Assembly (NCBI RefSeq): GCF_001514285.1
Contig: NZ_KQ949024.1
Coordinates: 1 to 50,189 of the forward strand
Direction of reading: 5' to 3'
Source of the DNA: Streptomyces sp. DSM 15324
GTDB lineage: Bacteria > Actinomycetota > Actinomycetes > Streptomycetales > Streptomycetaceae
DNA length: 50,189 nucleotides
Positions 1-50,189 of this stretch are shown here, in pieces; position 1 is the first letter of the stretch, and every line of letters starts with the position of its first letter. The notes beneath the pieces are model-generated. The model did no database searches, was not told the origin of the DNA, and worked only from the letters and a program-made list of their open reading frames with translations. A program made the translations under genes and the position numbers.

Positions 1-52
1 CGACCCCTCCACCGCCGCCCTCGTGGCCGCGTACCGCGAACTCAGGAAGTAG
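1..52 (+). CDS. pgi: Glucose-6-phosphate isomerase, C-terminal end (partial)
   Basis: Only the last 16 codons are present, ending in TAG at 50-52. The visible tail, DPSTAALVAAYRELRK, resembles the usual end of phosphoglucose isomerase, where an S/D-S-T motif is followed by a short helix with an R/K-Y-R/K pattern. The next gene, 9 bp downstream, is 6-phosphogluconate dehydrogenase, and pgi-gnd neighbours are common in actinomycete pentose-phosphate clusters. The identity is an inference from a very short tail plus context; another enzyme of the same cluster cannot be excluded. Confidence 0.5.
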   Translation, partial: DPSTAALVAAYRELRK

Positions 53-61
53 TGAACTGAC

Positions 62-943
62 ATGCAGCTCGGTCTCATCGGTCTCGGCAAGATGGGCGGC
101 AACATGCGTGAGCGGATCCGCCGCGCGGGCCACACCGTCGTCGGATACGACCGCAACCCCGAACTCTCCGACGTCGAGGACCTCGCCGAACTCGTCGAGC
201 AGCTCGAAGCGCCGCGCATCGTCTGGGTGATGGTCCCGGCCGGCGCCCCCACCCAGTCCGTCGTCGACGAGCTGGGCGACCTGCTCCAGGCGGGCGACGT
301 CGTCGTGGACGGCGGCAACTCCCGCTGGACGGACGACGAGAAGCACGCGAGTGAACTCGGCGCCAAGGGCATCGGGTTCGTCGACGCCGGGGTCTCCGGC
401 GGTGTCTGGGGGCTGCAGAACGGCTACGCCCTCATGGTCGGCGGCGACAAGGAGTACGTCGACCGGCTCCAGCCGATCTTCGACGCGCTCAAGCCCGAGG
501 GCCCGTACGGCTATGTCCACGCGGGCAAGGTCGGCGCCGGGCACTTCTCGAAGATGGTCCACAACGGCATCGAGTACGCCATGATGCAGGCCTACGCCGA
601 GGGCTGGGAGCTGCTGGAGAAGGTCGATTCCGTCACGGACGTGCGGGAGGTCTTCCGCTCCTGGCAGGAGGGCACCGTCATCCGGTCCTGGCTGCTCGAC
701 CTCGCGGTCAACGCCCTCGACGAGGACGAGCACCTCGACAAGCTGCGCGGCTGGGCCCAGGACTCCGGCGAGGGACGGTGGACGGTCGAGGCCGCCATCG
801 ACCACGCGGTGCCGCTGCCCGCCATCACCGCCTCCCTCTTCGCGCGGTTCACGTCCCGCCAGGACGACTCCCCGCAGATGAAGATGATCGCGGCGCTGCG
901 CAACCAGTTCGGCGGCCACGCCGTCGAGTCGGCGAAGGAGTAG
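62..943 (+). CDS. gnd: 6-phosphogluconate dehydrogenase, decarboxylating (short type)
   Basis: This cytosolic enzyme oxidises and decarboxylates 6-phosphogluconate to ribulose 5-phosphate, giving NAD(P)H. The 293-residue protein begins with a Rossmann nucleotide-binding loop (GLIGLGKMGGNM). It carries VDGGNS near residue 84, the substrate loop DAGVSGGVWGLQNG, and GAGHFSKMVHNGIEY with the catalytic lysine. The length fits the short GndA/YqeC-like class of about 300 residues rather than the 470-residue enterobacterial form. It starts with ATG just after the preceding stop and is followed 6 bp later by a phosphatase gene, so the three genes probably form one operon. Confidence 0.93.
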   Translation: MQLGLIGLGKMGGNMRERIRRAGHTVVGYDRNPELSDVEDLAELVEQLEAPRIVWVMVPAGAPTQSVVDELGDLLQAGDVVVDGGNSRWTDDEKHASELGAKGIGFVDAGVSGGVWGLQNGYALMVGGDKEYVDRLQPIFDALKPEGPYGYVHAGKVGAGHFSKMVHNGIEYAMMQAYAEGWELLEKVDSVTDVREVFRSWQEGTVIRSWLLDLAVNALDEDEHLDKLRGWAQDSGEGRWTVEAAIDHAVPLPAITASLFARFTSRQDDSPQMKMIAALRNQFGGHAVESAKE

Positions 944-949
944 CCGGCC

Positions 950-1543
950 GTGGGGGATCTGCTGCTGGTCCGTCACGGCGAGACGGAGTGGAGCAGGTCG
1001 GGGCAGCACACCAGCTGGACCGACCTGCCGCTCACCGAGAACGGCGAACTCCAGGCGAAGTCGCTCGCCCCGTTCTTCTCCCGCCGGACCTTCTGCCTGG
1101 CCCTGACCAGCCCGCTCGGCCGCGCGACGCGCACCGCCGAACTCGCCGGCATCGGCGGGGCGGTCGCCGCACCCGACCTGCACGAGTGGGACTACGGCGG
1201 GTACGAGGGCATCACCACCGTCGAGATCCACCGCGACCGGCCCACCTGGGACCTGTGGACCGACGGGGTGCCGCCCGGCACCGACGGTCACCCCGGTGAG
1301 TCGCCGCAGGACATCGGGCGGCGTGCCGACCGGGTGCTGTCCCGGGTCGACGCGGCGCTCGCCGACTGCGGCGGGGACGCGGTGCTCGTCGCCCACGGCC
1401 ATTTCCTCCGGGTCCTGACGGCCCGTCGGCTGGGACTGCCGCCCGGGCAGGGCCGGTTGTTCCAGCTGGCGACGGGAACGTACAGCAGGCTGTCCACGGA
1501 GCACGGGTGGCCCGTGATCGCGGAGTGGAACGTCAGGCCGTAA
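950..1543 (+). CDS. Histidine phosphatase family protein (phosphoglycerate mutase-like)
   Basis: This 197-residue protein belongs to the histidine phosphatase superfamily. The RHG motif with the phospho-accepting histidine is at the N-terminus (LLLVRHGETEW), followed by LTENG. The second catalytic histidine lies near residue 148 in VLVAHGHFLRVL. The GTG start at 950 lies 6 bp after the gnd stop, so the gene probably belongs to the sugar-phosphate operon. Members hydrolyse varied phosphoesters. The genetic context favours a sugar phosphate, but the substrate cannot be read from sequence. Confidence 0.88.
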   Translation: MGDLLLVRHGETEWSRSGQHTSWTDLPLTENGELQAKSLAPFFSRRTFCLALTSPLGRATRTAELAGIGGAVAAPDLHEWDYGGYEGITTVEIHRDRPTWDLWTDGVPPGTDGHPGESPQDIGRRADRVLSRVDAALADCGGDAVLVAHGHFLRVLTARRLGLPPGQGRLFQLATGTYSRLSTEHGWPVIAEWNVRP

Positions 1544-1547
1544 CCGG

Positions 1548-1585
1548 TTGACACCGTTCAAAGGGCCCGCCAGAGTCGCGGCTGA
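1548..1585 (+). promoter_or_regulatory. Candidate leaderless promoter of the beta-helix/membrane gene
   Basis: A perfect -35 TTGACA at 1548-1553 is followed after 17 bp by CAGAGT at 1571-1576, one mismatch from a TAGAGT-type -10. Transcription would start about 8 bp later, at the ATG at 1585. No Shine-Dalgarno sequence precedes that ATG, which fits a leaderless transcript, common in actinobacteria. Prediction from sequence only. Confidence 0.5.
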
Positions 1586-3027
1586 TGGAGATCGACGATC
1601 CGACACCGGCCGAACAGCGTGTCTGGCGGGCCTTCGCCACCGGCACGGAGGTGGACTTTCGCGACGGATCCGACGACTGGGGACCCGAACGGACCGTACG
1701 GGCCACGGTGTTGCGGGCCCTGCTCCTCAACGGCCCCCGGGAACAGGGGGAGACGGCGGCCCTCAAGGTACGGGGCGCCCGTGTCACCGGTGCGTTGGAG
1801 CTGCGGTACGCGAGCGTCGACAGCGTCGTCCATCTGACCCACTGCCGCTTCGACGAGGCGCCCGACCTCATCGGCGCCCATCTGCGCTACGTCAGCATGC
1901 GCGACTCGGACATGCCCGGGCTGTCGGTGACCCGGGCCCGGATCGACGGCAGTCTCCGGCTGACCCGCTGCCGTTTCGGCGGGCCGGTGCGCCTGGACGG
2001 GGCGCAGATCGCCGGTGCGCTGTTCCTGGAGGAGGCCGAGGCCGGCGACGCGGACACCGACCGGCCGGCCCTCCATCTGCACCGGATCGTCGTCGAGGAC
2101 GACCTGTGCGCCCGCGGTCTGCGCGCCCGGGGCCTGATCCGGCTCGACGGGGCCGTCGTCGCCGGGTCGCTCGACCTTCAGGACGCCGAACTCATCAACC
2201 CGGACGCCCATGTCCTTCAGGCCGACGCACTGGAGTTGGGCGCCAACCTGCTCGGCCGGCGGCTGAGCACGCGGGGCCGGATCGACCTGCGCGGGGCCCG
2301 GATACCGGGCCGGGTGGACCTGTTGCATGCCCGGCTGTCCAACCCCGGCGGCACCGCCCTGCGGGCCAGCAGCTGTGTGATCGGCGAGCTGTGGCTGCGC
2401 CGGGGCCCGCGGGTGGAGGGCCTGCTGAATCTGCGGCGGGCCGAGATCACGCAGCTCAGCCTGGAACCGGAGATGCTCCCCGACCAGGTGCGGCTGCTCG
2501 ACCTCACGTACACCTTCCTCACCCCGCACGTGCCCGCCGAGGACCGGCTGCCCATGCTGGAGCGGGACGGCCAGGGCTTCGACCCGCACGCATACGAACA
2601 ACTGACGGCCGCATACAGGAGGACCGGCGACGACCACGCCGCCCGGGTCGTGCAGCTCGCCAAGCAGCGCCGCCGGCGGTCCACGCTCCCCTGGCACGGG
2701 CGGCTGTGGGGCCACCTCCAGGACGCGGCCGTTGGCTACGGGTTCCGTCCGCTGCGCGCCGCCGTCTGGCTGCTGTCCCTGCTCGCAGCCGGTTCGATCG
2801 TGTACGCGGGGCACCCTCCGCCGCCGCTCAAGGCGGACGAGGCGCCCGAGTTCGACCCCGTCTTCTACACCCTGGACCTGCTGCTGCCGGTGATCTCGTT
2901 CGGGCAGGAGGGCGCGTTCGCGCCGAGCGGCTGGTACCGGACGCTGTCGTACGTCCTCGTCGTCACGGGCTGGATCCTGGCGACGACGGTCGTCGCGGGC
3001 GTGACCCGGACGGTCAGCCGCCAGTGA
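1585..3027 (+). CDS. Pentapeptide-like beta-helix protein with C-terminal membrane segments ('membrane-associated oxidoreductase')
   Basis: The 480-residue protein has a long region (about residues 55-310) of imperfect short repeats of the type LRGARI.G.LDL and LDGAQIAGALFL. This pattern suggests a right-handed beta-helix related to pentapeptide or bactofilin-like folds. Near residues 385-480 there are two hydrophobic segments (LRAAVWLLSLLAAGSIVY and LSYVLVVTGWILATTVVAG) separated by a Pro-rich extracytoplasmic loop. Streptomyces homologues are often labelled membrane-associated oxidoreductase, but I see no cofactor motif that supports an oxidoreductase activity. The start is set by the promoter immediately upstream. 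Function unknown. Confidence 0.8.
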   Translation: MEIDDPTPAEQRVWRAFATGTEVDFRDGSDDWGPERTVRATVLRALLLNGPREQGETAALKVRGARVTGALELRYASVDSVVHLTHCRFDEAPDLIGAHLRYVSMRDSDMPGLSVTRARIDGSLRLTRCRFGGPVRLDGAQIAGALFLEEAEAGDADTDRPALHLHRIVVEDDLCARGLRARGLIRLDGAVVAGSLDLQDAELINPDAHVLQADALELGANLLGRRLSTRGRIDLRGARIPGRVDLLHARLSNPGGTALRASSCVIGELWLRRGPRVEGLLNLRRAEITQLSLEPEMLPDQVRLLDLTYTFLTPHVPAEDRLPMLERDGQGFDPHAYEQLTAAYRRTGDDHAARVVQLAKQRRRRSTLPWHGRLWGHLQDAAVGYGFRPLRAAVWLLSLLAAGSIVYAGHPPPPLKADEAPEFDPVFYTLDLLLPVISFGQEGAFAPSGWYRTLSYVLVVTGWILATTVVAGVTRTVSRQ

Positions 3028-3121
3028 GCCGTCCGCCGCGCGGCGGACGGGCAACGGGTCGGCGGCCGGGAGGCAGGCCGGCTTGTGACAGGTCAGCGGC
3101 GGCGGGTCAGCGGGCGGCCGG

Positions 3122-4939
3122 TCAGCGGGCGGTGTGCTGTGCGGCGAGCCGCACCGGCGCGTTAACGGCGCCGTAGCCCCGGTAGCCGCCGTCGCGCTGG
3201 ACGAGTTCGAAGAAGACGCGGCCCACGGTGCGGGTGTAGCAGTGCCGGAAGGTACCGTGCGCGTCCCGGTCGTAGAGGATGCCGAGGTCCCGGTAGGTCT
3301 CCAGCTCTCCGTCGGCGAACTCGAAGCGGGCGGCGAGGTCGTCGTAGTAGTTCGCGGGGATCGGCAGCAGACGTCCGCCGGCCGCGGTGAAGCGGCGGGC
3401 GGCGGCGACCACGTCGTCGGTGGCCAGCGCGATGTGGCGGGCGTGCGCGGTGTCGTCGCCGGGGGCGGCACCGACGGTGAGCGGGAAGCGTACGGTGCCG
3501 TCGCCGCTGGTCACGGCCCGGCTGCGGAGCAGCCCGTAGGGGTCGGCGACGTCGACGCTCTCCTGCGCGTCGAGGCCGAGGACGCCGCGGTGGAAGAGGA
3601 CGGCCTCGTCGAACTGGTGCCAGGGCTGGGTGAGCGCCACATGGTCGACGCGCAGGGCGCCGGGGGGTGCAGGGGTGTGCGGGTCGTCCTCGAAGTCGGC
3701 GCGCCAGTCGGGCAGGCCGGGGCGGTGTGTGGCGCACAGGAAGAGTTCGGTGCCGTCGGGGGCGGCGACGGCGTCGAGCGGGGCGTCGTCGGCGGCGCGG
3801 CGGCGGGGCAGGACGGGGGCGAGGAGGGCCTCGGCGCGGCGGGCGGCGGCGGCCGGGTCCGGGGACTCCAGGCCGATCGCGGCGAGGGTGGTGCCGTCGA
3901 CGGGGGTCCCCCCGGGCGAGCGGAGCCGGGCATGGGGCAGGGCGGTCGGTCCGGTGTTGACGAGGATCCGGGCGTCGCCCTGCTCCCACAGGTCGACGGG
4001 CTTGCGCCGGTGGCGGGCGGTGCGGGCGAAGCCGAGGCGGCCGAGGAGCGCGCCGACGGGTTCCGCGTCGGGGGTGACCAGCTCGGTGAAGGCGATCCCG
4101 GTCGGGGTGGCCGGGGCGGGGAGGGCGGCGACGCCGACCTCCTCCTGGAGCAGCAGCAGGGAGCGGCGGGCGTCGACGGCGGTGGGGCCGGCCGCGGCCT
4201 GGCGGAGGACGTCGTTGAAGACTTCGAGCGAGAGCGGGCCGTCGTATCCCGTATGCAGTACACGGCGTACGAGATCCACCACGTCGAATCCACCCTGCCC
4301 CGGGAAGCAGCGGTGGTGGCGGCTCCACTGGAGCACGTCCATGCCGAGCAGCGGGGCGTCGGCCAGCTGTAGGAAGAAGATCTTCTCGCCGGGGATGTCC
4401 TCGATGCCCTTGGGGTCGGAGCCGCGGGACAGGATGTGGAAGCTGTCCAGACAGGTGCCGAGGGCGGGATGGCCGGCGGTGTCGACGATGTGCCAGGCGT
4501 GGTCGTACGTGCTGACGTGCCGTCCCCAGGCGAGCGCCTCGTAGGCGACCCGGACGCCGAAGTCCTGGGCGAGGTCGGCGAGCCGGGCGAGCTGCTCGGC
4601 GGCGAGGGCGTCGTCGTCCTCGGCGAGCGGGGAGACGCTGGAGCAGACCAGGACGGTGTCCGCGCCGAGCCGGCCCATCAGCTCGAACTTGTGGCGGGCG
4701 CGGCGCAGATTGCGGGCGAACTCGGCCTCGGGGACGGCCTCGACGTCGCGCATCGGCTGGTACAGGTCGATGCTCAGCCCGAGGTCCGCACAGCGGGCGC
4801 GCACGTCCTCGGGGGTGAGGGGGCTCGCGAGCAGGTCGTTCTCGAAGATCTCGACGCCGTCGAAGCCGGCGCGGGCGGCGGCCGCCAGCTTCTCGGTGAG
4901 GGATCCGCTCAGGGAGACGGTGGCGATGGACGTACGCAC
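3122..4939 (-). CDS. quiC: Two-domain 3-dehydroshikimate dehydratase (QuiC type)
   Basis: The predicted role is dehydration of 3-dehydroshikimate to protocatechuate. Residues 1 to about 265 form a sugar-phosphate isomerase/epimerase TIM barrel with likely metal ligands (YEALAWG, CLDSFHILSRG, QLADAPLLG, SLEVFND). The rest is a vicinal-oxygen-chelate domain resembling 4-hydroxyphenylpyruvate dioxygenase (VDHVALTQPWHQFDE, ARHIALATDDV, GRVFFELVQRDGGYRGYG). At 605 residues the length matches bacterial QuiC1-type fusions. The gene lies downstream of an AroE/QuiB-type dehydrogenase on the same strand, separated by a repeat-rich 139-bp gap. This context supports catabolism of quinate and shikimate rather than aromatic amino acid synthesis. 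Confidence 0.88.
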   Translation of the reverse strand: MRTSIATVSLSGSLTEKLAAAARAGFDGVEIFENDLLASPLTPEDVRARCADLGLSIDLYQPMRDVEAVPEAEFARNLRRARHKFELMGRLGADTVLVCSSVSPLAEDDDALAAEQLARLADLAQDFGVRVAYEALAWGRHVSTYDHAWHIVDTAGHPALGTCLDSFHILSRGSDPKGIEDIPGEKIFFLQLADAPLLGMDVLQWSRHHRCFPGQGGFDVVDLVRRVLHTGYDGPLSLEVFNDVLRQAAAGPTAVDARRSLLLLQEEVGVAALPAPATPTGIAFTELVTPDAEPVGALLGRLGFARTARHRRKPVDLWEQGDARILVNTGPTALPHARLRSPGGTPVDGTTLAAIGLESPDPAAAARRAEALLAPVLPRRRAADDAPLDAVAAPDGTELFLCATHRPGLPDWRADFEDDPHTPAPPGALRVDHVALTQPWHQFDEAVLFHRGVLGLDAQESVDVADPYGLLRSRAVTSGDGTVRFPLTVGAAPGDDTAHARHIALATDDVVAAARRFTAAGGRLLPIPANYYDDLAARFEFADGELETYRDLGILYDRDAHGTFRHCYTRTVGRVFFELVQRDGGYRGYGAVNAPVRLAAQHTAR

Positions 4940-5006
4940 CTGGGCACCTCGTGGTTCGTTCTGGTCGTTTCGTGGGGGGCAGCGGCGGGACTGCCGGGAG
5001 ACAGAG

Positions 5007-5060
5007 GGCAGGGAGGCAGGGGGCAGGGCGGCAGGGGCAGGGCGGCAGGGGGCAGGGAGG
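5007..5060. repeat. GGCAGGG tandem degenerate repeat between quiC and aroE/quiB
   Basis: The spacer holds about seven imperfect copies of a GGCAGGG-like heptamer, with GGAGGCA and GGGGCA variants. It lies between two genes of one apparent operon, so it would be transcribed as a purine-rich leader to quiC. It may be slippage-generated. No hairpin or gene is seen in it. Confidence 0.6.
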
Positions 5061-5078
5061 CCGTGGCTACTGCCGTGG

Positions 5079-5969
5079 CTACTTGGGGGCGGGGACGGCG
5101 CCGGCCAGTTCGGCGATGTCGGCGAGCATGCGGGCGCTGTCGGGTTCCCGCCCGGTGAACAGGCGGAACGCGTCCGCCGCCTGGAAGACGGCCATGCCGC
5201 CGCCGTCGAGGGTGGCGCAGCCGAGGGCGCGGGCGGTGTGCAGCAGTTCGGTCTCCAGGGGACGGTAGACGACCTCGGCGACCCACAGCTCCGGCCGCAG
5301 CAGCGCGGCGGGGAAGGGCAGGCCGGGGTGGGCGGCCATGCCGGTGGGGGTGGCGTGGACGACGCCGTCGGCGTGCGCGAGCAGTCCGGGCAGCCGGTCG
5401 AGTCCCGACGCGGCGGCCCGGCCCTCGCCGAAGTGACGGTTCAGGGCGTCGGCGAGCCGCTCGGCCCGCTCGGGCAGCGCGTCCGCCACGGTGACCCGGC
5501 CGGCGCCGAGGGTGAGCGTGGCGTGCGCGACGGCCGCGCCCGCGCCGCCCGCGCCCAGCTGCACGACCCGCTCCAGCGGGACGTCCGGCAGTCCGCGCGC
5601 GAATGACGCGGCGAAGCCGGTGACGTCGGTGTTGTGGCCCACGGCCCGGCCGCCGTCCTCGAAGACGACCGTGTTGACCGCGCCGAGCGCCTCGGCCTGC
5701 GGGGACAGCGCGTCGAGGTGCTCGATGACCAGCTGCTTGCACGGGTGGGTGATGTTCAGCCCGTCGAAGCCAAGGTCACGGGCGGCCCGCACCAGGTCGC
5801 CGACCGCCTGCGGCGCGGCGCCGAGGACGTCGAGGTCGATCAGCCGGTAGAGATAGCGCAGCCCCTGCCGGTCGGCCTCCCGTTCGTGCAGTGCCGGGCT
5901 GAGCGAGGGGCCGATCCCGGAACCGATCAGACCCACGAGATACGAGTCCTTGGTCACGTCCTTGGTCAC
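5079..5969 (-). CDS. aroE: Quinate/shikimate dehydrogenase (AroE family)
   Basis: This NAD(P)-dependent enzyme interconverts 3-dehydroshikimate and shikimate, or 3-dehydroquinate and quinate. The 296-residue protein shows the substrate serines in GPSLSPALHE (about residues 19-28), catalytic Lys in NITHPCKQ and catalytic Asp in GHNTDVTGF. The Rossmann loop is QLGAGGAGAAVAHA. The opening SYLVGLIGSGIGPSLSP and the phrase QGLRYLYRLID resemble corynebacterial catabolic shikimate/quinate dehydrogenases more than housekeeping AroE. It is first in the operon with quiC and divergent from a TetR gene, with an operator between them, so induction by pathway substrates is likely. Confidence 0.88.
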   Translation of the reverse strand: MTKDVTKDSYLVGLIGSGIGPSLSPALHEREADRQGLRYLYRLIDLDVLGAAPQAVGDLVRAARDLGFDGLNITHPCKQLVIEHLDALSPQAEALGAVNTVVFEDGGRAVGHNTDVTGFAASFARGLPDVPLERVVQLGAGGAGAAVAHATLTLGAGRVTVADALPERAERLADALNRHFGEGRAAASGLDRLPGLLAHADGVVHATPTGMAAHPGLPFPAALLRPELWVAEVVYRPLETELLHTARALGCATLDGGGMAVFQAADAFRLFTGREPDSARMLADIAELAGAVPAPK

Positions 5970-5991
5970 GGAGGACCTCCTGAGCGGCTGG

Positions 5992-6016
5992 CTAATGTAC
6001 GAACTGGTGAGTTAGT
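5992..6016. promoter_or_regulatory. TetR operator copy 1 (aroE/quiB - tetR intergenic)
   Basis: This 25-bp site, read on the minus strand, begins ACTAACT and ends ATTAG with a central CCAGT. It matches a second site at 7034-7058 upstream of the transporter at 19 of 25 positions. The outer CTAA/TTAG arms are inverted, as expected for a dimeric TetR protein. It lies between the divergent dehydrogenase and tetR genes and could control both. Its assignment to the adjacent regulator is an inference. Confidence 0.65.
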
Positions 6017-6118
6017 CATAGCACCCTGGCGGGCCCACGGGGAAGCCCCTCTCGCCTCACGGGACGGGAACGGCTCCTAGAATCGCTGCACCGCAGCCAC
6101 GCCGCCCGAAGGAATCCG

Positions 6119-6784
6119 ATGACCAGCGTCGACGAACCGGAACGATCCAACGGGCGCACACGCGATGCCGCCCGGACCCGGGCCGAGATCCTGGACGTGG
6201 CGACCCGGGAGTTCGCCCGCGTCGGCTACGCCGGCGCCCGCGTCGACGACATCGCCGCCCGCACCAGCACCACCAAGCGGATGATCTACTACTACTTCGG
6301 CGGCAAGGAGCAGTTGTTCACCGCCGTCCTGGAGCGCGCGTACGGCGTGATCCGCGAAGCCGAGCAACAGCTGGACGTCGAGCACCTGGACCCGGTGGCG
6401 GCGATCCGGCGCCTGGCCGAGCTGACCTTCGACCACCATGAGCAGCACCCGGACTTCATCCGGCTGGTCAGCATCGAGAACATCCACGAGGCCGAGCACA
6501 TCGCCGCCTCCGAGGAACTCGGCCGGATCGGCTCCCCCGCGCTCGACGTCATCCGCCGCATCCTCGCCGCCGGCCGGGAGTCCGGGCTGTTCACCGCCGA
6601 GGTGGACGCCGTGGACCTGCACGCGATGATCAGCTCGTTCTGCTTCTTCCGGGTGGCCAACCGGCACACCTTCGGGGCACTGTTCGGGCGTGACCTGGTG
6701 GATCCGGCGCAGCGGGAGCACTACCGGGCCATGCTCGGGGACATGGTGATCGCCTATTTGACGGCGGAGCGGGCGGGGGGCTGA
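6119..6784 (+). CDS. TetR/AcrR family regulator of the shikimate module
   Basis: The 221-residue protein has a typical N-terminal TetR helix-turn-helix: TRAEILDVATREFARVGY, then DDIAARTSTTKRMIYYYFGGKEQLF at about residues 20-66. A variable all-helical ligand domain follows. A GAAGGA ribosome-binding site at 6108-6113 precedes the ATG. The gene is divergent from the shikimate dehydrogenase and upstream of the transporter. Both of these neighbours carry the same 25-bp operator, so a repressor released by shikimate, quinate or protocatechuate-type ligands is plausible. The ligand is not readable from sequence. Confidence 0.88.
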   Translation: MTSVDEPERSNGRTRDAARTRAEILDVATREFARVGYAGARVDDIAARTSTTKRMIYYYFGGKEQLFTAVLERAYGVIREAEQQLDVEHLDPVAAIRRLAELTFDHHEQHPDFIRLVSIENIHEAEHIAASEELGRIGSPALDVIRRILAAGRESGLFTAEVDAVDLHAMISSFCFFRVANRHTFGALFGRDLVDPAQREHYRAMLGDMVIAYLTAERAGG

Positions 6785-7033
6785 GGGCGGGGCGCCGACT
6801 GCTGACCGACGGAGGCTCGCCGGTCGCCCGCGGTCGCCCGCGGACGGGCGACGAGCCGCCGGCGGCGGTCGGCGGTCGGCGGTCGGCCGTCTTCGAACGA
6901 CAGTTGGCCGACAGCGGTCGGCGGTAGCCGATAGCCCGCATACGGCAGATCGCATACCGCCGCCCCCCACTCACTTCCACCGAGACCTATTGACAGCGGC
7001 GAAACAACGGCGCAACATCACCACCCAGCCGCT
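6785..7033. repeat. Intergenic short-repeat tract (GGTCGGC and GCATACSG copies)
   Basis: This spacer between tetR and the transporter holds tandem GTCGCCCGCG and GGTCGGC units around 6829-6925. Octamers GCATACGG (6938-6945) and GCATACCG (6952-6959) belong to the family dispersed elsewhere in the window. A TTGACA hexamer near 6990 may be part of the transporter promoter. I see no gene here. Confidence 0.55.
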
Positions 7034-7058
7034 ACTAACTACCCAGTGGGTTAATTAG
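7034..7058. promoter_or_regulatory. TetR operator copy 2 (upstream of MHS transporter)
   Basis: This 25-bp site begins ACTAACT, has the central palindromic core ACCCAGTGGGT and ends AATTAG. It agrees with the site at 5992-6016 at 19 of 25 positions, including the 7-bp left arm and 5-bp right arm. It lies 120 bp before the transporter start codon, where it could block transcription. Confidence 0.65.
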
Positions 7059-7177
7059 CCGGGACGATCGACCCGGCGCAGCCGCCCCGCACCCCAGGGA
7101 TCCGGCCCTTCCCCTTCTCCCCTTCTCCCCTTTTGTCCCACTCCTGCGTACGTTGGAGTCCCCCGAAGGAGCACGCC

Positions 7178-8521
7178 GTGTCCGTCCCCGCCGCAGCACC
7201 CCCCGGCCAGCCGAAGAAAGCCGCCACCGCGGCGTGGATCGGGAGCGCCCTGGAGTACTACGACTTCTTCATCTACGGCAGCGCGGCCGCGCTGATCTTC
7301 CCGAAGGTCTTCTTCGACGAGTCGGACCCGGCCACCGCGACCCTGCTGTCGCTGGCCACGTTCGGCGTCGCCTATGCGGCCCGGCCGGTCGGGGCGCTCT
7401 TCCTCGGGCACTTCGGGGACCGTCTGGGCCGTAAGAAGATCATGGTGTTCACGCTCATCCTGATGGGCGTGTCGACGTTCCTGATCGGCTGTCTGCCCAC
7501 CCGCGCCCAGGTCGGCTCCCTCGCCCCGGTCCTGCTGGTCCTGTGCCGTGTGCTGCAGGGGGTGTCCGCCGCCGGCGAGCAGGCCAGCGCCAACTCGATG
7601 ACACTCGAACACGCGCCGCCGCACCGGCGCGGCTTCTTCACCAGCTTCACCCTGAGCGGTACCCAGGGCGGGCAGCTGCTGGCCACCCTGGTCTTCATCC
7701 CGGTGGCCGCGCTGCCCGAGGACCAGCTGCTGTCGTGGGGCTGGCGGGTGCCGTTCTGGATGAGCATCGCAGTCGCCGTGGTCGGCTATGTGATCCGGCG
7801 GAAGCTGGAGGAGACCCCGGCCTTCGAGGCACAGCAGGCCACCGGCGAGGTCGTGAAGCTGCCGCTGGCGGTGCTGCTGCGTGAACACTGGGCGGATGTG
7901 CTGCGGGTGATCGGGGGCGCGCTGATCGCCTCGGTCAGCACCGTCTTCACGGTGTGGGCGCTGGCGTACGCGACGAGCGACGCGGTGGGCATGGACCGTT
8001 CCTCGATGCTGTGGGTCGGCGCGCTCGCCAACCTGGTCGCGCTGGGTGCCATCCCGGCGTGGGCCACGCTCTCCGACCGCATCGGCCGCCGGCCGGTGTA
8101 CCTGATCGGCGCGGTGGGCAGCGCGGTGGCGATGTTCGGGTACCTGTGGGCGGTCTCCACCGGCTCCTACCCGCTGATCCTGGTTCTCGGCATCGTCGCC
8201 TTCGGCGTGGTCTACAGCGCCGCGAACGGTGTGTGGCCCTCCTTCTACGGCGAGATGTTCTCGACCCGGGTGCGGCTGTCGGGCATGGCGATCGGCACCC
8301 AGATCGGTTTCGCCGGGGCCGGTTTCGCCGTCACCTTCGCGGCGCAGATCGCCGGCCCGAACGGGGACGACTGGTCCTCCGTCGCCCTGTTCACGGCGGC
8401 GCTGTGCGTACCGCCGGTGATCGCGGCGCTGTCGGCCCGGGAGACCGCGAGGATCCCCACCGAGCAGCTCGGCGAGCGGGGCGCCCGCGAGGTCCCCCAG
8501 CCGGAGAGGGTCACCGCCTGA
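7178..8521 (+). CDS. MFS transporter, metabolite:H+ symporter (MHS) family, probable shikimate/quinate uptake
   Basis: The 447-residue membrane protein has about 12 hydrophobic segments. It shows the MHS-family opening AAWIGSALEYYDFFIYGSAA, the loop-2 motif GHFGDRLGRKK and its second-half counterpart LSDRIGRRPVYL. Related proteins import shikimate, alpha-ketoglutarate or proline/betaine with protons. The GTG at 7178 is preferred because GAAGGAG at 7165-7171 has proper spacing; an in-frame upstream ATG at 7133 lacks such a site. The shared operator and neighbouring shikimate genes point to import of shikimate or quinate. Confidence 0.87.
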   Translation: MSVPAAAPPGQPKKAATAAWIGSALEYYDFFIYGSAAALIFPKVFFDESDPATATLLSLATFGVAYAARPVGALFLGHFGDRLGRKKIMVFTLILMGVSTFLIGCLPTRAQVGSLAPVLLVLCRVLQGVSAAGEQASANSMTLEHAPPHRRGFFTSFTLSGTQGGQLLATLVFIPVAALPEDQLLSWGWRVPFWMSIAVAVVGYVIRRKLEETPAFEAQQATGEVVKLPLAVLLREHWADVLRVIGGALIASVSTVFTVWALAYATSDAVGMDRSSMLWVGALANLVALGAIPAWATLSDRIGRRPVYLIGAVGSAVAMFGYLWAVSTGSYPLILVLGIVAFGVVYSAANGVWPSFYGEMFSTRVRLSGMAIGTQIGFAGAGFAVTFAAQIAGPNGDDWSSVALFTAALCVPPVIAALSARETARIPTEQLGERGAREVPQPERVTA

Positions 8522-8554
8522 CCGCCTGACCTCACCCCCCGTCCCCCGGACCCC

Positions 8555-8590
8555 CGAGCCCCCGGACGCCGCCACGGCGCCGGGGGCTCG
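8555..8590. terminator. Bidirectional terminator-like hairpin
   Basis: An 11-bp perfect inverted repeat, CGAGCCCCCGG at 8555-8565 and CCGGGGGCTCG at 8580-8590, encloses a 14-nt loop that can pair internally. It lies between convergent genes, so it can serve both. There is no U-tract, which is usual for Streptomyces. Confidence 0.75.
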
Positions 8591-8658
8591 GCCGTGCCGT
8601 CGTGCCGTCGTGCCGTCGTATTCCGGCAGGTGTCGCCGGTGGCCACCAGGTGCAGCCG

Positions 8659-9108
8659 TCAGCCGGCGTCGGACGCCCGGGGGATGCCGTACGCCCGTTC
8701 CACCCTGAGCCGGACGACCAGGCGCCGGTCGCGGACCATGGCGGTGCGGAAGTCGTGCCAGTCGGGGTGTTCGCCGAGGACGTCGCGGTAGAGGCGGACG
8801 AGTTCCTCGACGGTGTCGTCGTAGGGGTCGGCGGCGACCGGCGTGAGGTCGGCGACGGCCTCGACCACGGTGTAGGCGCGGCGGTCGGCGGTCGTGACGT
8901 GGTAGGAGGCGCGGGGGTCGCGGCGCAGGTTGCGGGTCTTGGCGCGGTCGTCGGTGACGGAGACCCGGATCACGCCCTCGTCCGGGTAGTAGTGGTGGCT
9001 GACGTTCGACAGCTGGGGGCGGCCGTCGCGCTTGAGGGTGACCAGTACGCCGTTGCGGCCCTCGGAGAGCAGGGCGAGCAGTGCGGGTCGCGTCGTGTCC
9101 CGAGTCAT
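8659..9108 (-). CDS. PPOX-class (pyridoxamine 5'-phosphate oxidase-like) F420/FMN-dependent protein
   Basis: This 149-residue split-barrel flavin/F420-binding protein has the family pattern RNGVLVTLKRDGRPQLSNVSH, VRVSVTDDRAKTRNLRRDPRASYHV, and a C-terminal VRLRVERAYGI. Members reduce or oxidise small substrates with F420 or bind flavin; the substrate is unknown. The ATG at 9108 opens with MTRDTTRPALLALL. An extended reading frame from 9198 would add an Arg/Gly-rich segment running into the tetR promoter, so I rejected it. The gene is divergent from the following TetR gene. Confidence 0.82.
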   Translation of the reverse strand: MTRDTTRPALLALLSEGRNGVLVTLKRDGRPQLSNVSHHYYPDEGVIRVSVTDDRAKTRNLRRDPRASYHVTTADRRAYTVVEAVADLTPVAADPYDDTVEELVRLYRDVLGEHPDWHDFRTAMVRDRRLVVRLRVERAYGIPRASDAG

Positions 9109-9191
9109 GCTCCGTACAACCGGCGCACCACCGCGCCGCATTCCCCCGCCCGCACTCCGTCGCCGCACTCCAGGGAGCCCTGGGCCCACCG

Positions 9192-9228
9192 TAGACACTG
9201 TCTATCGTCGGGTGGTAGACAGTGTCTA
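9192..9228 (+). promoter_or_regulatory. Twin TetR operators overlapping a leaderless promoter
   Basis: TAGACACTGTCTA at 9192-9204 and its reverse complement TAGACAGTGTCTA at 9216-9228 are each near-perfect palindromes, centred 24 bp apart. The last base of copy 2 is the A of the ATG at 9228. TAGACA at 9192-9197 can act as -35 and TAGACA at 9216-9221 as -10 with an 18-bp spacer, placing transcript +1 at the ATG. There is no ribosome-binding site. Repressor binding would cover the whole promoter, giving tight autoregulation. Confidence 0.75.
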
Positions 9229-9818
9229 TGAGCCCATCCGAGAAGCCGGACCCCGACCTGCGGACCCGTCTCGTCGACGTCGGCGTGGATCTGGTCGCCC
9301 GGGAAGGGGCCGGTGCGCTGACCCTGCGGGAGATCGCCCGCCGGGCCGGCGTGTCCCACGGTGCGCCGCGCCGTTACTTCCCCACCCATCTGGAGCTGCT
9401 GTCTGCCATCGCCCGCCGCGGCTTCACCGAGCTGGGGATCCGGGTGACGGCGACGCTCGCCGACGGCGACGCGGCTCCGCGCGCCCAGCTGACCGAACTG
9501 GGGCAGGCGTATCTGCAGTTCGCCCTCGACAACGCGGGAATGTATGAGCTGATGTTCCGTCATGACTTGCTGGAGAGCGGGCATTTGCGGCTGCGGGACA
9601 CCAGTCTTCCGCTGTTCGGCGTCCTGGTGGACCTGGTGGGCCGGGCCCGTCCCGGCGCCGACGCCCGTGCGGTCGCGGGCGCGCTGTGGGCGAACCTGCA
9701 CGGCATCGCCCAGCTGTGGGGGTGGGGCAGCCTCCCACTCGCCACGGGAGCATCTGACTTCATGCCTCTCCTGCGGACCGCGCTCGACGCGTACCTCGGG
9801 CCGGAGGACGGCCGGTGA
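9228..9818 (+). CDS. TetR/AcrR family regulator (leaderless, efflux-coupled)
   Basis: The 196-residue repressor has a helix-turn-helix in the first 60 residues (LREIARRAGVSHGAPRRYFPTHLELLSAI) and a C-terminal ligand domain of the TetR_C WHG-like type (FALDNAGMYELMFRHDLLESG). I chose the ATG at 9228, abutting the second operator; a GTG two codons upstream lies within that operator. Its stop overlaps the exporter start by 4 bp (GTGA), so both are made from one mRNA. It probably represses the pair until an exported compound binds. Confidence 0.88.
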   Translation: MSPSEKPDPDLRTRLVDVGVDLVAREGAGALTLREIARRAGVSHGAPRRYFPTHLELLSAIARRGFTELGIRVTATLADGDAAPRAQLTELGQAYLQFALDNAGMYELMFRHDLLESGHLRLRDTSLPLFGVLVDLVGRARPGADARAVAGALWANLHGIAQLWGWGSLPLATGASDFMPLLRTALDAYLGPEDGR

Positions 9819-11251
9819 ACCGTCCGCTGACACTGGCGAGCAGCGTGGCGGGTGCCGTGGTCGTCGCCCTGGACGGCACCGTGCTCACCGTCGCCCAGCC
9901 GGCCCTGCGTCATGACCTGCACGCCTCGCTCGCCCGGGCGCAGTGGACGAGCACCGGGTATCTCGTGGCCGTGGCGGGCCTGTTGGTGTTCGCCGGGCGG
10001 CTCGGCGACCGGTACGGGCACCGCCGTGCCTTCGGGGTCGGCATGCTCGGCTTCGGCGCCGCCTCGGCGGGCATCGCGGTGGCACCGGGCGTGGGCTGGG
10101 TGATCGGACTGCGCGTCGTCCAGGGGGTGTTCGGGGCGCTGCTGCAACCGGCGACGCTGGGGATGCTGCGGGCGTCGTTCCCACCGGACCGGCTGCGCAC
10201 GCCGATCGCCGTGCGGACGGCGGCCATCGGGGTGGCGGCCGCGGCCGGGCCGGTGGTGGGCGGGGCGCTCGCCACCTCGTTCGGCTGGCGGGCCGTGTTC
10301 CTGCTCAACGTGGTGCCCGCGCTGCTGTTCGGAGTGCTCGCCCTGGCCGCACGGGAGGAGCGGCGCCCCCCGGCCGGCACCCCGCTGGACGTCCCCGGCG
10401 CCCTGCTGCTCGCCGTGGCACTGGCCTGTCTGGTGCACACCCTCGTCACCCTCCCGGGCGCGACCTGGTCCGCACCGGCCGCGCTGCTCGCCGCGGTCGC
10501 CTTCGTCCGGCACGAGCGGCGGGCGCCCGCGCCCCTGCTGCCGCCGGACGTCGTCCGCTCCCCCGCGGTCCGCGGCGCGATCGCCCTGCTGGTGACCGCC
10601 TCGGCCGCCCTCAACGGCGCCCTGTTCACCTGTGTCTACGTCCTCCAGGACGGCCTCGGGCTGACCGCCCTGCGCAGCGCGCTGCTCAGTCTGCCGCTGG
10701 CGGTGTGCCTGATCGGGGCGGCGCCCGTGTCGGCGGTGCTGCTGCGCCGGGCGGGTGCCCGGGCCGCGGTCACGGGGGCGACGGCGGTGCTCGGCACCGG
10801 TCTGCTGGTGCTGGCCCGGGCGCCGGGCGAGCCGGCCTTCGCCGCCGGGTTCGCGCTGGTGGGCGCCGGGTTCGGTACCGTGATGGTGGCGGCCACCCAT
10901 GTCGTCGTACGGCAGGCTCCCGCCGCGTCGGCCGGGGTGGCGGGCGGGCTCCAGCAGACGGCGATGAACGTCGGGCCGGTGCTGGGCGTCGCCTCGGCGA
11001 CCGTGCTGATGGGCCTCGGCCCGGACCGGACCCCGATGGCCGTGCTGGGCGTGGCGGCCTTCGCGGCGCTCCCGGCCTGCCGTGCCCTGCCGGGACGCCC
11101 CGCGCCCACCGGCTCCCCCGGGCCGGACGACACCGACATACCCGTCCCCACCCCAGCCGGCCCGGTGGTCGGCCGAAGCGACACACCCCACACCGCTCAC
11201 GGCGTGGAAAGCGGTCCGTACGCCCGTTCCCTGGGCGACCATGAGCACTGA
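9815..11251 (+). CDS. MFS drug exporter, DHA2 (EmrB/QacA-like) type
   Basis: The 478-residue integral membrane protein has about 14 predicted hydrophobic segments. Motifs include the TM1 element VVALDGTVLTVAQPAL, loop-2 motif GRLGDRYGHRRAF and motif C-like GPVVGGALATSFGWRAVFLLNV, typical of proton-coupled multidrug antiporters. Translation is coupled to the upstream TetR gene through a GTGA overlap. The hydrophilic C-terminal 70 residues are Pro/Thr-rich. The cargo is unknown; the tight repressor arrangement suggests defence against, or export of, a specific small molecule. Confidence 0.87.
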   Translation: MNRPLTLASSVAGAVVVALDGTVLTVAQPALRHDLHASLARAQWTSTGYLVAVAGLLVFAGRLGDRYGHRRAFGVGMLGFGAASAGIAVAPGVGWVIGLRVVQGVFGALLQPATLGMLRASFPPDRLRTPIAVRTAAIGVAAAAGPVVGGALATSFGWRAVFLLNVVPALLFGVLALAAREERRPPAGTPLDVPGALLLAVALACLVHTLVTLPGATWSAPAALLAAVAFVRHERRAPAPLLPPDVVRSPAVRGAIALLVTASAALNGALFTCVYVLQDGLGLTALRSALLSLPLAVCLIGAAPVSAVLLRRAGARAAVTGATAVLGTGLLVLARAPGEPAFAAGFALVGAGFGTVMVAATHVVVRQAPAASAGVAGGLQQTAMNVGPVLGVASATVLMGLGPDRTPMAVLGVAAFAALPACRALPGRPAPTGSPGPDDTDIPVPTPAGPVVGRSDTPHTAHGVESGPYARSLGDHEH

Positions 11252-11309
11252 GGTCGTGCCGGAGGGGCAACCCGGACCGCACCTCGCACGAACGCACCGG
11301 AGGAGAACG

Positions 11310-12539
11310 ATGGCACTGCTGCGACAAGAGGTCGACCCGAGCGAGGTCGGACTGGACGCGAAGGCGCTCGACCGCCTCGACCAGCACGTCGCCCACTACG
11401 TCGACGAGGGGCGGCTGCCCGGTTTCCTCCTGGCGGTCTCCCGGGGCGGCCGCGTCGCGCACCTGACCACGCACGGCCACCGCGACATCGCCGCCGGACT
11501 GCCCGTCGAGGCCGACACCCTGTACCGGATCTACTCGATGACCAAGCCGGTCACCTCCGTCGCCGCCCTGATACTGGTGGAGGAGGGCCGGCTGCGACTC
11601 GACGACCCGGTCGCCGACCACCTCCCCGCCTTCGCCGGCCAGCACGTCTACGCGAGCGGCTCGGGCACCGGCCTCACCACCCGCCCCGCCGAACAGCCGC
11701 TGCTGGTACGGCATCTCATGACCCACACCTCGGGCCTGACGTTCGCCTTCTACCACTGCCACCCCGTCGACGCCCTGTACCGCGAGGCCGGGCTGGAGTC
11801 CGCGGTGCTGCCCGGCTCCAACCTCGCCGAGACCGTGGAGGCGTACGCCCGGCTGCCGCTCCAGTTCGAGCCGGGCACGCAGTGGAACTACTCGGTGTCC
11901 ACCAACGTCCTCGGCCGGATCATCGAGGTCGTCTCCGGGCAGCCCCTCGACGAGTTCGTCGCCGAGCGGATCCTGCGCCCGCTGGGCATGACCGACGCCG
12001 GTTTCCAGGTCAGCGACGAGCAGGCGCCCCGGCTGGCCGAGCTGTACGGCGGCACCGACGACGGCGGCATCGAACCGATCGCCGGCCTGCCCCTGTTCGG
12101 CCGCCCCCGCTTCCTGTCGGGCAGCGGCGGTATGGTGGCGACCGCATACGACATCCACCGCTTCAGCGAGCTGCTGCGCCGCCGCGGCGAACTCGACGGG
12201 GTGCGGCTGCTCGCCCCCGAGACCGTGGACCTCATGACCCGCAACCACCTCCCCGGCGGGGCGGATCTGCGCGCCTTCGGCAGCCGTCCGGCGCACGACG
12301 AACCGGGCAACGACGGTGTCGGCTTCGGCCTGGGCGTGTCCGTGGTCGTCGACCCGGACCGCACCCAGGCCCCGACGGGCCTCGGCACCTACGGCTGGAG
12401 CGGTGTCGCCACGACCACCTTCTGGATCGACCCGCAGCACGACCTGAGCGTGCAGTTCCTGACGCAGGTGCGGCCGAGGAGGTCGCTGAAGCTGTACCCC
12501 GATCTCAAGCGGCTGGTGCACGAGGCCGTGCTCGACTGA
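11310..12539 (+). CDS. Serine hydrolase, beta-lactamase/EstB family
   Basis: This 409-residue protein is of the class C beta-lactamase/penicillin-binding fold. The catalytic SxxK is SMTK in YRIYSMTKPVTS near residue 78, and the YxN-equivalent is in WNYSVSTNVLGRI. A late Gly-rich strand (TYGWSGVATTTFWIDP) replaces the KTG triad, as in EstB-type esterases. GGAGGAGA at 11299-11306 fixes the ATG at 11310. No signal peptide is seen, so it is probably cytosolic and an esterase rather than an antibiotic hydrolase. It ends 3 bp before a convergent gene. Confidence 0.87.
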   Translation: MALLRQEVDPSEVGLDAKALDRLDQHVAHYVDEGRLPGFLLAVSRGGRVAHLTTHGHRDIAAGLPVEADTLYRIYSMTKPVTSVAALILVEEGRLRLDDPVADHLPAFAGQHVYASGSGTGLTTRPAEQPLLVRHLMTHTSGLTFAFYHCHPVDALYREAGLESAVLPGSNLAETVEAYARLPLQFEPGTQWNYSVSTNVLGRIIEVVSGQPLDEFVAERILRPLGMTDAGFQVSDEQAPRLAELYGGTDDGGIEPIAGLPLFGRPRFLSGSGGMVATAYDIHRFSELLRRRGELDGVRLLAPETVDLMTRNHLPGGADLRAFGSRPAHDEPGNDGVGFGLGVSVVVDPDRTQAPTGLGTYGWSGVATTTFWIDPQHDLSVQFLTQVRPRRSLKLYPDLKRLVHEAVLD

Positions 12540-12542
12540 CCG

Positions 12543-13769
12543 TCAGCCATCCCCGGTGCGGGTGAACTCCAGTCCCTCCGCGGCCAGTTCATCGAGCCAC
12601 CGCGCCGACCGGGCCGCCGTCTCGGCCGCCCGGCTCAGCCCCGGCGGCAGCGCGCCGGCCAGGATCTGCCGGACGCCGAGCGCGAGCGTGCGCGAGACAC
12701 ACCGCGCCATCGCGCTCTCCGCCTCGTCGCCGACCAGGTCCAGCAGGTAACTCCCCGACCAGGACGCGCCCCCGCGGGCCGAGCCGGCCGACCCCTTCTC
12801 CACCGCAGGCGAGGCCGCGGAGGAGACCTCGGGAGACACCTGTGGGGACACCTCGAGGCGGACCTCCAGGACCACCCGGTCACGGTCGGTGTCCGTCGTC
12901 GGGTAGGCGGCCGCCAACTCCCGTGCCAGCGCGGCGATCCGGGCGTCGTCGCCCGCCTTCAGCTCCTCGAACACCGGCTGCCAGGCGTGCAGCCAGCCGT
13001 CCAGACGCAGGGTGCCGCGCACGAAACCGTCCGCTCTCCAGGCCGGCGGCAGCCCGTACTGCTCGACGAAGGGCACGCTGTCCCGGTTGGGGTACACCTC
13101 GAAGGGTTCCCCGTCGACGACGTGCCGCCGGGTCGCCTCCCAGGGCCGGGCGGCGACGGTCTCGGCCCCGTCCTCGATGTAACGGGCAGGAGAGCGCAGG
13201 GCGTTGAGGACTCCGAGGGGCGCCCAGCTGAAGCGGTAGCGGAAGTCGTCGGGGACCGCGGGGATGCCTCCGCAGTACGAGGTGAGGCGGTACGAGGCCG
13301 CCGTGTCCACGCCGATCGCCTCCCGGGCGCGGGCCACCAGGGCGTGGGCGAAGAGGTGATCGATCCCGGGGTCGAGCCCGGCCTCGGTGAGGACGACCAG
13401 ACCCGACTTCGCGGCCGCCGGGACCTGCTCCAGCACCGCGTCCGAGACATAGCTGGAGCAGGCGAAATGGGCGTGCCGGGCGACGCAGGCGGCCAGCAGC
13501 GGGGCGTGGTCCGGGGCGGGCAGCATCGACACGACGACGTCACCGGGGGCGAGTTCGGCCGTGAGCGCGTCGAGTGTGTAGGCGCGGGGTGCGGCGCGTC
13601 CGGTCAGCCCCAGCCGGTCCAGGGCCTCGGCGGCGCGGTCCTCCGTACGGTGCCAGAGGCGGACGCCGTCGGTGCGTGCGCACAGGTCGGCGAGCCCGCT
13701 GCCCGTCGACAGTCCGGCGCCCACCCAGTGGACGGCACCGCTCGCGGGAACCACCACCGCCTCACTCAT
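12543..13769 (-). CDS. Saccharopine dehydrogenase, LYS9-like (glutamate-forming type)
   Basis: The 408-residue enzyme is of the saccharopine reductase family, which interconverts saccharopine with glutamate and aminoadipate semialdehyde. It shows a Rossmann opening (HWVGAGLSTGSGLADLC), VVVSMLPAPDHAPLLAAC, and the family signature LTEAGLDPGIDHLFAH followed by SYCGGIPAVP. The ATG at 13769 overlaps the upstream gene's stop by 8 bp, indicating coupling. The region at about residues 305-345 is low-complexity (QVSPEVSSAASPAVEK), unlike typical homologues. Pairing with a LYS1-like gene suggests both halves of the saccharopine route. Confidence 0.85.
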   Translation of the reverse strand: MSEAVVVPASGAVHWVGAGLSTGSGLADLCARTDGVRLWHRTEDRAAEALDRLGLTGRAAPRAYTLDALTAELAPGDVVVSMLPAPDHAPLLAACVARHAHFACSSYVSDAVLEQVPAAAKSGLVVLTEAGLDPGIDHLFAHALVARAREAIGVDTAASYRLTSYCGGIPAVPDDFRYRFSWAPLGVLNALRSPARYIEDGAETVAARPWEATRRHVVDGEPFEVYPNRDSVPFVEQYGLPPAWRADGFVRGTLRLDGWLHAWQPVFEELKAGDDARIAALARELAAAYPTTDTDRDRVVLEVRLEVSPQVSPEVSSAASPAVEKGSAGSARGGASWSGSYLLDLVGDEAESAMARCVSRTLALGVRQILAGALPPGLSRAAETAARSARWLDELAAEGLEFTRTGDG

Positions 13770-14832
13770 GGTCGAACTCCCGCCCCTCGATGCCGAGTTC
13801 ACGCCCCGCCCGGCGGAACCGCCGCAGGCAGCGCGCCCATGCCTCCCCAGCGGGCAGTACCAGCAGCTGCGGCAGCAGGGCCGCCGAGAAGTCGGTGCTG
13901 GACTCGCGCGGCAGCAGCGAGGGCAGGTTGTCGATGGCGATCAGGTCCAGCGGGGGCTCCTTGCGCAGGGTGCGCACGGGATCCGTCCACTCCGTGGTGC
14001 GGTCGTAGACGGGCAGGACGTTGAGGGGGGAGCCGACGTCGCAGGTGACGTCGGAGAGGGTGCGCAGCCTGCGGGCCGGGTCGTCCAGGTCCTCCTCGCG
14101 CACGAACGGCGGCACGGGGGTGGTGGCCAGGACGCAGTTGACGAGCAGATCGTGGCCGAGGAGGGCACGACGGTCCAGGTCCCGGGTCTCGGCGAGGTCC
14201 CAGCACGTGGGCTCGACACCGGCCGTGGTGAGCGCGGCGCGGGCGCCGCGGCCGCTGCGGCCCAGGGCACCGACCACGAGGGCGGTGAACTCGCCGTCCT
14301 CGGGGCGCGGCCGCAGGATCTCGTCCAGCGCGTCCCGGTCGGTGGGGAGCAGCGGCGCGGAGAGCCGGCCCCGGTGGTGGAGCACCGCGAGGGCCGCGCC
14401 GAGGTAGCCGGCCCAGAACCCGAACGCGGCCAGCCTGCGGCCCTGTTCGTCGACCAGGTACTCCAGGTCCAGCAGCGCCCCTCCCCCGGCGGCGAACCGG
14501 CGGAGCAGACCGGCGGCACCGGGCTGCTGCTTGTAGGCGTGCCCGAAGAAGACATGGCGGTGGGTCAGCTCGGCCGGCTGGTCGGGGAGTTCCTTCAGGC
14601 CGAGGACGACCGTCTCGGGCGGCGCCGACACCCAGGAGCCCGCGGGGGCGACGCGGGCGCCCACCGCCTCGTACTCCTCGACGGGGAAGATCCGCTGCGG
14701 GGACTCCTCGACGGTCAGCCGCACTCCGGCCTCGACGAGGCGGCGGGCGTCGTCGGGGACGACCGGGGTGCGCCGTTCGGTGGAGCGGTCCTCGTGGCGC
14801 AGCCACAGGTGGGGGGCGGTCGGTGCCGTCAT
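13762..14832 (-). CDS. Saccharopine dehydrogenase, LYS1-like (lysine-forming type)
   Basis: The predicted reaction joins or splits saccharopine, lysine and 2-oxoglutarate with NAD(H). The 356-residue protein resembles yeast LYS1. It keeps the N-terminal RHEDRSTERRTPVVPDDA substrate loop, the lysine in VLGLKELPDQP and the histidine in FFGHAYKQQPG, which match the known catalytic Lys/His pair. It then has LLDLEYLVDEQGRRLAAFG. It overlaps the FAD oxidase stop by 4 bp upstream and the LYS9-like start by 8 bp downstream. Lysine degradation, or supply of aminoadipate/pipecolate precursors, is a reasonable role. Confidence 0.86.
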   Translation of the reverse strand: MTAPTAPHLWLRHEDRSTERRTPVVPDDARRLVEAGVRLTVEESPQRIFPVEEYEAVGARVAPAGSWVSAPPETVVLGLKELPDQPAELTHRHVFFGHAYKQQPGAAGLLRRFAAGGGALLDLEYLVDEQGRRLAAFGFWAGYLGAALAVLHHRGRLSAPLLPTDRDALDEILRPRPEDGEFTALVVGALGRSGRGARAALTTAGVEPTCWDLAETRDLDRRALLGHDLLVNCVLATTPVPPFVREEDLDDPARRLRTLSDVTCDVGSPLNVLPVYDRTTEWTDPVRTLRKEPPLDLIAIDNLPSLLPRESSTDFSAALLPQLLVLPAGEAWARCLRRFRRAGRELGIEGREFDHE

Positions 14833-15974
14833 ACGCAGTTGACCTCCGGACGCGGGGCGTCGGCCGCGAACCGGCCGGCGCTCAGGGGGGTGACGTCCAC
14901 GAAGGGTACGCGGCCCAGGTAGAGGTCGCGGACGACCTCGCCGACGGCCGGTCCCTGGAGGAAGCCATGCCCGGAGAAACCGGTCGCATACAGAAAACGG
15001 GAGATCGAATGCGCCTCGCCGATCAGGGCGTTGTGGTCCGGGGTGATCTCGTACAGGCCCGCCCAGCCTCCCGTGCGGCGCAGCTCCAGGATGTCGGGGG
15101 CGCGGTGCTCCAGCGCGGCGGCGAGACGGGGGATCCAGCGGTCGTGGGTGTCGGTGGCGAAGCCGGGCCGCTCGTCGGGGTCGGACATCCCGACGAGCAG
15201 ACCGGGGCCCTCGGAGTGGAAGTAGAGGGTGGTGCTGAAGTCGATCGTCATGGGGAGGTCCGGCGCGAGTCCGGGCACCGCCTCGGTGACCGCGATCTGG
15301 CGGCGCAGCGGCTGCACCGGCAGGTCCACGCCCACCATCGCGCCGACGGACCGGGACCAGGCGCCGGCCGCGCAGATCACCGTGTCGGTGGTGATCGGGC
15401 CGAGGGTGGTGGTGACGCCGGTGATGGTGTCGCCGCGGGTCTCGATGCCGGTCACCGCGGTCCGGCGCAGGATGCGCGCGCCGTACCGGCGGGCGGCGTC
15501 GGCGTACCCCTGGACGACGGCCTCCGGCGTGCAGTGCCCGTCGTCGGGCGAGAACGCGGCGGCGCGTAAGCCGTCGGTGGTGATCAGCGGGGAGAGCCGG
15601 CGGGCCTCCGCCGGGTCGATCATGCGGCTGGGCACCCCGAGCGCGTTCTGCAGCCGCACGCCCGCCTCGAACGAGGCGACCTCCTCGGGGGTGGAGAGCA
15701 GGAAGAGGTAGCCGACCCGGTGCAGTCCGATGTCGTGCCCGAACTCCTCGCCGAACCGCCCGAACGCCTCCAGGCTGCGCGCCCCGAGCTGGATGTTCAG
15801 CTCGTCGGAGAACTGGGCGCGCACCCCTCCGGCGGCCTTCGAGGTCGACCCGGCGGCGAGGTCGTCCCGTTCCACCAGCAGGACGTCCCGTACGCCCGCG
15901 GCGGCCAGGTGGTAGGCGATGCTGGTCCCGATCACTCCGCCGCCGATGACGACGACCGAGGCATGCGTGTTCAC
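14829..15974 (-). CDS. FAD-dependent amine/amino acid oxidase (sarcosine oxidase beta-like)
   Basis: The 381-residue DAO-family flavoprotein has an N-terminal dinucleotide motif VVVIGGGVIGTSIAYHLAAAG and the GSTSKAAGGVRAQFSDE loop. A C-terminal FAD-binding stretch reads GWAGLYEITPDHNALIGE, then FLYATGFSGHGFLQGPAVGE. Family members oxidise sarcosine, glycine, pipecolate or other secondary amines. The GTG start has AAGGAG 8 bp upstream. As first gene of the saccharopine operon it may oxidise an amine-bearing intermediate such as saccharopine or pipecolate. The exact substrate is inferred only from context. Confidence 0.84.
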   Translation of the reverse strand: MNTHASVVVIGGGVIGTSIAYHLAAAGVRDVLLVERDDLAAGSTSKAAGGVRAQFSDELNIQLGARSLEAFGRFGEEFGHDIGLHRVGYLFLLSTPEEVASFEAGVRLQNALGVPSRMIDPAEARRLSPLITTDGLRAAAFSPDDGHCTPEAVVQGYADAARRYGARILRRTAVTGIETRGDTITGVTTTLGPITTDTVICAAGAWSRSVGAMVGVDLPVQPLRRQIAVTEAVPGLAPDLPMTIDFSTTLYFHSEGPGLLVGMSDPDERPGFATDTHDRWIPRLAAALEHRAPDILELRRTGGWAGLYEITPDHNALIGEAHSISRFLYATGFSGHGFLQGPAVGEVVRDLYLGRVPFVDVTPLSAGRFAADAPRPEVNCV

Positions 15975-15999
15975 GCGAGCGGCTCCTTATGGTGCGGCG

Positions 16000-16027
16000 G
16001 CCCCGGCCCGAGTACCGAGGCCGGGGC
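16000..16027. terminator. Hairpin between ribA and the FAD oxidase operon
   Basis: GCCCCGGCC at 16000-16008 and GGCCGGGGC at 16019-16027 form a 9-bp stem with a 10-nt loop. It lies 66 bp beyond the GTP cyclohydrolase stop, so it probably ends that transcript before the unrelated saccharopine operon. Confidence 0.65.
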
Positions 16028-16093
16028 TGTCACCTGCACGGACCGTCGTGATCCCTACCCGCCGGGCGGCGCGGGGATCCCGGCCAAGGGCGC

Positions 16094-16753
16094 TCAGGAC
16101 CAGTGCGCGACGGCGTCCAGGTGCGGCAGCCGGTGGTCCATGCGCTCCCGCTTGGTGCGCAGGTAGGTGATGTTGTTCTCGCACGGTTCGATGAGCAGCG
16201 GCACCTCCTCGGCGACCTGGATGCCGTTGTCGACGAGCGCCTCGCGCTTGCGCGGGTTGTTCGACATCAGCCGCACGGACCGTACGCCGAGGTCGCGCAG
16301 GATGTCGGCGGCCACCTTGTAGTCGCGGGCGTCCACCGGGAAGCCGAGCGCCACGTTCGCCTCGACGGTGTCCAGCCCCTCCGCCTGGAGGGCCATCGCG
16401 CGCAGCTTGCCCAGCAGGCCGATGCCGCGTCCCTCGTGGCCGCGCAGATAGACGACGATGCCGCTGCCGGCGGCGACGACGGCCCGCAGCGCCGACTCCA
16501 GCTGGTCGCCGCACTCGCAGTGCTGGGAGCCGAACGCGTCGCCGGTCAGGCATTCCGAGTGCAGCCGGGTCAGCACGTCCTCGCTGCCGATCTCGCCGTA
16601 CACCAGGGCGACTTGTTCGTCACCGCGGTCGTGGTCGAGGTAGCCCACCGCCTGGAATTTCCCGTACACCGTGGGCAAGGGGGCATTCACCACGCGTTCC
16701 ACACCGGTGCGCTGCGCGGTCTGCTTGCCGAGTACGCCAATGTTCTCTGTCAT
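16094..16753 (-). CDS. ribA: GTP cyclohydrolase II paralogue with Met120 switch (predicted FAPy-forming)
   Basis: This zinc enzyme opens the imidazole ring of GTP. The 219-residue protein has the zinc cysteines in ECLTGDAFGSQHCECG (Cys68, Cys79, Cys81) and RGHEGRGIGLLGKLRAMALQ. Canonical enzymes have tyrosine in IRAYALQ; here the aligned residue is Met120. In S. coelicolor SCO6655 the same Met120 was reported to stop the reaction at the formylated product FAPy. Loss of deformylation is therefore predicted. No other riboflavin genes are nearby. It is divergent, only 38 bp away, from a creatininase-family gene and belongs to the 16-24 kb cluster. Confidence 0.93.
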   Translation of the reverse strand: MTENIGVLGKQTAQRTGVERVVNAPLPTVYGKFQAVGYLDHDRGDEQVALVYGEIGSEDVLTRLHSECLTGDAFGSQHCECGDQLESALRAVVAAGSGIVVYLRGHEGRGIGLLGKLRAMALQAEGLDTVEANVALGFPVDARDYKVAADILRDLGVRSVRLMSNNPRKREALVDNGIQVAEEVPLLIEPCENNITYLRTKRERMDHRLPHLDAVAHWS

Positions 16754-16791
16754 GATCTGATTCCTAAGCGGAGACGAAAGGCCGGGAAAAG

Positions 16792-17622
16792 ATGAGTGGT
16801 TCGGAGATAAGGACGGCGGCGACGGCGGGGGCGGGGGCGACGTACGGCCTGCTGCCCGCGGACACCACCGAGGACGTCCGCTCCCGGGGCGCGGGCGTCA
16901 CCACGCAGGTGGCCGTCCTGCCGGTCGGCAGCTTCGAACAGCACGGTCCGTACCTGCCGCTCGCCACCGACACCCTGGTCGCGTGCGCCATCGCCCGGGA
17001 GATCGCCGGGGCGTACCCGGTGCACCTCCTTCCGCCGGTGACCATCGCCTGCTCGCACGAGCACGCGGGCTGGCCGGGGACCGTCAGCATCTCCTCCGTG
17101 ACCCTTCACGCGGTGGTACGGGACATCGCGGCGTCGTTGCGCCGCTCGGGCGTCGAGGCCCTGGTGCTGGTCAACGGACACGGCGGGAACTACGTCCTGG
17201 GCAACGCTGTCCAGGAGTCCTCCGCCCGCGGTGAGCGGATGGCGCTCTTCCCGGCCCCGGAGGACTGGGAGGCGGCGCGGGAACGGTCCGGGGTGGTGAC
17301 CTCGCTCCTCACCGACATGCACGCCGGGGAGATCGAGACCTCGATCCTGCTGCACGCCCACCCGGAACTCGTCCGGCCCGGTTTCGAGTCCGCCGATTTC
17401 ACCGCGGACGACCGCCGCCATCTGCTCACGCTGGGAATGTCCGCCTATACCGATTCGGGCGTCATCGGCCGTCCTTCCCTGGGGTCCGCGGAAAAGGGGA
17501 AGGAACTCCTGGCGAGCCTGGCGGATTCCTTCGGCGCGTATTTCTCGCTGCTGACTTCGGAGGCCTCCGGAAACACCGGCTCCGGGAACACGGGGGTCAG
17601 CGGGGGGTCCGGCTCGCTGTAG
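16792..17622 (+). CDS. Creatininase/ArfB-family metal-dependent amidohydrolase
   Basis: The 276-residue protein has the creatininase family metal-binding set: SFEQHGPYLPLATDT (about residues 44-58), HEHAGWPGT, LVNGHGGNY and DMHAGEIETS. The archaeal relative ArfB hydrolyses the formamide of FAPy. The divergent neighbour is a cyclohydrolase predicted to make FAPy, so FAPy deformylase is the leading hypothesis. Creatininase or mycofactocin MftE-like roles are alternatives, but no mycofactocin genes are present. A purine-rich GAAAGGCCGGGAAAAG tract precedes the ATG. The last 178 bp overlap the convergent membrane-protein gene. Confidence 0.85.
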   Translation: MSGSEIRTAATAGAGATYGLLPADTTEDVRSRGAGVTTQVAVLPVGSFEQHGPYLPLATDTLVACAIAREIAGAYPVHLLPPVTIACSHEHAGWPGTVSISSVTLHAVVRDIAASLRRSGVEALVLVNGHGGNYVLGNAVQESSARGERMALFPAPEDWEAARERSGVVTSLLTDMHAGEIETSILLHAHPELVRPGFESADFTADDRRHLLTLGMSAYTDSGVIGRPSLGSAEKGKELLASLADSFGAYFSLLTSEASGNTGSGNTGVSGGSGSL

Positions 17623-18860
17623 GCCGCCCGGGGCGCTGGGCCGGAAACAGTCTCACCGGCCTCAGCAGGCTCACGGGCACCGGCCTCAGCAGGCTCAGCG
17701 GCCTCACGGGACTCAGCGGCCTCACCAGGCTCACGGGACTCAGCGGCCTCGTCGGCCCGTACGGCTGTGTACCAGCGCACCACGAGGACGACGGCCCCCG
17801 GCAGCGCGGCCACGAAGCTGAGCACGCCGTACACCACCGCCACCGACAGGCCGGTGTCCGCGCCGAGGCCGGCCGCGCCGAACGCCCAGGCGGTGACGCC
17901 CTCGCGGGGTCCCCAGCCGCCGACGTTCAGCGGCACGGCCATCGCCAGCAGGGCGAGCATCGCGATCGGCAGCAGGGCGAGCACGGAGGCGCCGGAGCCG
18001 GCCACCCGGGCGGCGACGACGAACATCGCGACGTACCCGGCGAGCACGACCAGCGACGACACGGCCACCCCGGGCCCGTTGCGCCGCGACAGCAGCCCCT
18101 CGCGCGCCTCCGCCAGCGCCCTGCTCAGGCGTCCGGCGGGGCGCGGCCGGGAGGAGTTCATGCGCAGCGCGAGCACCACGGCGAGTGCCCCCGCCCCGGC
18201 CAGCAGGACCAGCGGGGCGAGGCCGCGCAGCCGGCCCATGACCGGGGACGGCAGCACCAGCAGGACCGTTACGCCCGCGCCGGCCAGCGCGAGCTGTCCC
18301 GCCGTGCGCTCCAGCACGACCGCCCGTACACCGCGCCCGACGTCACCGGCGCTCTGCCCGTGCCGCACGGCGCGGTGCACGTCGCCGAGGATGCCGCCGG
18401 GCAGGGCCGCGTTCAGGAACAGCGCCCGGTAGTAGTCCGCGACCGCCGCGCCGAACGGCAGCCGGATGCGCAGCCCGCGGGCCACCAGCGCCCACCGCCA
18501 GGCGCTGAAGACGGTGGTGACGGCGCCGATGCCGAGCGCGACCAGCACGGTCGGCAGGTCGATCCGGCGCAGCCCGTCCAGGAACACGCCCGTCCCCATC
18601 CGCCACAGCAGCACCGTGAGGATGGCGACGCCGGCGACGCTCCCGAAGTGGGTGCGCAGGGCGCGCGAGGCGAACACCCTGCGCCACGCCGACGGCGTGC
18701 GGTGCGGCTCGGTCACGATGACCCCGATGCGGGTCTCGGACACGGCGGGGCCGGTGCGCACCGCCGACGGGGCACGCGGCGGCCGTACGGCCGGGGTGCC
18801 CTCGCTCCGCACCGCGGGCGCGGCCGTGCCGGCCCGCGCCCCCACCGTCTCGGCGCTCAT
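17445..18860 (-). CDS. Lysylphosphatidylglycerol synthase TM-domain family membrane protein (flippase-like)
   Basis: The 471-residue integral membrane protein is of the UPF0104/AglD-like family. About eight hydrophobic helices span residues 75-370, with family motifs FSAWRWALVARGL, YYRALFLNAALPGGILGDVHRA and PLNVGGWGPREGVTAWAFG. The cytosolic ends are low-complexity: a 60-residue Thr/Ala/Pro N-terminus and an Ala/Glu/Pro C-terminal tail of about 100 residues. The tail reads antisense to the 3' end of the creatininase gene. The ATG overlaps the methyltransferase stop (TGATG). Relatives move or anchor lipid-linked molecules, so the pathway product may reach the membrane. Confidence 0.82.
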   Translation of the reverse strand: MSAETVGARAGTAAPAVRSEGTPAVRPPRAPSAVRTGPAVSETRIGVIVTEPHRTPSAWRRVFASRALRTHFGSVAGVAILTVLLWRMGTGVFLDGLRRIDLPTVLVALGIGAVTTVFSAWRWALVARGLRIRLPFGAAVADYYRALFLNAALPGGILGDVHRAVRHGQSAGDVGRGVRAVVLERTAGQLALAGAGVTVLLVLPSPVMGRLRGLAPLVLLAGAGALAVVLALRMNSSRPRPAGRLSRALAEAREGLLSRRNGPGVAVSSLVVLAGYVAMFVVAARVAGSGASVLALLPIAMLALLAMAVPLNVGGWGPREGVTAWAFGAAGLGADTGLSVAVVYGVLSFVAALPGAVVLVVRWYTAVRADEAAESREPGEAAESREAAEPAEAGAREPAEAGETVSGPAPRAAYSEPDPPLTPVFPEPVFPEASEVSSEKYAPKESARLARSSFPFSADPREGRPMTPESV

Positions 18861-19990
18861 CAGACGCGCCCCGTCGGCCGGGCCAGGGCGAGCAGGTCGC
18901 TGTGGTGGACGGTGACCCTGAGCTCGCCCGCCTGGCAGGCCGTGAGGCGCTTGGCGAGGTAGCCCTCGGCACGTTCGGCGAGGTCGGGGCGCTGCTCCAC
19001 GGCCGCGCCGACCCAGCCGCGCAGCCACTGGGCGGTGAGCGCGGCCTGCTCGGGGCCGAGCCGCCAGGGGCTCGGGTGGACCTTGACGGTGGCGCCGTGG
19101 TCGGCGAACGCCTCGCAGGCGACACCCACCGCGTCGGGGCCGAGGAGGCCGCCGCGCCGCTGGTGGTCGTTGAAGGCGGCGGCGAGCTCCTCGTCCAGCG
19201 GGTCCGGCGCGGAGAACTCGACCCGGCCGGCGACCGACAGCGTGAGCAGCGCCGGGCAGCCGGCGCCCGCGCAGGCCGCGGCGAGCGTCTCGACCTCCTC
19301 GCGGGTCAGGACGTCGAGGAGGGCGGAGGCGGTGACGAGGGAGGCGCCGGTCAGGGCGTCCGGGGTGAGCCGGGCGACGTCGCCGCGCCGGGTCTCGACG
19401 GTGACCCGGCTGCCGTCGGCGGCCGCGCGCGGCGAGGCGACGGCCGCGAAGTGCAGCAGGTAGGGGTCGCGGTCGTGCAGGATCCAGTGCTGGCCGCCGT
19501 CCAGGCGGGGCGCGAGCCAGCGGCCCATCGAGCCGGTGCCGCAGCCCAGGTCGTGGACGGCGAGACCGCCGCTGCGTCCGTTCGGCAGGTTCGCGAGCCG
19601 GATCCGCAGCGGGTCCAGCAGGTCCACCGCCCGCGCCGCGGCGTCCGCGGGCTCACGCAGCTGGAGCCACTCGGGCGCGTACCGGGGCTGGTCCTCGGGT
19701 CCGGCCTCCCGCAGCCGTACGGTGGGCCGCTCGCCGGGACGGGTGACGGGGCCCGCGCCCGCTATCACCGCGTCGGGGTCGGCAGCGCCGTCCGGCACAT
19801 CCAGGGCCAGGCGGTCCGTCGCATCCAGGGCCACGCGGTCCGTCGCATCCGGGGTCGCGCTGTCCGCCGCTTCCGGCGCCACGGTGCCGGTCGCGATGCC
19901 GGTCACGTCCTGGGCCATGGTGCCGGTCACGTCCTGGGCCACGGTGCCGGTCACGTCCTGGGCGACGGTGCCGGTCGCGATGTCCGTCAT
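18860..19990 (-). CDS. Class I SAM-dependent methyltransferase
   Basis: The 376-residue protein has a Rossmann SAM-binding core at about residues 143-260. Motif I is VHDLGCGTGSMGRWLAPRL, followed by WILHDRDPYLL, a GDV motif and LVTASALLDVLTREEVETL. The first 90 residues are a repeat-rich, probably disordered extension containing three near-identical TVAQDVTG octapeptides. I prefer the ATG at 19990, with GGAGG 8 bp upstream. An alternative ATG at 20077 overlaps the glycosyltransferase stop (ATGA), has its own GGAGG and would add 29 residues. The cluster context implies methylation of a GTP-derived or glycosylated intermediate. Confidence 0.85.
   Translation of the reverse strand: MTDIATGTVAQDVTGTVAQDVTGTMAQDVTGIATGTVAPEAADSATPDATDRVALDATDRLALDVPDGAADPDAVIAGAGPVTRPGERPTVRLREAGPEDQPRYAPEWLQLREPADAAARAVDLLDPLRIRLANLPNGRSGGLAVHDLGCGTGSMGRWLAPRLDGGQHWILHDRDPYLLHFAAVASPRAAADGSRVTVETRRGDVARLTPDALTGASLVTASALLDVLTREEVETLAAACAGAGCPALLTLSVAGRVEFSAPDPLDEELAAAFNDHQRRGGLLGPDAVGVACEAFADHGATVKVHPSPWRLGPEQAALTAQWLRGWVGAAVEQRPDLAERAEGYLAKRLTACQAGELRVTVHHSDLLALARPTGRV
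19904..19979. repeat. 24-bp in-frame tandem repeat in the methyltransferase N-terminus
   Basis: Three near-identical 24-bp units, read on the plus strand as GGTGCCGGTCACGTCCTGGG plus four bases, encode TVAQDVTG three times. A second degenerate repeat at about 19799-19850 encodes DATDR.ALD twice. In-frame expansion suggests a tolerant, disordered segment. Confidence 0.7.
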
Positions 19991-20073
19991 GGTGGAGGCC
20001 TCCTTCGGGCCCGGCTGGGTGGGGATGGCCCCCACGCGCCGCGCCATGTCCGCCGGGCTCGCCGTCGTCTTCC

Positions 20074-21788
<1,715 letters not shown>

Positions 21789-21793
21789 TCAGG

Positions 21794-22786
21794 TCAGGCG
21801 CTCATGCTGCTGTCCGACGGGTACCTGACACGGTGGCAGAGCGCGGGGATCTCGCCCGATGCCAGCGCCGGCATCACCTCCGGAAGCTCCTCGAACGCGC
21901 TTTCCCCCGTGACGAGCGCGTCGAGCGCCGGATCGGCCAGCAGGTCGAGGGCGAGCGCGAGCCGGTCGGCGTAGCTGCGGTCGGCGCGGGCCGGGGAGAC
22001 GGTGCCGACCTGACTGCTGCGGATCACCAGCCGGCGCGAGTGGAAGGCCTCGCCGAGCGGCAGCGCGATCCTGCGGTCGCCGTACCAGCTCAGTTCGAGG
22101 ACGGTGCCCTCCGCGCGGAGCAGTTCCAGTGACCGGGTCAGGCCCTGCTCGGTGGCGCTGGCGTGCACGACCAGGTCGCAGCCGCCGAGCGCGTCCCCGG
22201 GTAGCGCGAAGCCGACGCCGAGCGCCTCCGCGGTCTTCGCGCGCGCCGGGTCGGCGTCCACCAGCTGGACGCGCACGCCGGGGAAGCGGGCCAGCAGCGC
22301 GGCGACCGAGCAGCCGACCATGCCGCCGCCGACCACCGCGATCCGGTCCCCGACCAGGGGCTTCGCGTCCCACAGCGCGTTGACGGCGGTCTCCACGGTG
22401 CCGGCGAGCACGGCCCGTCCGGCGGGCACGACGTCCGGTACGACCGTCACGGCCGTCTCGGGGACGACGTACCGCGTCTGATGCGGATAGAGACAGAAGA
22501 CCGTCCGCCCGACGAGCCGTGCCGGTCCCTCCTCCACCACCCCGACGTTGAGGTAGCCGTACTTCACGGGCGCCGGGAAGTCGCCCTCCTGGAACGGTGC
22601 CCGCATGACCGTGTGCTGGCTCTCGGGCACCTGTCCGCGGAAGACGAGGGTCTCCGTGCCACGGCTGATCCCGGAGTACAGCGAACGGACGACGACCTCG
22701 CCCTCAGCGGGCTCCGGCAGGGCCACGTCCCGTATCCCGCCGCGGCCCGGGGCGTCGATCCAGAACGCGCGTCCGCTGCGGTCCAT
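21794..22786 (-). CDS. Medium-chain (MDR) alcohol dehydrogenase-like oxidoreductase, non-catalytic-zinc type
   Basis: The 330-residue MDR superfamily protein has an N-terminal GroES-like domain (ALPEPAEGEVVVRSLYSGISRGTE) and the Rossmann motif AVVGGGMVGCSVAALLARFPG. The usual catalytic-zinc GxCGTD is replaced by GISRGTE, as in the BchC-like branch. AGGAGG lies 6 bp before the ATG at 22786. An ATG two codons upstream sits directly against that site, so 22786 is the start. It is divergent from the CDP-alcohol phosphotransferase. It probably oxidises or reduces a sugar or side-chain alcohol of the cluster product. Confidence 0.85.
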   Translation of the reverse strand: MDRSGRAFWIDAPGRGGIRDVALPEPAEGEVVVRSLYSGISRGTETLVFRGQVPESQHTVMRAPFQEGDFPAPVKYGYLNVGVVEEGPARLVGRTVFCLYPHQTRYVVPETAVTVVPDVVPAGRAVLAGTVETAVNALWDAKPLVGDRIAVVGGGMVGCSVAALLARFPGVRVQLVDADPARAKTAEALGVGFALPGDALGGCDLVVHASATEQGLTRSLELLRAEGTVLELSWYGDRRIALPLGEAFHSRRLVIRSSQVGTVSPARADRSYADRLALALDLLADPALDALVTGESAFEELPEVMPALASGEIPALCHRVRYPSDSSMSA

Positions 22787-22906
22787 CGTCATCCTCCTGA
22801 ACGATCTGCTGAACGATCTGCAACCGGTGCACGTACCGAGGTGTGCACAGGTCGCGCACAGTACGCGGCACTGATCATCTCTGTCACCTGGCCGGAGGAA
22901 TGTGCG
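22787..22906. promoter_or_regulatory. Divergent control region with a perfect 12-bp tandem repeat
   Basis: CTGAACGATCTG occurs twice head to tail at 22797-22808 and 22809-22820, next to the ribosome-binding site of the oxidoreductase. Farther right, GTGCAC occurs twice around 22828-22856. The region must hold promoters for both divergent genes. No regulator is encoded nearby. Confidence 0.5.
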
Positions 22907-23665
22907 GTGGCCCTGAACAACACTTACGACGCAAGGCTGGTCCAGCAGGAGACCGCTGTGGGGGCGGGCGTCCAGATCCTGCTGCTGGCCCTGCTCGGTT
23001 CGGCGATCGGCATGGGGCCGGCGGGCTGGGTCACCGGCCTCGTCTTCGCCGTCGCCACCTGGGCCGTCCTCTCCCGGGCACTGCACCGCTCACGACTGCG
23101 CTCCTTCGGCCCCGCCAACCGGGTCACCCTCGGCCGCGCCACCCTCGTCGGCGGGGTGACCGCCCTGGTCGCCGACTCCTTCGAGTCCACCCCGCCGGTG
23201 ACCCTGCTGGTCGGCCTCACCGCCGTCGCCCTGATCCTCGACGGCGTCGACGGCAAGGTCGCCCGCCGCACCGGCACCTCCACCGCGCTGGGCGCGCGCT
23301 TCGACATGGAGGTCGACGCGTTCCTCATCCTGGTCCTGAGCGTGTACGTCTCCATGGCGCTCGGCCCGTGGGTGCTGCTGGTCGGCGCGATGCGGTACGT
23401 CTTCGTCGCCGCCGCCCGCGTCGCCCCCTGGCTCAACGCCCCGCTCCCGCCGAGCATGGCCCGCAAGACCGTCGCCGCCCTCCAGGGCATCTGCCTGCTG
23501 GTCGCGGGCGCGGACCTCCTCCCCCACAGCGGCAACGTCGCCGTCATGCTGCTGGCCCTCGGCACCCTGCTCTGGTCCTTCGGCCGCGACGTGCTGTGGC
23601 TGTACCGCACCTCCCGGGTCCGCGCGGCCCGTCCGGCGGAGCAGCGGGTGCTGGAACTCGCCTAG
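22907..23665 (+). CDS. CDP-alcohol phosphatidyltransferase family membrane protein
   Basis: The 252-residue membrane protein has about six hydrophobic segments. The complete CDP-alcohol signature DG(2)AR(8)G(3)D(3)D reads DGKVARRTGTSTALGARFDM followed by EVD at about residues 117-139. Such enzymes swap CMP for an alcohol, forming a phosphodiester. The acceptor may be inositol, glycerol or a lipid. The start is GTG at 22907 with GGAGGA at 22894-22899. It completes the cluster and suggests that the product, or a carrier, is linked through a phosphodiester. Confidence 0.88.
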   Translation: MALNNTYDARLVQQETAVGAGVQILLLALLGSAIGMGPAGWVTGLVFAVATWAVLSRALHRSRLRSFGPANRVTLGRATLVGGVTALVADSFESTPPVTLLVGLTAVALILDGVDGKVARRTGTSTALGARFDMEVDAFLILVLSVYVSMALGPWVLLVGAMRYVFVAAARVAPWLNAPLPPSMARKTVAALQGICLLVAGADLLPHSGNVAVMLLALGTLLWSFGRDVLWLYRTSRVRAARPAEQRVLELA

Positions 23666-23708
23666 ACCGCACAGGGGTTCACCCCTTCCTCCACCGCCCC
23701 CCACGGGA

Positions 23709-23743
23709 AAGGGCCCGCACCGTCACGGACGGTCCGGGCCCTT
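23709..23743. terminator. Bidirectional terminator hairpin
   Basis: AAGGGCCCG (23709-23717) pairs with CGGGCCCTT (23735-23743), and the inner ACCGTC/GACGGT arms extend the stem. It lies between the converging CDP-alcohol and MFS transcription units. Confidence 0.8.
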
Positions 23744-23754
23744 CCGTATGGCCT

Positions 23755-23862
23755 CACTGGCGGGTGTGTTCGGACTGGCGGGTGTGTTCGGCTGGGCAAG
23801 TCCTGTTCGGCTGGGCAGGTGTGTTCGGCTGGGCGCATGTGTTCGGCTGGGCGCTCGGGCAG
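23755..23862. repeat. Degenerate GTGTTCGGCTGGGC tandem repeat
   Basis: About six imperfect 15-18-bp units containing TGTTCGG[AC]TGG follow the terminator, outside any gene. No conserved coding frame is seen. It adjoins the 9-bp repeat at the 3' end of the MFS gene. Confidence 0.6.
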
Positions 23863-23877
23863 ACGCCTCGCCTGCGT

Positions 23878-25176
23878 CTACGGCCGTGGCGTGTCCGGTT
23901 GTACGGCAGTGTCGACGGCTTCGGCTGCGTCGGCTGCGTCGGCTGCGTCGGCTGCGTCGGCTGCGTCGGCGCGACGGTGTGGGCGGCCCCGGCCCGGCAG
24001 CAGGGCGATCGCGGCGACCGGTACCGCGGCCAGCAGCAGCCAGGGCACGGCCGGCGGGAGCCCGGTGTCGAGGAGTGTGCCGGTGGCCGCGCTGCCGAGC
24101 AGCACGATGAGCCCGGAGAGCGACGACAACGCCCCGGTGTACAGGCCGAGTCGGCCCCGCTCCGCGAGGTCGGGGACCCAGGCGCGGACGGCGGGGGCGA
24201 CCAGCATCTGACCGAGGGTCAGCAGCACGGCGAACCCCACGGCGGGCAGCAGCCCCGTCGTCCCGGTCCGCCCGGCGGGCAGGGCCGCGGCGACCACCGT
24301 GAACCCCGCGGCGATCAGCCCCAGCCCGGCCGCCGCCGAACGGCGGGTGCCGATGCGTTCCCCCGCCCAGCGGGTGACGGGCAGTTGGGCGGTCACCACC
24401 AGCAGCGACGACAGCGCGAACAGCCAGGCCAGCGGCGCCTGCGAACCCGCCGCGCGCTCCACCTCGGCGGGCAGGGCGAGGTAGAACTGGTTGTAGGCGA
24501 GGAGGTAGGCGCCGTAGGCGCAGCACAGGGCGAGGAAGCTGCGGTTGCGCAGCAACGGGCCGATGCCGCTCCGGACTTCGACGCGCTCCCGGCCGGGCAG
24601 GTGCTGCGGCAGCAGCACGGCGTGCGCGGCGAGCACCAGGACGAAGACGCCGGCGCCGGCGAGGCACACGGCCCGGAAGTCGACCGACAGCAGCAGCGCG
24701 CCCAGCAGCGGACCGACGAACGCCCCGGCCTGTCCGGCGACCGTGAACAGGGCCAGCACCCGGGTGCGGGACCCGCCGCCCGCCTCCTCGTGCGCGACGG
24801 CCTGCCGGGCCACCTCGGACTCGACCGCCGGGGAGAAGAGCGCGGCGGCGAACCCGACGAGCAGCACGGCCCCGGTCACCGCCCAGGCCCGCTCGGCGTA
24901 ACCAAGCCAGACGAACCCGGCGATCCGCAGCGCACAGCCGGCCAGGACGACGGGCCGCACCCCGTAACGGTCGGCCAGGGCACCGCCGACCACGAACAGC
25001 CCCTGCTGGCTGAAGGTCCGCAGCCCCAGCACGAAACCCACGAGCCATCCCGCCATCCCGACGGCCCCGCCCAGATGCTCGGACAGGAACGGCAGCACCG
25101 CGAAGAAGCCGATGTTGAAGGCGAGTTGGGTGAGAACGAGCAGCCGCAGGAGCGGCGGGAGCCGGAGCGGGTTCAT
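23878..25176 (-). CDS. MFS transporter of the metal-controlled operon
   Basis: The 432-residue protein has about 12 hydrophobic segments, with GGALADRYGVRPVVLAG as loop-2 motif and FTVAGQAGAFVGPLLGALL in the first half. It resembles major facilitator exporters of the MdtH/bacilysin-type branch. The C-terminus ends in a repetitive (A-D-A)n tail encoded by five GGCTGCGTC units at 23923-23967. The ATG overlaps the permease stop (ATGA). It is last of a four-gene unit (GNAT, binding lipoprotein, permease, MFS), so it may export a ligand that the ABC proteins recapture. Confidence 0.84.
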   Translation of the reverse strand: MNPLRLPPLLRLLVLTQLAFNIGFFAVLPFLSEHLGGAVGMAGWLVGFVLGLRTFSQQGLFVVGGALADRYGVRPVVLAGCALRIAGFVWLGYAERAWAVTGAVLLVGFAAALFSPAVESEVARQAVAHEEAGGGSRTRVLALFTVAGQAGAFVGPLLGALLLSVDFRAVCLAGAGVFVLVLAAHAVLLPQHLPGRERVEVRSGIGPLLRNRSFLALCCAYGAYLLAYNQFYLALPAEVERAAGSQAPLAWLFALSSLLVVTAQLPVTRWAGERIGTRRSAAAGLGLIAAGFTVVAAALPAGRTGTTGLLPAVGFAVLLTLGQMLVAPAVRAWVPDLAERGRLGLYTGALSSLSGLIVLLGSAATGTLLDTGLPPAVPWLLLAAVPVAAIALLPGRGRPHRRADAADAADAADAADAAEAVDTAVQPDTPRP

Positions 25177-27158
25177 CGGTCCTTCCCGACTCGCCTGTCG
25201 GCGGCTCCTGTTGCGGTGACCGCGAGGGCGCCCAGCAGGGCGAGGACGGTGGCGGGGGCCAGTACGGCCCAGGGGGCGCGTTCGACGTAGGGCTGGTTCT
25301 CGGCGAGCAGCAAACCCCATTCGGGGGAGGGTGGTTGGGCGCCGAGTCCGAGGAAGCCGAGCGATGCGAGCCCGAGGGCGATGCCGGGCAGCCGCAGCAC
25401 GGCGTGGCGGACCACCGGCGGCACCACGGCGGGCAGGATCGCCCGGCGCAACAGGTACCAGCGCCCGGCGCCGAGAGCACGGGTGGCGGCCAGGTGCAGG
25501 GTGGCCCGCTCCTGCCGCAGCAGCGCGGAGGTGTGCGCGGCGAGCGGCGCCCACGCCACGACGGCCACCGCGACCGCGGGAGTCGTCTCACCGCCGCCCC
25601 ACAACGCGGTGACGAGCAGCGCGGCCGCGACGGGCGGCACGGCGTTGACGGTGTCCACGAGCGGCCCGGACAGCCGGGGCAGCAGCCCGAGCAGCACACC
25701 CGCGACCAGGGCCGCCGCACTGACCACGACCGCCAGGAGGAGCGTGTCGAGAGCGCCGTGGGCGACGCGGGCGAGCAGGTCCCTGCCGAGGGCGTCGGTA
25801 CCGAAGGGGTGGGTGGAGGTGGGTGCTTGGAGGCGGTGTGCCGTCTCGACGGCGAGGGGGTCACGGGGGAGACCGAGGGCGATGACGACGGCGAGGAGAA
25901 GGCCGTAGGCGCCGGCGGGGCCGTATGCGAGGGCGGAGCCGTATGCGATGGGCAGGATCCTGCGGGCGGTCGACGGCGGTCCGTGGACCGTATGCGATCG
26001 CCTGAGCAGTGCATACGGTGACCTGCCGCGTGTATGCGGCGGCCGGTGCACCGGATGCGGTGGCCGGTCGACTGCCCGCGGTGCACGGTGCACCGCAGGC
26101 GAGGTCCGGTCGACTGTCTGCGGTGGACGGTGCACCGCAGGCGAGGCCCGGTCGACTGTCCGCCGTCGCCGAGGTACCGCCTGCGATGGCCGGTGGAGTG
26201 TATGCAGCGCCCCGTCCCGCAACGCGGGACCGGCGAGCCGACCCACGGCGAGGCGGGCGGCGGCCGTCGTGACGGCGGCGAGCGCGACGAGCGCGAGCGT
26301 GCCGGCCTGGAGGACGGGGAGGTCCTGGGCGAGCGCGGCCTGGAGGATCGTGCGGCCCAGGCCGGGGATGTCGAAGATCTGCTCCACGGCGACGGCCCCT
26401 CCGGTCAGTCCCACGGCGAACAGCCCCAGGTTGGGCAGCAGTCCGGGCAGGCAGCGGTGCAGCGCGTGGCGGGCGACCTTGCGGCCGGGGAGGCCGCGCG
26501 AGGCGGCGGCCGTGGCCCAGGGTTCGGCGAAGGCGGCGGGCAGCTGGTCGTCGAGGAGGCGGCCGAGGACGGCGCCGGCGGGCAGGCCGAGGGCGAGGGC
26601 GGGGAGGACGGTCCACTGCGGGCCGTACCAGCCGAGGGCGGGCAGCCAGCCGAGGTGTACGCCGACGACGGTGGCGAGGACGGACGCGGTGAGGAACTCG
26701 GGCAGCGCGGCGAGAACGGCGGGGATCGACCCGCCCGGGGTCCGTCCGTGGAGCCGGCGCCGGGCGCCGAGGTGCAGCGTGCGGGCGCACACCGCGGCGG
26801 CCGTGCCGCAGGCGACGACGAGGGACACCGCCATCAGCAGCAGGGACGCGCCCAGGGCCTGGGTGACGGCGGGGGTGACCTCGGCGCCGGAGATCCAGGA
26901 CCGTCCGGCGTCCCCCCGCCACAGCCCGCCGAGCCACCGCCACAGGAGCATCAACGGGCTTTCTTCCAGACCGAGTTGAGCACGTACGGCGGCCAGCGCC
27001 GCCGGGTCCGGGTCGCGGTCGGCGGAGCGGGCCTTGAGGACGGTGAGCGCCGGGTCGGTGTGGGAGAGCCAGGGCAGCAGCCCGATCCCGCACAGCAGCG
27101 CCGCCGTCAGTCCGGCCCGCCACAGCGGGGTGGCCGCCCTGCCCATCCTGCTTCCCAT
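25173..27158 (-). CDS. Fused DppB-DppC-type ABC permease with a low-complexity linker
   Basis: The 661-residue protein joins two peptide/nickel-type permeases. The first half (about residues 1-310) has a DppB-like EAA loop (PWATAAASRGLPGRKVARHALHRCLPGL). The second (about 415-661) has a DppC-like start (HPFGTDALGRDLLARVAHGA) and loop (ATRALGAGRWYLLRRAILPA). Between them is a linker of roughly 90 residues rich in Val-Asp-Arg and His-Arg-Pro-Pro repeats. Its DNA holds GTCGACTG and GCATACGG repeats. The start at 27158 follows the lipoprotein stop by 5 bp. No ATP-binding subunit is encoded here, so a shared ATPase would be needed. Confidence 0.85.
   Translation of the reverse strand: MGSRMGRAATPLWRAGLTAALLCGIGLLPWLSHTDPALTVLKARSADRDPDPAALAAVRAQLGLEESPLMLLWRWLGGLWRGDAGRSWISGAEVTPAVTQALGASLLLMAVSLVVACGTAAAVCARTLHLGARRRLHGRTPGGSIPAVLAALPEFLTASVLATVVGVHLGWLPALGWYGPQWTVLPALALGLPAGAVLGRLLDDQLPAAFAEPWATAAASRGLPGRKVARHALHRCLPGLLPNLGLFAVGLTGGAVAVEQIFDIPGLGRTILQAALAQDLPVLQAGTLALVALAAVTTAAARLAVGRLAGPALRDGALHTLHRPSQAVPRRRRTVDRASPAVHRPPQTVDRTSPAVHRAPRAVDRPPHPVHRPPHTRGRSPYALLRRSHTVHGPPSTARRILPIAYGSALAYGPAGAYGLLLAVVIALGLPRDPLAVETAHRLQAPTSTHPFGTDALGRDLLARVAHGALDTLLLAVVVSAAALVAGVLLGLLPRLSGPLVDTVNAVPPVAAALLVTALWGGGETTPAVAVAVVAWAPLAAHTSALLRQERATLHLAATRALGAGRWYLLRRAILPAVVPPVVRHAVLRLPGIALGLASLGFLGLGAQPPSPEWGLLLAENQPYVERAPWAVLAPATVLALLGALAVTATGAADRRVGKDR
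25921..26215. repeat. Short-repeat island encoding the permease linker
   Basis: CCGTATGC or its complement occurs at 25921-25928, 25939-25946, 25988-25995 and 26011-26018, and GTATGCGG at 26032-26039. These mix with several GGTCGACTG and GGTGCACCG units. The same octamer family makes the tandem array at 31511 and the EF-G insertion at about 32850. Confidence 0.65.
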
Positions 27159-27163
27159 GCGGT

Positions 27164-28660
27164 TCAGCGCCGGGTGCCGGTGCCGACCAGGGTGCGCTCG
27201 TACGGGTCGAGGAGTACCCCGCCGACGGTGTCCGCGACCCCGGTGACGACACGCTGGTGGACCAGGGGGACCACGGCGTCGGTCGCCAGGATCTCGGCCT
27301 CCGCGGCCAGGGCGGCGTCCTGCCGCTTGCCGGTGTCGGCGACCGTCCGGGCCCGCTCGACGGCCCGGTCGACGTCGCTGTCGCACAGCAGGGCCAGGTT
27401 GTAGCCGCCGTCGCAGGTGAAGTCGCTGTCGAGCAGGGAGACCGGGTCGCCGGTGTCGAGGAGGCTGTTGCGGGCGCCGACGACGGCGTCGAACGTTCCG
27501 GCGAGCGCGTCGCTCTCCAGCCGTGCGTACTCGCGCACCTCCAGCTTCACGGTGAACCCGGCCTTCTCCAGCTGCTGCTTCAACACCTGGGCGGATTCGG
27601 GGAGTTCGGGCCGGTTGTCGTAGGTGGCGAGGGTGATGGAGGCGCCGTCGGGCCGCCCCGCCCGCGCGCGTCCGCCGGGGGTGACCCGCTTGGCCTGCGC
27701 CCAGGTGACGGCGGGGCCGAACAGCCCGGCCCCCGGGTCGGCGTGTCCTTCGTAGACGCCGTGGGCGAGGGCTTCGGTGTCGACGGCGGCCCGGGCCGCG
27801 GCGCGCAGTGCGGGGTCCTTGAAGGGGCCCGACTTCGTGTTGAGGTGGAGGCTGGTGGTGCGGGTGGTGGCGGTCTCGCGGCGGCTGTCGGGGTCGAGCG
27901 CGGCGGCCTGGGAGACGGGTATCGCCTCGGCGATGTCGACCTGCCCGGTGCGCAGGGCGTTGGCGCGGGCGGTGCCGTCGGCGATGAAGCGGGCGTCGAT
28001 GCCGGAGGCGTGGGCACGGCCCGCCCAGTGGCCGTCGAAGCGGTCGAGGGTTGCGGAGGTGGTGCCGGTGATCTGGGTGAGGGCGAAGGGGCCGGTGGCG
28101 GTGCCGACCGGGTCGACCGTGTCCTCGTCCGCGTAGGCCTTCGGGGCCAACACGGCGAGGCCGGGCCCGGCCAGTCGCAGCGGCAGTGCGGGGTCGGGTG
28201 CGGCCGTGGTGATCCGTACGCCCGTCGCGCCCTGCGCACGGGCCGTGAGGGTGACCCCGGCCAGGGCGGCGGGGGCGGGCGCGGCGCGGCCGGCGCGGGT
28301 GAGGGCGGTGACCACGGCGGCGGGAGTGACGTCCGTGCCGTCCTGGAAGAGGGCCTCGCGCAGGGTGAACAGCCAGGTGCGGTCGTTCTCGCGGCGCCAG
28401 GAGGAGGCGAGGGCGGGGGCGGCGGAGCCGTTGGCGTCGAGGGCGGTCAGGCCCTCGGTCACGCCGAGGCGGCTGAGGATCGTGGCGTCGGCGCCGTACG
28501 GGGAGAGGTTCTGGGTGGGCGGGAAGGCGAGGGCGACGCGCAGCCGTGCGCCGTCCTTGCCGTCGGGCTTCGCCGCGGTGTCGCCGGTGGCGGCGAAGCA
28601 GCCGGTGAGCAGCGGGGCCAGCAGGAAGGCGGTGAGCAGGCGGGGGCGGGGAGTGCGCAT
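27164..28660 (-). CDS. ABC transporter substrate-binding lipoprotein (SBP family 5, peptide/nickel type)
   Basis: The 498-residue extracytoplasmic binding protein starts with a lipoprotein signal peptide whose lipobox is LLTGC, with Cys21 as the modified residue. The SBP_bac_5 body follows: PPTQNLSPYGADATILSRLGVTEGLTALD, WLFTLREALFQDGTDVTPAAVV, and a C-terminal LVHQRVVTGVADTVGG. This family binds peptides, nickel chelates or opine metallophores. The start lies 9 bp after the GNAT stop. With the fused permease it forms the uptake arm; the FUR-type box upstream suggests a metal chelate as ligand. Confidence 0.87.
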   Translation of the reverse strand: MRTPRPRLLTAFLLAPLLTGCFAATGDTAAKPDGKDGARLRVALAFPPTQNLSPYGADATILSRLGVTEGLTALDANGSAAPALASSWRRENDRTWLFTLREALFQDGTDVTPAAVVTALTRAGRAAPAPAALAGVTLTARAQGATGVRITTAAPDPALPLRLAGPGLAVLAPKAYADEDTVDPVGTATGPFALTQITGTTSATLDRFDGHWAGRAHASGIDARFIADGTARANALRTGQVDIAEAIPVSQAAALDPDSRRETATTRTTSLHLNTKSGPFKDPALRAAARAAVDTEALAHGVYEGHADPGAGLFGPAVTWAQAKRVTPGGRARAGRPDGASITLATYDNRPELPESAQVLKQQLEKAGFTVKLEVREYARLESDALAGTFDAVVGARNSLLDTGDPVSLLDSDFTCDGGYNLALLCDSDVDRAVERARTVADTGKRQDAALAAEAEILATDAVVPLVHQRVVTGVADTVGGVLLDPYERTLVGTGTRR

Positions 28661-28669
28661 GGGGCAGAC

Positions 28670-29215
28670 CTAGGGGGTGAGGGAGGGCAGGGGGACCTCG
28701 AAGTGGACGACTGGCTGGCCGCCGCCGGGGTCCTCGCGTTCGTCGTGCACGACCTTGCCCAGCGACCGCCAGAAGCTCTCGGCTCCCTCGACGGTCGGGT
28801 CGGTGTGCAGGTAGACGGAGCGGTATCCGCCGTCGGCGGCGGCGAAGGCGAGGAGTTCCGCGACGAGCCGGCGGGCGAGTCCGCGCCGCCGGTGTGCGGG
28901 GCGGACGTAGACCCGGCGCAACTGCGCGCTCTCGCCGGACGGGAAGCGTGCGGCGACGTGTTTCGGGTTCGGCGGGTGGGCGGGCCCGCGGGAGTCCAGC
29001 GCGGCGGTGGCCACGACGTCGCCGTCGACGCCGTCCCGCGCCACCAGCAGGGTGTGGCGGACCGGGGTGAGGTAGGCGGCGGCCGGATCGATGATGTCGC
29101 CGTGCCAGCGGGGGACGTATCCGGTGCCGAAGTCGCGGTAGACGGTGTCGAGCATGACGACACGGGCACCGTCGAGGTCGTCGGGACCCGCGGTCTTTAT
29201 GCAGTAGGTGTGCAC
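28670..29215 (-). CDS. GNAT family N-acetyltransferase
   Basis: The 181-residue acetyltransferase has the acetyl-CoA loop in LRRVYVRPAHRRRGLARRLV and a downstream strand YRSVYLHTDPTVEGAESFWRSLG. I prefer the GTG at 29215 (VHTYCIKTAGPDD). TATGAT lies 6 bp upstream as a -10, which would make the transcript leaderless. A GTG at 29269 would add 18 residues reading through the putative operator. It is first in the operon with the lipoprotein, permease and MFS genes. It may acetylate a metallophore or metal-stress metabolite; the substrate is unknown. Confidence 0.8.
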   Translation of the reverse strand: MHTYCIKTAGPDDLDGARVVMLDTVYRDFGTGYVPRWHGDIIDPAAAYLTPVRHTLLVARDGVDGDVVATAALDSRGPAHPPNPKHVAARFPSGESAQLRRVYVRPAHRRRGLARRLVAELLAFAAADGGYRSVYLHTDPTVEGAESFWRSLGKVVHDEREDPGGGQPVVHFEVPLPSLTP

Positions 29216-29232
29216 TTGCAAATCATATGCAT
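29216..29232. promoter_or_regulatory. FUR-family (Zur/Nur-like) box upstream of the GNAT operon
   Basis: TTGCAA-N5-ATGCAT at 29216-29232 resembles the Streptomyces Nur box (TTGCAA-N5-TTGCAA), with a perfect left arm and the TGCA core of the right arm. The inner 15-mer TGCAAATCATATGCA matches the Zur 15-mer at 11 positions. It abuts the GTG start and covers the likely -10. Which metal regulator binds is undecided. Confidence 0.55.
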
Positions 29233-29295
29233 TAAGGCCTCCGCCGATGATCACCGCGCGACCCGACACGACACCGCACCCCCCCGACTCCCGAC

Positions 29296-29348
29296 TTGAC
29301 AGTGATCACGAGCGAGCCCTAAACCTAGCAACATGACATTCATTTTCA
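29296..29348 (+). promoter_or_regulatory. Promoter with Zur-like box upstream of the CooC-like gene
   Basis: TTGACA at 29296-29301 and TAAACC at 29320-29325 form a possible promoter. The box at 29334-29348, on the minus strand TGAAAATGAATGTCA, matches the Streptomyces Zur consensus TGAAAATGATTTTCA at 13 of 15 positions. It falls at or just after the expected transcription start, a normal repressor position. Zinc-dependent repression is predicted. Confidence 0.65.
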
Positions 29349-29365
29349 AAACGGTGGGCCGCTAG

Positions 29366-30313
29366 ATGCGCGTCGCGTTCGTCGGCAAGGGCGGCAGTGG
29401 CAAGACCACCCTGTCGGCGCTGTTCGCCCGCGAACTGGCACGGTCCGGCGCACCTGTGCTGGCCGTCGACGGCGACATCAACCAGCACCTGGCCGAGGCG
29501 CTCGACCCCGGCGCCGGCCCGTTCACCGCTCCGCCCCTGGCCGCGCACACGGGTGAGATCAAGGACCTCCTGCGCGGCACCAACCCGCGGATCGCCTCCC
29601 GTGAGGCGATGGTCAAGACCACCCCGCCGGGCCGGGGTTCACGCCTGCTGCGCCTGCTGGGCGAGGACGCGTTGCACACCCGCCACGTCCAACGGGTCGG
29701 CGGCGTACCGCTGATGGTCACCGGCGCGTTCGACGAGAGCGACCTGGGCGTGGCCTGCTACCACTCCAAGCTCGGCGCCGTCGAGCTCTACCTCGGACAT
29801 CTCGTCGACGGCCCCGGCGAGTACGTCGTCGTCGACATGACCGCGGGCGCCGACGCCTTCGCCTCGGGCCTGTTCACCCGCTTCGACATGACGTTCCTGG
29901 TGGCCGAACCCACCCGCAGGGGCGTCTCCGTCTACCGCCAGTACCGCGACCACGCGGCCGAGTTCGGCATCCCGCTCGCCGTGGTCGGCAACAAGGTGAC
30001 CGGCGAGGACGATCTGCTCTTCCTCAAGGAGCAGGTGGGCGACGACCTGCTCACCCACCTGGCCCTGTCCCCCTGGGTCCGCTCGGCCGAACGCGGCACA
30101 CCGCACGGTGAGTTGGAGGCGGACAACCGGCACGCACTCACCGTGCTGCGCGAGACGGTGGACGCCCGCCCCAAGGACTGGCCCACCCTCCACCGGCACG
30201 CCGTCGAGTTCCACCTGCGCAACGCCCGCGCCTGGGCGGACACGGCGACGGGCCACGACCTGGCGACCCAGGTGGACCCGGAGTTCGTCCCCGGCCCCGC
30301 GTCGCTCCTCTGA
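29366..30313 (+). CDS. CooC/NifH-like P-loop ATPase (metal-centre maturation type)
   Basis: The 315-residue SIMIBI-class ATPase opens with the deviant Walker A VGKGGSGKTTLSALFARELA, then AVDGDINQHLAEAL. It has the later elements VVVDMTAGADAFASGLFTRFD and VVGNKVTGEDD (base-recognition-like). CooC proteins insert nickel into CO dehydrogenase, but no CODH gene is present. The Zur-like box just upstream suggests a role when zinc is scarce, for example metal insertion or allocation. The ATG has only a weak GGTGGG upstream. A small gene 48 bp downstream is probably co-transcribed. Confidence 0.85.
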   Translation: MRVAFVGKGGSGKTTLSALFARELARSGAPVLAVDGDINQHLAEALDPGAGPFTAPPLAAHTGEIKDLLRGTNPRIASREAMVKTTPPGRGSRLLRLLGEDALHTRHVQRVGGVPLMVTGAFDESDLGVACYHSKLGAVELYLGHLVDGPGEYVVVDMTAGADAFASGLFTRFDMTFLVAEPTRRGVSVYRQYRDHAAEFGIPLAVVGNKVTGEDDLLFLKEQVGDDLLTHLALSPWVRSAERGTPHGELEADNRHALTVLRETVDARPKDWPTLHRHAVEFHLRNARAWADTATGHDLATQVDPEFVPGPASLL

Positions 30314-30361
30314 CCACCCCGGCGGTTCCCCCGCCACAGGATCAACAGAAACAGGACACCC

Positions 30362-30754
30362 ATGTCTCTCGACGTCTCCCCGAAGCTCCTCGCCGAGGCC
30401 GAAGCCGGTGACATCCGCGAGGCGGACTTCATCGACACCGTCCGCACGTCACTGCCGTACGCCTACGACCTCGTGGAGTCCCTCTCCGTCCGACTGCACG
30501 CCGGTATCACCGAGTTCACCGACAACCAGACCCCGCCGCCGTCCGAGCAGGAGCGCGGCCAGCTGCTGCGGGCCCTCGCCAGTGACGCGATCCGTGGCAG
30601 CCTGGAACGCCACTTCGGCGTGGCCCTCGCCTTCCAGAACTGCCACCGGGTGGCCGCGTTCCGCCCGGAGGCCCGCCACGGGCAGACCTACGCCCGGTTC
30701 ACCTCCACCCGGGCACAGGTGCTGAACCAGTCGGCGGAGCTGCGGGACTGCTGA
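30362..30754 (+). CDS. Conserved small protein co-transcribed with the CooC-like ATPase
   Basis: This 130-residue soluble protein I cannot assign. It is mainly helical, with the segments SPKLLAEAEAGDIREADFID, YAYDLVESLSVRLHAG and RHFGVALAFQNCHRVAAFRP, two cysteines and several histidines. A potential metal site is CHR near residue 97 with the C-terminal Cys130. It follows the ATPase on the same strand, with AACAGAAACAGGACACC before the ATG. Location and likely shared Zur-type control imply a partner or client of the ATPase. Confidence 0.75.
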   Translation: MSLDVSPKLLAEAEAGDIREADFIDTVRTSLPYAYDLVESLSVRLHAGITEFTDNQTPPPSEQERGQLLRALASDAIRGSLERHFGVALAFQNCHRVAAFRPEARHGQTYARFTSTRAQVLNQSAELRDC

Positions 30755-30893
30755 CCGACGCAACCAGCGGCGGCGCTCGTGACGGGGCGCCCCGCACCCC
30801 TGTCGCCAGGGTCGCGCGGTGCGGCGTCACTCGGGGAACTCGTGTGCCACCACTTGACGTACGTCTTCGGGTAGTTGAAGCATTCAGCGAGGA
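30755..30893. other. Spacer upstream of the glycosidase remnant
   Basis: The spacer contains a GGGGCGCCCC palindrome near 30784-30793 and a TTGACG hexamer near 30854 that could be a -35. No coding sequence is convincing. It probably preserves the promoter of the gene whose 5' part has been lost. Confidence 0.4.
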
Positions 30894-30905
30894 GAGAGCG
30901 CTCTC
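30894..30905. promoter_or_regulatory. Perfect palindrome GAGAGCGCTCTC (LacI-family operator type)
   Basis: This 12-bp perfect palindrome is of the kind bound by LacI-family regulators in front of Streptomyces glycoside hydrolase genes. Here it is followed at once by the truncated coding sequence, so it may be a remnant operator brought next to a gene fragment by deletion. Confidence 0.5.
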
Positions 30906-31502
30906 AAGAACGCTGCCGTTAAGGACGTGTTCGTCCGGATCGGCGGCGCGGGTGCCGGCCTGGCAACCGCCAGCCTGGTCGTCAACAGCCGGCACACCAT
31001 CGTCGACCACACCTGGGTCTGGCGCGCCGACCACAGCAACGGCGTCGGCTGGGAGACCAACCGCGCCGACTACGGCGTCGTCGTCAACGGCCACGATGTG
31101 CTCGCCACCGGACTGTTCGTGGAGCACTTCAACAAGTACGACGTGCAGTGGTACGGCCAGCGCGGCCGCACCATCTTCTTCCAGAACGAGAAGGCCTACG
31201 ACGCGCCGAACCAGGCCGCTGTCCAGAACGGCCCGCTCAAGGGGTACGCCGCCTACAAGGTCGGCGACGACGTCACCACCCACGAGGCGTGGGGCCTGGG
31301 CAGCTACTGCTACTACAACGTCGACCCCACGATCGTGCAGCACCACGGCTTCGCCGCCCCGAACACCCCCGGCGTGAAGTTCCACGACCTGCTGGTGATC
31401 TCCCTCGGCGGCAAGGGCCAGTACGAGGCGGTGATCAACGACACCGGGGCGCCGACGTCGGGGGCCTCGACCGTGCCGTCGACGGTGGTGTCGTATCCCT
31501 GA
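30906..31502 (+). pseudogene. 3' remnant of a secreted glycosidase/'coagulation factor 5/8 domain' beta-helix protein
   Basis: About 198 codons remain of a family that I recall as several hundred residues long and secreted. They include DVFVRIGGAGAGLATASLVV, then HTIVDHTWVWRADH, GLFVEHFNKYDVQWYG, FFQNEKAYDAPNQ and a C-terminal TSGASTVPSTVVSYP. The frame is open back only to a TGA at 30876, with no signal peptide and no good start; GTG at 30927 is the first candidate. The protein lacks its N-terminal two-thirds, consistent with an internal deletion joining the operator to the C-terminal exon-like piece. It is likely nonfunctional. Confidence 0.7.
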
Positions 31503-31510
31503 GAGGTTTC

Positions 31511-31573
31511 CCGCATACCGCATACCGCATACCGCATACCGCATACCGCATACCGCATACCGCATACCGCATA
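31511..31573. repeat. Nine tandem copies of the heptamer CCGCATA
   Basis: Nine perfect 7-bp units run without interruption from 31511 to 31573, followed by CCATACGG. It lies in the spacer between the glycosidase remnant and the EF-G terminator. The unit contains the GCATACCG octamer found singly across the window. Such an array is prone to slippage and copy-number change. Confidence 0.95.
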
Positions 31574-31603
31574 CCATACGGCTGACGATCGACTCCGATG
31601 TGG

Positions 31604-31645
31604 CCCTCGGGGGCTCCGTGTACAGGAGACAGAGGCCCCCGAGGG
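31604..31645 (-). terminator. Terminator hairpin of the EF-G paralogue
   Basis: CCCTCGGGGGC at 31604-31614 pairs perfectly with GCCCCCGAGGG at 31635-31645. The 11-bp stem lies 13 bp downstream of the EF-G stop codon. Confidence 0.8.
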
Positions 31646-31657
31646 AGGCGGCAGGAC

Positions 31658-33847
31658 CTACGGCGTCATCGCCGCCGCGGGCGCCGGGGCGTACCCGGTC
31701 GGCCGGGCCGTGAAGGTGCCGCGGCCCTGGGTTCGGCTGCGCAGCCCGGTGGCGTAGCCGAACAGTTCCGCCAGCGGGACGGTGGCGGTGACCACCGCGG
31801 ACCCGCCGCGGACCACCGACTCGGTGACCCGGCCGCGGCGGGCGGCGAGGTCACCGAGGACTCCGCCGACCGCGTCCTCGGGCACGGTGACCGTGACGTC
31901 GACGACCGGTTCCAGCAGGACCATCGCACAGGCCCTCAGGGCTTCCCGGAGCGCGAACCGGGCCGCCGTACGGAAGGCCGTGTCGGAGGAGTCCTTCACA
32001 TGGGTCGCCCCGTCGGTCAGGGTGACCCGCAGCCCCGTCACCGGGTGACCGCCGAGGGGGCCCTCGGCGAGGGCGTCCCGGCAGCCGGCCTCGACGGCCC
32101 GCACGTACTCCTGCGGCACCCGTCCGCCGACGACCGACGAACGGAACTCGAACCCGTCCTCCAGCGGCTCCACATCGAGCACGACGTGCGCGAACTGCCC
32201 GGCCCCGCCGTCCTGTTTGACATGCCGGTACACCACACCGGACACCCCGCGGCCCACCGTCTCCCGGTAGGTCACCCTGGGACGGCCGACGTTGACGTCC
32301 AGCCCGAGGGAGCGCCGGATCTTCTCCACCGCCACCTCCAGGTGCAGTTCGCCCATTCCCGACAGCACGGTCTGCCCGGTCTCGGGATCGGTCCGCACGA
32401 CCAGCGACGGATCCTCCTCCGTCAGCCGGGCGAGCGCCGAGGCCAGCCGGTCGGTGTCGGTGCTCCGGGACGCCTCGACCGCCACCGACACGACCGGGTC
32501 GGCGACACCGGGCGGCTCCAGGACCAGCGGGTCACCGGGGGCGCACAGGGTCGAGCCCGGCCGGGCCGACTTCAGCCCGACCACGGCCACGATGTCGCCC
32601 GCGACCGCACGGTCCACCTGGGCATGCCGGTCGGCCTGCACCCGCAGGATGCGGCCGATCCGCTCGACCCGCCCGGTGCCGGACTCCCACACCGGGTCTC
32701 CCTTCTCGATCGTTCCGGAGTACACCCGCAGGTAGGTGAGCCGGCCGGTGGGGGTGGCGCCGACCTTGAAGGCGAGGGCGGCGAACGGAGCGGCCGGGTC
32801 GGCGGGGCGTCGCTCGCCGGCGGTGTGCGGCACACGGTCGACCGAACCGTGCATACGGTCGGCAGCAGGGTCCATATGGCCCGCAGCATGGTGCATACGG
32901 TCTGCGGCCGGATGGCTGCCGTCGACCGTCGCCCCACTCCGCCCGTTCCGCACACCGTGGACACCATCCCGGATCCCGCGTACCGCCGGCACGTCCAACG
33001 GCGACGGCAGATAGTCGACGACGGCGTCCAGCAGCGGTTCGATCCCTCGGTTCCGGTAGGCCGATCCGCACAGCACGACAACCCCGTCACCCGTGCGGGT
33101 CAGGTCCCGCAGGGCGGTGGTGAGGGTCTCGGCGGAGAGCGTCTCGCGGTCGCAGAACTCCTCCAGCGCGGCCGGGTGGCGTTCCGCGACCGCCTCCTCC
33201 AGGAGCCGGCGCCTGCGCAGCGCCTCCTCCCGCAGCCCTTCCGGCACCTCCCCCTCGACGGCGGTGTCGCTGCCGTCGCCCCAGGTCAGTGCCCGCAGGC
33301 GGAGCAGGTCCACGACACCGGTGAAGGTGTCCTCGGTGCCGATGGGGAGGTGGACGACGAGCGGGACGGGGTGCAGTCGGGCGCGGAGGGAGGCGACGGC
33401 GGTGTCGAGGTCGGCGCCCGCGCGGTCCATCTTGTTGACGAAGGCGATCCTCGGTACGCCGTGCCGGTCGGCCTGCCGCCACACGGACTCGCTCTGCGGT
33501 TCCACGCCGGCGACGGCGTCGAACACCGCCACCGCCCCGTCGAGGACCCGCAGGGCACGCTCCACCTCGTCGGCGAAGTCGACGTGTCCGGGGGTGTCGA
33601 TCAGGTTGACGCGGTGACCGTTCCAGTCGCAGCTGACGGCCGCGGCGAAGATCGTGATGCCGCGGTCGCGTTCCTGGGGGTCGAAGTCGGTGACGGTCGT
33701 GCCGTCGTGGACCTCGCCGCGCTTGTGCGTGGTGCCGGTGGCATACAGGATCCGCTCGGTGACGGTGGTCTTGCCGGCGTCGACGTGGGCGAGGATGCCC
33801 AGGTTGCGCACGGCGGCGAGGTGACGGTGGTCGAGGTGGTTGCGCAC
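31658..33847 (-). CDS. fusA: Elongation factor G paralogue (ribosomal GTPase)
   Basis: The 729-residue translational GTPase has G1 AHVDAGKTT, G2 RGITI, G3 DTPGHVDF and G4 NKMD. It also has domain II (GRLTYLRVYSGTIEKGDPV), domain III GMGELHLEVAVEKI and domain IV/V segments. No ribosomal-protein operon surrounds it, so it is a stand-alone paralogue, related in outline to both EF-G and tetracycline ribosomal-protection proteins. Between domains G and II is an unusual His/Asp/Met-rich insertion of about 50 residues (nt 32815-32990). The start is GTG at 33847 with AAGGG upstream. A stand-alone copy often serves stress or antibiotic conditions; that role is inferred. Confidence 0.88.
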   Translation of the reverse strand: MRNHLDHRHLAAVRNLGILAHVDAGKTTVTERILYATGTTHKRGEVHDGTTVTDFDPQERDRGITIFAAAVSCDWNGHRVNLIDTPGHVDFADEVERALRVLDGAVAVFDAVAGVEPQSESVWRQADRHGVPRIAFVNKMDRAGADLDTAVASLRARLHPVPLVVHLPIGTEDTFTGVVDLLRLRALTWGDGSDTAVEGEVPEGLREEALRRRRLLEEAVAERHPAALEEFCDRETLSAETLTTALRDLTRTGDGVVVLCGSAYRNRGIEPLLDAVVDYLPSPLDVPAVRGIRDGVHGVRNGRSGATVDGSHPAADRMHHAAGHMDPAADRMHGSVDRVPHTAGERRPADPAAPFAALAFKVGATPTGRLTYLRVYSGTIEKGDPVWESGTGRVERIGRILRVQADRHAQVDRAVAGDIVAVVGLKSARPGSTLCAPGDPLVLEPPGVADPVVSVAVEASRSTDTDRLASALARLTEEDPSLVVRTDPETGQTVLSGMGELHLEVAVEKIRRSLGLDVNVGRPRVTYRETVGRGVSGVVYRHVKQDGGAGQFAHVVLDVEPLEDGFEFRSSVVGGRVPQEYVRAVEAGCRDALAEGPLGGHPVTGLRVTLTDGATHVKDSSDTAFRTAARFALREALRACAMVLLEPVVDVTVTVPEDAVGGVLGDLAARRGRVTESVVRGGSAVVTATVPLAELFGYATGLRSRTQGRGTFTARPTGYAPAPAAAMTP
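32815..32990. repeat. Repeat-rich insertion inside the EF-G paralogue
   Basis: The segment encodes AADRMHHAAGHMDPAADRMH and similar words. It carries GCATACGG at 32851-32858 and 32893-32900, with CGGTCGACCG-like units. It sits at a surface linker between domains G and II, where normal EF-G has only a short loop, so it seems tolerated. Confidence 0.65.
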
Positions 33848-33964
33848 GACCCTTGGCCTTTCGGATGTTCTCGGGGAACGGGCGGCGCGATGGGCTGATG
33901 CCGTGTCAGGGGCGCGCCGTCGGCTCGGGTGAGCGGACGGCGCGTCGGTGTCTTGGGACGGGCG

Positions 33965-34069
33965 TCAGCGCGTCCGGTGTCCGGCGCGCAGCGGACACCG
34001 GACGGACCGGGACACGAGGATCACCTCGTAGCGTGCGCGGGGAGCGACGGCGGCGGTACGGTCTCGCAT
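33965..34069 (-). CDS. Candidate 34-residue leader peptide upstream of the EF-G paralogue
   Basis: A short frame, ATG at 34069 to TGA at 33965, starts MRDRTAAVAPRARYEVILVS and ends in Arg/His-rich residues. GAAGGGAG lies upstream with good spacing. It stops 117 bp before the EF-G start. A 13-bp stem-loop (33971-34004) occupies its last third. Such an arrangement fits ribosome-mediated attenuation, where stalled ribosomes alter folding. It could also be a chance ORF; coding potential in so short a frame is not provable here. Confidence 0.4.
   Translation of the reverse strand: MRDRTAAVAPRARYEVILVSRSVRCPLRAGHRTR
33971..34004 (-). promoter_or_regulatory. Strong stem-loop in the EF-G leader (candidate attenuator)
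   Basis: CGTCCGGTGTCCG at 33971-33983 is perfectly complementary to CGGACACCGGACG at 33992-34004, a 13-bp stem with an 8-nt loop. It overlaps the 3' codons of the leader ORF and would be disrupted by a ribosome translating it. Confidence 0.6.
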
Positions 34070-34189
34070 GGCCGTGCTCCCTTCGTTCGTCATGGTGCGG
34101 TTCGTCCGGTGGCCGTGGCCCGGTCGTGGGCGGCGCTCGGCCTGCGGTGAGTGTAGGAGCGAGGCGGTGCGCCCCGCACCGCATTTACC

Positions 34190-34891
34190 TCACGCCGGTG
34201 GGGTGGACTCCGTGTAGAAGTGCCGTCGCACCCGGCGCAGCCAGGCCTCCGCCGCGCGTTCGTCGGGCTGTTCGGGCAGCACGCTCGGCGTGTCGGCGAA
34301 CTTCTCCTCGAAGTCGCGCAGCAGCGGCTGGGCGGCCCCGGGGTCGGCGGCGACCTGGTCGCCGAAGCGGTGGTAGCTCTCCGGGTCGTCGACGCGGATC
34401 GTCAACCGGCCCTCGGCGTACAGTTCGTAGCCCTGGGTGCAGAGCCGCTTGAGGTGCCTGGCGTGCTTGGCGATGCGCTTCGTGGTCTGCTCGGTGGGTG
34501 TGCCCTCGCCGCGGTTGTGCAGTTTGCGGAACTGCTGGGTGGCGTAGCCGAGGTAGGCGTCGCGGACCCGTCGGGAGCCGAGCAACGTGGTGCGGATGTC
34601 GCGGAGTTCGTCGCCGAGTGGCGTGCGGATCTCGTACAACTCGTCGGGGAGCCAGACGAGTTCCATGACGGTCGGGTTGCCGGCGAGGGCGAGACGGCAC
34701 CACTTGGCGGCCTCGTGCAGGGTGTGGTCGGGCGCGGTGGAGACGTGGGACTCCTTCGGCGTGTGCAGGCCGTGCAGGTCCTCGGTGGGGGCGGCGAACA
34801 TACCGAGGCGGTCCACGTCGGATCCCGCGTGGGCGAGCCCGTAGGCGGTCGAGCCGACGACGCCGGACAAGAGGATGTTGCTGACGGTCAC
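34190..34891 (-). CDS. RlaP-like DNA polymerase beta superfamily nucleotidyltransferase
   Basis: The 233-residue protein is of the PF10127 (RlaP/YcgL) type. The nucleotidyltransferase motif is LLSGVVGSTAYGLAHAGSDVD, with paired acidic residues (SDVDRLGM) for metal binding. Conserved family words KWCRLALAGNPTVMELVWLP and YLGYATQQFRKL follow. The GTG at 34891 has GGGGG 6 bp upstream. An ATG 18 codons earlier would add a Pro-rich stretch without family similarity. RlaP proteins are linked to RNA repair or nucleotide transfer; the target here is unknown. It is probably transcribed on its own. Confidence 0.82.
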   Translation of the reverse strand: MTVSNILLSGVVGSTAYGLAHAGSDVDRLGMFAAPTEDLHGLHTPKESHVSTAPDHTLHEAAKWCRLALAGNPTVMELVWLPDELYEIRTPLGDELRDIRTTLLGSRRVRDAYLGYATQQFRKLHNRGEGTPTEQTTKRIAKHARHLKRLCTQGYELYAEGRLTIRVDDPESYHRFGDQVAADPGAAQPLLRDFEEKFADTPSVLPEQPDERAAEAWLRRVRRHFYTESTPPA

Positions 34892-35092
34892 TGGTGCCCC
34901 CGTTGCTGGGCGCCCGGCGAGGTGCCCGGGCGTCGGAACCGCCATGATGCCCCGGCGCGCACTTCGCCCACCTCACCTTTTCGGCGTACGGCGACCGGCC
35001 CACCGCTCCGGCCGCGCTCGCGGCTCGGTCCGGGCCGAGCAAGCAGCCGCAGCCGCACCCCGGTTCGGCCTTCTTCCTCGCCGCAGCACCAT

Positions 35093-35104
35093 GTGACATA
35101 TTAC
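35093..35104. promoter_or_regulatory. GntR operator candidate 1 (hydroxyproline dehydrogenase promoter)
   Basis: GTGACATATTAC lies 4 bp before the GTG start at 35109. It shares the pattern GTGAYATRKYAC with motifs upstream of the deaminase and gntR genes. It overlaps the likely -10, and the gene has no ribosome-binding site, so the transcript may be leaderless. Confidence 0.5.
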
Positions 35105-35108
35105 TGCT

Positions 35109-36272
35109 GTGACCAAGCGACCTTGCGGTGACGTGGTGGTCGTCGGCGCCGGCATGGTGGGCGCCGCCTGTGCGCTGTACGCGGCCCGTGCGGGCCTCGA
35201 TGTCGTCCTGGTGGACCGCGGCCCGGTGGCGGGCGGCACCACGGGAGCGGGCGAGGGCAACCTCCTCGTCTCCGACAAGGGGCCCGGTCCCGAACTCCGA
35301 CTGGCCCTGCTGTCCCTGCGGTTGTGGGCGGAACTCGCCGAAACGCTGGGCGCTGCGGTGGAGTACGAGCCGAAGGGCGGACTGGTCGTCGCGTCCACAC
35401 CGGAGTCGCTCGCCGCCCTGACCGACCTGGCCGCCGGACAGCGGGCGGCCGGGGTGGAGACGGTCGTCGTCGAGGCCGGTCGACTCCACGACCATGAACC
35501 GCACGTGGCTCCCGGTCTCGCCGGCGGTGTCCTGTATCCGCAGGACGCCCAGGTGATGCCCGCCCTGGCGGCCGCCCATCTGGTGCGGAGTTCGGGCGCG
35601 CGCCTGGAGACGGGCCGGACCGTGACGGGCGTCCTGCGCGGAGCCGACGGTGCCGTGCGCGGCGTGCGCACCGACCGGGGCGATCTCCTCGCGCCGGCCG
35701 TGGTGAACGCGGCGGGCACCTGGGGCGGTGAGATCGCCGCGCTGGCGGGGGCGGCCCTGCCGGTGCTTCCCCGCCGCGGATTCGTGCTGGTCACCGAGCC
35801 GTTGCCGCCCCGGGTACGGCACAAGGTGTACGCCGCCGACTATGTGGCGGACGTGGCCAGCGACTCCGCGACGCTACAGACCTCGCCGGTCGTCGAGGGC
35901 ACCGCCGCCGGGCCTGTGCTGATCGGCGCGAGCCGGGAACGGGTGGGCTTCGACCGGTCGTTCTCCCTGCCGGTCGTACGGCAGCTCGCCGCCGGGGCGA
36001 CCCGGCTCTTCCCCTTCCTGGCCGACGTACGGGTGATGCGCACGTATCTCGGCTTCCGCCCGTACCTGCCGGACCATCTGCCCGCGATCGGGCCCGACCC
36101 GCGGGTGCCGGGGCTGTTCCACGCCTGTGGTCACGAGGGCGCGGGCATCGGGCTCGCCACCGGCACCGGTCATCTCCTCGCGCAGGCGCTGACCGGCGAG
36201 AACCCGGAGCTGGACCTGACGCCGTTCCGTCCCGAGCGGTTCGCCGAGACGACCGAGGAGGCCGCACCGTGA
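35109..36272 (+). CDS. FAD-dependent D-hydroxyproline dehydrogenase, catalytic (HcnC/beta-like) subunit
   Basis: The 387-residue DAO-type flavoprotein has VVVVGAGMVGAACALYAARAG and the GGTTGAGEGNLL loop. A C-terminal FAD-contact stretch reads HLPAIGPDPRVPGLFHACGH, then GAGIGLATGTGHLLAQAL. It is followed by a [2Fe-2S] protein and an HcnB/alpha-like flavoprotein. This is the three-subunit layout known for D-hydroxyproline (and hydrogen-cyanide synthase) dehydrogenases. The predicted reaction oxidises cis-4-hydroxy-D-proline to a pyrroline carboxylate. The GTG start follows the operator directly without a Shine-Dalgarno. Confidence 0.87.
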   Translation: MTKRPCGDVVVVGAGMVGAACALYAARAGLDVVLVDRGPVAGGTTGAGEGNLLVSDKGPGPELRLALLSLRLWAELAETLGAAVEYEPKGGLVVASTPESLAALTDLAAGQRAAGVETVVVEAGRLHDHEPHVAPGLAGGVLYPQDAQVMPALAAAHLVRSSGARLETGRTVTGVLRGADGAVRGVRTDRGDLLAPAVVNAAGTWGGEIAALAGAALPVLPRRGFVLVTEPLPPRVRHKVYAADYVADVASDSATLQTSPVVEGTAAGPVLIGASRERVGFDRSFSLPVVRQLAAGATRLFPFLADVRVMRTYLGFRPYLPDHLPAIGPDPRVPGLFHACGHEGAGIGLATGTGHLLAQALTGENPELDLTPFRPERFAETTEEAAP

Positions 36273-36303
36273 GCACGCTCAAGTTTCCTGCCGGGGGCCG
36301 TAC

Positions 36304-36603
36304 TTGAACCCGCTGCGGCTGGTGCGGGCCCGGCCCGGCGCACCGTTCACCGTCACCTTCGACGGCCATGAGATCGAGGCGCTGCCGGGTCAGACCCTGG
36401 CGGCCGTGCTGTGGTCCGCGGGCGTCACCGCCTGGCGCGGCACCCGGGGCGAGGGCCGGCCGCGCGGGGTGTTCTGCGGGATCGGCGTGTGCTTCGACTG
36501 CCTGGTCACCGTCGACGGCCGGCCCAACCAGCGGGCCTGCCTGGTCCCCGCCACGCCGGGCGCGGACATCCGTACCCAGGAGGGGACGGGCCATGACGAC
36601 TGA
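36304..36603 (+). CDS. [2Fe-2S] ferredoxin-like gamma subunit of hydroxyproline dehydrogenase
   Basis: The 99-residue electron-transfer subunit has a plant-type [2Fe-2S] cysteine set: FCGIGVCFDCLVTVDG (three Cys) and a fourth Cys in NQRACLVPATPG. The start is TTG at 36304 with GGGGG upstream. The 3' end overlaps the alpha subunit by 11 bp, so the subunits are co-translated. It passes electrons from the FAD subunits toward the respiratory chain. Confidence 0.88.
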   Translation: MNPLRLVRARPGAPFTVTFDGHEIEALPGQTLAAVLWSAGVTAWRGTRGEGRPRGVFCGIGVCFDCLVTVDGRPNQRACLVPATPGADIRTQEGTGHDD

Positions 36604-38005
36604 ACGCAGCCCGGTGCTCGCGGTGATCGGGGCGGGACCGGCCGGTCTCGCCGCCACCCTGGCGGCGGCCGCGCGGGGTGTCCGGGTGACGCTGGTCGAC
36701 TCGGCCCCGGAGCCGGGCGGCCAGTTCTACCGGCAGCCCGCGCGCGGCCTCGGCGCCCGCCGCCCCGAGGCGCTCCACCATCGGTGGCGCACCTGGCGTC
36801 GCCTGCGCGCCGGGCTGGACGCACACATCGCCGCCGGACGGGTGACGCATCTGAGCGAGCGTCATGTGTGGTGTGTGGAACGGGAGTCGTCCGGTTTCAC
36901 CGTCCACGCGCTGCTCGGCCCCGAGCAGCGGGAGTCCGTCGCGCTGGGTGCCGACGGGGTGCTGCTGGCGACCGGCGGATACGAGCGGGTCCTGCCGTTC
37001 CCGGGCTGGACACTGCCCGGTGTGGTGACCGCGGGGGGTGCGCAGGCGCTGCTGAAGGGCGGACTCGTACTGCCGGGCCGTACCGTGGTGGTGGCGGGGA
37101 CGGGTCCGCTGCTGCTGCCCGTCGCGACCGGTCTCGCGGCGGCGGGCGCGACGGTGGCCGCGCTCGTCGAGTCGGCCGACCCGAGGTCCTTCGCAAGCCG
37201 CGCCCGTGCCCTCGCCGGGGCCCCGGACAAGCTCGCCGAAGGCGTCGGCTACGCCACTCAACTCGCGCTTGCCAACGTTCCTGTGATGGCCCGTCATACG
37301 ATCCTGGAGGCGCGCGGCGTCGAGCGCCTGGAGTCCGTGACCGTCGCCGCGCTCGACTCCGAGGGGCGCCCGGTGCCGGGCGGTGCACGCCGTGTCCCCT
37401 GCGACACCCTGGCCGTGAGCCATGGGCTGCTGCCGCACACCGATCTCGCGGACGGCCTCGGCTGCGCCCTGGACGGGGGGACCGTGCGCGCCGACGAGGA
37501 ACAGCGCACCGACGTCCCCGGCGTCTGGGCGGCCGGCGAAGCCACGGGGATCGGCGGCGCGGCGCTGTCGCTGGCCGAGGGACACATCGCCGGACGCTCG
37601 GCGGCGGCCCGGCTGCGGGGCAGCACCCCCGACCGGGGCGCATGGGCGTCGGCGGCCCGCACCCGTACCCGGCTGCGCGCCTTCGCCGCCGCGCTCGACG
37701 ACGCCTACGCCCCTGCGGTCCACTGGGCGCAGCAGCTGACCGACGGGACGGTGGTGTGCCGGTGCGAGGAGGTCACGGCCGGGGCGGTCCGGGCGGCGGT
37801 CGGCTCGCTCGGCGCCGGTGATCTGCGCACCGTGAAGCTGCTGACGCGGGCCGGGATGGGCTGGTGCCAGGGCCGGATGTGCGAACCCGGGGTGGCGGGC
37901 GTGGCGGGCTGCGCTGCGACGCCGGCCCGTCGACCGCTGGCCCGCCCCGTCCCCCTCGGCGTCCTGGCCGCACCCCCGCCCGACCGTGAGCCGCCCCCGT
38001 CCTGA
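36593..38005 (+). CDS. NAD(P)/FAD-dependent alpha subunit (HcnB-like) of hydroxyproline dehydrogenase
   Basis: The 470-residue pyridine nucleotide-disulphide-type flavoprotein has VIGAGPAGLAATLAAAARGV at the N-terminus and a second nucleotide motif, VVAGTGPLLLPVATGLAAAG. FAD-binding GVWAAGEATGIGGAALSLAEG follows. A C-terminal BFD-like [2Fe-2S] domain has VVCRCEEVTAGAV and GMGWCQGRMCEPG. The ATG at 36593 overlaps the ferredoxin gene. It is the partner of the DAO-like subunit. The last 30 residues are Pro/Arg-rich. Confidence 0.87.
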   Translation: MTTERSPVLAVIGAGPAGLAATLAAAARGVRVTLVDSAPEPGGQFYRQPARGLGARRPEALHHRWRTWRRLRAGLDAHIAAGRVTHLSERHVWCVERESSGFTVHALLGPEQRESVALGADGVLLATGGYERVLPFPGWTLPGVVTAGGAQALLKGGLVLPGRTVVVAGTGPLLLPVATGLAAAGATVAALVESADPRSFASRARALAGAPDKLAEGVGYATQLALANVPVMARHTILEARGVERLESVTVAALDSEGRPVPGGARRVPCDTLAVSHGLLPHTDLADGLGCALDGGTVRADEEQRTDVPGVWAAGEATGIGGAALSLAEGHIAGRSAAARLRGSTPDRGAWASAARTRTRLRAFAAALDDAYAPAVHWAQQLTDGTVVCRCEEVTAGAVRAAVGSLGAGDLRTVKLLTRAGMGWCQGRMCEPGVAGVAGCAATPARRPLARPVPLGVLAAPPPDREPPPS

Positions 38006-38103
38006 ACCGCTCGCACCGGGCCCCGCCCGAGCGGTGAGCCGTACCGCGGCCACCGCCACTCCCCGGTGAGCCGTATCACGCCCACCGCCACTCCCCCTTC
38101 CCA

Positions 38104-38115
38104 GTGCCATGTCAC
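38104..38115. promoter_or_regulatory. GntR operator candidate 2 (upstream of the deaminase)
   Basis: GTGCCATGTCAC (reverse complement GTGACATGGCAC) is 65 bp before the deaminase start. It matches candidate 3 at 11 of 12 bases and candidate 1 at 9 of 12. Confidence 0.5.
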
Positions 38116-38179
38116 ATGCCGGCGGCGACACGACCAGAAGAGTGCCCTCGGCGAAACGACCGGAAGAGAGGCTCGTTCC

Positions 38180-39076
38180 ATGACCAGCTCGGAGCACCGC
38201 CCCTGGCGAGGCGTCCTCGTCGCCACCGCGCTCCCCCTGCGCGACGACCTCTCCGTCGATCACGACCGCTACGCCGAGCACTGCGCCTGGCTGGTGGCGA
38301 ACGGCTGCGACGGCGTCGTACCGAACGGCTCGCTCGGCGAGTACCAGGTCCTCACCGCGGAGGAACGCGCCCGGGTGGTGGAGACGGCGGTGTCCGCGAT
38401 CGGCGGGGACCGGGTGATGCCGGGCGTGGCGGCGTACGGTTCGGCGGAGGCGCGGCGCTGGGCGGAGCAGGCGCGGGAGGCGGGCTGCGGGGCGGTGATG
38501 CTGCTCCCGCCCAACGCCTACCGCGCCGACGAGCGGGCGGTGCTCGCCCACTACGCGGCGGTCGCCGAGGCGGGGCTGCCGGTGGTGGCGTACAACAACC
38601 CGATCGACACCAAGGTCGACCTGGTGCCGGAGTTGCTGGCCCGGCTGCACGCGGAGGGGCTCGTCCGTGCGGTGAAGGAGTTCTCCGGCGATGTGCGGCG
38701 CGCCTACCGGATCGCGGAACTCGCCCCGGAACTCGATCTGTTGATCGGGGCGGACGACGTGCTGCTGGAGCTGGCGGTGGCCGGGGCGAAGGGCTGGGTG
38801 GCCGGCTATCCCAACGCGCTGCCGAGGGCCTCGGTGGAGCTGTACCGGTCGGCGGTCGCGGGGGATCTCACCACCGCGCTGCCGCTGTACCGGCAGTTGC
38901 ATCCGCTGCTGCGCTGGGACTCGCGCGTCGAGTTCGTCCAGGCGATCAAACTGTCGATGGACGTGGTGGGCCGGCACGGCGGCCGGTGCCGTCCGCCGCG
39001 GGTCCCGCTGCTGCCGGAGCAGGAGGCGGCGGTCCGCGCGGCGACCGAGAAGGCCGTCGCCGCAGGTCTCGCCTAG
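38180..39076 (+). CDS. Dihydrodipicolinate synthase-family protein, likely pyrroline-4-hydroxy-2-carboxylate deaminase
   Basis: The 298-residue class I aldolase-type barrel has the GTTGE-equivalent NGSLGEYQVLT, Tyr in GLPVVAYNNPIDTKVD and the Schiff-base lysine in RAVKEFSGDVRRAY. The context of hydroxyproline dehydrogenase and epimerase indicates the deaminase that turns pyrroline-4-hydroxy-2-carboxylate into 2-oxoglutarate semialdehyde, rather than lysine biosynthesis. The start is ATG at 38180, with GGAAGAGAGG about 8 bp upstream. The next gene follows after 49 bp. Confidence 0.85.
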   Translation: MTSSEHRPWRGVLVATALPLRDDLSVDHDRYAEHCAWLVANGCDGVVPNGSLGEYQVLTAEERARVVETAVSAIGGDRVMPGVAAYGSAEARRWAEQAREAGCGAVMLLPPNAYRADERAVLAHYAAVAEAGLPVVAYNNPIDTKVDLVPELLARLHAEGLVRAVKEFSGDVRRAYRIAELAPELDLLIGADDVLLELAVAGAKGWVAGYPNALPRASVELYRSAVAGDLTTALPLYRQLHPLLRWDSRVEFVQAIKLSMDVVGRHGGRCRPPRVPLLPEQEAAVRAATEKAVAAGLA

Positions 39077-39125
39077 CCCGGCGCGTCAGCACACCACAGC
39101 AGGGAGAAGGGGACAAGGGGATCTC

Positions 39126-40127
39126 ATGCGCAGCAGACTCGTCCTGCACGCCGTCGACTCGCACACCGAGGGCATGCCCACCCGGGTGGTGACCGGCGGG
39201 ATCGGCACCATTCCGGGCGCGACGATGAACGAGCGGCGGCTGTACTTCCGTGAACACCGCGACGACATCAAGCAGTTGCTGATGAACGAGCCGCGCGGCC
39301 ACTCCGCCATGAGCGGTGCGATCCTGCAGCCGCCGAGTCGGCCGGACTGCGACTGGGGCGTCGTCTACATCGAGGTCTCCGGCTATCTGCCGATGTGCGG
39401 ACACGGCACGATCGGGGTGGCGACCGTGCTGGTGGAGACCGGCATGGTCGAGGTCGTCGAGCCGGTCACCACCATCCGGCTGGACACGCCGGCCGGGCCG
39501 GTCGTCGCCGAGGTGGCGGTCGAGGACGGTGCGGCCACGGCGGTCACCCTGCGCAACGTGCCGTCGTTCTCGGTGGGCCTGGACCGCAAGGCGACCCTGG
39601 CCGACGGCCGGACGGTGACGTACGACCTGGCGTACGGCGGCAACTTCTACGCCATCCTGCCGCTGGAGGAGTTCGGGCTGCCCTTCGACCGGGCCCGCAA
39701 GGACGACATCCTCGCGGCCGGGCTGTCGCTGATGGAGGCGATCAACTCCGAGGAGGAGCCGGTCCATCCGGAGGACGCGTCGATCCGCGGCTGCCACCAC
39801 GTCCACCTGTACGCGCCCGGCGCCACCGCCCGGCACTCCCGGCACGCGATGGCCATCCATCCCGGCTGGTTCGACCGCTCTCCCTGCGGTACGGGGACGA
39901 GTGCGCGGATGGCCCAGCTGCACGCGCGCGGTGAACTCCCCCTGCACACCGAGTTCGTGAACGAGTCGTTCATCGGCACCCGGTTCACGGGCAGGCTGCT
40001 CGGCACGACGGAGGTGGCCGGACGCCCGGCCGTGCTGCCCAGCTTCACCGGGCGGGCCTGGATCACCGGGACGGCACAGTACCTGCTGGACCCGACGGAC
40101 CCGTTCCCGGCGGGGTTCGTCCTGTGA
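39126..40127 (+). CDS. 4-hydroxyproline 2-epimerase (proline racemase family)
   Basis: The 333-residue enzyme interconverts trans-4-hydroxy-L-proline and cis-4-hydroxy-D-proline. Both catalytic cysteines are present: Cys91 in GYLPMCGHGTIG and Cys254 in FDRSPCGTGTSA. Two cysteines mark a racemase/epimerase rather than the Thr-containing hydroxyproline dehydratase. MNEPRGHSAMSGAI near residue 53 and NESFIGTRFTGRLLG near 280 are family signatures. It is the first step for the neighbouring dehydrogenase and deaminase. Confidence 0.9.
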   Translation: MRSRLVLHAVDSHTEGMPTRVVTGGIGTIPGATMNERRLYFREHRDDIKQLLMNEPRGHSAMSGAILQPPSRPDCDWGVVYIEVSGYLPMCGHGTIGVATVLVETGMVEVVEPVTTIRLDTPAGPVVAEVAVEDGAATAVTLRNVPSFSVGLDRKATLADGRTVTYDLAYGGNFYAILPLEEFGLPFDRARKDDILAAGLSLMEAINSEEEPVHPEDASIRGCHHVHLYAPGATARHSRHAMAIHPGWFDRSPCGTGTSARMAQLHARGELPLHTEFVNESFIGTRFTGRLLGTTEVAGRPAVLPSFTGRAWITGTAQYLLDPTDPFPAGFVL

Positions 40128-40178
40128 CGCCGGGGACCCCACCGCCGTAGATACTGGTGGTCCGTGATCCGGTGATAC

Positions 40179-40190
40179 GTGATATGGCAC
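40179..40190. promoter_or_regulatory. GntR operator candidate 3 (upstream of gntR)
   Basis: GTGATATGGCAC ends 23 bp before the regulator's ATG. It differs from the reverse complement of candidate 2 at one base. Two further GTGAT half-sites precede it at 40164 and 40172. Autoregulation is inferred. Confidence 0.5.
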
Positions 40191-40213
40191 AGCCCTGACC
40201 GAGGAGATCCGCC

Positions 40214-40924
40214 ATGGCCGCCCCGCCTCCGAGCAGCAGCCCGACGCCCGCAGTGCCGTCTCCGCTCTCGCTGCCCGTGCTCGGCGGCCGGCGCAGCAGC
40301 TACCGCGAGCGGGTCGCCGACGCGCTCAGGGCCGCGCTGATCGCCGGCGAGCTGCTGCCCGGCGAGGTGTACTCGGCGCCGGCCCTGGCGGCCCGCTTCG
40401 GGGTGTCGGCGACGCCGGTGCGCGAGGCGATGCTGGACCTGGCCAAGGAGGGCCTGGTGGACGCGGTGCCCAACAAGGGGTTCCGGGTCACGGAGGTCTC
40501 CGACCGGCAGCTCGACGAGTACACGCACGTCCGCGCGCTCATCGAGGTCCCCACGGTGGCGGGGCTGGCGACGACGGCCGACCCGGTGTCACTGGAGGCA
40601 CTGCGGCCGGCCGCCCGGGAGATCGTGGCCGCCGCGGTGGCAGGTGATCTGATCGCCTATGTGGAGGCCGACACCCGTTTCCACCTGGGCCTGCTCGCCC
40701 TGGCCGGCAACGCCCATCTCGTGGAGGTGGTACGGGACCTGCGCGGGCGGGCCCGGCTGTATGGGCTGACCGCGCTGTCCGCGTCGGGCCGGCTGCTGGC
40801 CTCCGCCGAGGAGCACCTGGAGCTCCTGGACGCCCTCCTGGCCCGCGACGAGCAGGCCGTGCGCGAGGTCATGACACGGCATCTCGGGCATGTGCGGGGC
40901 TTGTGGGCGTCGGCCCACGGATGA
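40214..40924 (+). CDS. GntR family (FadR/FCD) regulator of the hydroxyproline cluster
   Basis: The 236-residue protein has a winged helix-turn-helix at about residues 30-90 (RERVADALRAALIAGELLPG, then YSAPALAARFGVSATPVREAMLDLAKEGLV) and a C-terminal FCD ligand domain (YVEADTRFHLGLLALAGNAHL). GAGGAGATCCGCC precedes the ATG. It is 86 bp downstream of the epimerase and most likely represses the cluster until hydroxyproline or a derivative binds. Confidence 0.88.
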   Translation: MAAPPPSSSPTPAVPSPLSLPVLGGRRSSYRERVADALRAALIAGELLPGEVYSAPALAARFGVSATPVREAMLDLAKEGLVDAVPNKGFRVTEVSDRQLDEYTHVRALIEVPTVAGLATTADPVSLEALRPAAREIVAAAVAGDLIAYVEADTRFHLGLLALAGNAHLVEVVRDLRGRARLYGLTALSASGRLLASAEEHLELLDALLARDEQAVREVMTRHLGHVRGLWASAHG

Positions 40925-41047
40925 CCGGCTACCGGCCGGGGAGTGCCTGTGATCCTTGTCGCGGGCCGAGGGCGCGTGGCAGAGGCGCCGGATGGGCATT
41001 CACTTGCCCGTGCGTGAAAGGATGGCGTCTCATTTGTGGGGGAATTC

Positions 41048-42346
41048 GTGCGGTTGTGTGTGATCGGTGCGGGTCTGTCAGGTCTGGCGACGGCGCACGC
41101 CCTCAAGACCGCGGGGGTCGACTTCGTCTGCCTGGAGCAGGCGAGCGACGTCGGGGGGCTCTGGCGCCGGCCGGGGGCGGGCGAGCGCGGTCCCGGCTAT
41201 CTGTCGCTGCACCTCAACACCGCGAAGGATCTCACCGGTTACGCGGACCATCCGATGCCGGCGTCCTTCCCGCTCTATCCGAGGCACGATCAGATCGCCT
41301 CGTACCTGGGCTCGTTCGCCGACTGGGCCGGTATACGGGACCGTATCGAGCTGGGGACGACCGTGGAGTCCGTACGGCGGGACGCCGACGGCGCGTGGAC
41401 GGTGGTCAGCCGGGACGCCGAAGGCACGGTCTCCTCGCGCCGCTTCGCCCACGTGGTCGTGGCCTCGGGGCACAACTCGGAGCCGTCGATGCCGGAACTG
41501 CCCACGGGCGCGGACACGTTCACCGGGACGATCCGCCATTCCCTCGACTACCTCGACGGCAGTGAGTTCGCCGGGCAGCGCGTCGTCGTCGTGGGGCTCG
41601 GCAACTCGGCGGTGGACATCGCCGCGGACCTCTCCCGGCACGCCGGGCTGACGGTCCTCTCGGTGCGCCGCGGCCTGCACATCATGCCCAAGCAGCTGTT
41701 CGGCATGGCCCTCGACCAGATCGCCGAGGCCGCGTGGTGGGTCAGCATGTCCCTGACCGAGCAGCGCCGTTTCATCGAACAGGCCCTGCTGGTGGCCCGC
41801 GGCAAGCTGCGCGACCACGGACTGCCGGAGCCGGACCATCCGGTGTTCTCCTCCGCCGTGACCATCTCCGACGAGATCCTCAGCCGTATCCGCCACGGCG
41901 CGGTCACGCCGAAGCCCTCGATCGACTTCCTCGACGGCGACCGGGTCACGTTCACCGACGGGACGTCCGTGCGCGCCGACGCGATCGTGTACTGCACCGG
42001 GTACCGGATGTCCTTCCCGTTCCTGGAGCCCGGCTCCCCCATCGGCGCCCAGGGTCTCGTCGAGCTGTACAAGCGGGTCGTCCCGCCGGGCCTTCCGGGG
42101 CTGTACTTCGTCGGACTGGTCCGCCCCGTCGGCTCGATCACCCGGTTGGTGGAGGCTCAGGCCCAGTGGATCACTCGGCTCGTCACCGGAGAGGCCGTAC
42201 TGCCGGACGAGGAGCTGATGCGCAAGGAGATCGCGACCTACCTGAGCGGTGTCGCGGGTCAGTACGGGCAGCGGGAGGGAGCGTCGGTCCAGGTCAACGT
42301 GGCGCCTTACCTCCAGGAGTTGAGGGAGGAGTACGCCTCCCGTTGA
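41048..42346 (+). CDS. Flavin-containing monooxygenase-like oxidoreductase
   Basis: The 432-residue class B flavin monooxygenase-like protein has FAD motif [20 protein letters not shown], then VGGLWRRPG. The NADPH motif is [20 protein letters not shown], and a [12 protein letters not shown] segment matches the ATG-containing linker. The strict FxGxxxHxxxY/F motif is only loosely kept ([14 protein letters not shown]). The substrate is unknown. I chose GTG at 41048, with GGGGGAA upstream and the FAD motif at the N-terminus; GTG at 41036 adds four residues. It is convergent with the conservon P450. Confidence 0.83.
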
Positions 42347-42395
42347 CCGGCCCGGGACAGTGTCGGGGCAGGGGGGGTCCGGGGGAGGCAAGGAA

Positions 42396-42419
42396 ATGCC
42401 CGCCCCGGGGGGCGGGCAT
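42396..42419. terminator. Bidirectional terminator between monooxygenase and P450 genes
   Basis: ATGCCCGCC at 42396-42404 pairs with GGCGGGCAT at 42411-42419 around a 6-nt loop. It lies 50 bp after the monooxygenase stop and 57 bp after the convergent P450 stop. Confidence 0.8.
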
Positions 42420-42475
42420 CGTCTTCCCGTGGGTGCGGCCGGTGCTTCAAGGGGCCGGCGCGGCCACGGGGTGGC

Positions 42476-43822
42476 TCACTTGGTCAGCCAGTTGAGGAAC
42501 TTGCTCCACACACCGGACTGCTCCGCCTGGCGGCCGCCGTGTGCGGCGGGGCGCTGCGGTGCCTGCACGGTGGTCTGCCGGACCGGCCGGGTCACCGGCC
42601 TGATCGGGGTGAACCGCGTGGGCAGCGTGACGAGACCACGGCTGAACGCGCCCGGACGCCACGACAGGCTCTGCTCGGGCACGCTGATCTCGACGTCGGG
42701 CAGCCGGTTGAGGAGGTTCTCCACGGCCGACACGACGATCTGCCGGGCGGGCTCCTTGGACGGGCAGGCGTGCGGGCCGGCGCTCCAGGCCAGGTGAGCG
42801 CGGTTGCTGCCGGCCTTGCGGGCCGCCGACAGCGTGGGACCGGTGTTGGCGGCGGCGATGCTGACCAGCATCAGGTCGCCGGCGGTGAGCTTCTGCCCGG
42901 CGAACTCCATGTCGGACACCGGGTAGTGGGCGGCGAAGTTCGTCATGGGCGGGTTCTCCCACAACGTGTCGTCCATGGCCTCCTCGATCAGGCCGCCCTC
43001 GTGGGCGTACCGGTCGTCGGTGAGGATCCGGTGCAGGGTGTTGCCGATGAGGTTGACCAGCGGCTCGGCACCCGCGCCGAGCAGCAGGGAGACCTGGTGG
43101 ACCATCTCCTCGTCGGTCAGGGCGGTGTGGTGCTTCAGCAGCCAGGAGGTGACGTCCTCGCCGGGCTTGCGCCGCTTGAGGGCGATCAGCTCGCCGACGG
43201 CCTGGAACAGCACCTCGCTGGCCTGTTCGGCGTTGATTCCCTCGAACATGCCGGAGATGCCGAAGAAGACGCGGTCGCCGATGTCGGCGGTGCACCCGAA
43301 CAGCTCGTTGAACACGAACAGCGGGAGCTGCTTGGCGTAGGAGCCGACGAGATCGGCCGAACCGCGTTCGCTGAACTGGGAGATGAGGAAGTCGGAGATC
43401 CGCTCCACGCTCTGGCTCAGCCGCATCGGGTCGATGCGCGCCATGCTGTCCGTGATGGACTGACGCAGCCTCAGGTGCTCCGCGCCGTCGGAGGACATGC
43501 AGTTGGGCCGGTAGGCGAGGACGGGGAGGACGGGGCTGTCGGGGGCGATGCGGCCCTCGTTGAAGTCCCGCCAGCGGCGCGCGTCCTTGCGGAACGACCC
43601 GGAGTCCTGGAGGAGTTGGAGGGCGGTGGCGTATTCGGTGACGAGGGTGGCCTCGACTCCCGGGGCTATCTCCACGGGCGCGGTGGGCCCGTAGTGCCGC
43701 AGGTAGGTGTAGTAGGCCTGCGGGTCTGCCGCGTACTCAGGCCCGTACAGCGGCACTCTGCCGCCGGGCTGGTGCGCCGGGCAACCCGGAGGGGGCACGG
43801 GGGCGGTGGGTTGGGCGTCCAT
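42476..43822 (-). CDS. Cytochrome P450 of the conservon, CYP157-like, lacking EXXR
   Basis: The 448-residue haem protein has the cysteine loop AWSAGPHACPSKEPARQ (Cys353) and an I-helix LLLGAGAEPLVNLIGNTLHR. Its K-helix reads EEAMDDTLWENPP. The invariant EXXR is replaced by D284-D-T-L287 followed by Trp, the pattern reported for the Streptomyces CYP157 family. It starts 8 bp after cvnD. Conservon P450s are thought to act with the CvnA-D signalling complex; no substrate is assigned. The C-terminal 50 residues are basic and Pro/Gln-rich. Confidence 0.9.
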   Translation of the reverse strand: MDAQPTAPVPPPGCPAHQPGGRVPLYGPEYAADPQAYYTYLRHYGPTAPVEIAPGVEATLVTEYATALQLLQDSGSFRKDARRWRDFNEGRIAPDSPVLPVLAYRPNCMSSDGAEHLRLRQSITDSMARIDPMRLSQSVERISDFLISQFSERGSADLVGSYAKQLPLFVFNELFGCTADIGDRVFFGISGMFEGINAEQASEVLFQAVGELIALKRRKPGEDVTSWLLKHHTALTDEEMVHQVSLLLGAGAEPLVNLIGNTLHRILTDDRYAHEGGLIEEAMDDTLWENPPMTNFAAHYPVSDMEFAGQKLTAGDLMLVSIAAANTGPTLSAARKAGSNRAHLAWSAGPHACPSKEPARQIVVSAVENLLNRLPDVEISVPEQSLSWRPGAFSRGLVTLPTRFTPIRPVTRPVRQTTVQAPQRPAAHGGRQAEQSGVWSKFLNWLTK

Positions 43823-43830
43823 TTCTGCTC

Positions 43831-44424
43831 CTAGTGGGCACGGTCCTGCAAGTGACGGACGAGGGTGATCAGCGCGTGCGCCGAGGACTTCTCGTCCCGT
43901 GCGTCGCAGGTGACGACGGGGGTGTCGTCGAGCAGGTCCAGTGCTTCGCGCAGGGCCGCCACATCGCGCGGGGGCGCACCGTCGAAGTGGTTGACGGCGA
44001 TGGCGTAGTCCAGTCCGTACTGCTCGATCAGGTCGATCACGGCGAAGGAGTCGGCGAGCCGCTCGGGGTCGACCAGCACCAGCGCGCCGAGCGCGCCGCG
44101 TGCCATGTCCTCCCACATCTGCACGAAGCGCTGCTGGCCCGGCGTTCCGAACAGGTACAGCACGACGCGGTCGCTGATGGTGAGGCGACCGAAGTCCATG
44201 GCGACCGTGGTGGTGGTCTTGCCCTGGACTCCCTTGAGGTCGTCGACCGCTTCGGCCGCCCGCGTCATCGTCTCCTCGGTGGACAGCGGCTGGATCTCGG
44301 AGATGGCCCCGATGAACGTGGTCTTGCCCACCGCGAAGTGGCCGACCACGAGGATCTTCACCGCAGTCTGCGTCGCGCCCTCCCGGACGTACGCCGTCTC
44401 ATCCAAACTTGGCCCTGAGACCAT
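43831..44424 (-). CDS. cvnD: Conservon GTPase CvnD
   Basis: The 197-residue Ras-like/MglA-type GTP-binding protein has a P-loop (ILVVGHFAVGKTTFIGAISE), switch TTTTVAMDFGRL, FGTPGQQRF and a base-recognition segment YAIAVNHFDG in place of NKxD. In conservons it acts with CvnA, B and C in a membrane-associated, heterotrimeric-G-protein-like complex. It overlaps cvnC by 26 bp. Confidence 0.92.
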   Translation of the reverse strand: MVSGPSLDETAYVREGATQTAVKILVVGHFAVGKTTFIGAISEIQPLSTEETMTRAAEAVDDLKGVQGKTTTTVAMDFGRLTISDRVVLYLFGTPGQQRFVQMWEDMARGALGALVLVDPERLADSFAVIDLIEQYGLDYAIAVNHFDGAPPRDVAALREALDLLDDTPVVTCDARDEKSSAHALITLVRHLQDRAH

Positions 44425-44776
44425 TCAGCACCTCCTCCAGGATCTCCCTGTCGGCGAGCGGGGCCCGCTGTACGGGCGGGCGGGTGACGAGGTAGCCGCC
44501 CTCGGTGAGAGCGGCGAGGAGGATCTTGACCACGCCGAGGGGCAGTTGGGTGTGCCCCGCGATCTCGGCGACCGAGAGGTAGCCCGCCGAGCACAGGTCG
44601 AGCAGGTTCTGCTCCTCCGGGGACAGCCGGGTGGGCCGCTGCTGCCGGTCGGCGACAGCGGTGACCAGGGTGATGAGGGAGAGCTTGTCCTCATCGGGCA
44701 GTCCGCGTCCCTTGGTGATGACGTACGGACGCACTAATTCCGGTGTCTGGGGTTCCAGTTCGTCGAAACCGGTCAT
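44399..44776 (-). CDS. cvnC: Conservon DUF742 protein CvnC
   Basis: The 125-residue DUF742 protein has RPYVITKGRGL, LSPEEQNLLDLCSAGYLSVAEIAGHTQLPLGVVKILLAAL, a winged-helix-like core, and a C-terminal ILEEVLNGLRAKFG. The ATG overlaps cvnB by 4 bp. It is a standard member of the cvn operon and the likely adaptor between the kinase and GTPase. Confidence 0.92.
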   Translation of the reverse strand: MTGFDELEPQTPELVRPYVITKGRGLPDEDKLSLITLVTAVADRQQRPTRLSPEEQNLLDLCSAGYLSVAEIAGHTQLPLGVVKILLAALTEGGYLVTRPPVQRAPLADREILEEVLNGLRAKFG

Positions 44777-45174
44777 GACCGTACGCCGAGGTTCTCGCGC
44801 GGCGGGGTGGTCAGGGCCTTGCCGAGCTGGCCGACGAGTTGCTGCATCCGGAAGGTGATGTCCTGCATGTCGACGTCGGGCGAGGCGGAGACGCCGAGGT
44901 AGGCGCCTTCGCCGGCGGAGATCAGGAAGACCCAGCCCCCGTCGAACTCGACGAGCGTCTGGCGCCACCGCTGGCCGGCGTCCTCGCAGAAGAAGGCGAG
45001 CGAGCGGCTGAGCGACTGCACACCGCTCATCGCGGCCGCCACCCGGTCCGCGTCGTCCTTGCCGAAGTCCTGCGTCCGTGCCATCAGCAGGCCGTCGGCG
45101 GAGATCAGGACGGCATGAAGGGCCCCGGGGATCTCCAGGGCGCTGTCAAGCATCCATGACAGGTCGTCGTTCAC
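44773..45174 (-). CDS. cvnB: Conservon roadblock/LC7 protein CvnB
   Basis: The 133-residue roadblock/LC7 fold protein includes LSWMLDSALEIPGALHAVLISADGLLMA and a central LSRSLAFFCEDAGQRWRQTLVEFDGGWVFLI. Such proteins act as GAP or scaffold partners of small GTPases. ATGA overlaps join it to cvnA and cvnC. Confidence 0.92.
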   Translation of the reverse strand: MNDDLSWMLDSALEIPGALHAVLISADGLLMARTQDFGKDDADRVAAAMSGVQSLSRSLAFFCEDAGQRWRQTLVEFDGGWVFLISAGEGAYLGVSASPDVDMQDITFRMQQLVGQLGKALTTPPRENLGVRS

Positions 45175-46343
45175 GAGAACTCATGCCCTTCGCTGCTTGC
45201 ACCACGGGTGCTGCTCGACTGTTCCGCGGGGTCCGTCTGCGTGGCCCGGCCGGAGCGGGTGCCACGCTGGAAGGCGCCCATGATCGCTGCCGTCTCCGCG
45301 CCCGAGCGGGCGGGGCCGGTGCCGTTCGAGGCGCTGCCGGGCACGATGGCCATGGGCCGCTTGCGGCGCCGCTTGGGCAGCCCGTCGGCGGTGGTGGCCA
45401 TGGTCAGCGGGGCCTCGGGACCTCCGGGGGCCGGCGCAGCGGTCACGGCGGGCGCGGCGGGGATCGGGTCCTTCTGCTCGGGTGCGGTGGTGAGCAGGTC
45501 GTGCGGCAGGAGGAGCACCGCGCGGACGCCGCCGTACGGGGAGGAGGAGTCCACGGACACCTCGAAGCCGAAGCGCTCGCTGAGCACGCCGATGACCGCG
45601 AAGCCGAACTGCGGCGGGTTGCCGAGTGCGGAGACGCCGGAGACACGCTCGCTGGACAGGAGCTTCTCGGCGCGGGCCCGTTCCTCGTCGTTCATGCCGA
45701 CACCGGCGTCGTCGACGACGATGCAAATGCCCTTGGGCACGGTGCGGATGTTGATTTCGACGACGGTGTCCGGGCTGGAATAGCTGGTGGCGTTGTCGAG
45801 GAGTTCCGCGAGGGCCAGGGCGACCGGTTCGACGGCACGGCTGGTGATGCCGAAGTCGACCTGGGAGAGAATTTCCACCCGCCGGTAATGACGGACCCTG
45901 CCTTGGGCGCTGCGGACGACGTCGTAGACCGAGGCGACATCGCGCTGACGTCCGAGCCAGCCGTCGCACAGGACGGCGATGGACTGGGCACGCCGGCCGA
46001 ACTGGGAGTTGGTGTGGTCGATCTCCAGCAGGTCCTGGAGGATGACGGACTCACCGTATTTGTTCTGCAGCCGGGAGACGATCAACTGCTGTTCCGCGGC
46101 GAGGCCCTGGAGGGTCCGCATGGCGGACTTCAGGACCGTTTTCGTAGCCTCTTCGGCTCTTTCCTGAGCTGCCTCGACGGATTTCGCGTACCCGTTCTCG
46201 AGCTCGGCATGGCGAGCCCGGACTTCTGCGAACTCCTGCCTTAACGTCCGCGCCGCCCTGCGCTGGCGAACAATGACGGCGACTGCGACGAGTACGGCGA
46301 CGAGGAGAGCCCAGAGTACCGGGTTCTGTATGTAATCAGTCAT
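45171..46343 (-). CDS. cvnA: Conservon sensor histidine kinase-like protein CvnA
   Basis: The 390-residue membrane sensor has one N-terminal transmembrane helix (VLWALLVAVLVAVAVIV), then a coiled-coil of about 50 residues and an HATPase domain with N-box LAELLDNATSYSSP and G-box VDDAGVGMNDEE. The large extracellular nitrate-sensing domain of some CvnA proteins is absent, so sensing may occur at the membrane or inside. The C-terminal 100 residues are Pro/Ala/Ser-rich. The ATG at 46343 has GAGAG upstream. It is first of the five-gene operon. Confidence 0.9.
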   Translation of the reverse strand: MTDYIQNPVLWALLVAVLVAVAVIVRQRRAARTLRQEFAEVRARHAELENGYAKSVEAAQERAEEATKTVLKSAMRTLQGLAAEQQLIVSRLQNKYGESVILQDLLEIDHTNSQFGRRAQSIAVLCDGWLGRQRDVASVYDVVRSAQGRVRHYRRVEILSQVDFGITSRAVEPVALALAELLDNATSYSSPDTVVEINIRTVPKGICIVVDDAGVGMNDEERARAEKLLSSERVSGVSALGNPPQFGFAVIGVLSERFGFEVSVDSSSPYGGVRAVLLLPHDLLTTAPEQKDPIPAAPAVTAAPAPGGPEAPLTMATTADGLPKRRRKRPMAIVPGSASNGTGPARSGAETAAIMGAFQRGTRSGRATQTDPAEQSSSTRGASSEGHEFS

Positions 46344-46821
46344 AAGACTCTCTTCAGGCGGCCTCGACTGACGGCCAGTTGCTGAATTCCCGTCAATATG
46401 CGGGTGGACCGGCGGACCGCCCGCATCGGGGTTGCCGCCCGGACTGTCCCCGTAGTCGGAGATGTCGTCTTGCACCCATCCGCCCGCTCTACAAGCGAGC
46501 GTGATCGTATCACCACAAGATGGCGCTACAGACCGTCAATATGCCCACCCAGATGAACATTGACGGCCTGTCAGCCGTATCGGACTGCCGCCGCGCAACG
46601 ACCCGCCCGGGGACAGCGACAGAACAAGTGATAAACGGGCTTCCACGACATTCGGGCAAGATGCAAACAATTCCTGCGCGACAGGAAGCGCCGGTGGCGA
46701 CGGCAGTCGCGGGAGCCACGGCAGCCACGGCGGCGACCCGGAAACGGCCGGCCGGGTCGGATCCGGTCGGGTCGGGTCGGGTCAGGCCGAGGCGGTCAGG
46801 CCGGTCCGTGCGGCAACGAGA
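46344..46821. other. Upstream region of cvnA, with direct and inverted repeats
   Basis: No gene is convincing in this spacer. CCGTCAATATGC occurs at 46390-46401 and 46533-46544, and ATTGACGG at 46559-46566 is inverted to the second copy. On the minus strand these units contain TTGACG, a -35-like hexamer, so they may be part of the cvnA promoter. Short GGGTCGG repeats occur near 46755-46785. Confidence 0.45.
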
Positions 46822-46854
46822 AAGCCCGTACCGGCAAGAGCCTGATACGGGCTT
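46822..46854 (-). terminator. Terminator downstream of tRNA-Leu
   Basis: AAGCCCGTA (46822-46830) pairs with TACGGGCTT (46846-46854) with a 15-nt loop, and TTTCTC follows on the minus strand. It lies 45 bp beyond the tRNA 3' end. Confidence 0.75.
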
Positions 46855-46898
46855 CACATACCCACCGAGCGGGATTCGCACCGCACGGAGAGTGAGAG

Positions 46899-46983
46899 TG
46901 TCCGAGGGGGGACTTGAACCCCCACGCCCGATAAAGGGCACTAGCACCTCAAGCTAGCGCGTCTGCCATTCCGCCACCCGGAC
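46899..46983 (-). tRNA. tRNA-Leu (anticodon GAG)
   Basis: Read on the minus strand, the 7-bp acceptor stem GTCCGGG pairs with CTCGGAC (one G-U). The D-arm is GGCGGAATGGCAGACGC, and the anticodon arm CTAGC-TTGAGGT-GCTAG has GAG at positions 34-36. A long variable arm, typical of class II leucine tRNAs, and a TTCAAGT T-loop with the stem GGGGG/CCCCC follow. The discriminator base is A. CCA is not encoded. Confidence 0.95.
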
Positions 46984-47227
46984 AAGGTGTGTGTCGGCCT
47001 GCGGGACCTTCCCCGCGGCGACATGGACAACAATACCAAGCTTTCGGAGTGCGTTTCACCTGCATATCCGCACGCCAGACGGCCGCGGCGGGGGCCGGCC
47101 GGAGGTGTCACCCTGGGCGACGAGCCGGTGACGCGGGATGGTGGGCGCCGGCGCCCGGACGGGCGTAGCCGGATCGCGGCCTGCCGTGTCGTGGCAGGCC
47201 CGATCGGTGCGCCAGGGGAAGGAGGGA

Positions 47228-47905
47228 TCAGGCTGTGGCGCGGACGTGGTACGAGCGCCGGGTGTGCTCCGTGTGTTCCCGCATCAGCCGGGCGGCGAGC
47301 TGTTCGTCGCGGTTGAGGATCGCGGTGATCAGGTCGCGGTGCTCGATCCAGGACTGCTCGCCACGCTGGCGGGCGACCGGCGTGTAGGACCAGCGCACGC
47401 GCCGGTCGACCTGGGCCGCCAGTTCCGCCAGGACCGCGTTGCCCGCCAGCTCCATGATCTTGGCGTGGAAGCGGGCGTCGAGGGCGACGGCCGCGTCCAC
47501 GTCGTCGTCGGCCACGGCCTGCAGCCCGAGGGCCAGGATCTCGTCCAGGTCGTCGACGTCGTGCGTCTGTGCCTGCGTGGCCGCGAGGCGGGCCGCCTCG
47601 GCCTCCAGCAGCGCGCGGACGGTGAGGAGTTGGTCGGCCTCCTCCTCGGTCGGCTCGTGCACGAACGCGCCTTGGGCAGGCTTGAGGTCCACCCAGCCCT
47701 CGGTGTTGAGCCGCTGCAGTGCCTCGCGCACGGGCTGGCGCGAGACGCCCAGGTGGTTGGCCAGCTCGCTCTCGACGAGGTGCTGGCCAGGCTGGAGGGC
47801 ACGGGTCGTGATGAGTTCGAGCAGCGCCTCGTAGACGCGGTCGCGCAGCGGGCCTGGCCGTTCGAGCTTGGGTACCGCACCCTGCGGCAGTCCTGTCGAC
47901 ACCAT
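47228..47905 (-). CDS. GntR family (FCD) transcriptional regulator
   Basis: The 225-residue protein has a winged HTH at about residues 20-85 (LRDRVYEALLELITTRALQP, ELANHLGVSRQPVREALQRLNTEG). An FCD domain follows with metal/ligand residues in LDARFHAKIMELAGNAVLAE and EHRDLITAIL. The ATG at 47905 lies about 9 bp after GGAGGGG. It is downstream of a FabH-like gene and an oxalate/formate-type transporter, which it may control, and could also act on distant genes. Confidence 0.87.
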   Translation of the reverse strand: MVSTGLPQGAVPKLERPGPLRDRVYEALLELITTRALQPGQHLVESELANHLGVSRQPVREALQRLNTEGWVDLKPAQGAFVHEPTEEEADQLLTVRALLEAEAARLAATQAQTHDVDDLDEILALGLQAVADDDVDAAVALDARFHAKIMELAGNAVLAELAAQVDRRVRWSYTPVARQRGEQSWIEHRDLITAILNRDEQLAARLMREHTEHTRRSYHVRATA

Positions 47906-47985
47906 CGGTCGGATCCCCTCCTGGGCGGCGCCGGGCAGCAACGGCCGACCGGGACAGCCACGAATGCGAAAGACGTAGGAAGTCC

Positions 47986-48016
47986 GACTGTATGGGGCCA
48001 GACTGTATGAAGTCGG
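47986..48016. promoter_or_regulatory. Direct repeat GACTGTATG upstream of gntR
   Basis: GACTGTATG occurs at 47986-47994 and 48001-48009, flanked by inverted CCGACT (47984-47989) and AGTCGG (48011-48016). The position upstream of the regulator suggests a GntR binding site. The rest of the spacer up to 48154 shows no gene. Confidence 0.35.
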
Positions 48017-48154
48017 CTGTCCGGCGTGTGCTGCATACCGTCTACAGCCGACCGAGTATCGATGAGTGTCGATTGTTCTTCATCTACGTCTACGGCGCGC
48101 CGCGGCCGGCGCTCCCGGCCGTCGGACGCGTCACACCGCCGCCGACCGGGCCGT

Positions 48155-49102
48155 TCAGGGGCAGCGTACGACCTGACCGGCGTACGAGAGGTTGCCGCCG
48201 AATCCGAACAGCAGCACCGGATCCCCGGTGGAGATCGCGCCCTGCTCGACCAGCTTGGAGAAGGCGAGCGGGATGCTGGCGGCGGAGGTGTTCCCCGAAG
48301 CGGTGACATCGCGGGCGACCACCGCGTTGACGGCGCCGATCTTCTGGGCGAGCGGTTCGATGATCCGCAGGTTCGCCTGGTGCAGCACGACGGCGGCGAG
48401 GTCCTCGGGGCGCAGTCCGGCGCGCTCGCAGGCCTGGCGGGCGAGTGGCGGCAGCTGGGTGGTGGCCCACCGGTAGACGCTCTGCCCCTCCTGCGCGAAC
48501 CGCGCCGGCTGGCCCTCGATGCGGACCGCGTGCCCCATCTCGGGGACCGACCCCCACAGCACGGGTGAGATCCCGGGCTCGACGCCGTCCGGACAGGCCT
48601 CGACGACCGCGGCGCCCGCTCCGTCACCGACGAGGACGCAGGTGGTGCGGTCGGACCAGTCCGTCACCTCGGACATCTTGTCGGCGCCGATGACCAGGGC
48701 GCGGGTCGCGGCGCCCGCCCGGACGGTGTGGTCGGCGGTGGCCAGGGCGTGGGTGAAGCCGGCGCACACGACGTTGACGTCCATGGCGGCGGGGCCCGGG
48801 ATGCCGAGGCGGGCGGCGACCCGGGCGGCCATGTTGGGCGAGCGGTCGACGGCGGTGGAGGTGGCGACCAGCACGAGGTCGATGTCGGCGGGGGCGAGAC
48901 CGGCGGCGGCGAGGGCCTTGGCGGCGGCGTGCGCGGCGAGCTCGTCCACGGGCTCGTCGGGGCCGGCGATGTGGCGGGTGTGGATGCCCACCCGGCTCCT
49001 GATCCACTCGTCACTGGTGTCGACCATGCCCGCCAGTTCCTCGTTGGTGAGCACCTTGGCGGGCTGGTAGTGGCCGACGGCGGCGATGCGCGAGCCGTTC
49101 AT
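48155..49102 (-). CDS. 3-oxoacyl-ACP synthase III-like (FabH family)
   Basis: The 315-residue thiolase-fold condensing enzyme has an intact triad: Cys113 (NVVCAGFTHAL), His241 (VVLHQANLRII) and Asn271 (TASGNTSAASI). It would extend an acyl-CoA with malonyl-ACP, or make a beta-ketoacyl or ester product. No FabD, ACP or FabF is adjacent, so it is a stand-alone homologue rather than the primary fatty-acid gene. The ATG at 49102 opens MNGSRIAAVGHY. It lies between a GntR gene and a transporter. Confidence 0.88.
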   Translation of the reverse strand: MNGSRIAAVGHYQPAKVLTNEELAGMVDTSDEWIRSRVGIHTRHIAGPDEPVDELAAHAAAKALAAAGLAPADIDLVLVATSTAVDRSPNMAARVAARLGIPGPAAMDVNVVCAGFTHALATADHTVRAGAATRALVIGADKMSEVTDWSDRTTCVLVGDGAGAAVVEACPDGVEPGISPVLWGSVPEMGHAVRIEGQPARFAQEGQSVYRWATTQLPPLARQACERAGLRPEDLAAVVLHQANLRIIEPLAQKIGAVNAVVARDVTASGNTSAASIPLAFSKLVEQGAISTGDPVLLFGFGGNLSYAGQVVRCP

Positions 49103-49273
49103 GTGGGGGTCCCCCTCGTTGCCTTGGGTAGCGGGATCCACCAGTCTGATCAGTGACTCGCGGGTACGGGGACAGGTGTTGCGACAGGAAACGGGCGCCG
49201 GGGTTGTCGGCTTCCCTCTAACCCTCGGACGCCGAACACTTCCCGAACGCCTGCCCATGAGCAGCGCGAACGG

Positions 49274-49417
49274 CTATCCGGTGAACAGTTTCGCCGCCTT
49301 CTGCACCAGCTCGTAGAGGCCGTAGGCGAGCGGGGCGCCCACCCACAGCCAGGCGAGCGCGATGAGCGGCCGGCGGTCCGGCTCAGGCGGACTCGGGCTG
49401 CTGTCGGGCTGTGACAT
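49274..49417 (-). CDS. MFS transporter small subunit (oxalate/formate-type transporter partner)
   Basis: This 47-residue peptide runs from ATG at 49417 to TAG at 49274. It is a Pro/Ser-rich N-terminus followed by one transmembrane helix, RPLIALAWLWVGAPLAYGLY, and a basic end. It overlaps the 3' end of the MFS gene by 35 bp. Tiny single-span proteins of this type accompany OFA transporters in actinobacteria. Confidence 0.8.
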   Translation of the reverse strand: MSQPDSSPSPPEPDRRPLIALAWLWVGAPLAYGLYELVQKAAKLFTG

Positions 49418-50189
49418 CGGCGGCCTCCTTCGTCGAGGTGGGCAGGTGGTGGCGGGCGGCGACGGGGCGGACCAGCTCGTTGGCGACGAAGCCGACGGCG
49501 AGCAGCCCGATCATGATGAACAGGGACAGGGAGTAGAGGTCCGCGCCGTGCTTGCCGGCTTCTTCCTGGCGGTCGGCGATCCAGTTGACGATCAGCGGTC
49601 CGAGGACGCCGGCCGTGGACCAGGCGGTGAGCAGCCGGCCGTGGATGGCGCCGACCTGGTAGGTCCCGAAGAGGTCCTTGAGGTAGGCGGGGATCGTCGC
49701 GAAGCCGCCGCCGTAGAAGGAGAGGATCACAAGGGCGCACAGGATGAACAGCGGCTTGGAGGAGTCGCCGAACAGCGCGATCAGCGCGTACATGAGGGCG
49801 CCGACGCCCAGGTAGAGGCGGTAGACGTTCTTGCGGCCGATCAGGTCGGAGGTGGACGACCAGCCGATGCGGCCGGCCATGTTGGCCGAGGACAGCAGGG
49901 CGACGAACCCGGCGGCGGCCGTCACGGACACCGGGGTGGAGGTGTCGGCGAAGAAGTCCGTGATCATCGGGGCGGCCTTCTCCAGGATGCCGATGCCGGC
50001 GGTCACGTTCATGCAGAGCACCACCCACAGGCACCAGAACTGCGGGGTGCGCACCGCGGAGCGGGCCGATACCTGCACGCCCGTGCCGCCGCTCGCCCCG
50101 GCGCCGTGCCCGCCGGGCGGAGAGCCGCTGGGGCTGCTGCTCGCCTCCTCGGGGACCGCCTGGACGGTGCGGGGGACGCGGACGAGGAG
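49383..50189 (-). CDS. Oxalate/formate antiporter-type (OFA) MFS transporter, C-terminal part (partial)
   Basis: The frame runs open through the right window edge, giving 268 residues. It begins in a hydrophilic central loop (LLVRVPRTVQAVPEEASSSP), followed by six hydrophobic segments. FWCLWVVLCMNVTAGIGIL, SSANMAGRIGWSSTSDLIGRK and YGGGFATIPAYLKDLFG are OFA-family features. An internal GTG at 50078 is not the start, since the loop continues upstream. It probably transports oxalate, formate or another carboxylate. Confidence 0.88.
   Translation of the reverse strand, partial: LLVRVPRTVQAVPEEASSSPSGSPPGGHGAGASGGTGVQVSARSAVRTPQFWCLWVVLCMNVTAGIGILEKAAPMITDFFADTSTPVSVTAAAGFVALLSSANMAGRIGWSSTSDLIGRKNVYRLYLGVGALMYALIALFGDSSKPLFILCALVILSFYGGGFATIPAYLKDLFGTYQVGAIHGRLLTAWSTAGVLGPLIVNWIADRQEEAGKHGADLYSLSLFIMIGLLAVGFVANELVRPVAARHHLPTSTKEAADVTARQQPESA

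What the first reader, a model, noticed from the sequence alone, without database searches (positions are those of the whole stretch)
16094..23665. Uncharacterised pathway built on a FAPy-type GTP cyclohydrolase II
Eight genes cluster: a GCH II paralogue with Met120, a creatininase/ArfB-family hydrolase, a zinc-less PTPS-fold protein, a methyltransferase, a GT4 glycosyltransferase, an MDR oxidoreductase, an LPG-synthase-TM membrane protein and a CDP-alcohol phosphotransferase. The run oxidoreductase-PTPS-GT4-methyltransferase-membrane protein is on one strand with overlaps at three junctions. GTP opened to FAPy, deformylated, then modified, glycosylated and phosphodiester-linked would give a novel pyrimidine or pterin glycoconjugate. 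The order of steps is inference. The S. coelicolor homologues have partial biochemistry but no product that I know of.
Basis: partly seen in the sequence, partly recalled or inferred. Interest (0 to 1): 0.93.

Follow-up and report, generated by a model that had tools for sequence, protein, structure and literature searches.

The report
Split GTP route to unknown glycoconjugate
Streptomyces and other actinobacteria share a conserved gene cluster that likely diverts GTP, by way of an early vitamin B2 intermediate, into an unidentified compound predicted to carry a sugar, and in most Streptomyces the reductase it would need is predicted to be encoded elsewhere in the genome.

Summary
The eight genes are real and form one unit. 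All eight occur together in 75 of 80 Streptomyces loci; four misses are cut by contig ends, one is a lone PTPS gene. The run oxidoreductase, PTPS-fold protein, GT4 keeps order and strand in 37 of 37 fetched loci of other genera of the class, in 15 of 15 loci of a distant family (likely Rubrobacteraceae) and in L142.

New here: (1) GCH II position 120 is never Tyr in 96 loci with the creatininase and always Tyr in 15 cluster loci without it, but the first group is one clade, so effectively one event. (2) Other lineages carry a RibD_C reductase in the cluster. Of 20 cluster-bearing Streptomyces genomes, 4 have one in the cluster and 16 have one elsewhere; 6 of 20 without the cluster have it. (3) The PTPS catalytic DHxxLN motif is absent in 141 of 141 cluster copies.

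Likely route: GTP, FAPy, APy, ribityl compound, remodelling, glycosylation, methylation. Everything after FAPy is inferred and the product is unknown. FAPy formation by SCO6655 and the SCO6650 structure were known before (recalled papers).

The parts
16094..16753 (-). GTP cyclohydrolase II paralogue with Met120 (SCO6655 counterpart)
   Evidence: PF00925 218.7 bits; Met120 opposite Tyr105 of 2bz0
16754..16791 (.). 38-bp space between the divergent GCH II and creatininase genes
   Evidence: coordinates; sequence printed
16792..17622 (+). creatininase-family hydrolase, proposed FAPy deformylase (SCO6654 counterpart by gene order)
   Evidence: PF02633 213 bits; motifs EQHG/TDT, HGGN and DMHAGExETS in 94 of 95 cluster copies
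17445..18860 (-). LPG_synthase_TM / flippase-like membrane protein (SCO6653 counterpart by gene order)
   Evidence: PF03706 111.9 bits; several hydrophobic segments
18860..19990 (-). class I methyltransferase, start chosen by me (SCO6652 counterpart by gene order)
   Evidence: PF13649 27.2 bits; AlphaFold model with methyltransferase fold
20074..21282 (-). GT4 glycosyltransferase (SCO6651 counterpart by gene order)
   Evidence: PF00534 101.6 bits
21279..21677 (-). PTPS-fold (T-fold) protein without zinc ligand and catalytic residues (SCO6650 counterpart)
   Evidence: PF01242 80.1 bits; 3d7j 267.6 bits; motif analysis
21794..22792 (-). zinc-less MDR oxidoreductase, start chosen by me (SCO6649 counterpart by gene order)
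   Evidence: below Pfam cut-offs; fold model; alignment
22907..23665 (+). CDP-alcohol phosphotransferase, GTG start chosen by me (SCO6648 counterpart by gene order)
   Evidence: PF01066 53.3 bits; motif DGx2ARx8Gx3Dx3D present, as in 116 of 117 cluster copies

Best explanation
This is a conserved actinobacterial gene cluster that would divert GTP into an unidentified glycosylated and methylated pyrimidine- or pterin-type compound, likely through a GTP cyclohydrolase II step split between a FAPy-forming GCH II and a creatininase-family deformylase, followed by a RibD_C reductase that in this genome is predicted to be the one at a second locus. Proposed steps: (1) the Met120 GCH II opens GTP to FAPy (recalled biochemistry of SCO6655; the residue is shown here). 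(2) The creatininase homologue removes the formyl group and gives APy (inferred from pairing); lineages without it keep a Tyr-type GCH II that should make APy directly. (3) A RibD_C reductase turns the ribosyl into a ribityl group (inferred from gene context). (4) The oxidoreductase and the PTPS-fold protein remodel the product (inferred). Preferred version: oxidation at C2' of the ribityl chain gives the ketone that GTP cyclohydrolase I reaches by Amadori rearrangement, and the T-fold protein closes the second ring to a dihydroneopterin-type pterin. (5) The GT4 enzyme adds a sugar and the methyltransferase a methyl group (inferred). (6) In the class of Streptomyces the CDP-alcohol phosphotransferase and the membrane protein probably anchor or move the product (inferred, weakest step).
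For: Synteny: oxidoreductase-PTPS-GT4 in order on one strand in 79 of 80 Streptomyces loci, 37 of 37 other-genus class loci, 8 of 8 further same-genus loci, 15 of 15 f18 loci and L142. Pairing: position 120 of GCH II is Met 85, Leu 6, His 4, Gln 1, Tyr 0 in 96 loci with the creatininase, and Tyr in 15 of 15 cluster loci without it. Precedent: BrbF, annotated as a creatininase, deformylates the same compound in Sinorhizobium (PMC9478397: abstract, sections 6 and 10 read). RibD_C lies in 15 of 15 f18 clusters, in 15 of 19 non-f84 loci among L147-L181, in L114, L116 and, fused to GCH II, in L142. The own unlinked RibD_C joins the in-cluster copies of nine families in a 100/100 clade and lies beside a GCH II 67% identical to the one in the L114 cluster. 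Of 20 cluster-bearing Streptomyces genomes, 4 have RibD_C in the cluster and 16 the unlinked type, against 6 of 20 without the cluster. Three separate RibD_C lineages serve the same core. The nearest folds of the oxidoreductase are polyol dehydrogenases.
Against: The creatininase/non-Tyr pairing is one clade of the GCH II tree (96/87), so it is close to a single event. Three f84 clusters (G632, G520, G459) have neither a GCH II nor a creatininase in the fetched stretch, and no strong creatininase in the genome. The three f2 clusters (L115, L178, L180) show no GCH II or RibD_C nearby. 15 of the 20 cluster-bearing Streptomyces genomes also have a Tyr-type GCH II, so it is not clear why a split route is kept. 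The oxidoreductase lacks the Cys and His zinc ligands of polyol dehydrogenases (Ser43, Tyr80, ligand positions recalled), which weakens the C2' oxidation step. The creatininase scores best with the peptidase model MftE. The RibD_C tree carries a long-branch warning. The f18 methyltransferase was not matched by the window methyltransferase query, so it may be a different one.
Confidence: 0.45

Rival explanations
1. The ring is never closed to a pterin: the cluster makes a ribityl- or ribosyl-pyrimidine glycoside or a 7-azapteridine-like compound, and the T-fold protein only binds or isomerises the pyrimidine.
For: GCH II and RibD-type enzymes start such pathways (toxoflavin, recalled; one search gave listings only). 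The PTPS catalytic motif is gone in 141 of 141 cluster copies, and the zinc-less oxidoreductase may be a reductase.
Against: The T-fold protein keeps the Glu and Thr/Ser-Glu elements that hold a pterin ring in PTPS (alignment; roles recalled). No toxoflavin-type late gene was noted among the eight.
Confidence: 0.27
2. FAPy itself, still formylated, is carried through the pathway, and the creatininase homologue acts later or on a different amide, for example as an MftE-like peptidase.
For: MftE is the best NCBIfam model for it (136 bits, cut-off 172). In four Streptomyces genomes it lies beside RibD_C on the same strand, which fits a late step as well as an early one.
Against: It appears only with a non-Tyr GCH II (96 of 96) and never beside a Tyr-type cluster GCH II (0 of 15), which points to the formyl group.
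Confidence: 0.18
3. The GCH II and creatininase are a back-up for riboflavin synthesis, and the other genes are unrelated neighbours.
For: BrbF has that role in Sinorhizobium (PMC9478397).
Against: All 36 cluster-bearing genomes tested have another GCH II outside the cluster. The other genes keep their order across families, also where the creatininase is absent. SCO6655 and SCO2687 expression is listed as anticorrelated with predicted flux (PMC2853524 passage).
Confidence: 0.07

Closest known systems
SCO6655 (FAPy-forming GCH II) and SCO6650 (PTPS homologue, PDB 3d7j) of Streptomyces coelicolor; Spoonamore et al. 2006 and 2008, both recalled and not held; the 2006 paper is listed as reference 28 of PMC3509567
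   Same: The window holds counterparts of both: Met120 and a near-identical PTPS-fold protein
   Different: As far as I recall those papers treat single proteins; the pathway, the creatininase/Tyr pairing and the RibD_C partner are new here
BrbF, creatininase-family FAPy formamidase of Sinorhizobium meliloti (PMC9478397)
   Same: Annotated as creatininase; removes the formyl group of the same intermediate
   Different: Serves riboflavin there, with its FAPy-forming partner not yet found; here a FAPy-type GCH II is the neighbour. I did not compare the two sequences
RibD reductase of riboflavin synthesis (PF01872 domain)
   Same: The in-cluster and unlinked reductases carry PF01872
   Different: No deaminase domain in the in-cluster copies scanned; linked to the oxidoreductase-PTPS-GT4 core
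PTPS / COG0720 subfamilies I, II and III (PMC5041015)
   Same: Same fold family (PF01242)
   Different: Motifs CxxxHGH, CxxxxxHGH and ExxHGH are not met; DHxxLN replaced by (Y/H)RNLD in nearly all copies
Tetrahydrobiopterin glucosyltransferase pathway
   Same: T-fold protein plus GT4; such enzymes (5ze7, 9v0l) are among the GT4 profile's 93 matches
   Different: Those matches are not near the top; entry here is by GCH II, not GCH I (pathway recalled)
Toxoflavin pathway (recalled)
   Same: A GCH II and a RibD-type enzyme given over to a side product
   Different: The T-fold protein, GT4, CDP-alcohol phosphotransferase and membrane protein here are not, as recalled, part of it

Membership tests
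GTP cyclohydrolase II | PF00925 / RibA model above cut-off | tested here: met
   218.7 bits against 23.3; TIGR00505 232 against 205.85
GTP cyclohydrolase II, APy-forming type | Tyr at the position of E. coli Tyr105 | tested here: not met
   Met120 in the window
GTP cyclohydrolase II, FAPy-forming type | product is FAPy | not testable with these tools
   known only for SCO6655 (recalled)
ArfB (archaeal FAPy deformylase) | NCBIfam NF033501 above cut-off 180 | tested here: not met
   35.4 bits; it may still work like ArfB
MftE | NCBIfam TIGR03964 above cut-off 172 | tested here: not met
   136.1 bits
BrbF | sequence clade of SMc02977 | not tested
   sequence of SMc02977 not fetched
Creatininase superfamily hydrolase | PF02633 and conserved metal-site motifs | tested here: met
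   213 bits; motifs in 94 of 95 cluster copies
PTPS-I, -II, -III | CxxxHGH, CxxxxxHGH or ExxHGH | tested here: not met
   window reads FGPAQRLHGA (motifs from PMC5041015)
PTPS-V | its signature motif | not tested
   motif not given in the passages seen
Zinc-dependent polyol dehydrogenase (MDR) | catalytic zinc ligands Cys and His | tested here: not met
   Ser43 and Tyr80 invariant at those places in 19 sequences (ligand positions recalled)
Zinc-dependent polyol dehydrogenase (MDR) | fold | tested here: met
RibD_C reductase (unlinked partner, own genome C10) | common clade with in-cluster PF01872 proteins | tested here: met
   100/100 clade of 23 rows; the own copy itself was not scanned with Pfam

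The most novel reading that the evidence does not exclude
The cluster is GTP cyclohydrolase I taken apart: GCH II opens the ring, a creatininase deformylates, RibD_C and a zinc-less MDR replace the Amadori rearrangement by reduction and re-oxidation, and a zinc-less T-fold protein closes the second ring. It makes a pterin from the riboflavin side, which is then glycosylated, methylated and, in Streptomyces, tied to the membrane late in development.
Probability: 0.2. Interest if true: 0.93.

Novelty: new variant of a known kind. Interest (0 to 1): 0.74.

Why it matters
It joins two orphan biochemical results (SCO6655, SCO6650) in one testable pathway, points to a partner reductase at a separate locus, and proposes from one residue when a GCH II needs a separate deformylase. 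A GTP-derived glycoconjugate conserved from Streptomyces to a distant actinobacterial family would be a new compound class with a likely developmental role.

Tried and rejected
Riboflavin back-up: unlikely, see rivals. Ordinary queuosine or folate PTPS: not for the cluster copies. Eleven PTPS loci of other genomes of the phylum (L132-L141, L143) have the DHxxLN motif and no cluster, and served as controls. L135 has GCH II, RibD_C and a canonical PTPS but no oxidoreductase or GT4; one search counts it among 16 Tyr rows and I left it out of the cluster count (15); it is still among the 16 RibD_C rows of the tree. Methyltransferase model: only generic class I methyltransferases, no substrate. GT4 profile: generic matches, best Tll1590 and MshA-type, no donor or acceptor. 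Residue 120 of the two other own GCH IIs was not read out.

Limits of sampling. One search kept the best 80 of 566 confirmed relatives, so the named loci are the closest ones. Of 70 matching genomes, long stretches were fetched for 33, among them 15 of the 19 matching f18 genomes. Of the 37 non-Streptomyces genomes, 36 were fetched (G357 left out, match at a contig end); 8 of the 20 same-genus ones were fetched long. The 20 Streptomyces genomes without the cluster are those printed, not the whole genus. The tree holds 28 of the creatininase-linked GCH IIs (27 loci and the window), that seven of the 16 f84 unlinked reductases. The creatininase search covered 14 of the 15 Tyr-type genomes (G028 not); best score there 91 bits, against 272-365 bits in the four listed genomes that have it. 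Fisher values ignore phylogeny: unlinked RibD_C 16/20 against 6/20, p 0.0036 (the fair comparison); 20/20 against 6/20 counts in-cluster copies on one side only, p 3e-6; Tyr-type GCH II above 240 bits 15/20 against 1/20, p 1e-5 (G626 without the cluster has a weaker one, 203 bits). Family labels f18, f84, f2 are handles; f18 is called likely Rubrobacteraceae because named hits of its PTPS are Rubrobacter sp. (77%) and a Rubrobacteraceae bacterium (75%). SCO numbers other than 6650 and 6655 are inferred from gene order.

Literature: searches gave no paper on this pathway among the titles and abstract starts listed; most subscription journals are not held, and one search matched 13,344 papers by loose terms, of which 20 were listed. 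Seen: PMC9478397 abstract, sections 6 and 10; PMC3610822 one passage and section 16; PMC2853524, PMC5041015 and PMC3509567 passages only; the toxoflavin papers as listings only.
Full report
What is there. Seven of the eight families pass Pfam cut-offs at the stated coordinates, and the eighth, the oxidoreductase, is below the cut-offs but has a clear MDR fold. The PTPS-fold protein is nearly identical to SCO6650 of S. coelicolor, solved as 3d7j. GCH II residue Met120 lies opposite residue 105, Tyr, of 2bz0. A paper lists SCO6655 as GCH II (PMC2853524 passage); four genes lie between PTPS and GCH II in the window, and four numbers lie between 6650 and 6655, so the other SCO numbers are inferred from order.

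Conservation. A scan with the PTPS protein kept the best 80 of 566 loci, all Streptomyces. All eight genes are in 75 of them; L034, L039, L042 and L050 end too early, and L058 has a lone PTPS gene. Across the phylum 70 of 296 genomes matched the PTPS protein, but 11 of the fetched loci are canonical PTPS proteins without the cluster. Across the class 57 of 394 matched at 1e-15. In long contexts the run oxidoreductase-PTPS-GT4 keeps order and strand in 35 of 35 loci of other genera (L147-L181), in L114 and L115, in 8 of 8 further same-genus loci, in 15 of 15 f18 loci and in L142; L116 lacks the oxidoreductase at a contig end. GT4 and methyltransferase share one open frame in six loci (L056, L119, L121, L125, L131, L181), of which L056 could be a chance or a sequence error. 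L142 has a GCH II-RibD_C fusion.

The split cyclohydrolase. I aligned each GCH II found near a cluster and read position 120. With a creatininase in the fetched stretch: Met 85, Leu 5, His 4, Gln 1, Tyr 0 (95). Without: Tyr 16, of which L135 is not a cluster and is dropped, and Leu 1 (L158). The L158 genome does have the creatininase (272 bits), about 3 kb outside the first stretch and present in the second. Final count: 0 Tyr of 96 with, 15 of 15 without. In the 14 Tyr-type genomes searched whole, the best creatininase match is 91 bits, against 272-365 bits in the genomes that have the gene. Three f84 clusters have neither gene nearby. A tree of 46 GCH IIs puts the creatininase-linked ones in one clade (96/87), so residue change and hydrolase go together in what is effectively one event, after which the residue drifted among Met, Leu, His and Gln. 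FAPy formation by SCO6655 and the role of Met120 are recalled (Spoonamore 2006, not held). A creatininase-family FAPy formamidase, BrbF, is in print (PMC9478397).

The reductase. A RibD_C protein lies in 15 of 15 f18 clusters, in 15 of 19 non-f84 loci among L147-L181, and in L114, L116 and L142. None of the 16 f84 clusters has one. The own genome has a third GCH II beside a RibD_C on another contig, 67% and 56% identical to the in-cluster pair of L114. In a tree of 45 RibD_Cs this copy, seven f84 unlinked copies and the in-cluster copies of nine families form one 100/100 clade; the f18 copies and the Streptomyces in-cluster copies (with f5 and f105) lie outside it (with a long-branch warning). 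Of 20 cluster-bearing Streptomyces genomes, 16 have the unlinked type, in 15 of them within about 2 kb of a Tyr-type GCH II (coordinates); the other four (G443, G452, G522, G579) have a RibD_C next to the creatininase in the cluster. Of 20 listed Streptomyces genomes without the cluster 6 have the unlinked type, and all 16 f84 genomes have it.

Mechanism. Shown: genes, order, conservation, residue, co-occurrence. Inferred: deformylation, reduction, remodelling, glycosylation, methylation and any membrane step. The version I prefer for the remodelling, reduction by RibD_C and re-oxidation at C2' followed by ring closure on the T-fold protein, would reach the intermediate that GTP cyclohydrolase I makes by Amadori rearrangement (recalled chemistry). 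I give it 0.2.

When it may act. SCO6652, the methyltransferase by numbering, is up by log2 0.8, 4.3 and 4.1 in the second mycelium at 24, 48 and 72 h against 16 h (PMC3610822, section 16). SCO6655 and SCO2687 appear in one list of genes anticorrelated with predicted flux, -0.61 and -0.52 (PMC2853524 passage).

Novelty. The locus and two of its proteins were known (recalled). The pathway, the creatininase/Tyr pairing and the RibD_C partner were not found in the held library. I file it as a new variant of a known kind, a GTP-derived side pathway, because the product is unknown.

Noticed in passing
L199:9874-12353 (own genome, contig C10): A third GCH II and a RibD_C gene lie divergently side by side, SCO2687/SCO2688-like by recall; linked to the cluster by co-occurrence.
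   Followed up: yes
window 19786-19994: The methyltransferase gene begins with 24-bp tandem repeats that code for about 95 low-confidence residues (pLDDT below 50), a stretch the aligned relatives mostly lack.
   Followed up: partly
L058:10001-10396: Streptomyces sp. NBC_01549 has a lone PTPS gene, 92% identical, with none of the other seven genes within 10 kb.
   Followed up: partly
L142:803-2131: GCH II and RibD_C are one 442-residue protein, divergent from the oxidoreductase-PTPS pair.
   Followed up: partly
window 23759-23977: GC-rich tandem repeats with units of 9, 18 and 27 bp just downstream of the CDP-alcohol phosphotransferase gene.
   Followed up: no
window 12543-15974: Run of saccharopine-dehydrogenase-like, alanine-dehydrogenase/PNT-like and DAO-type genes next to GCH II; AlaDH is near the cluster in 43 and DAO in 39 of 80 Streptomyces loci.
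   Followed up: no
window 3122-5969: Xylose-isomerase-like TIM barrel fused to glyoxalase/HPPD-like domains, next to a shikimate-dehydrogenase-like gene.
   Followed up: no
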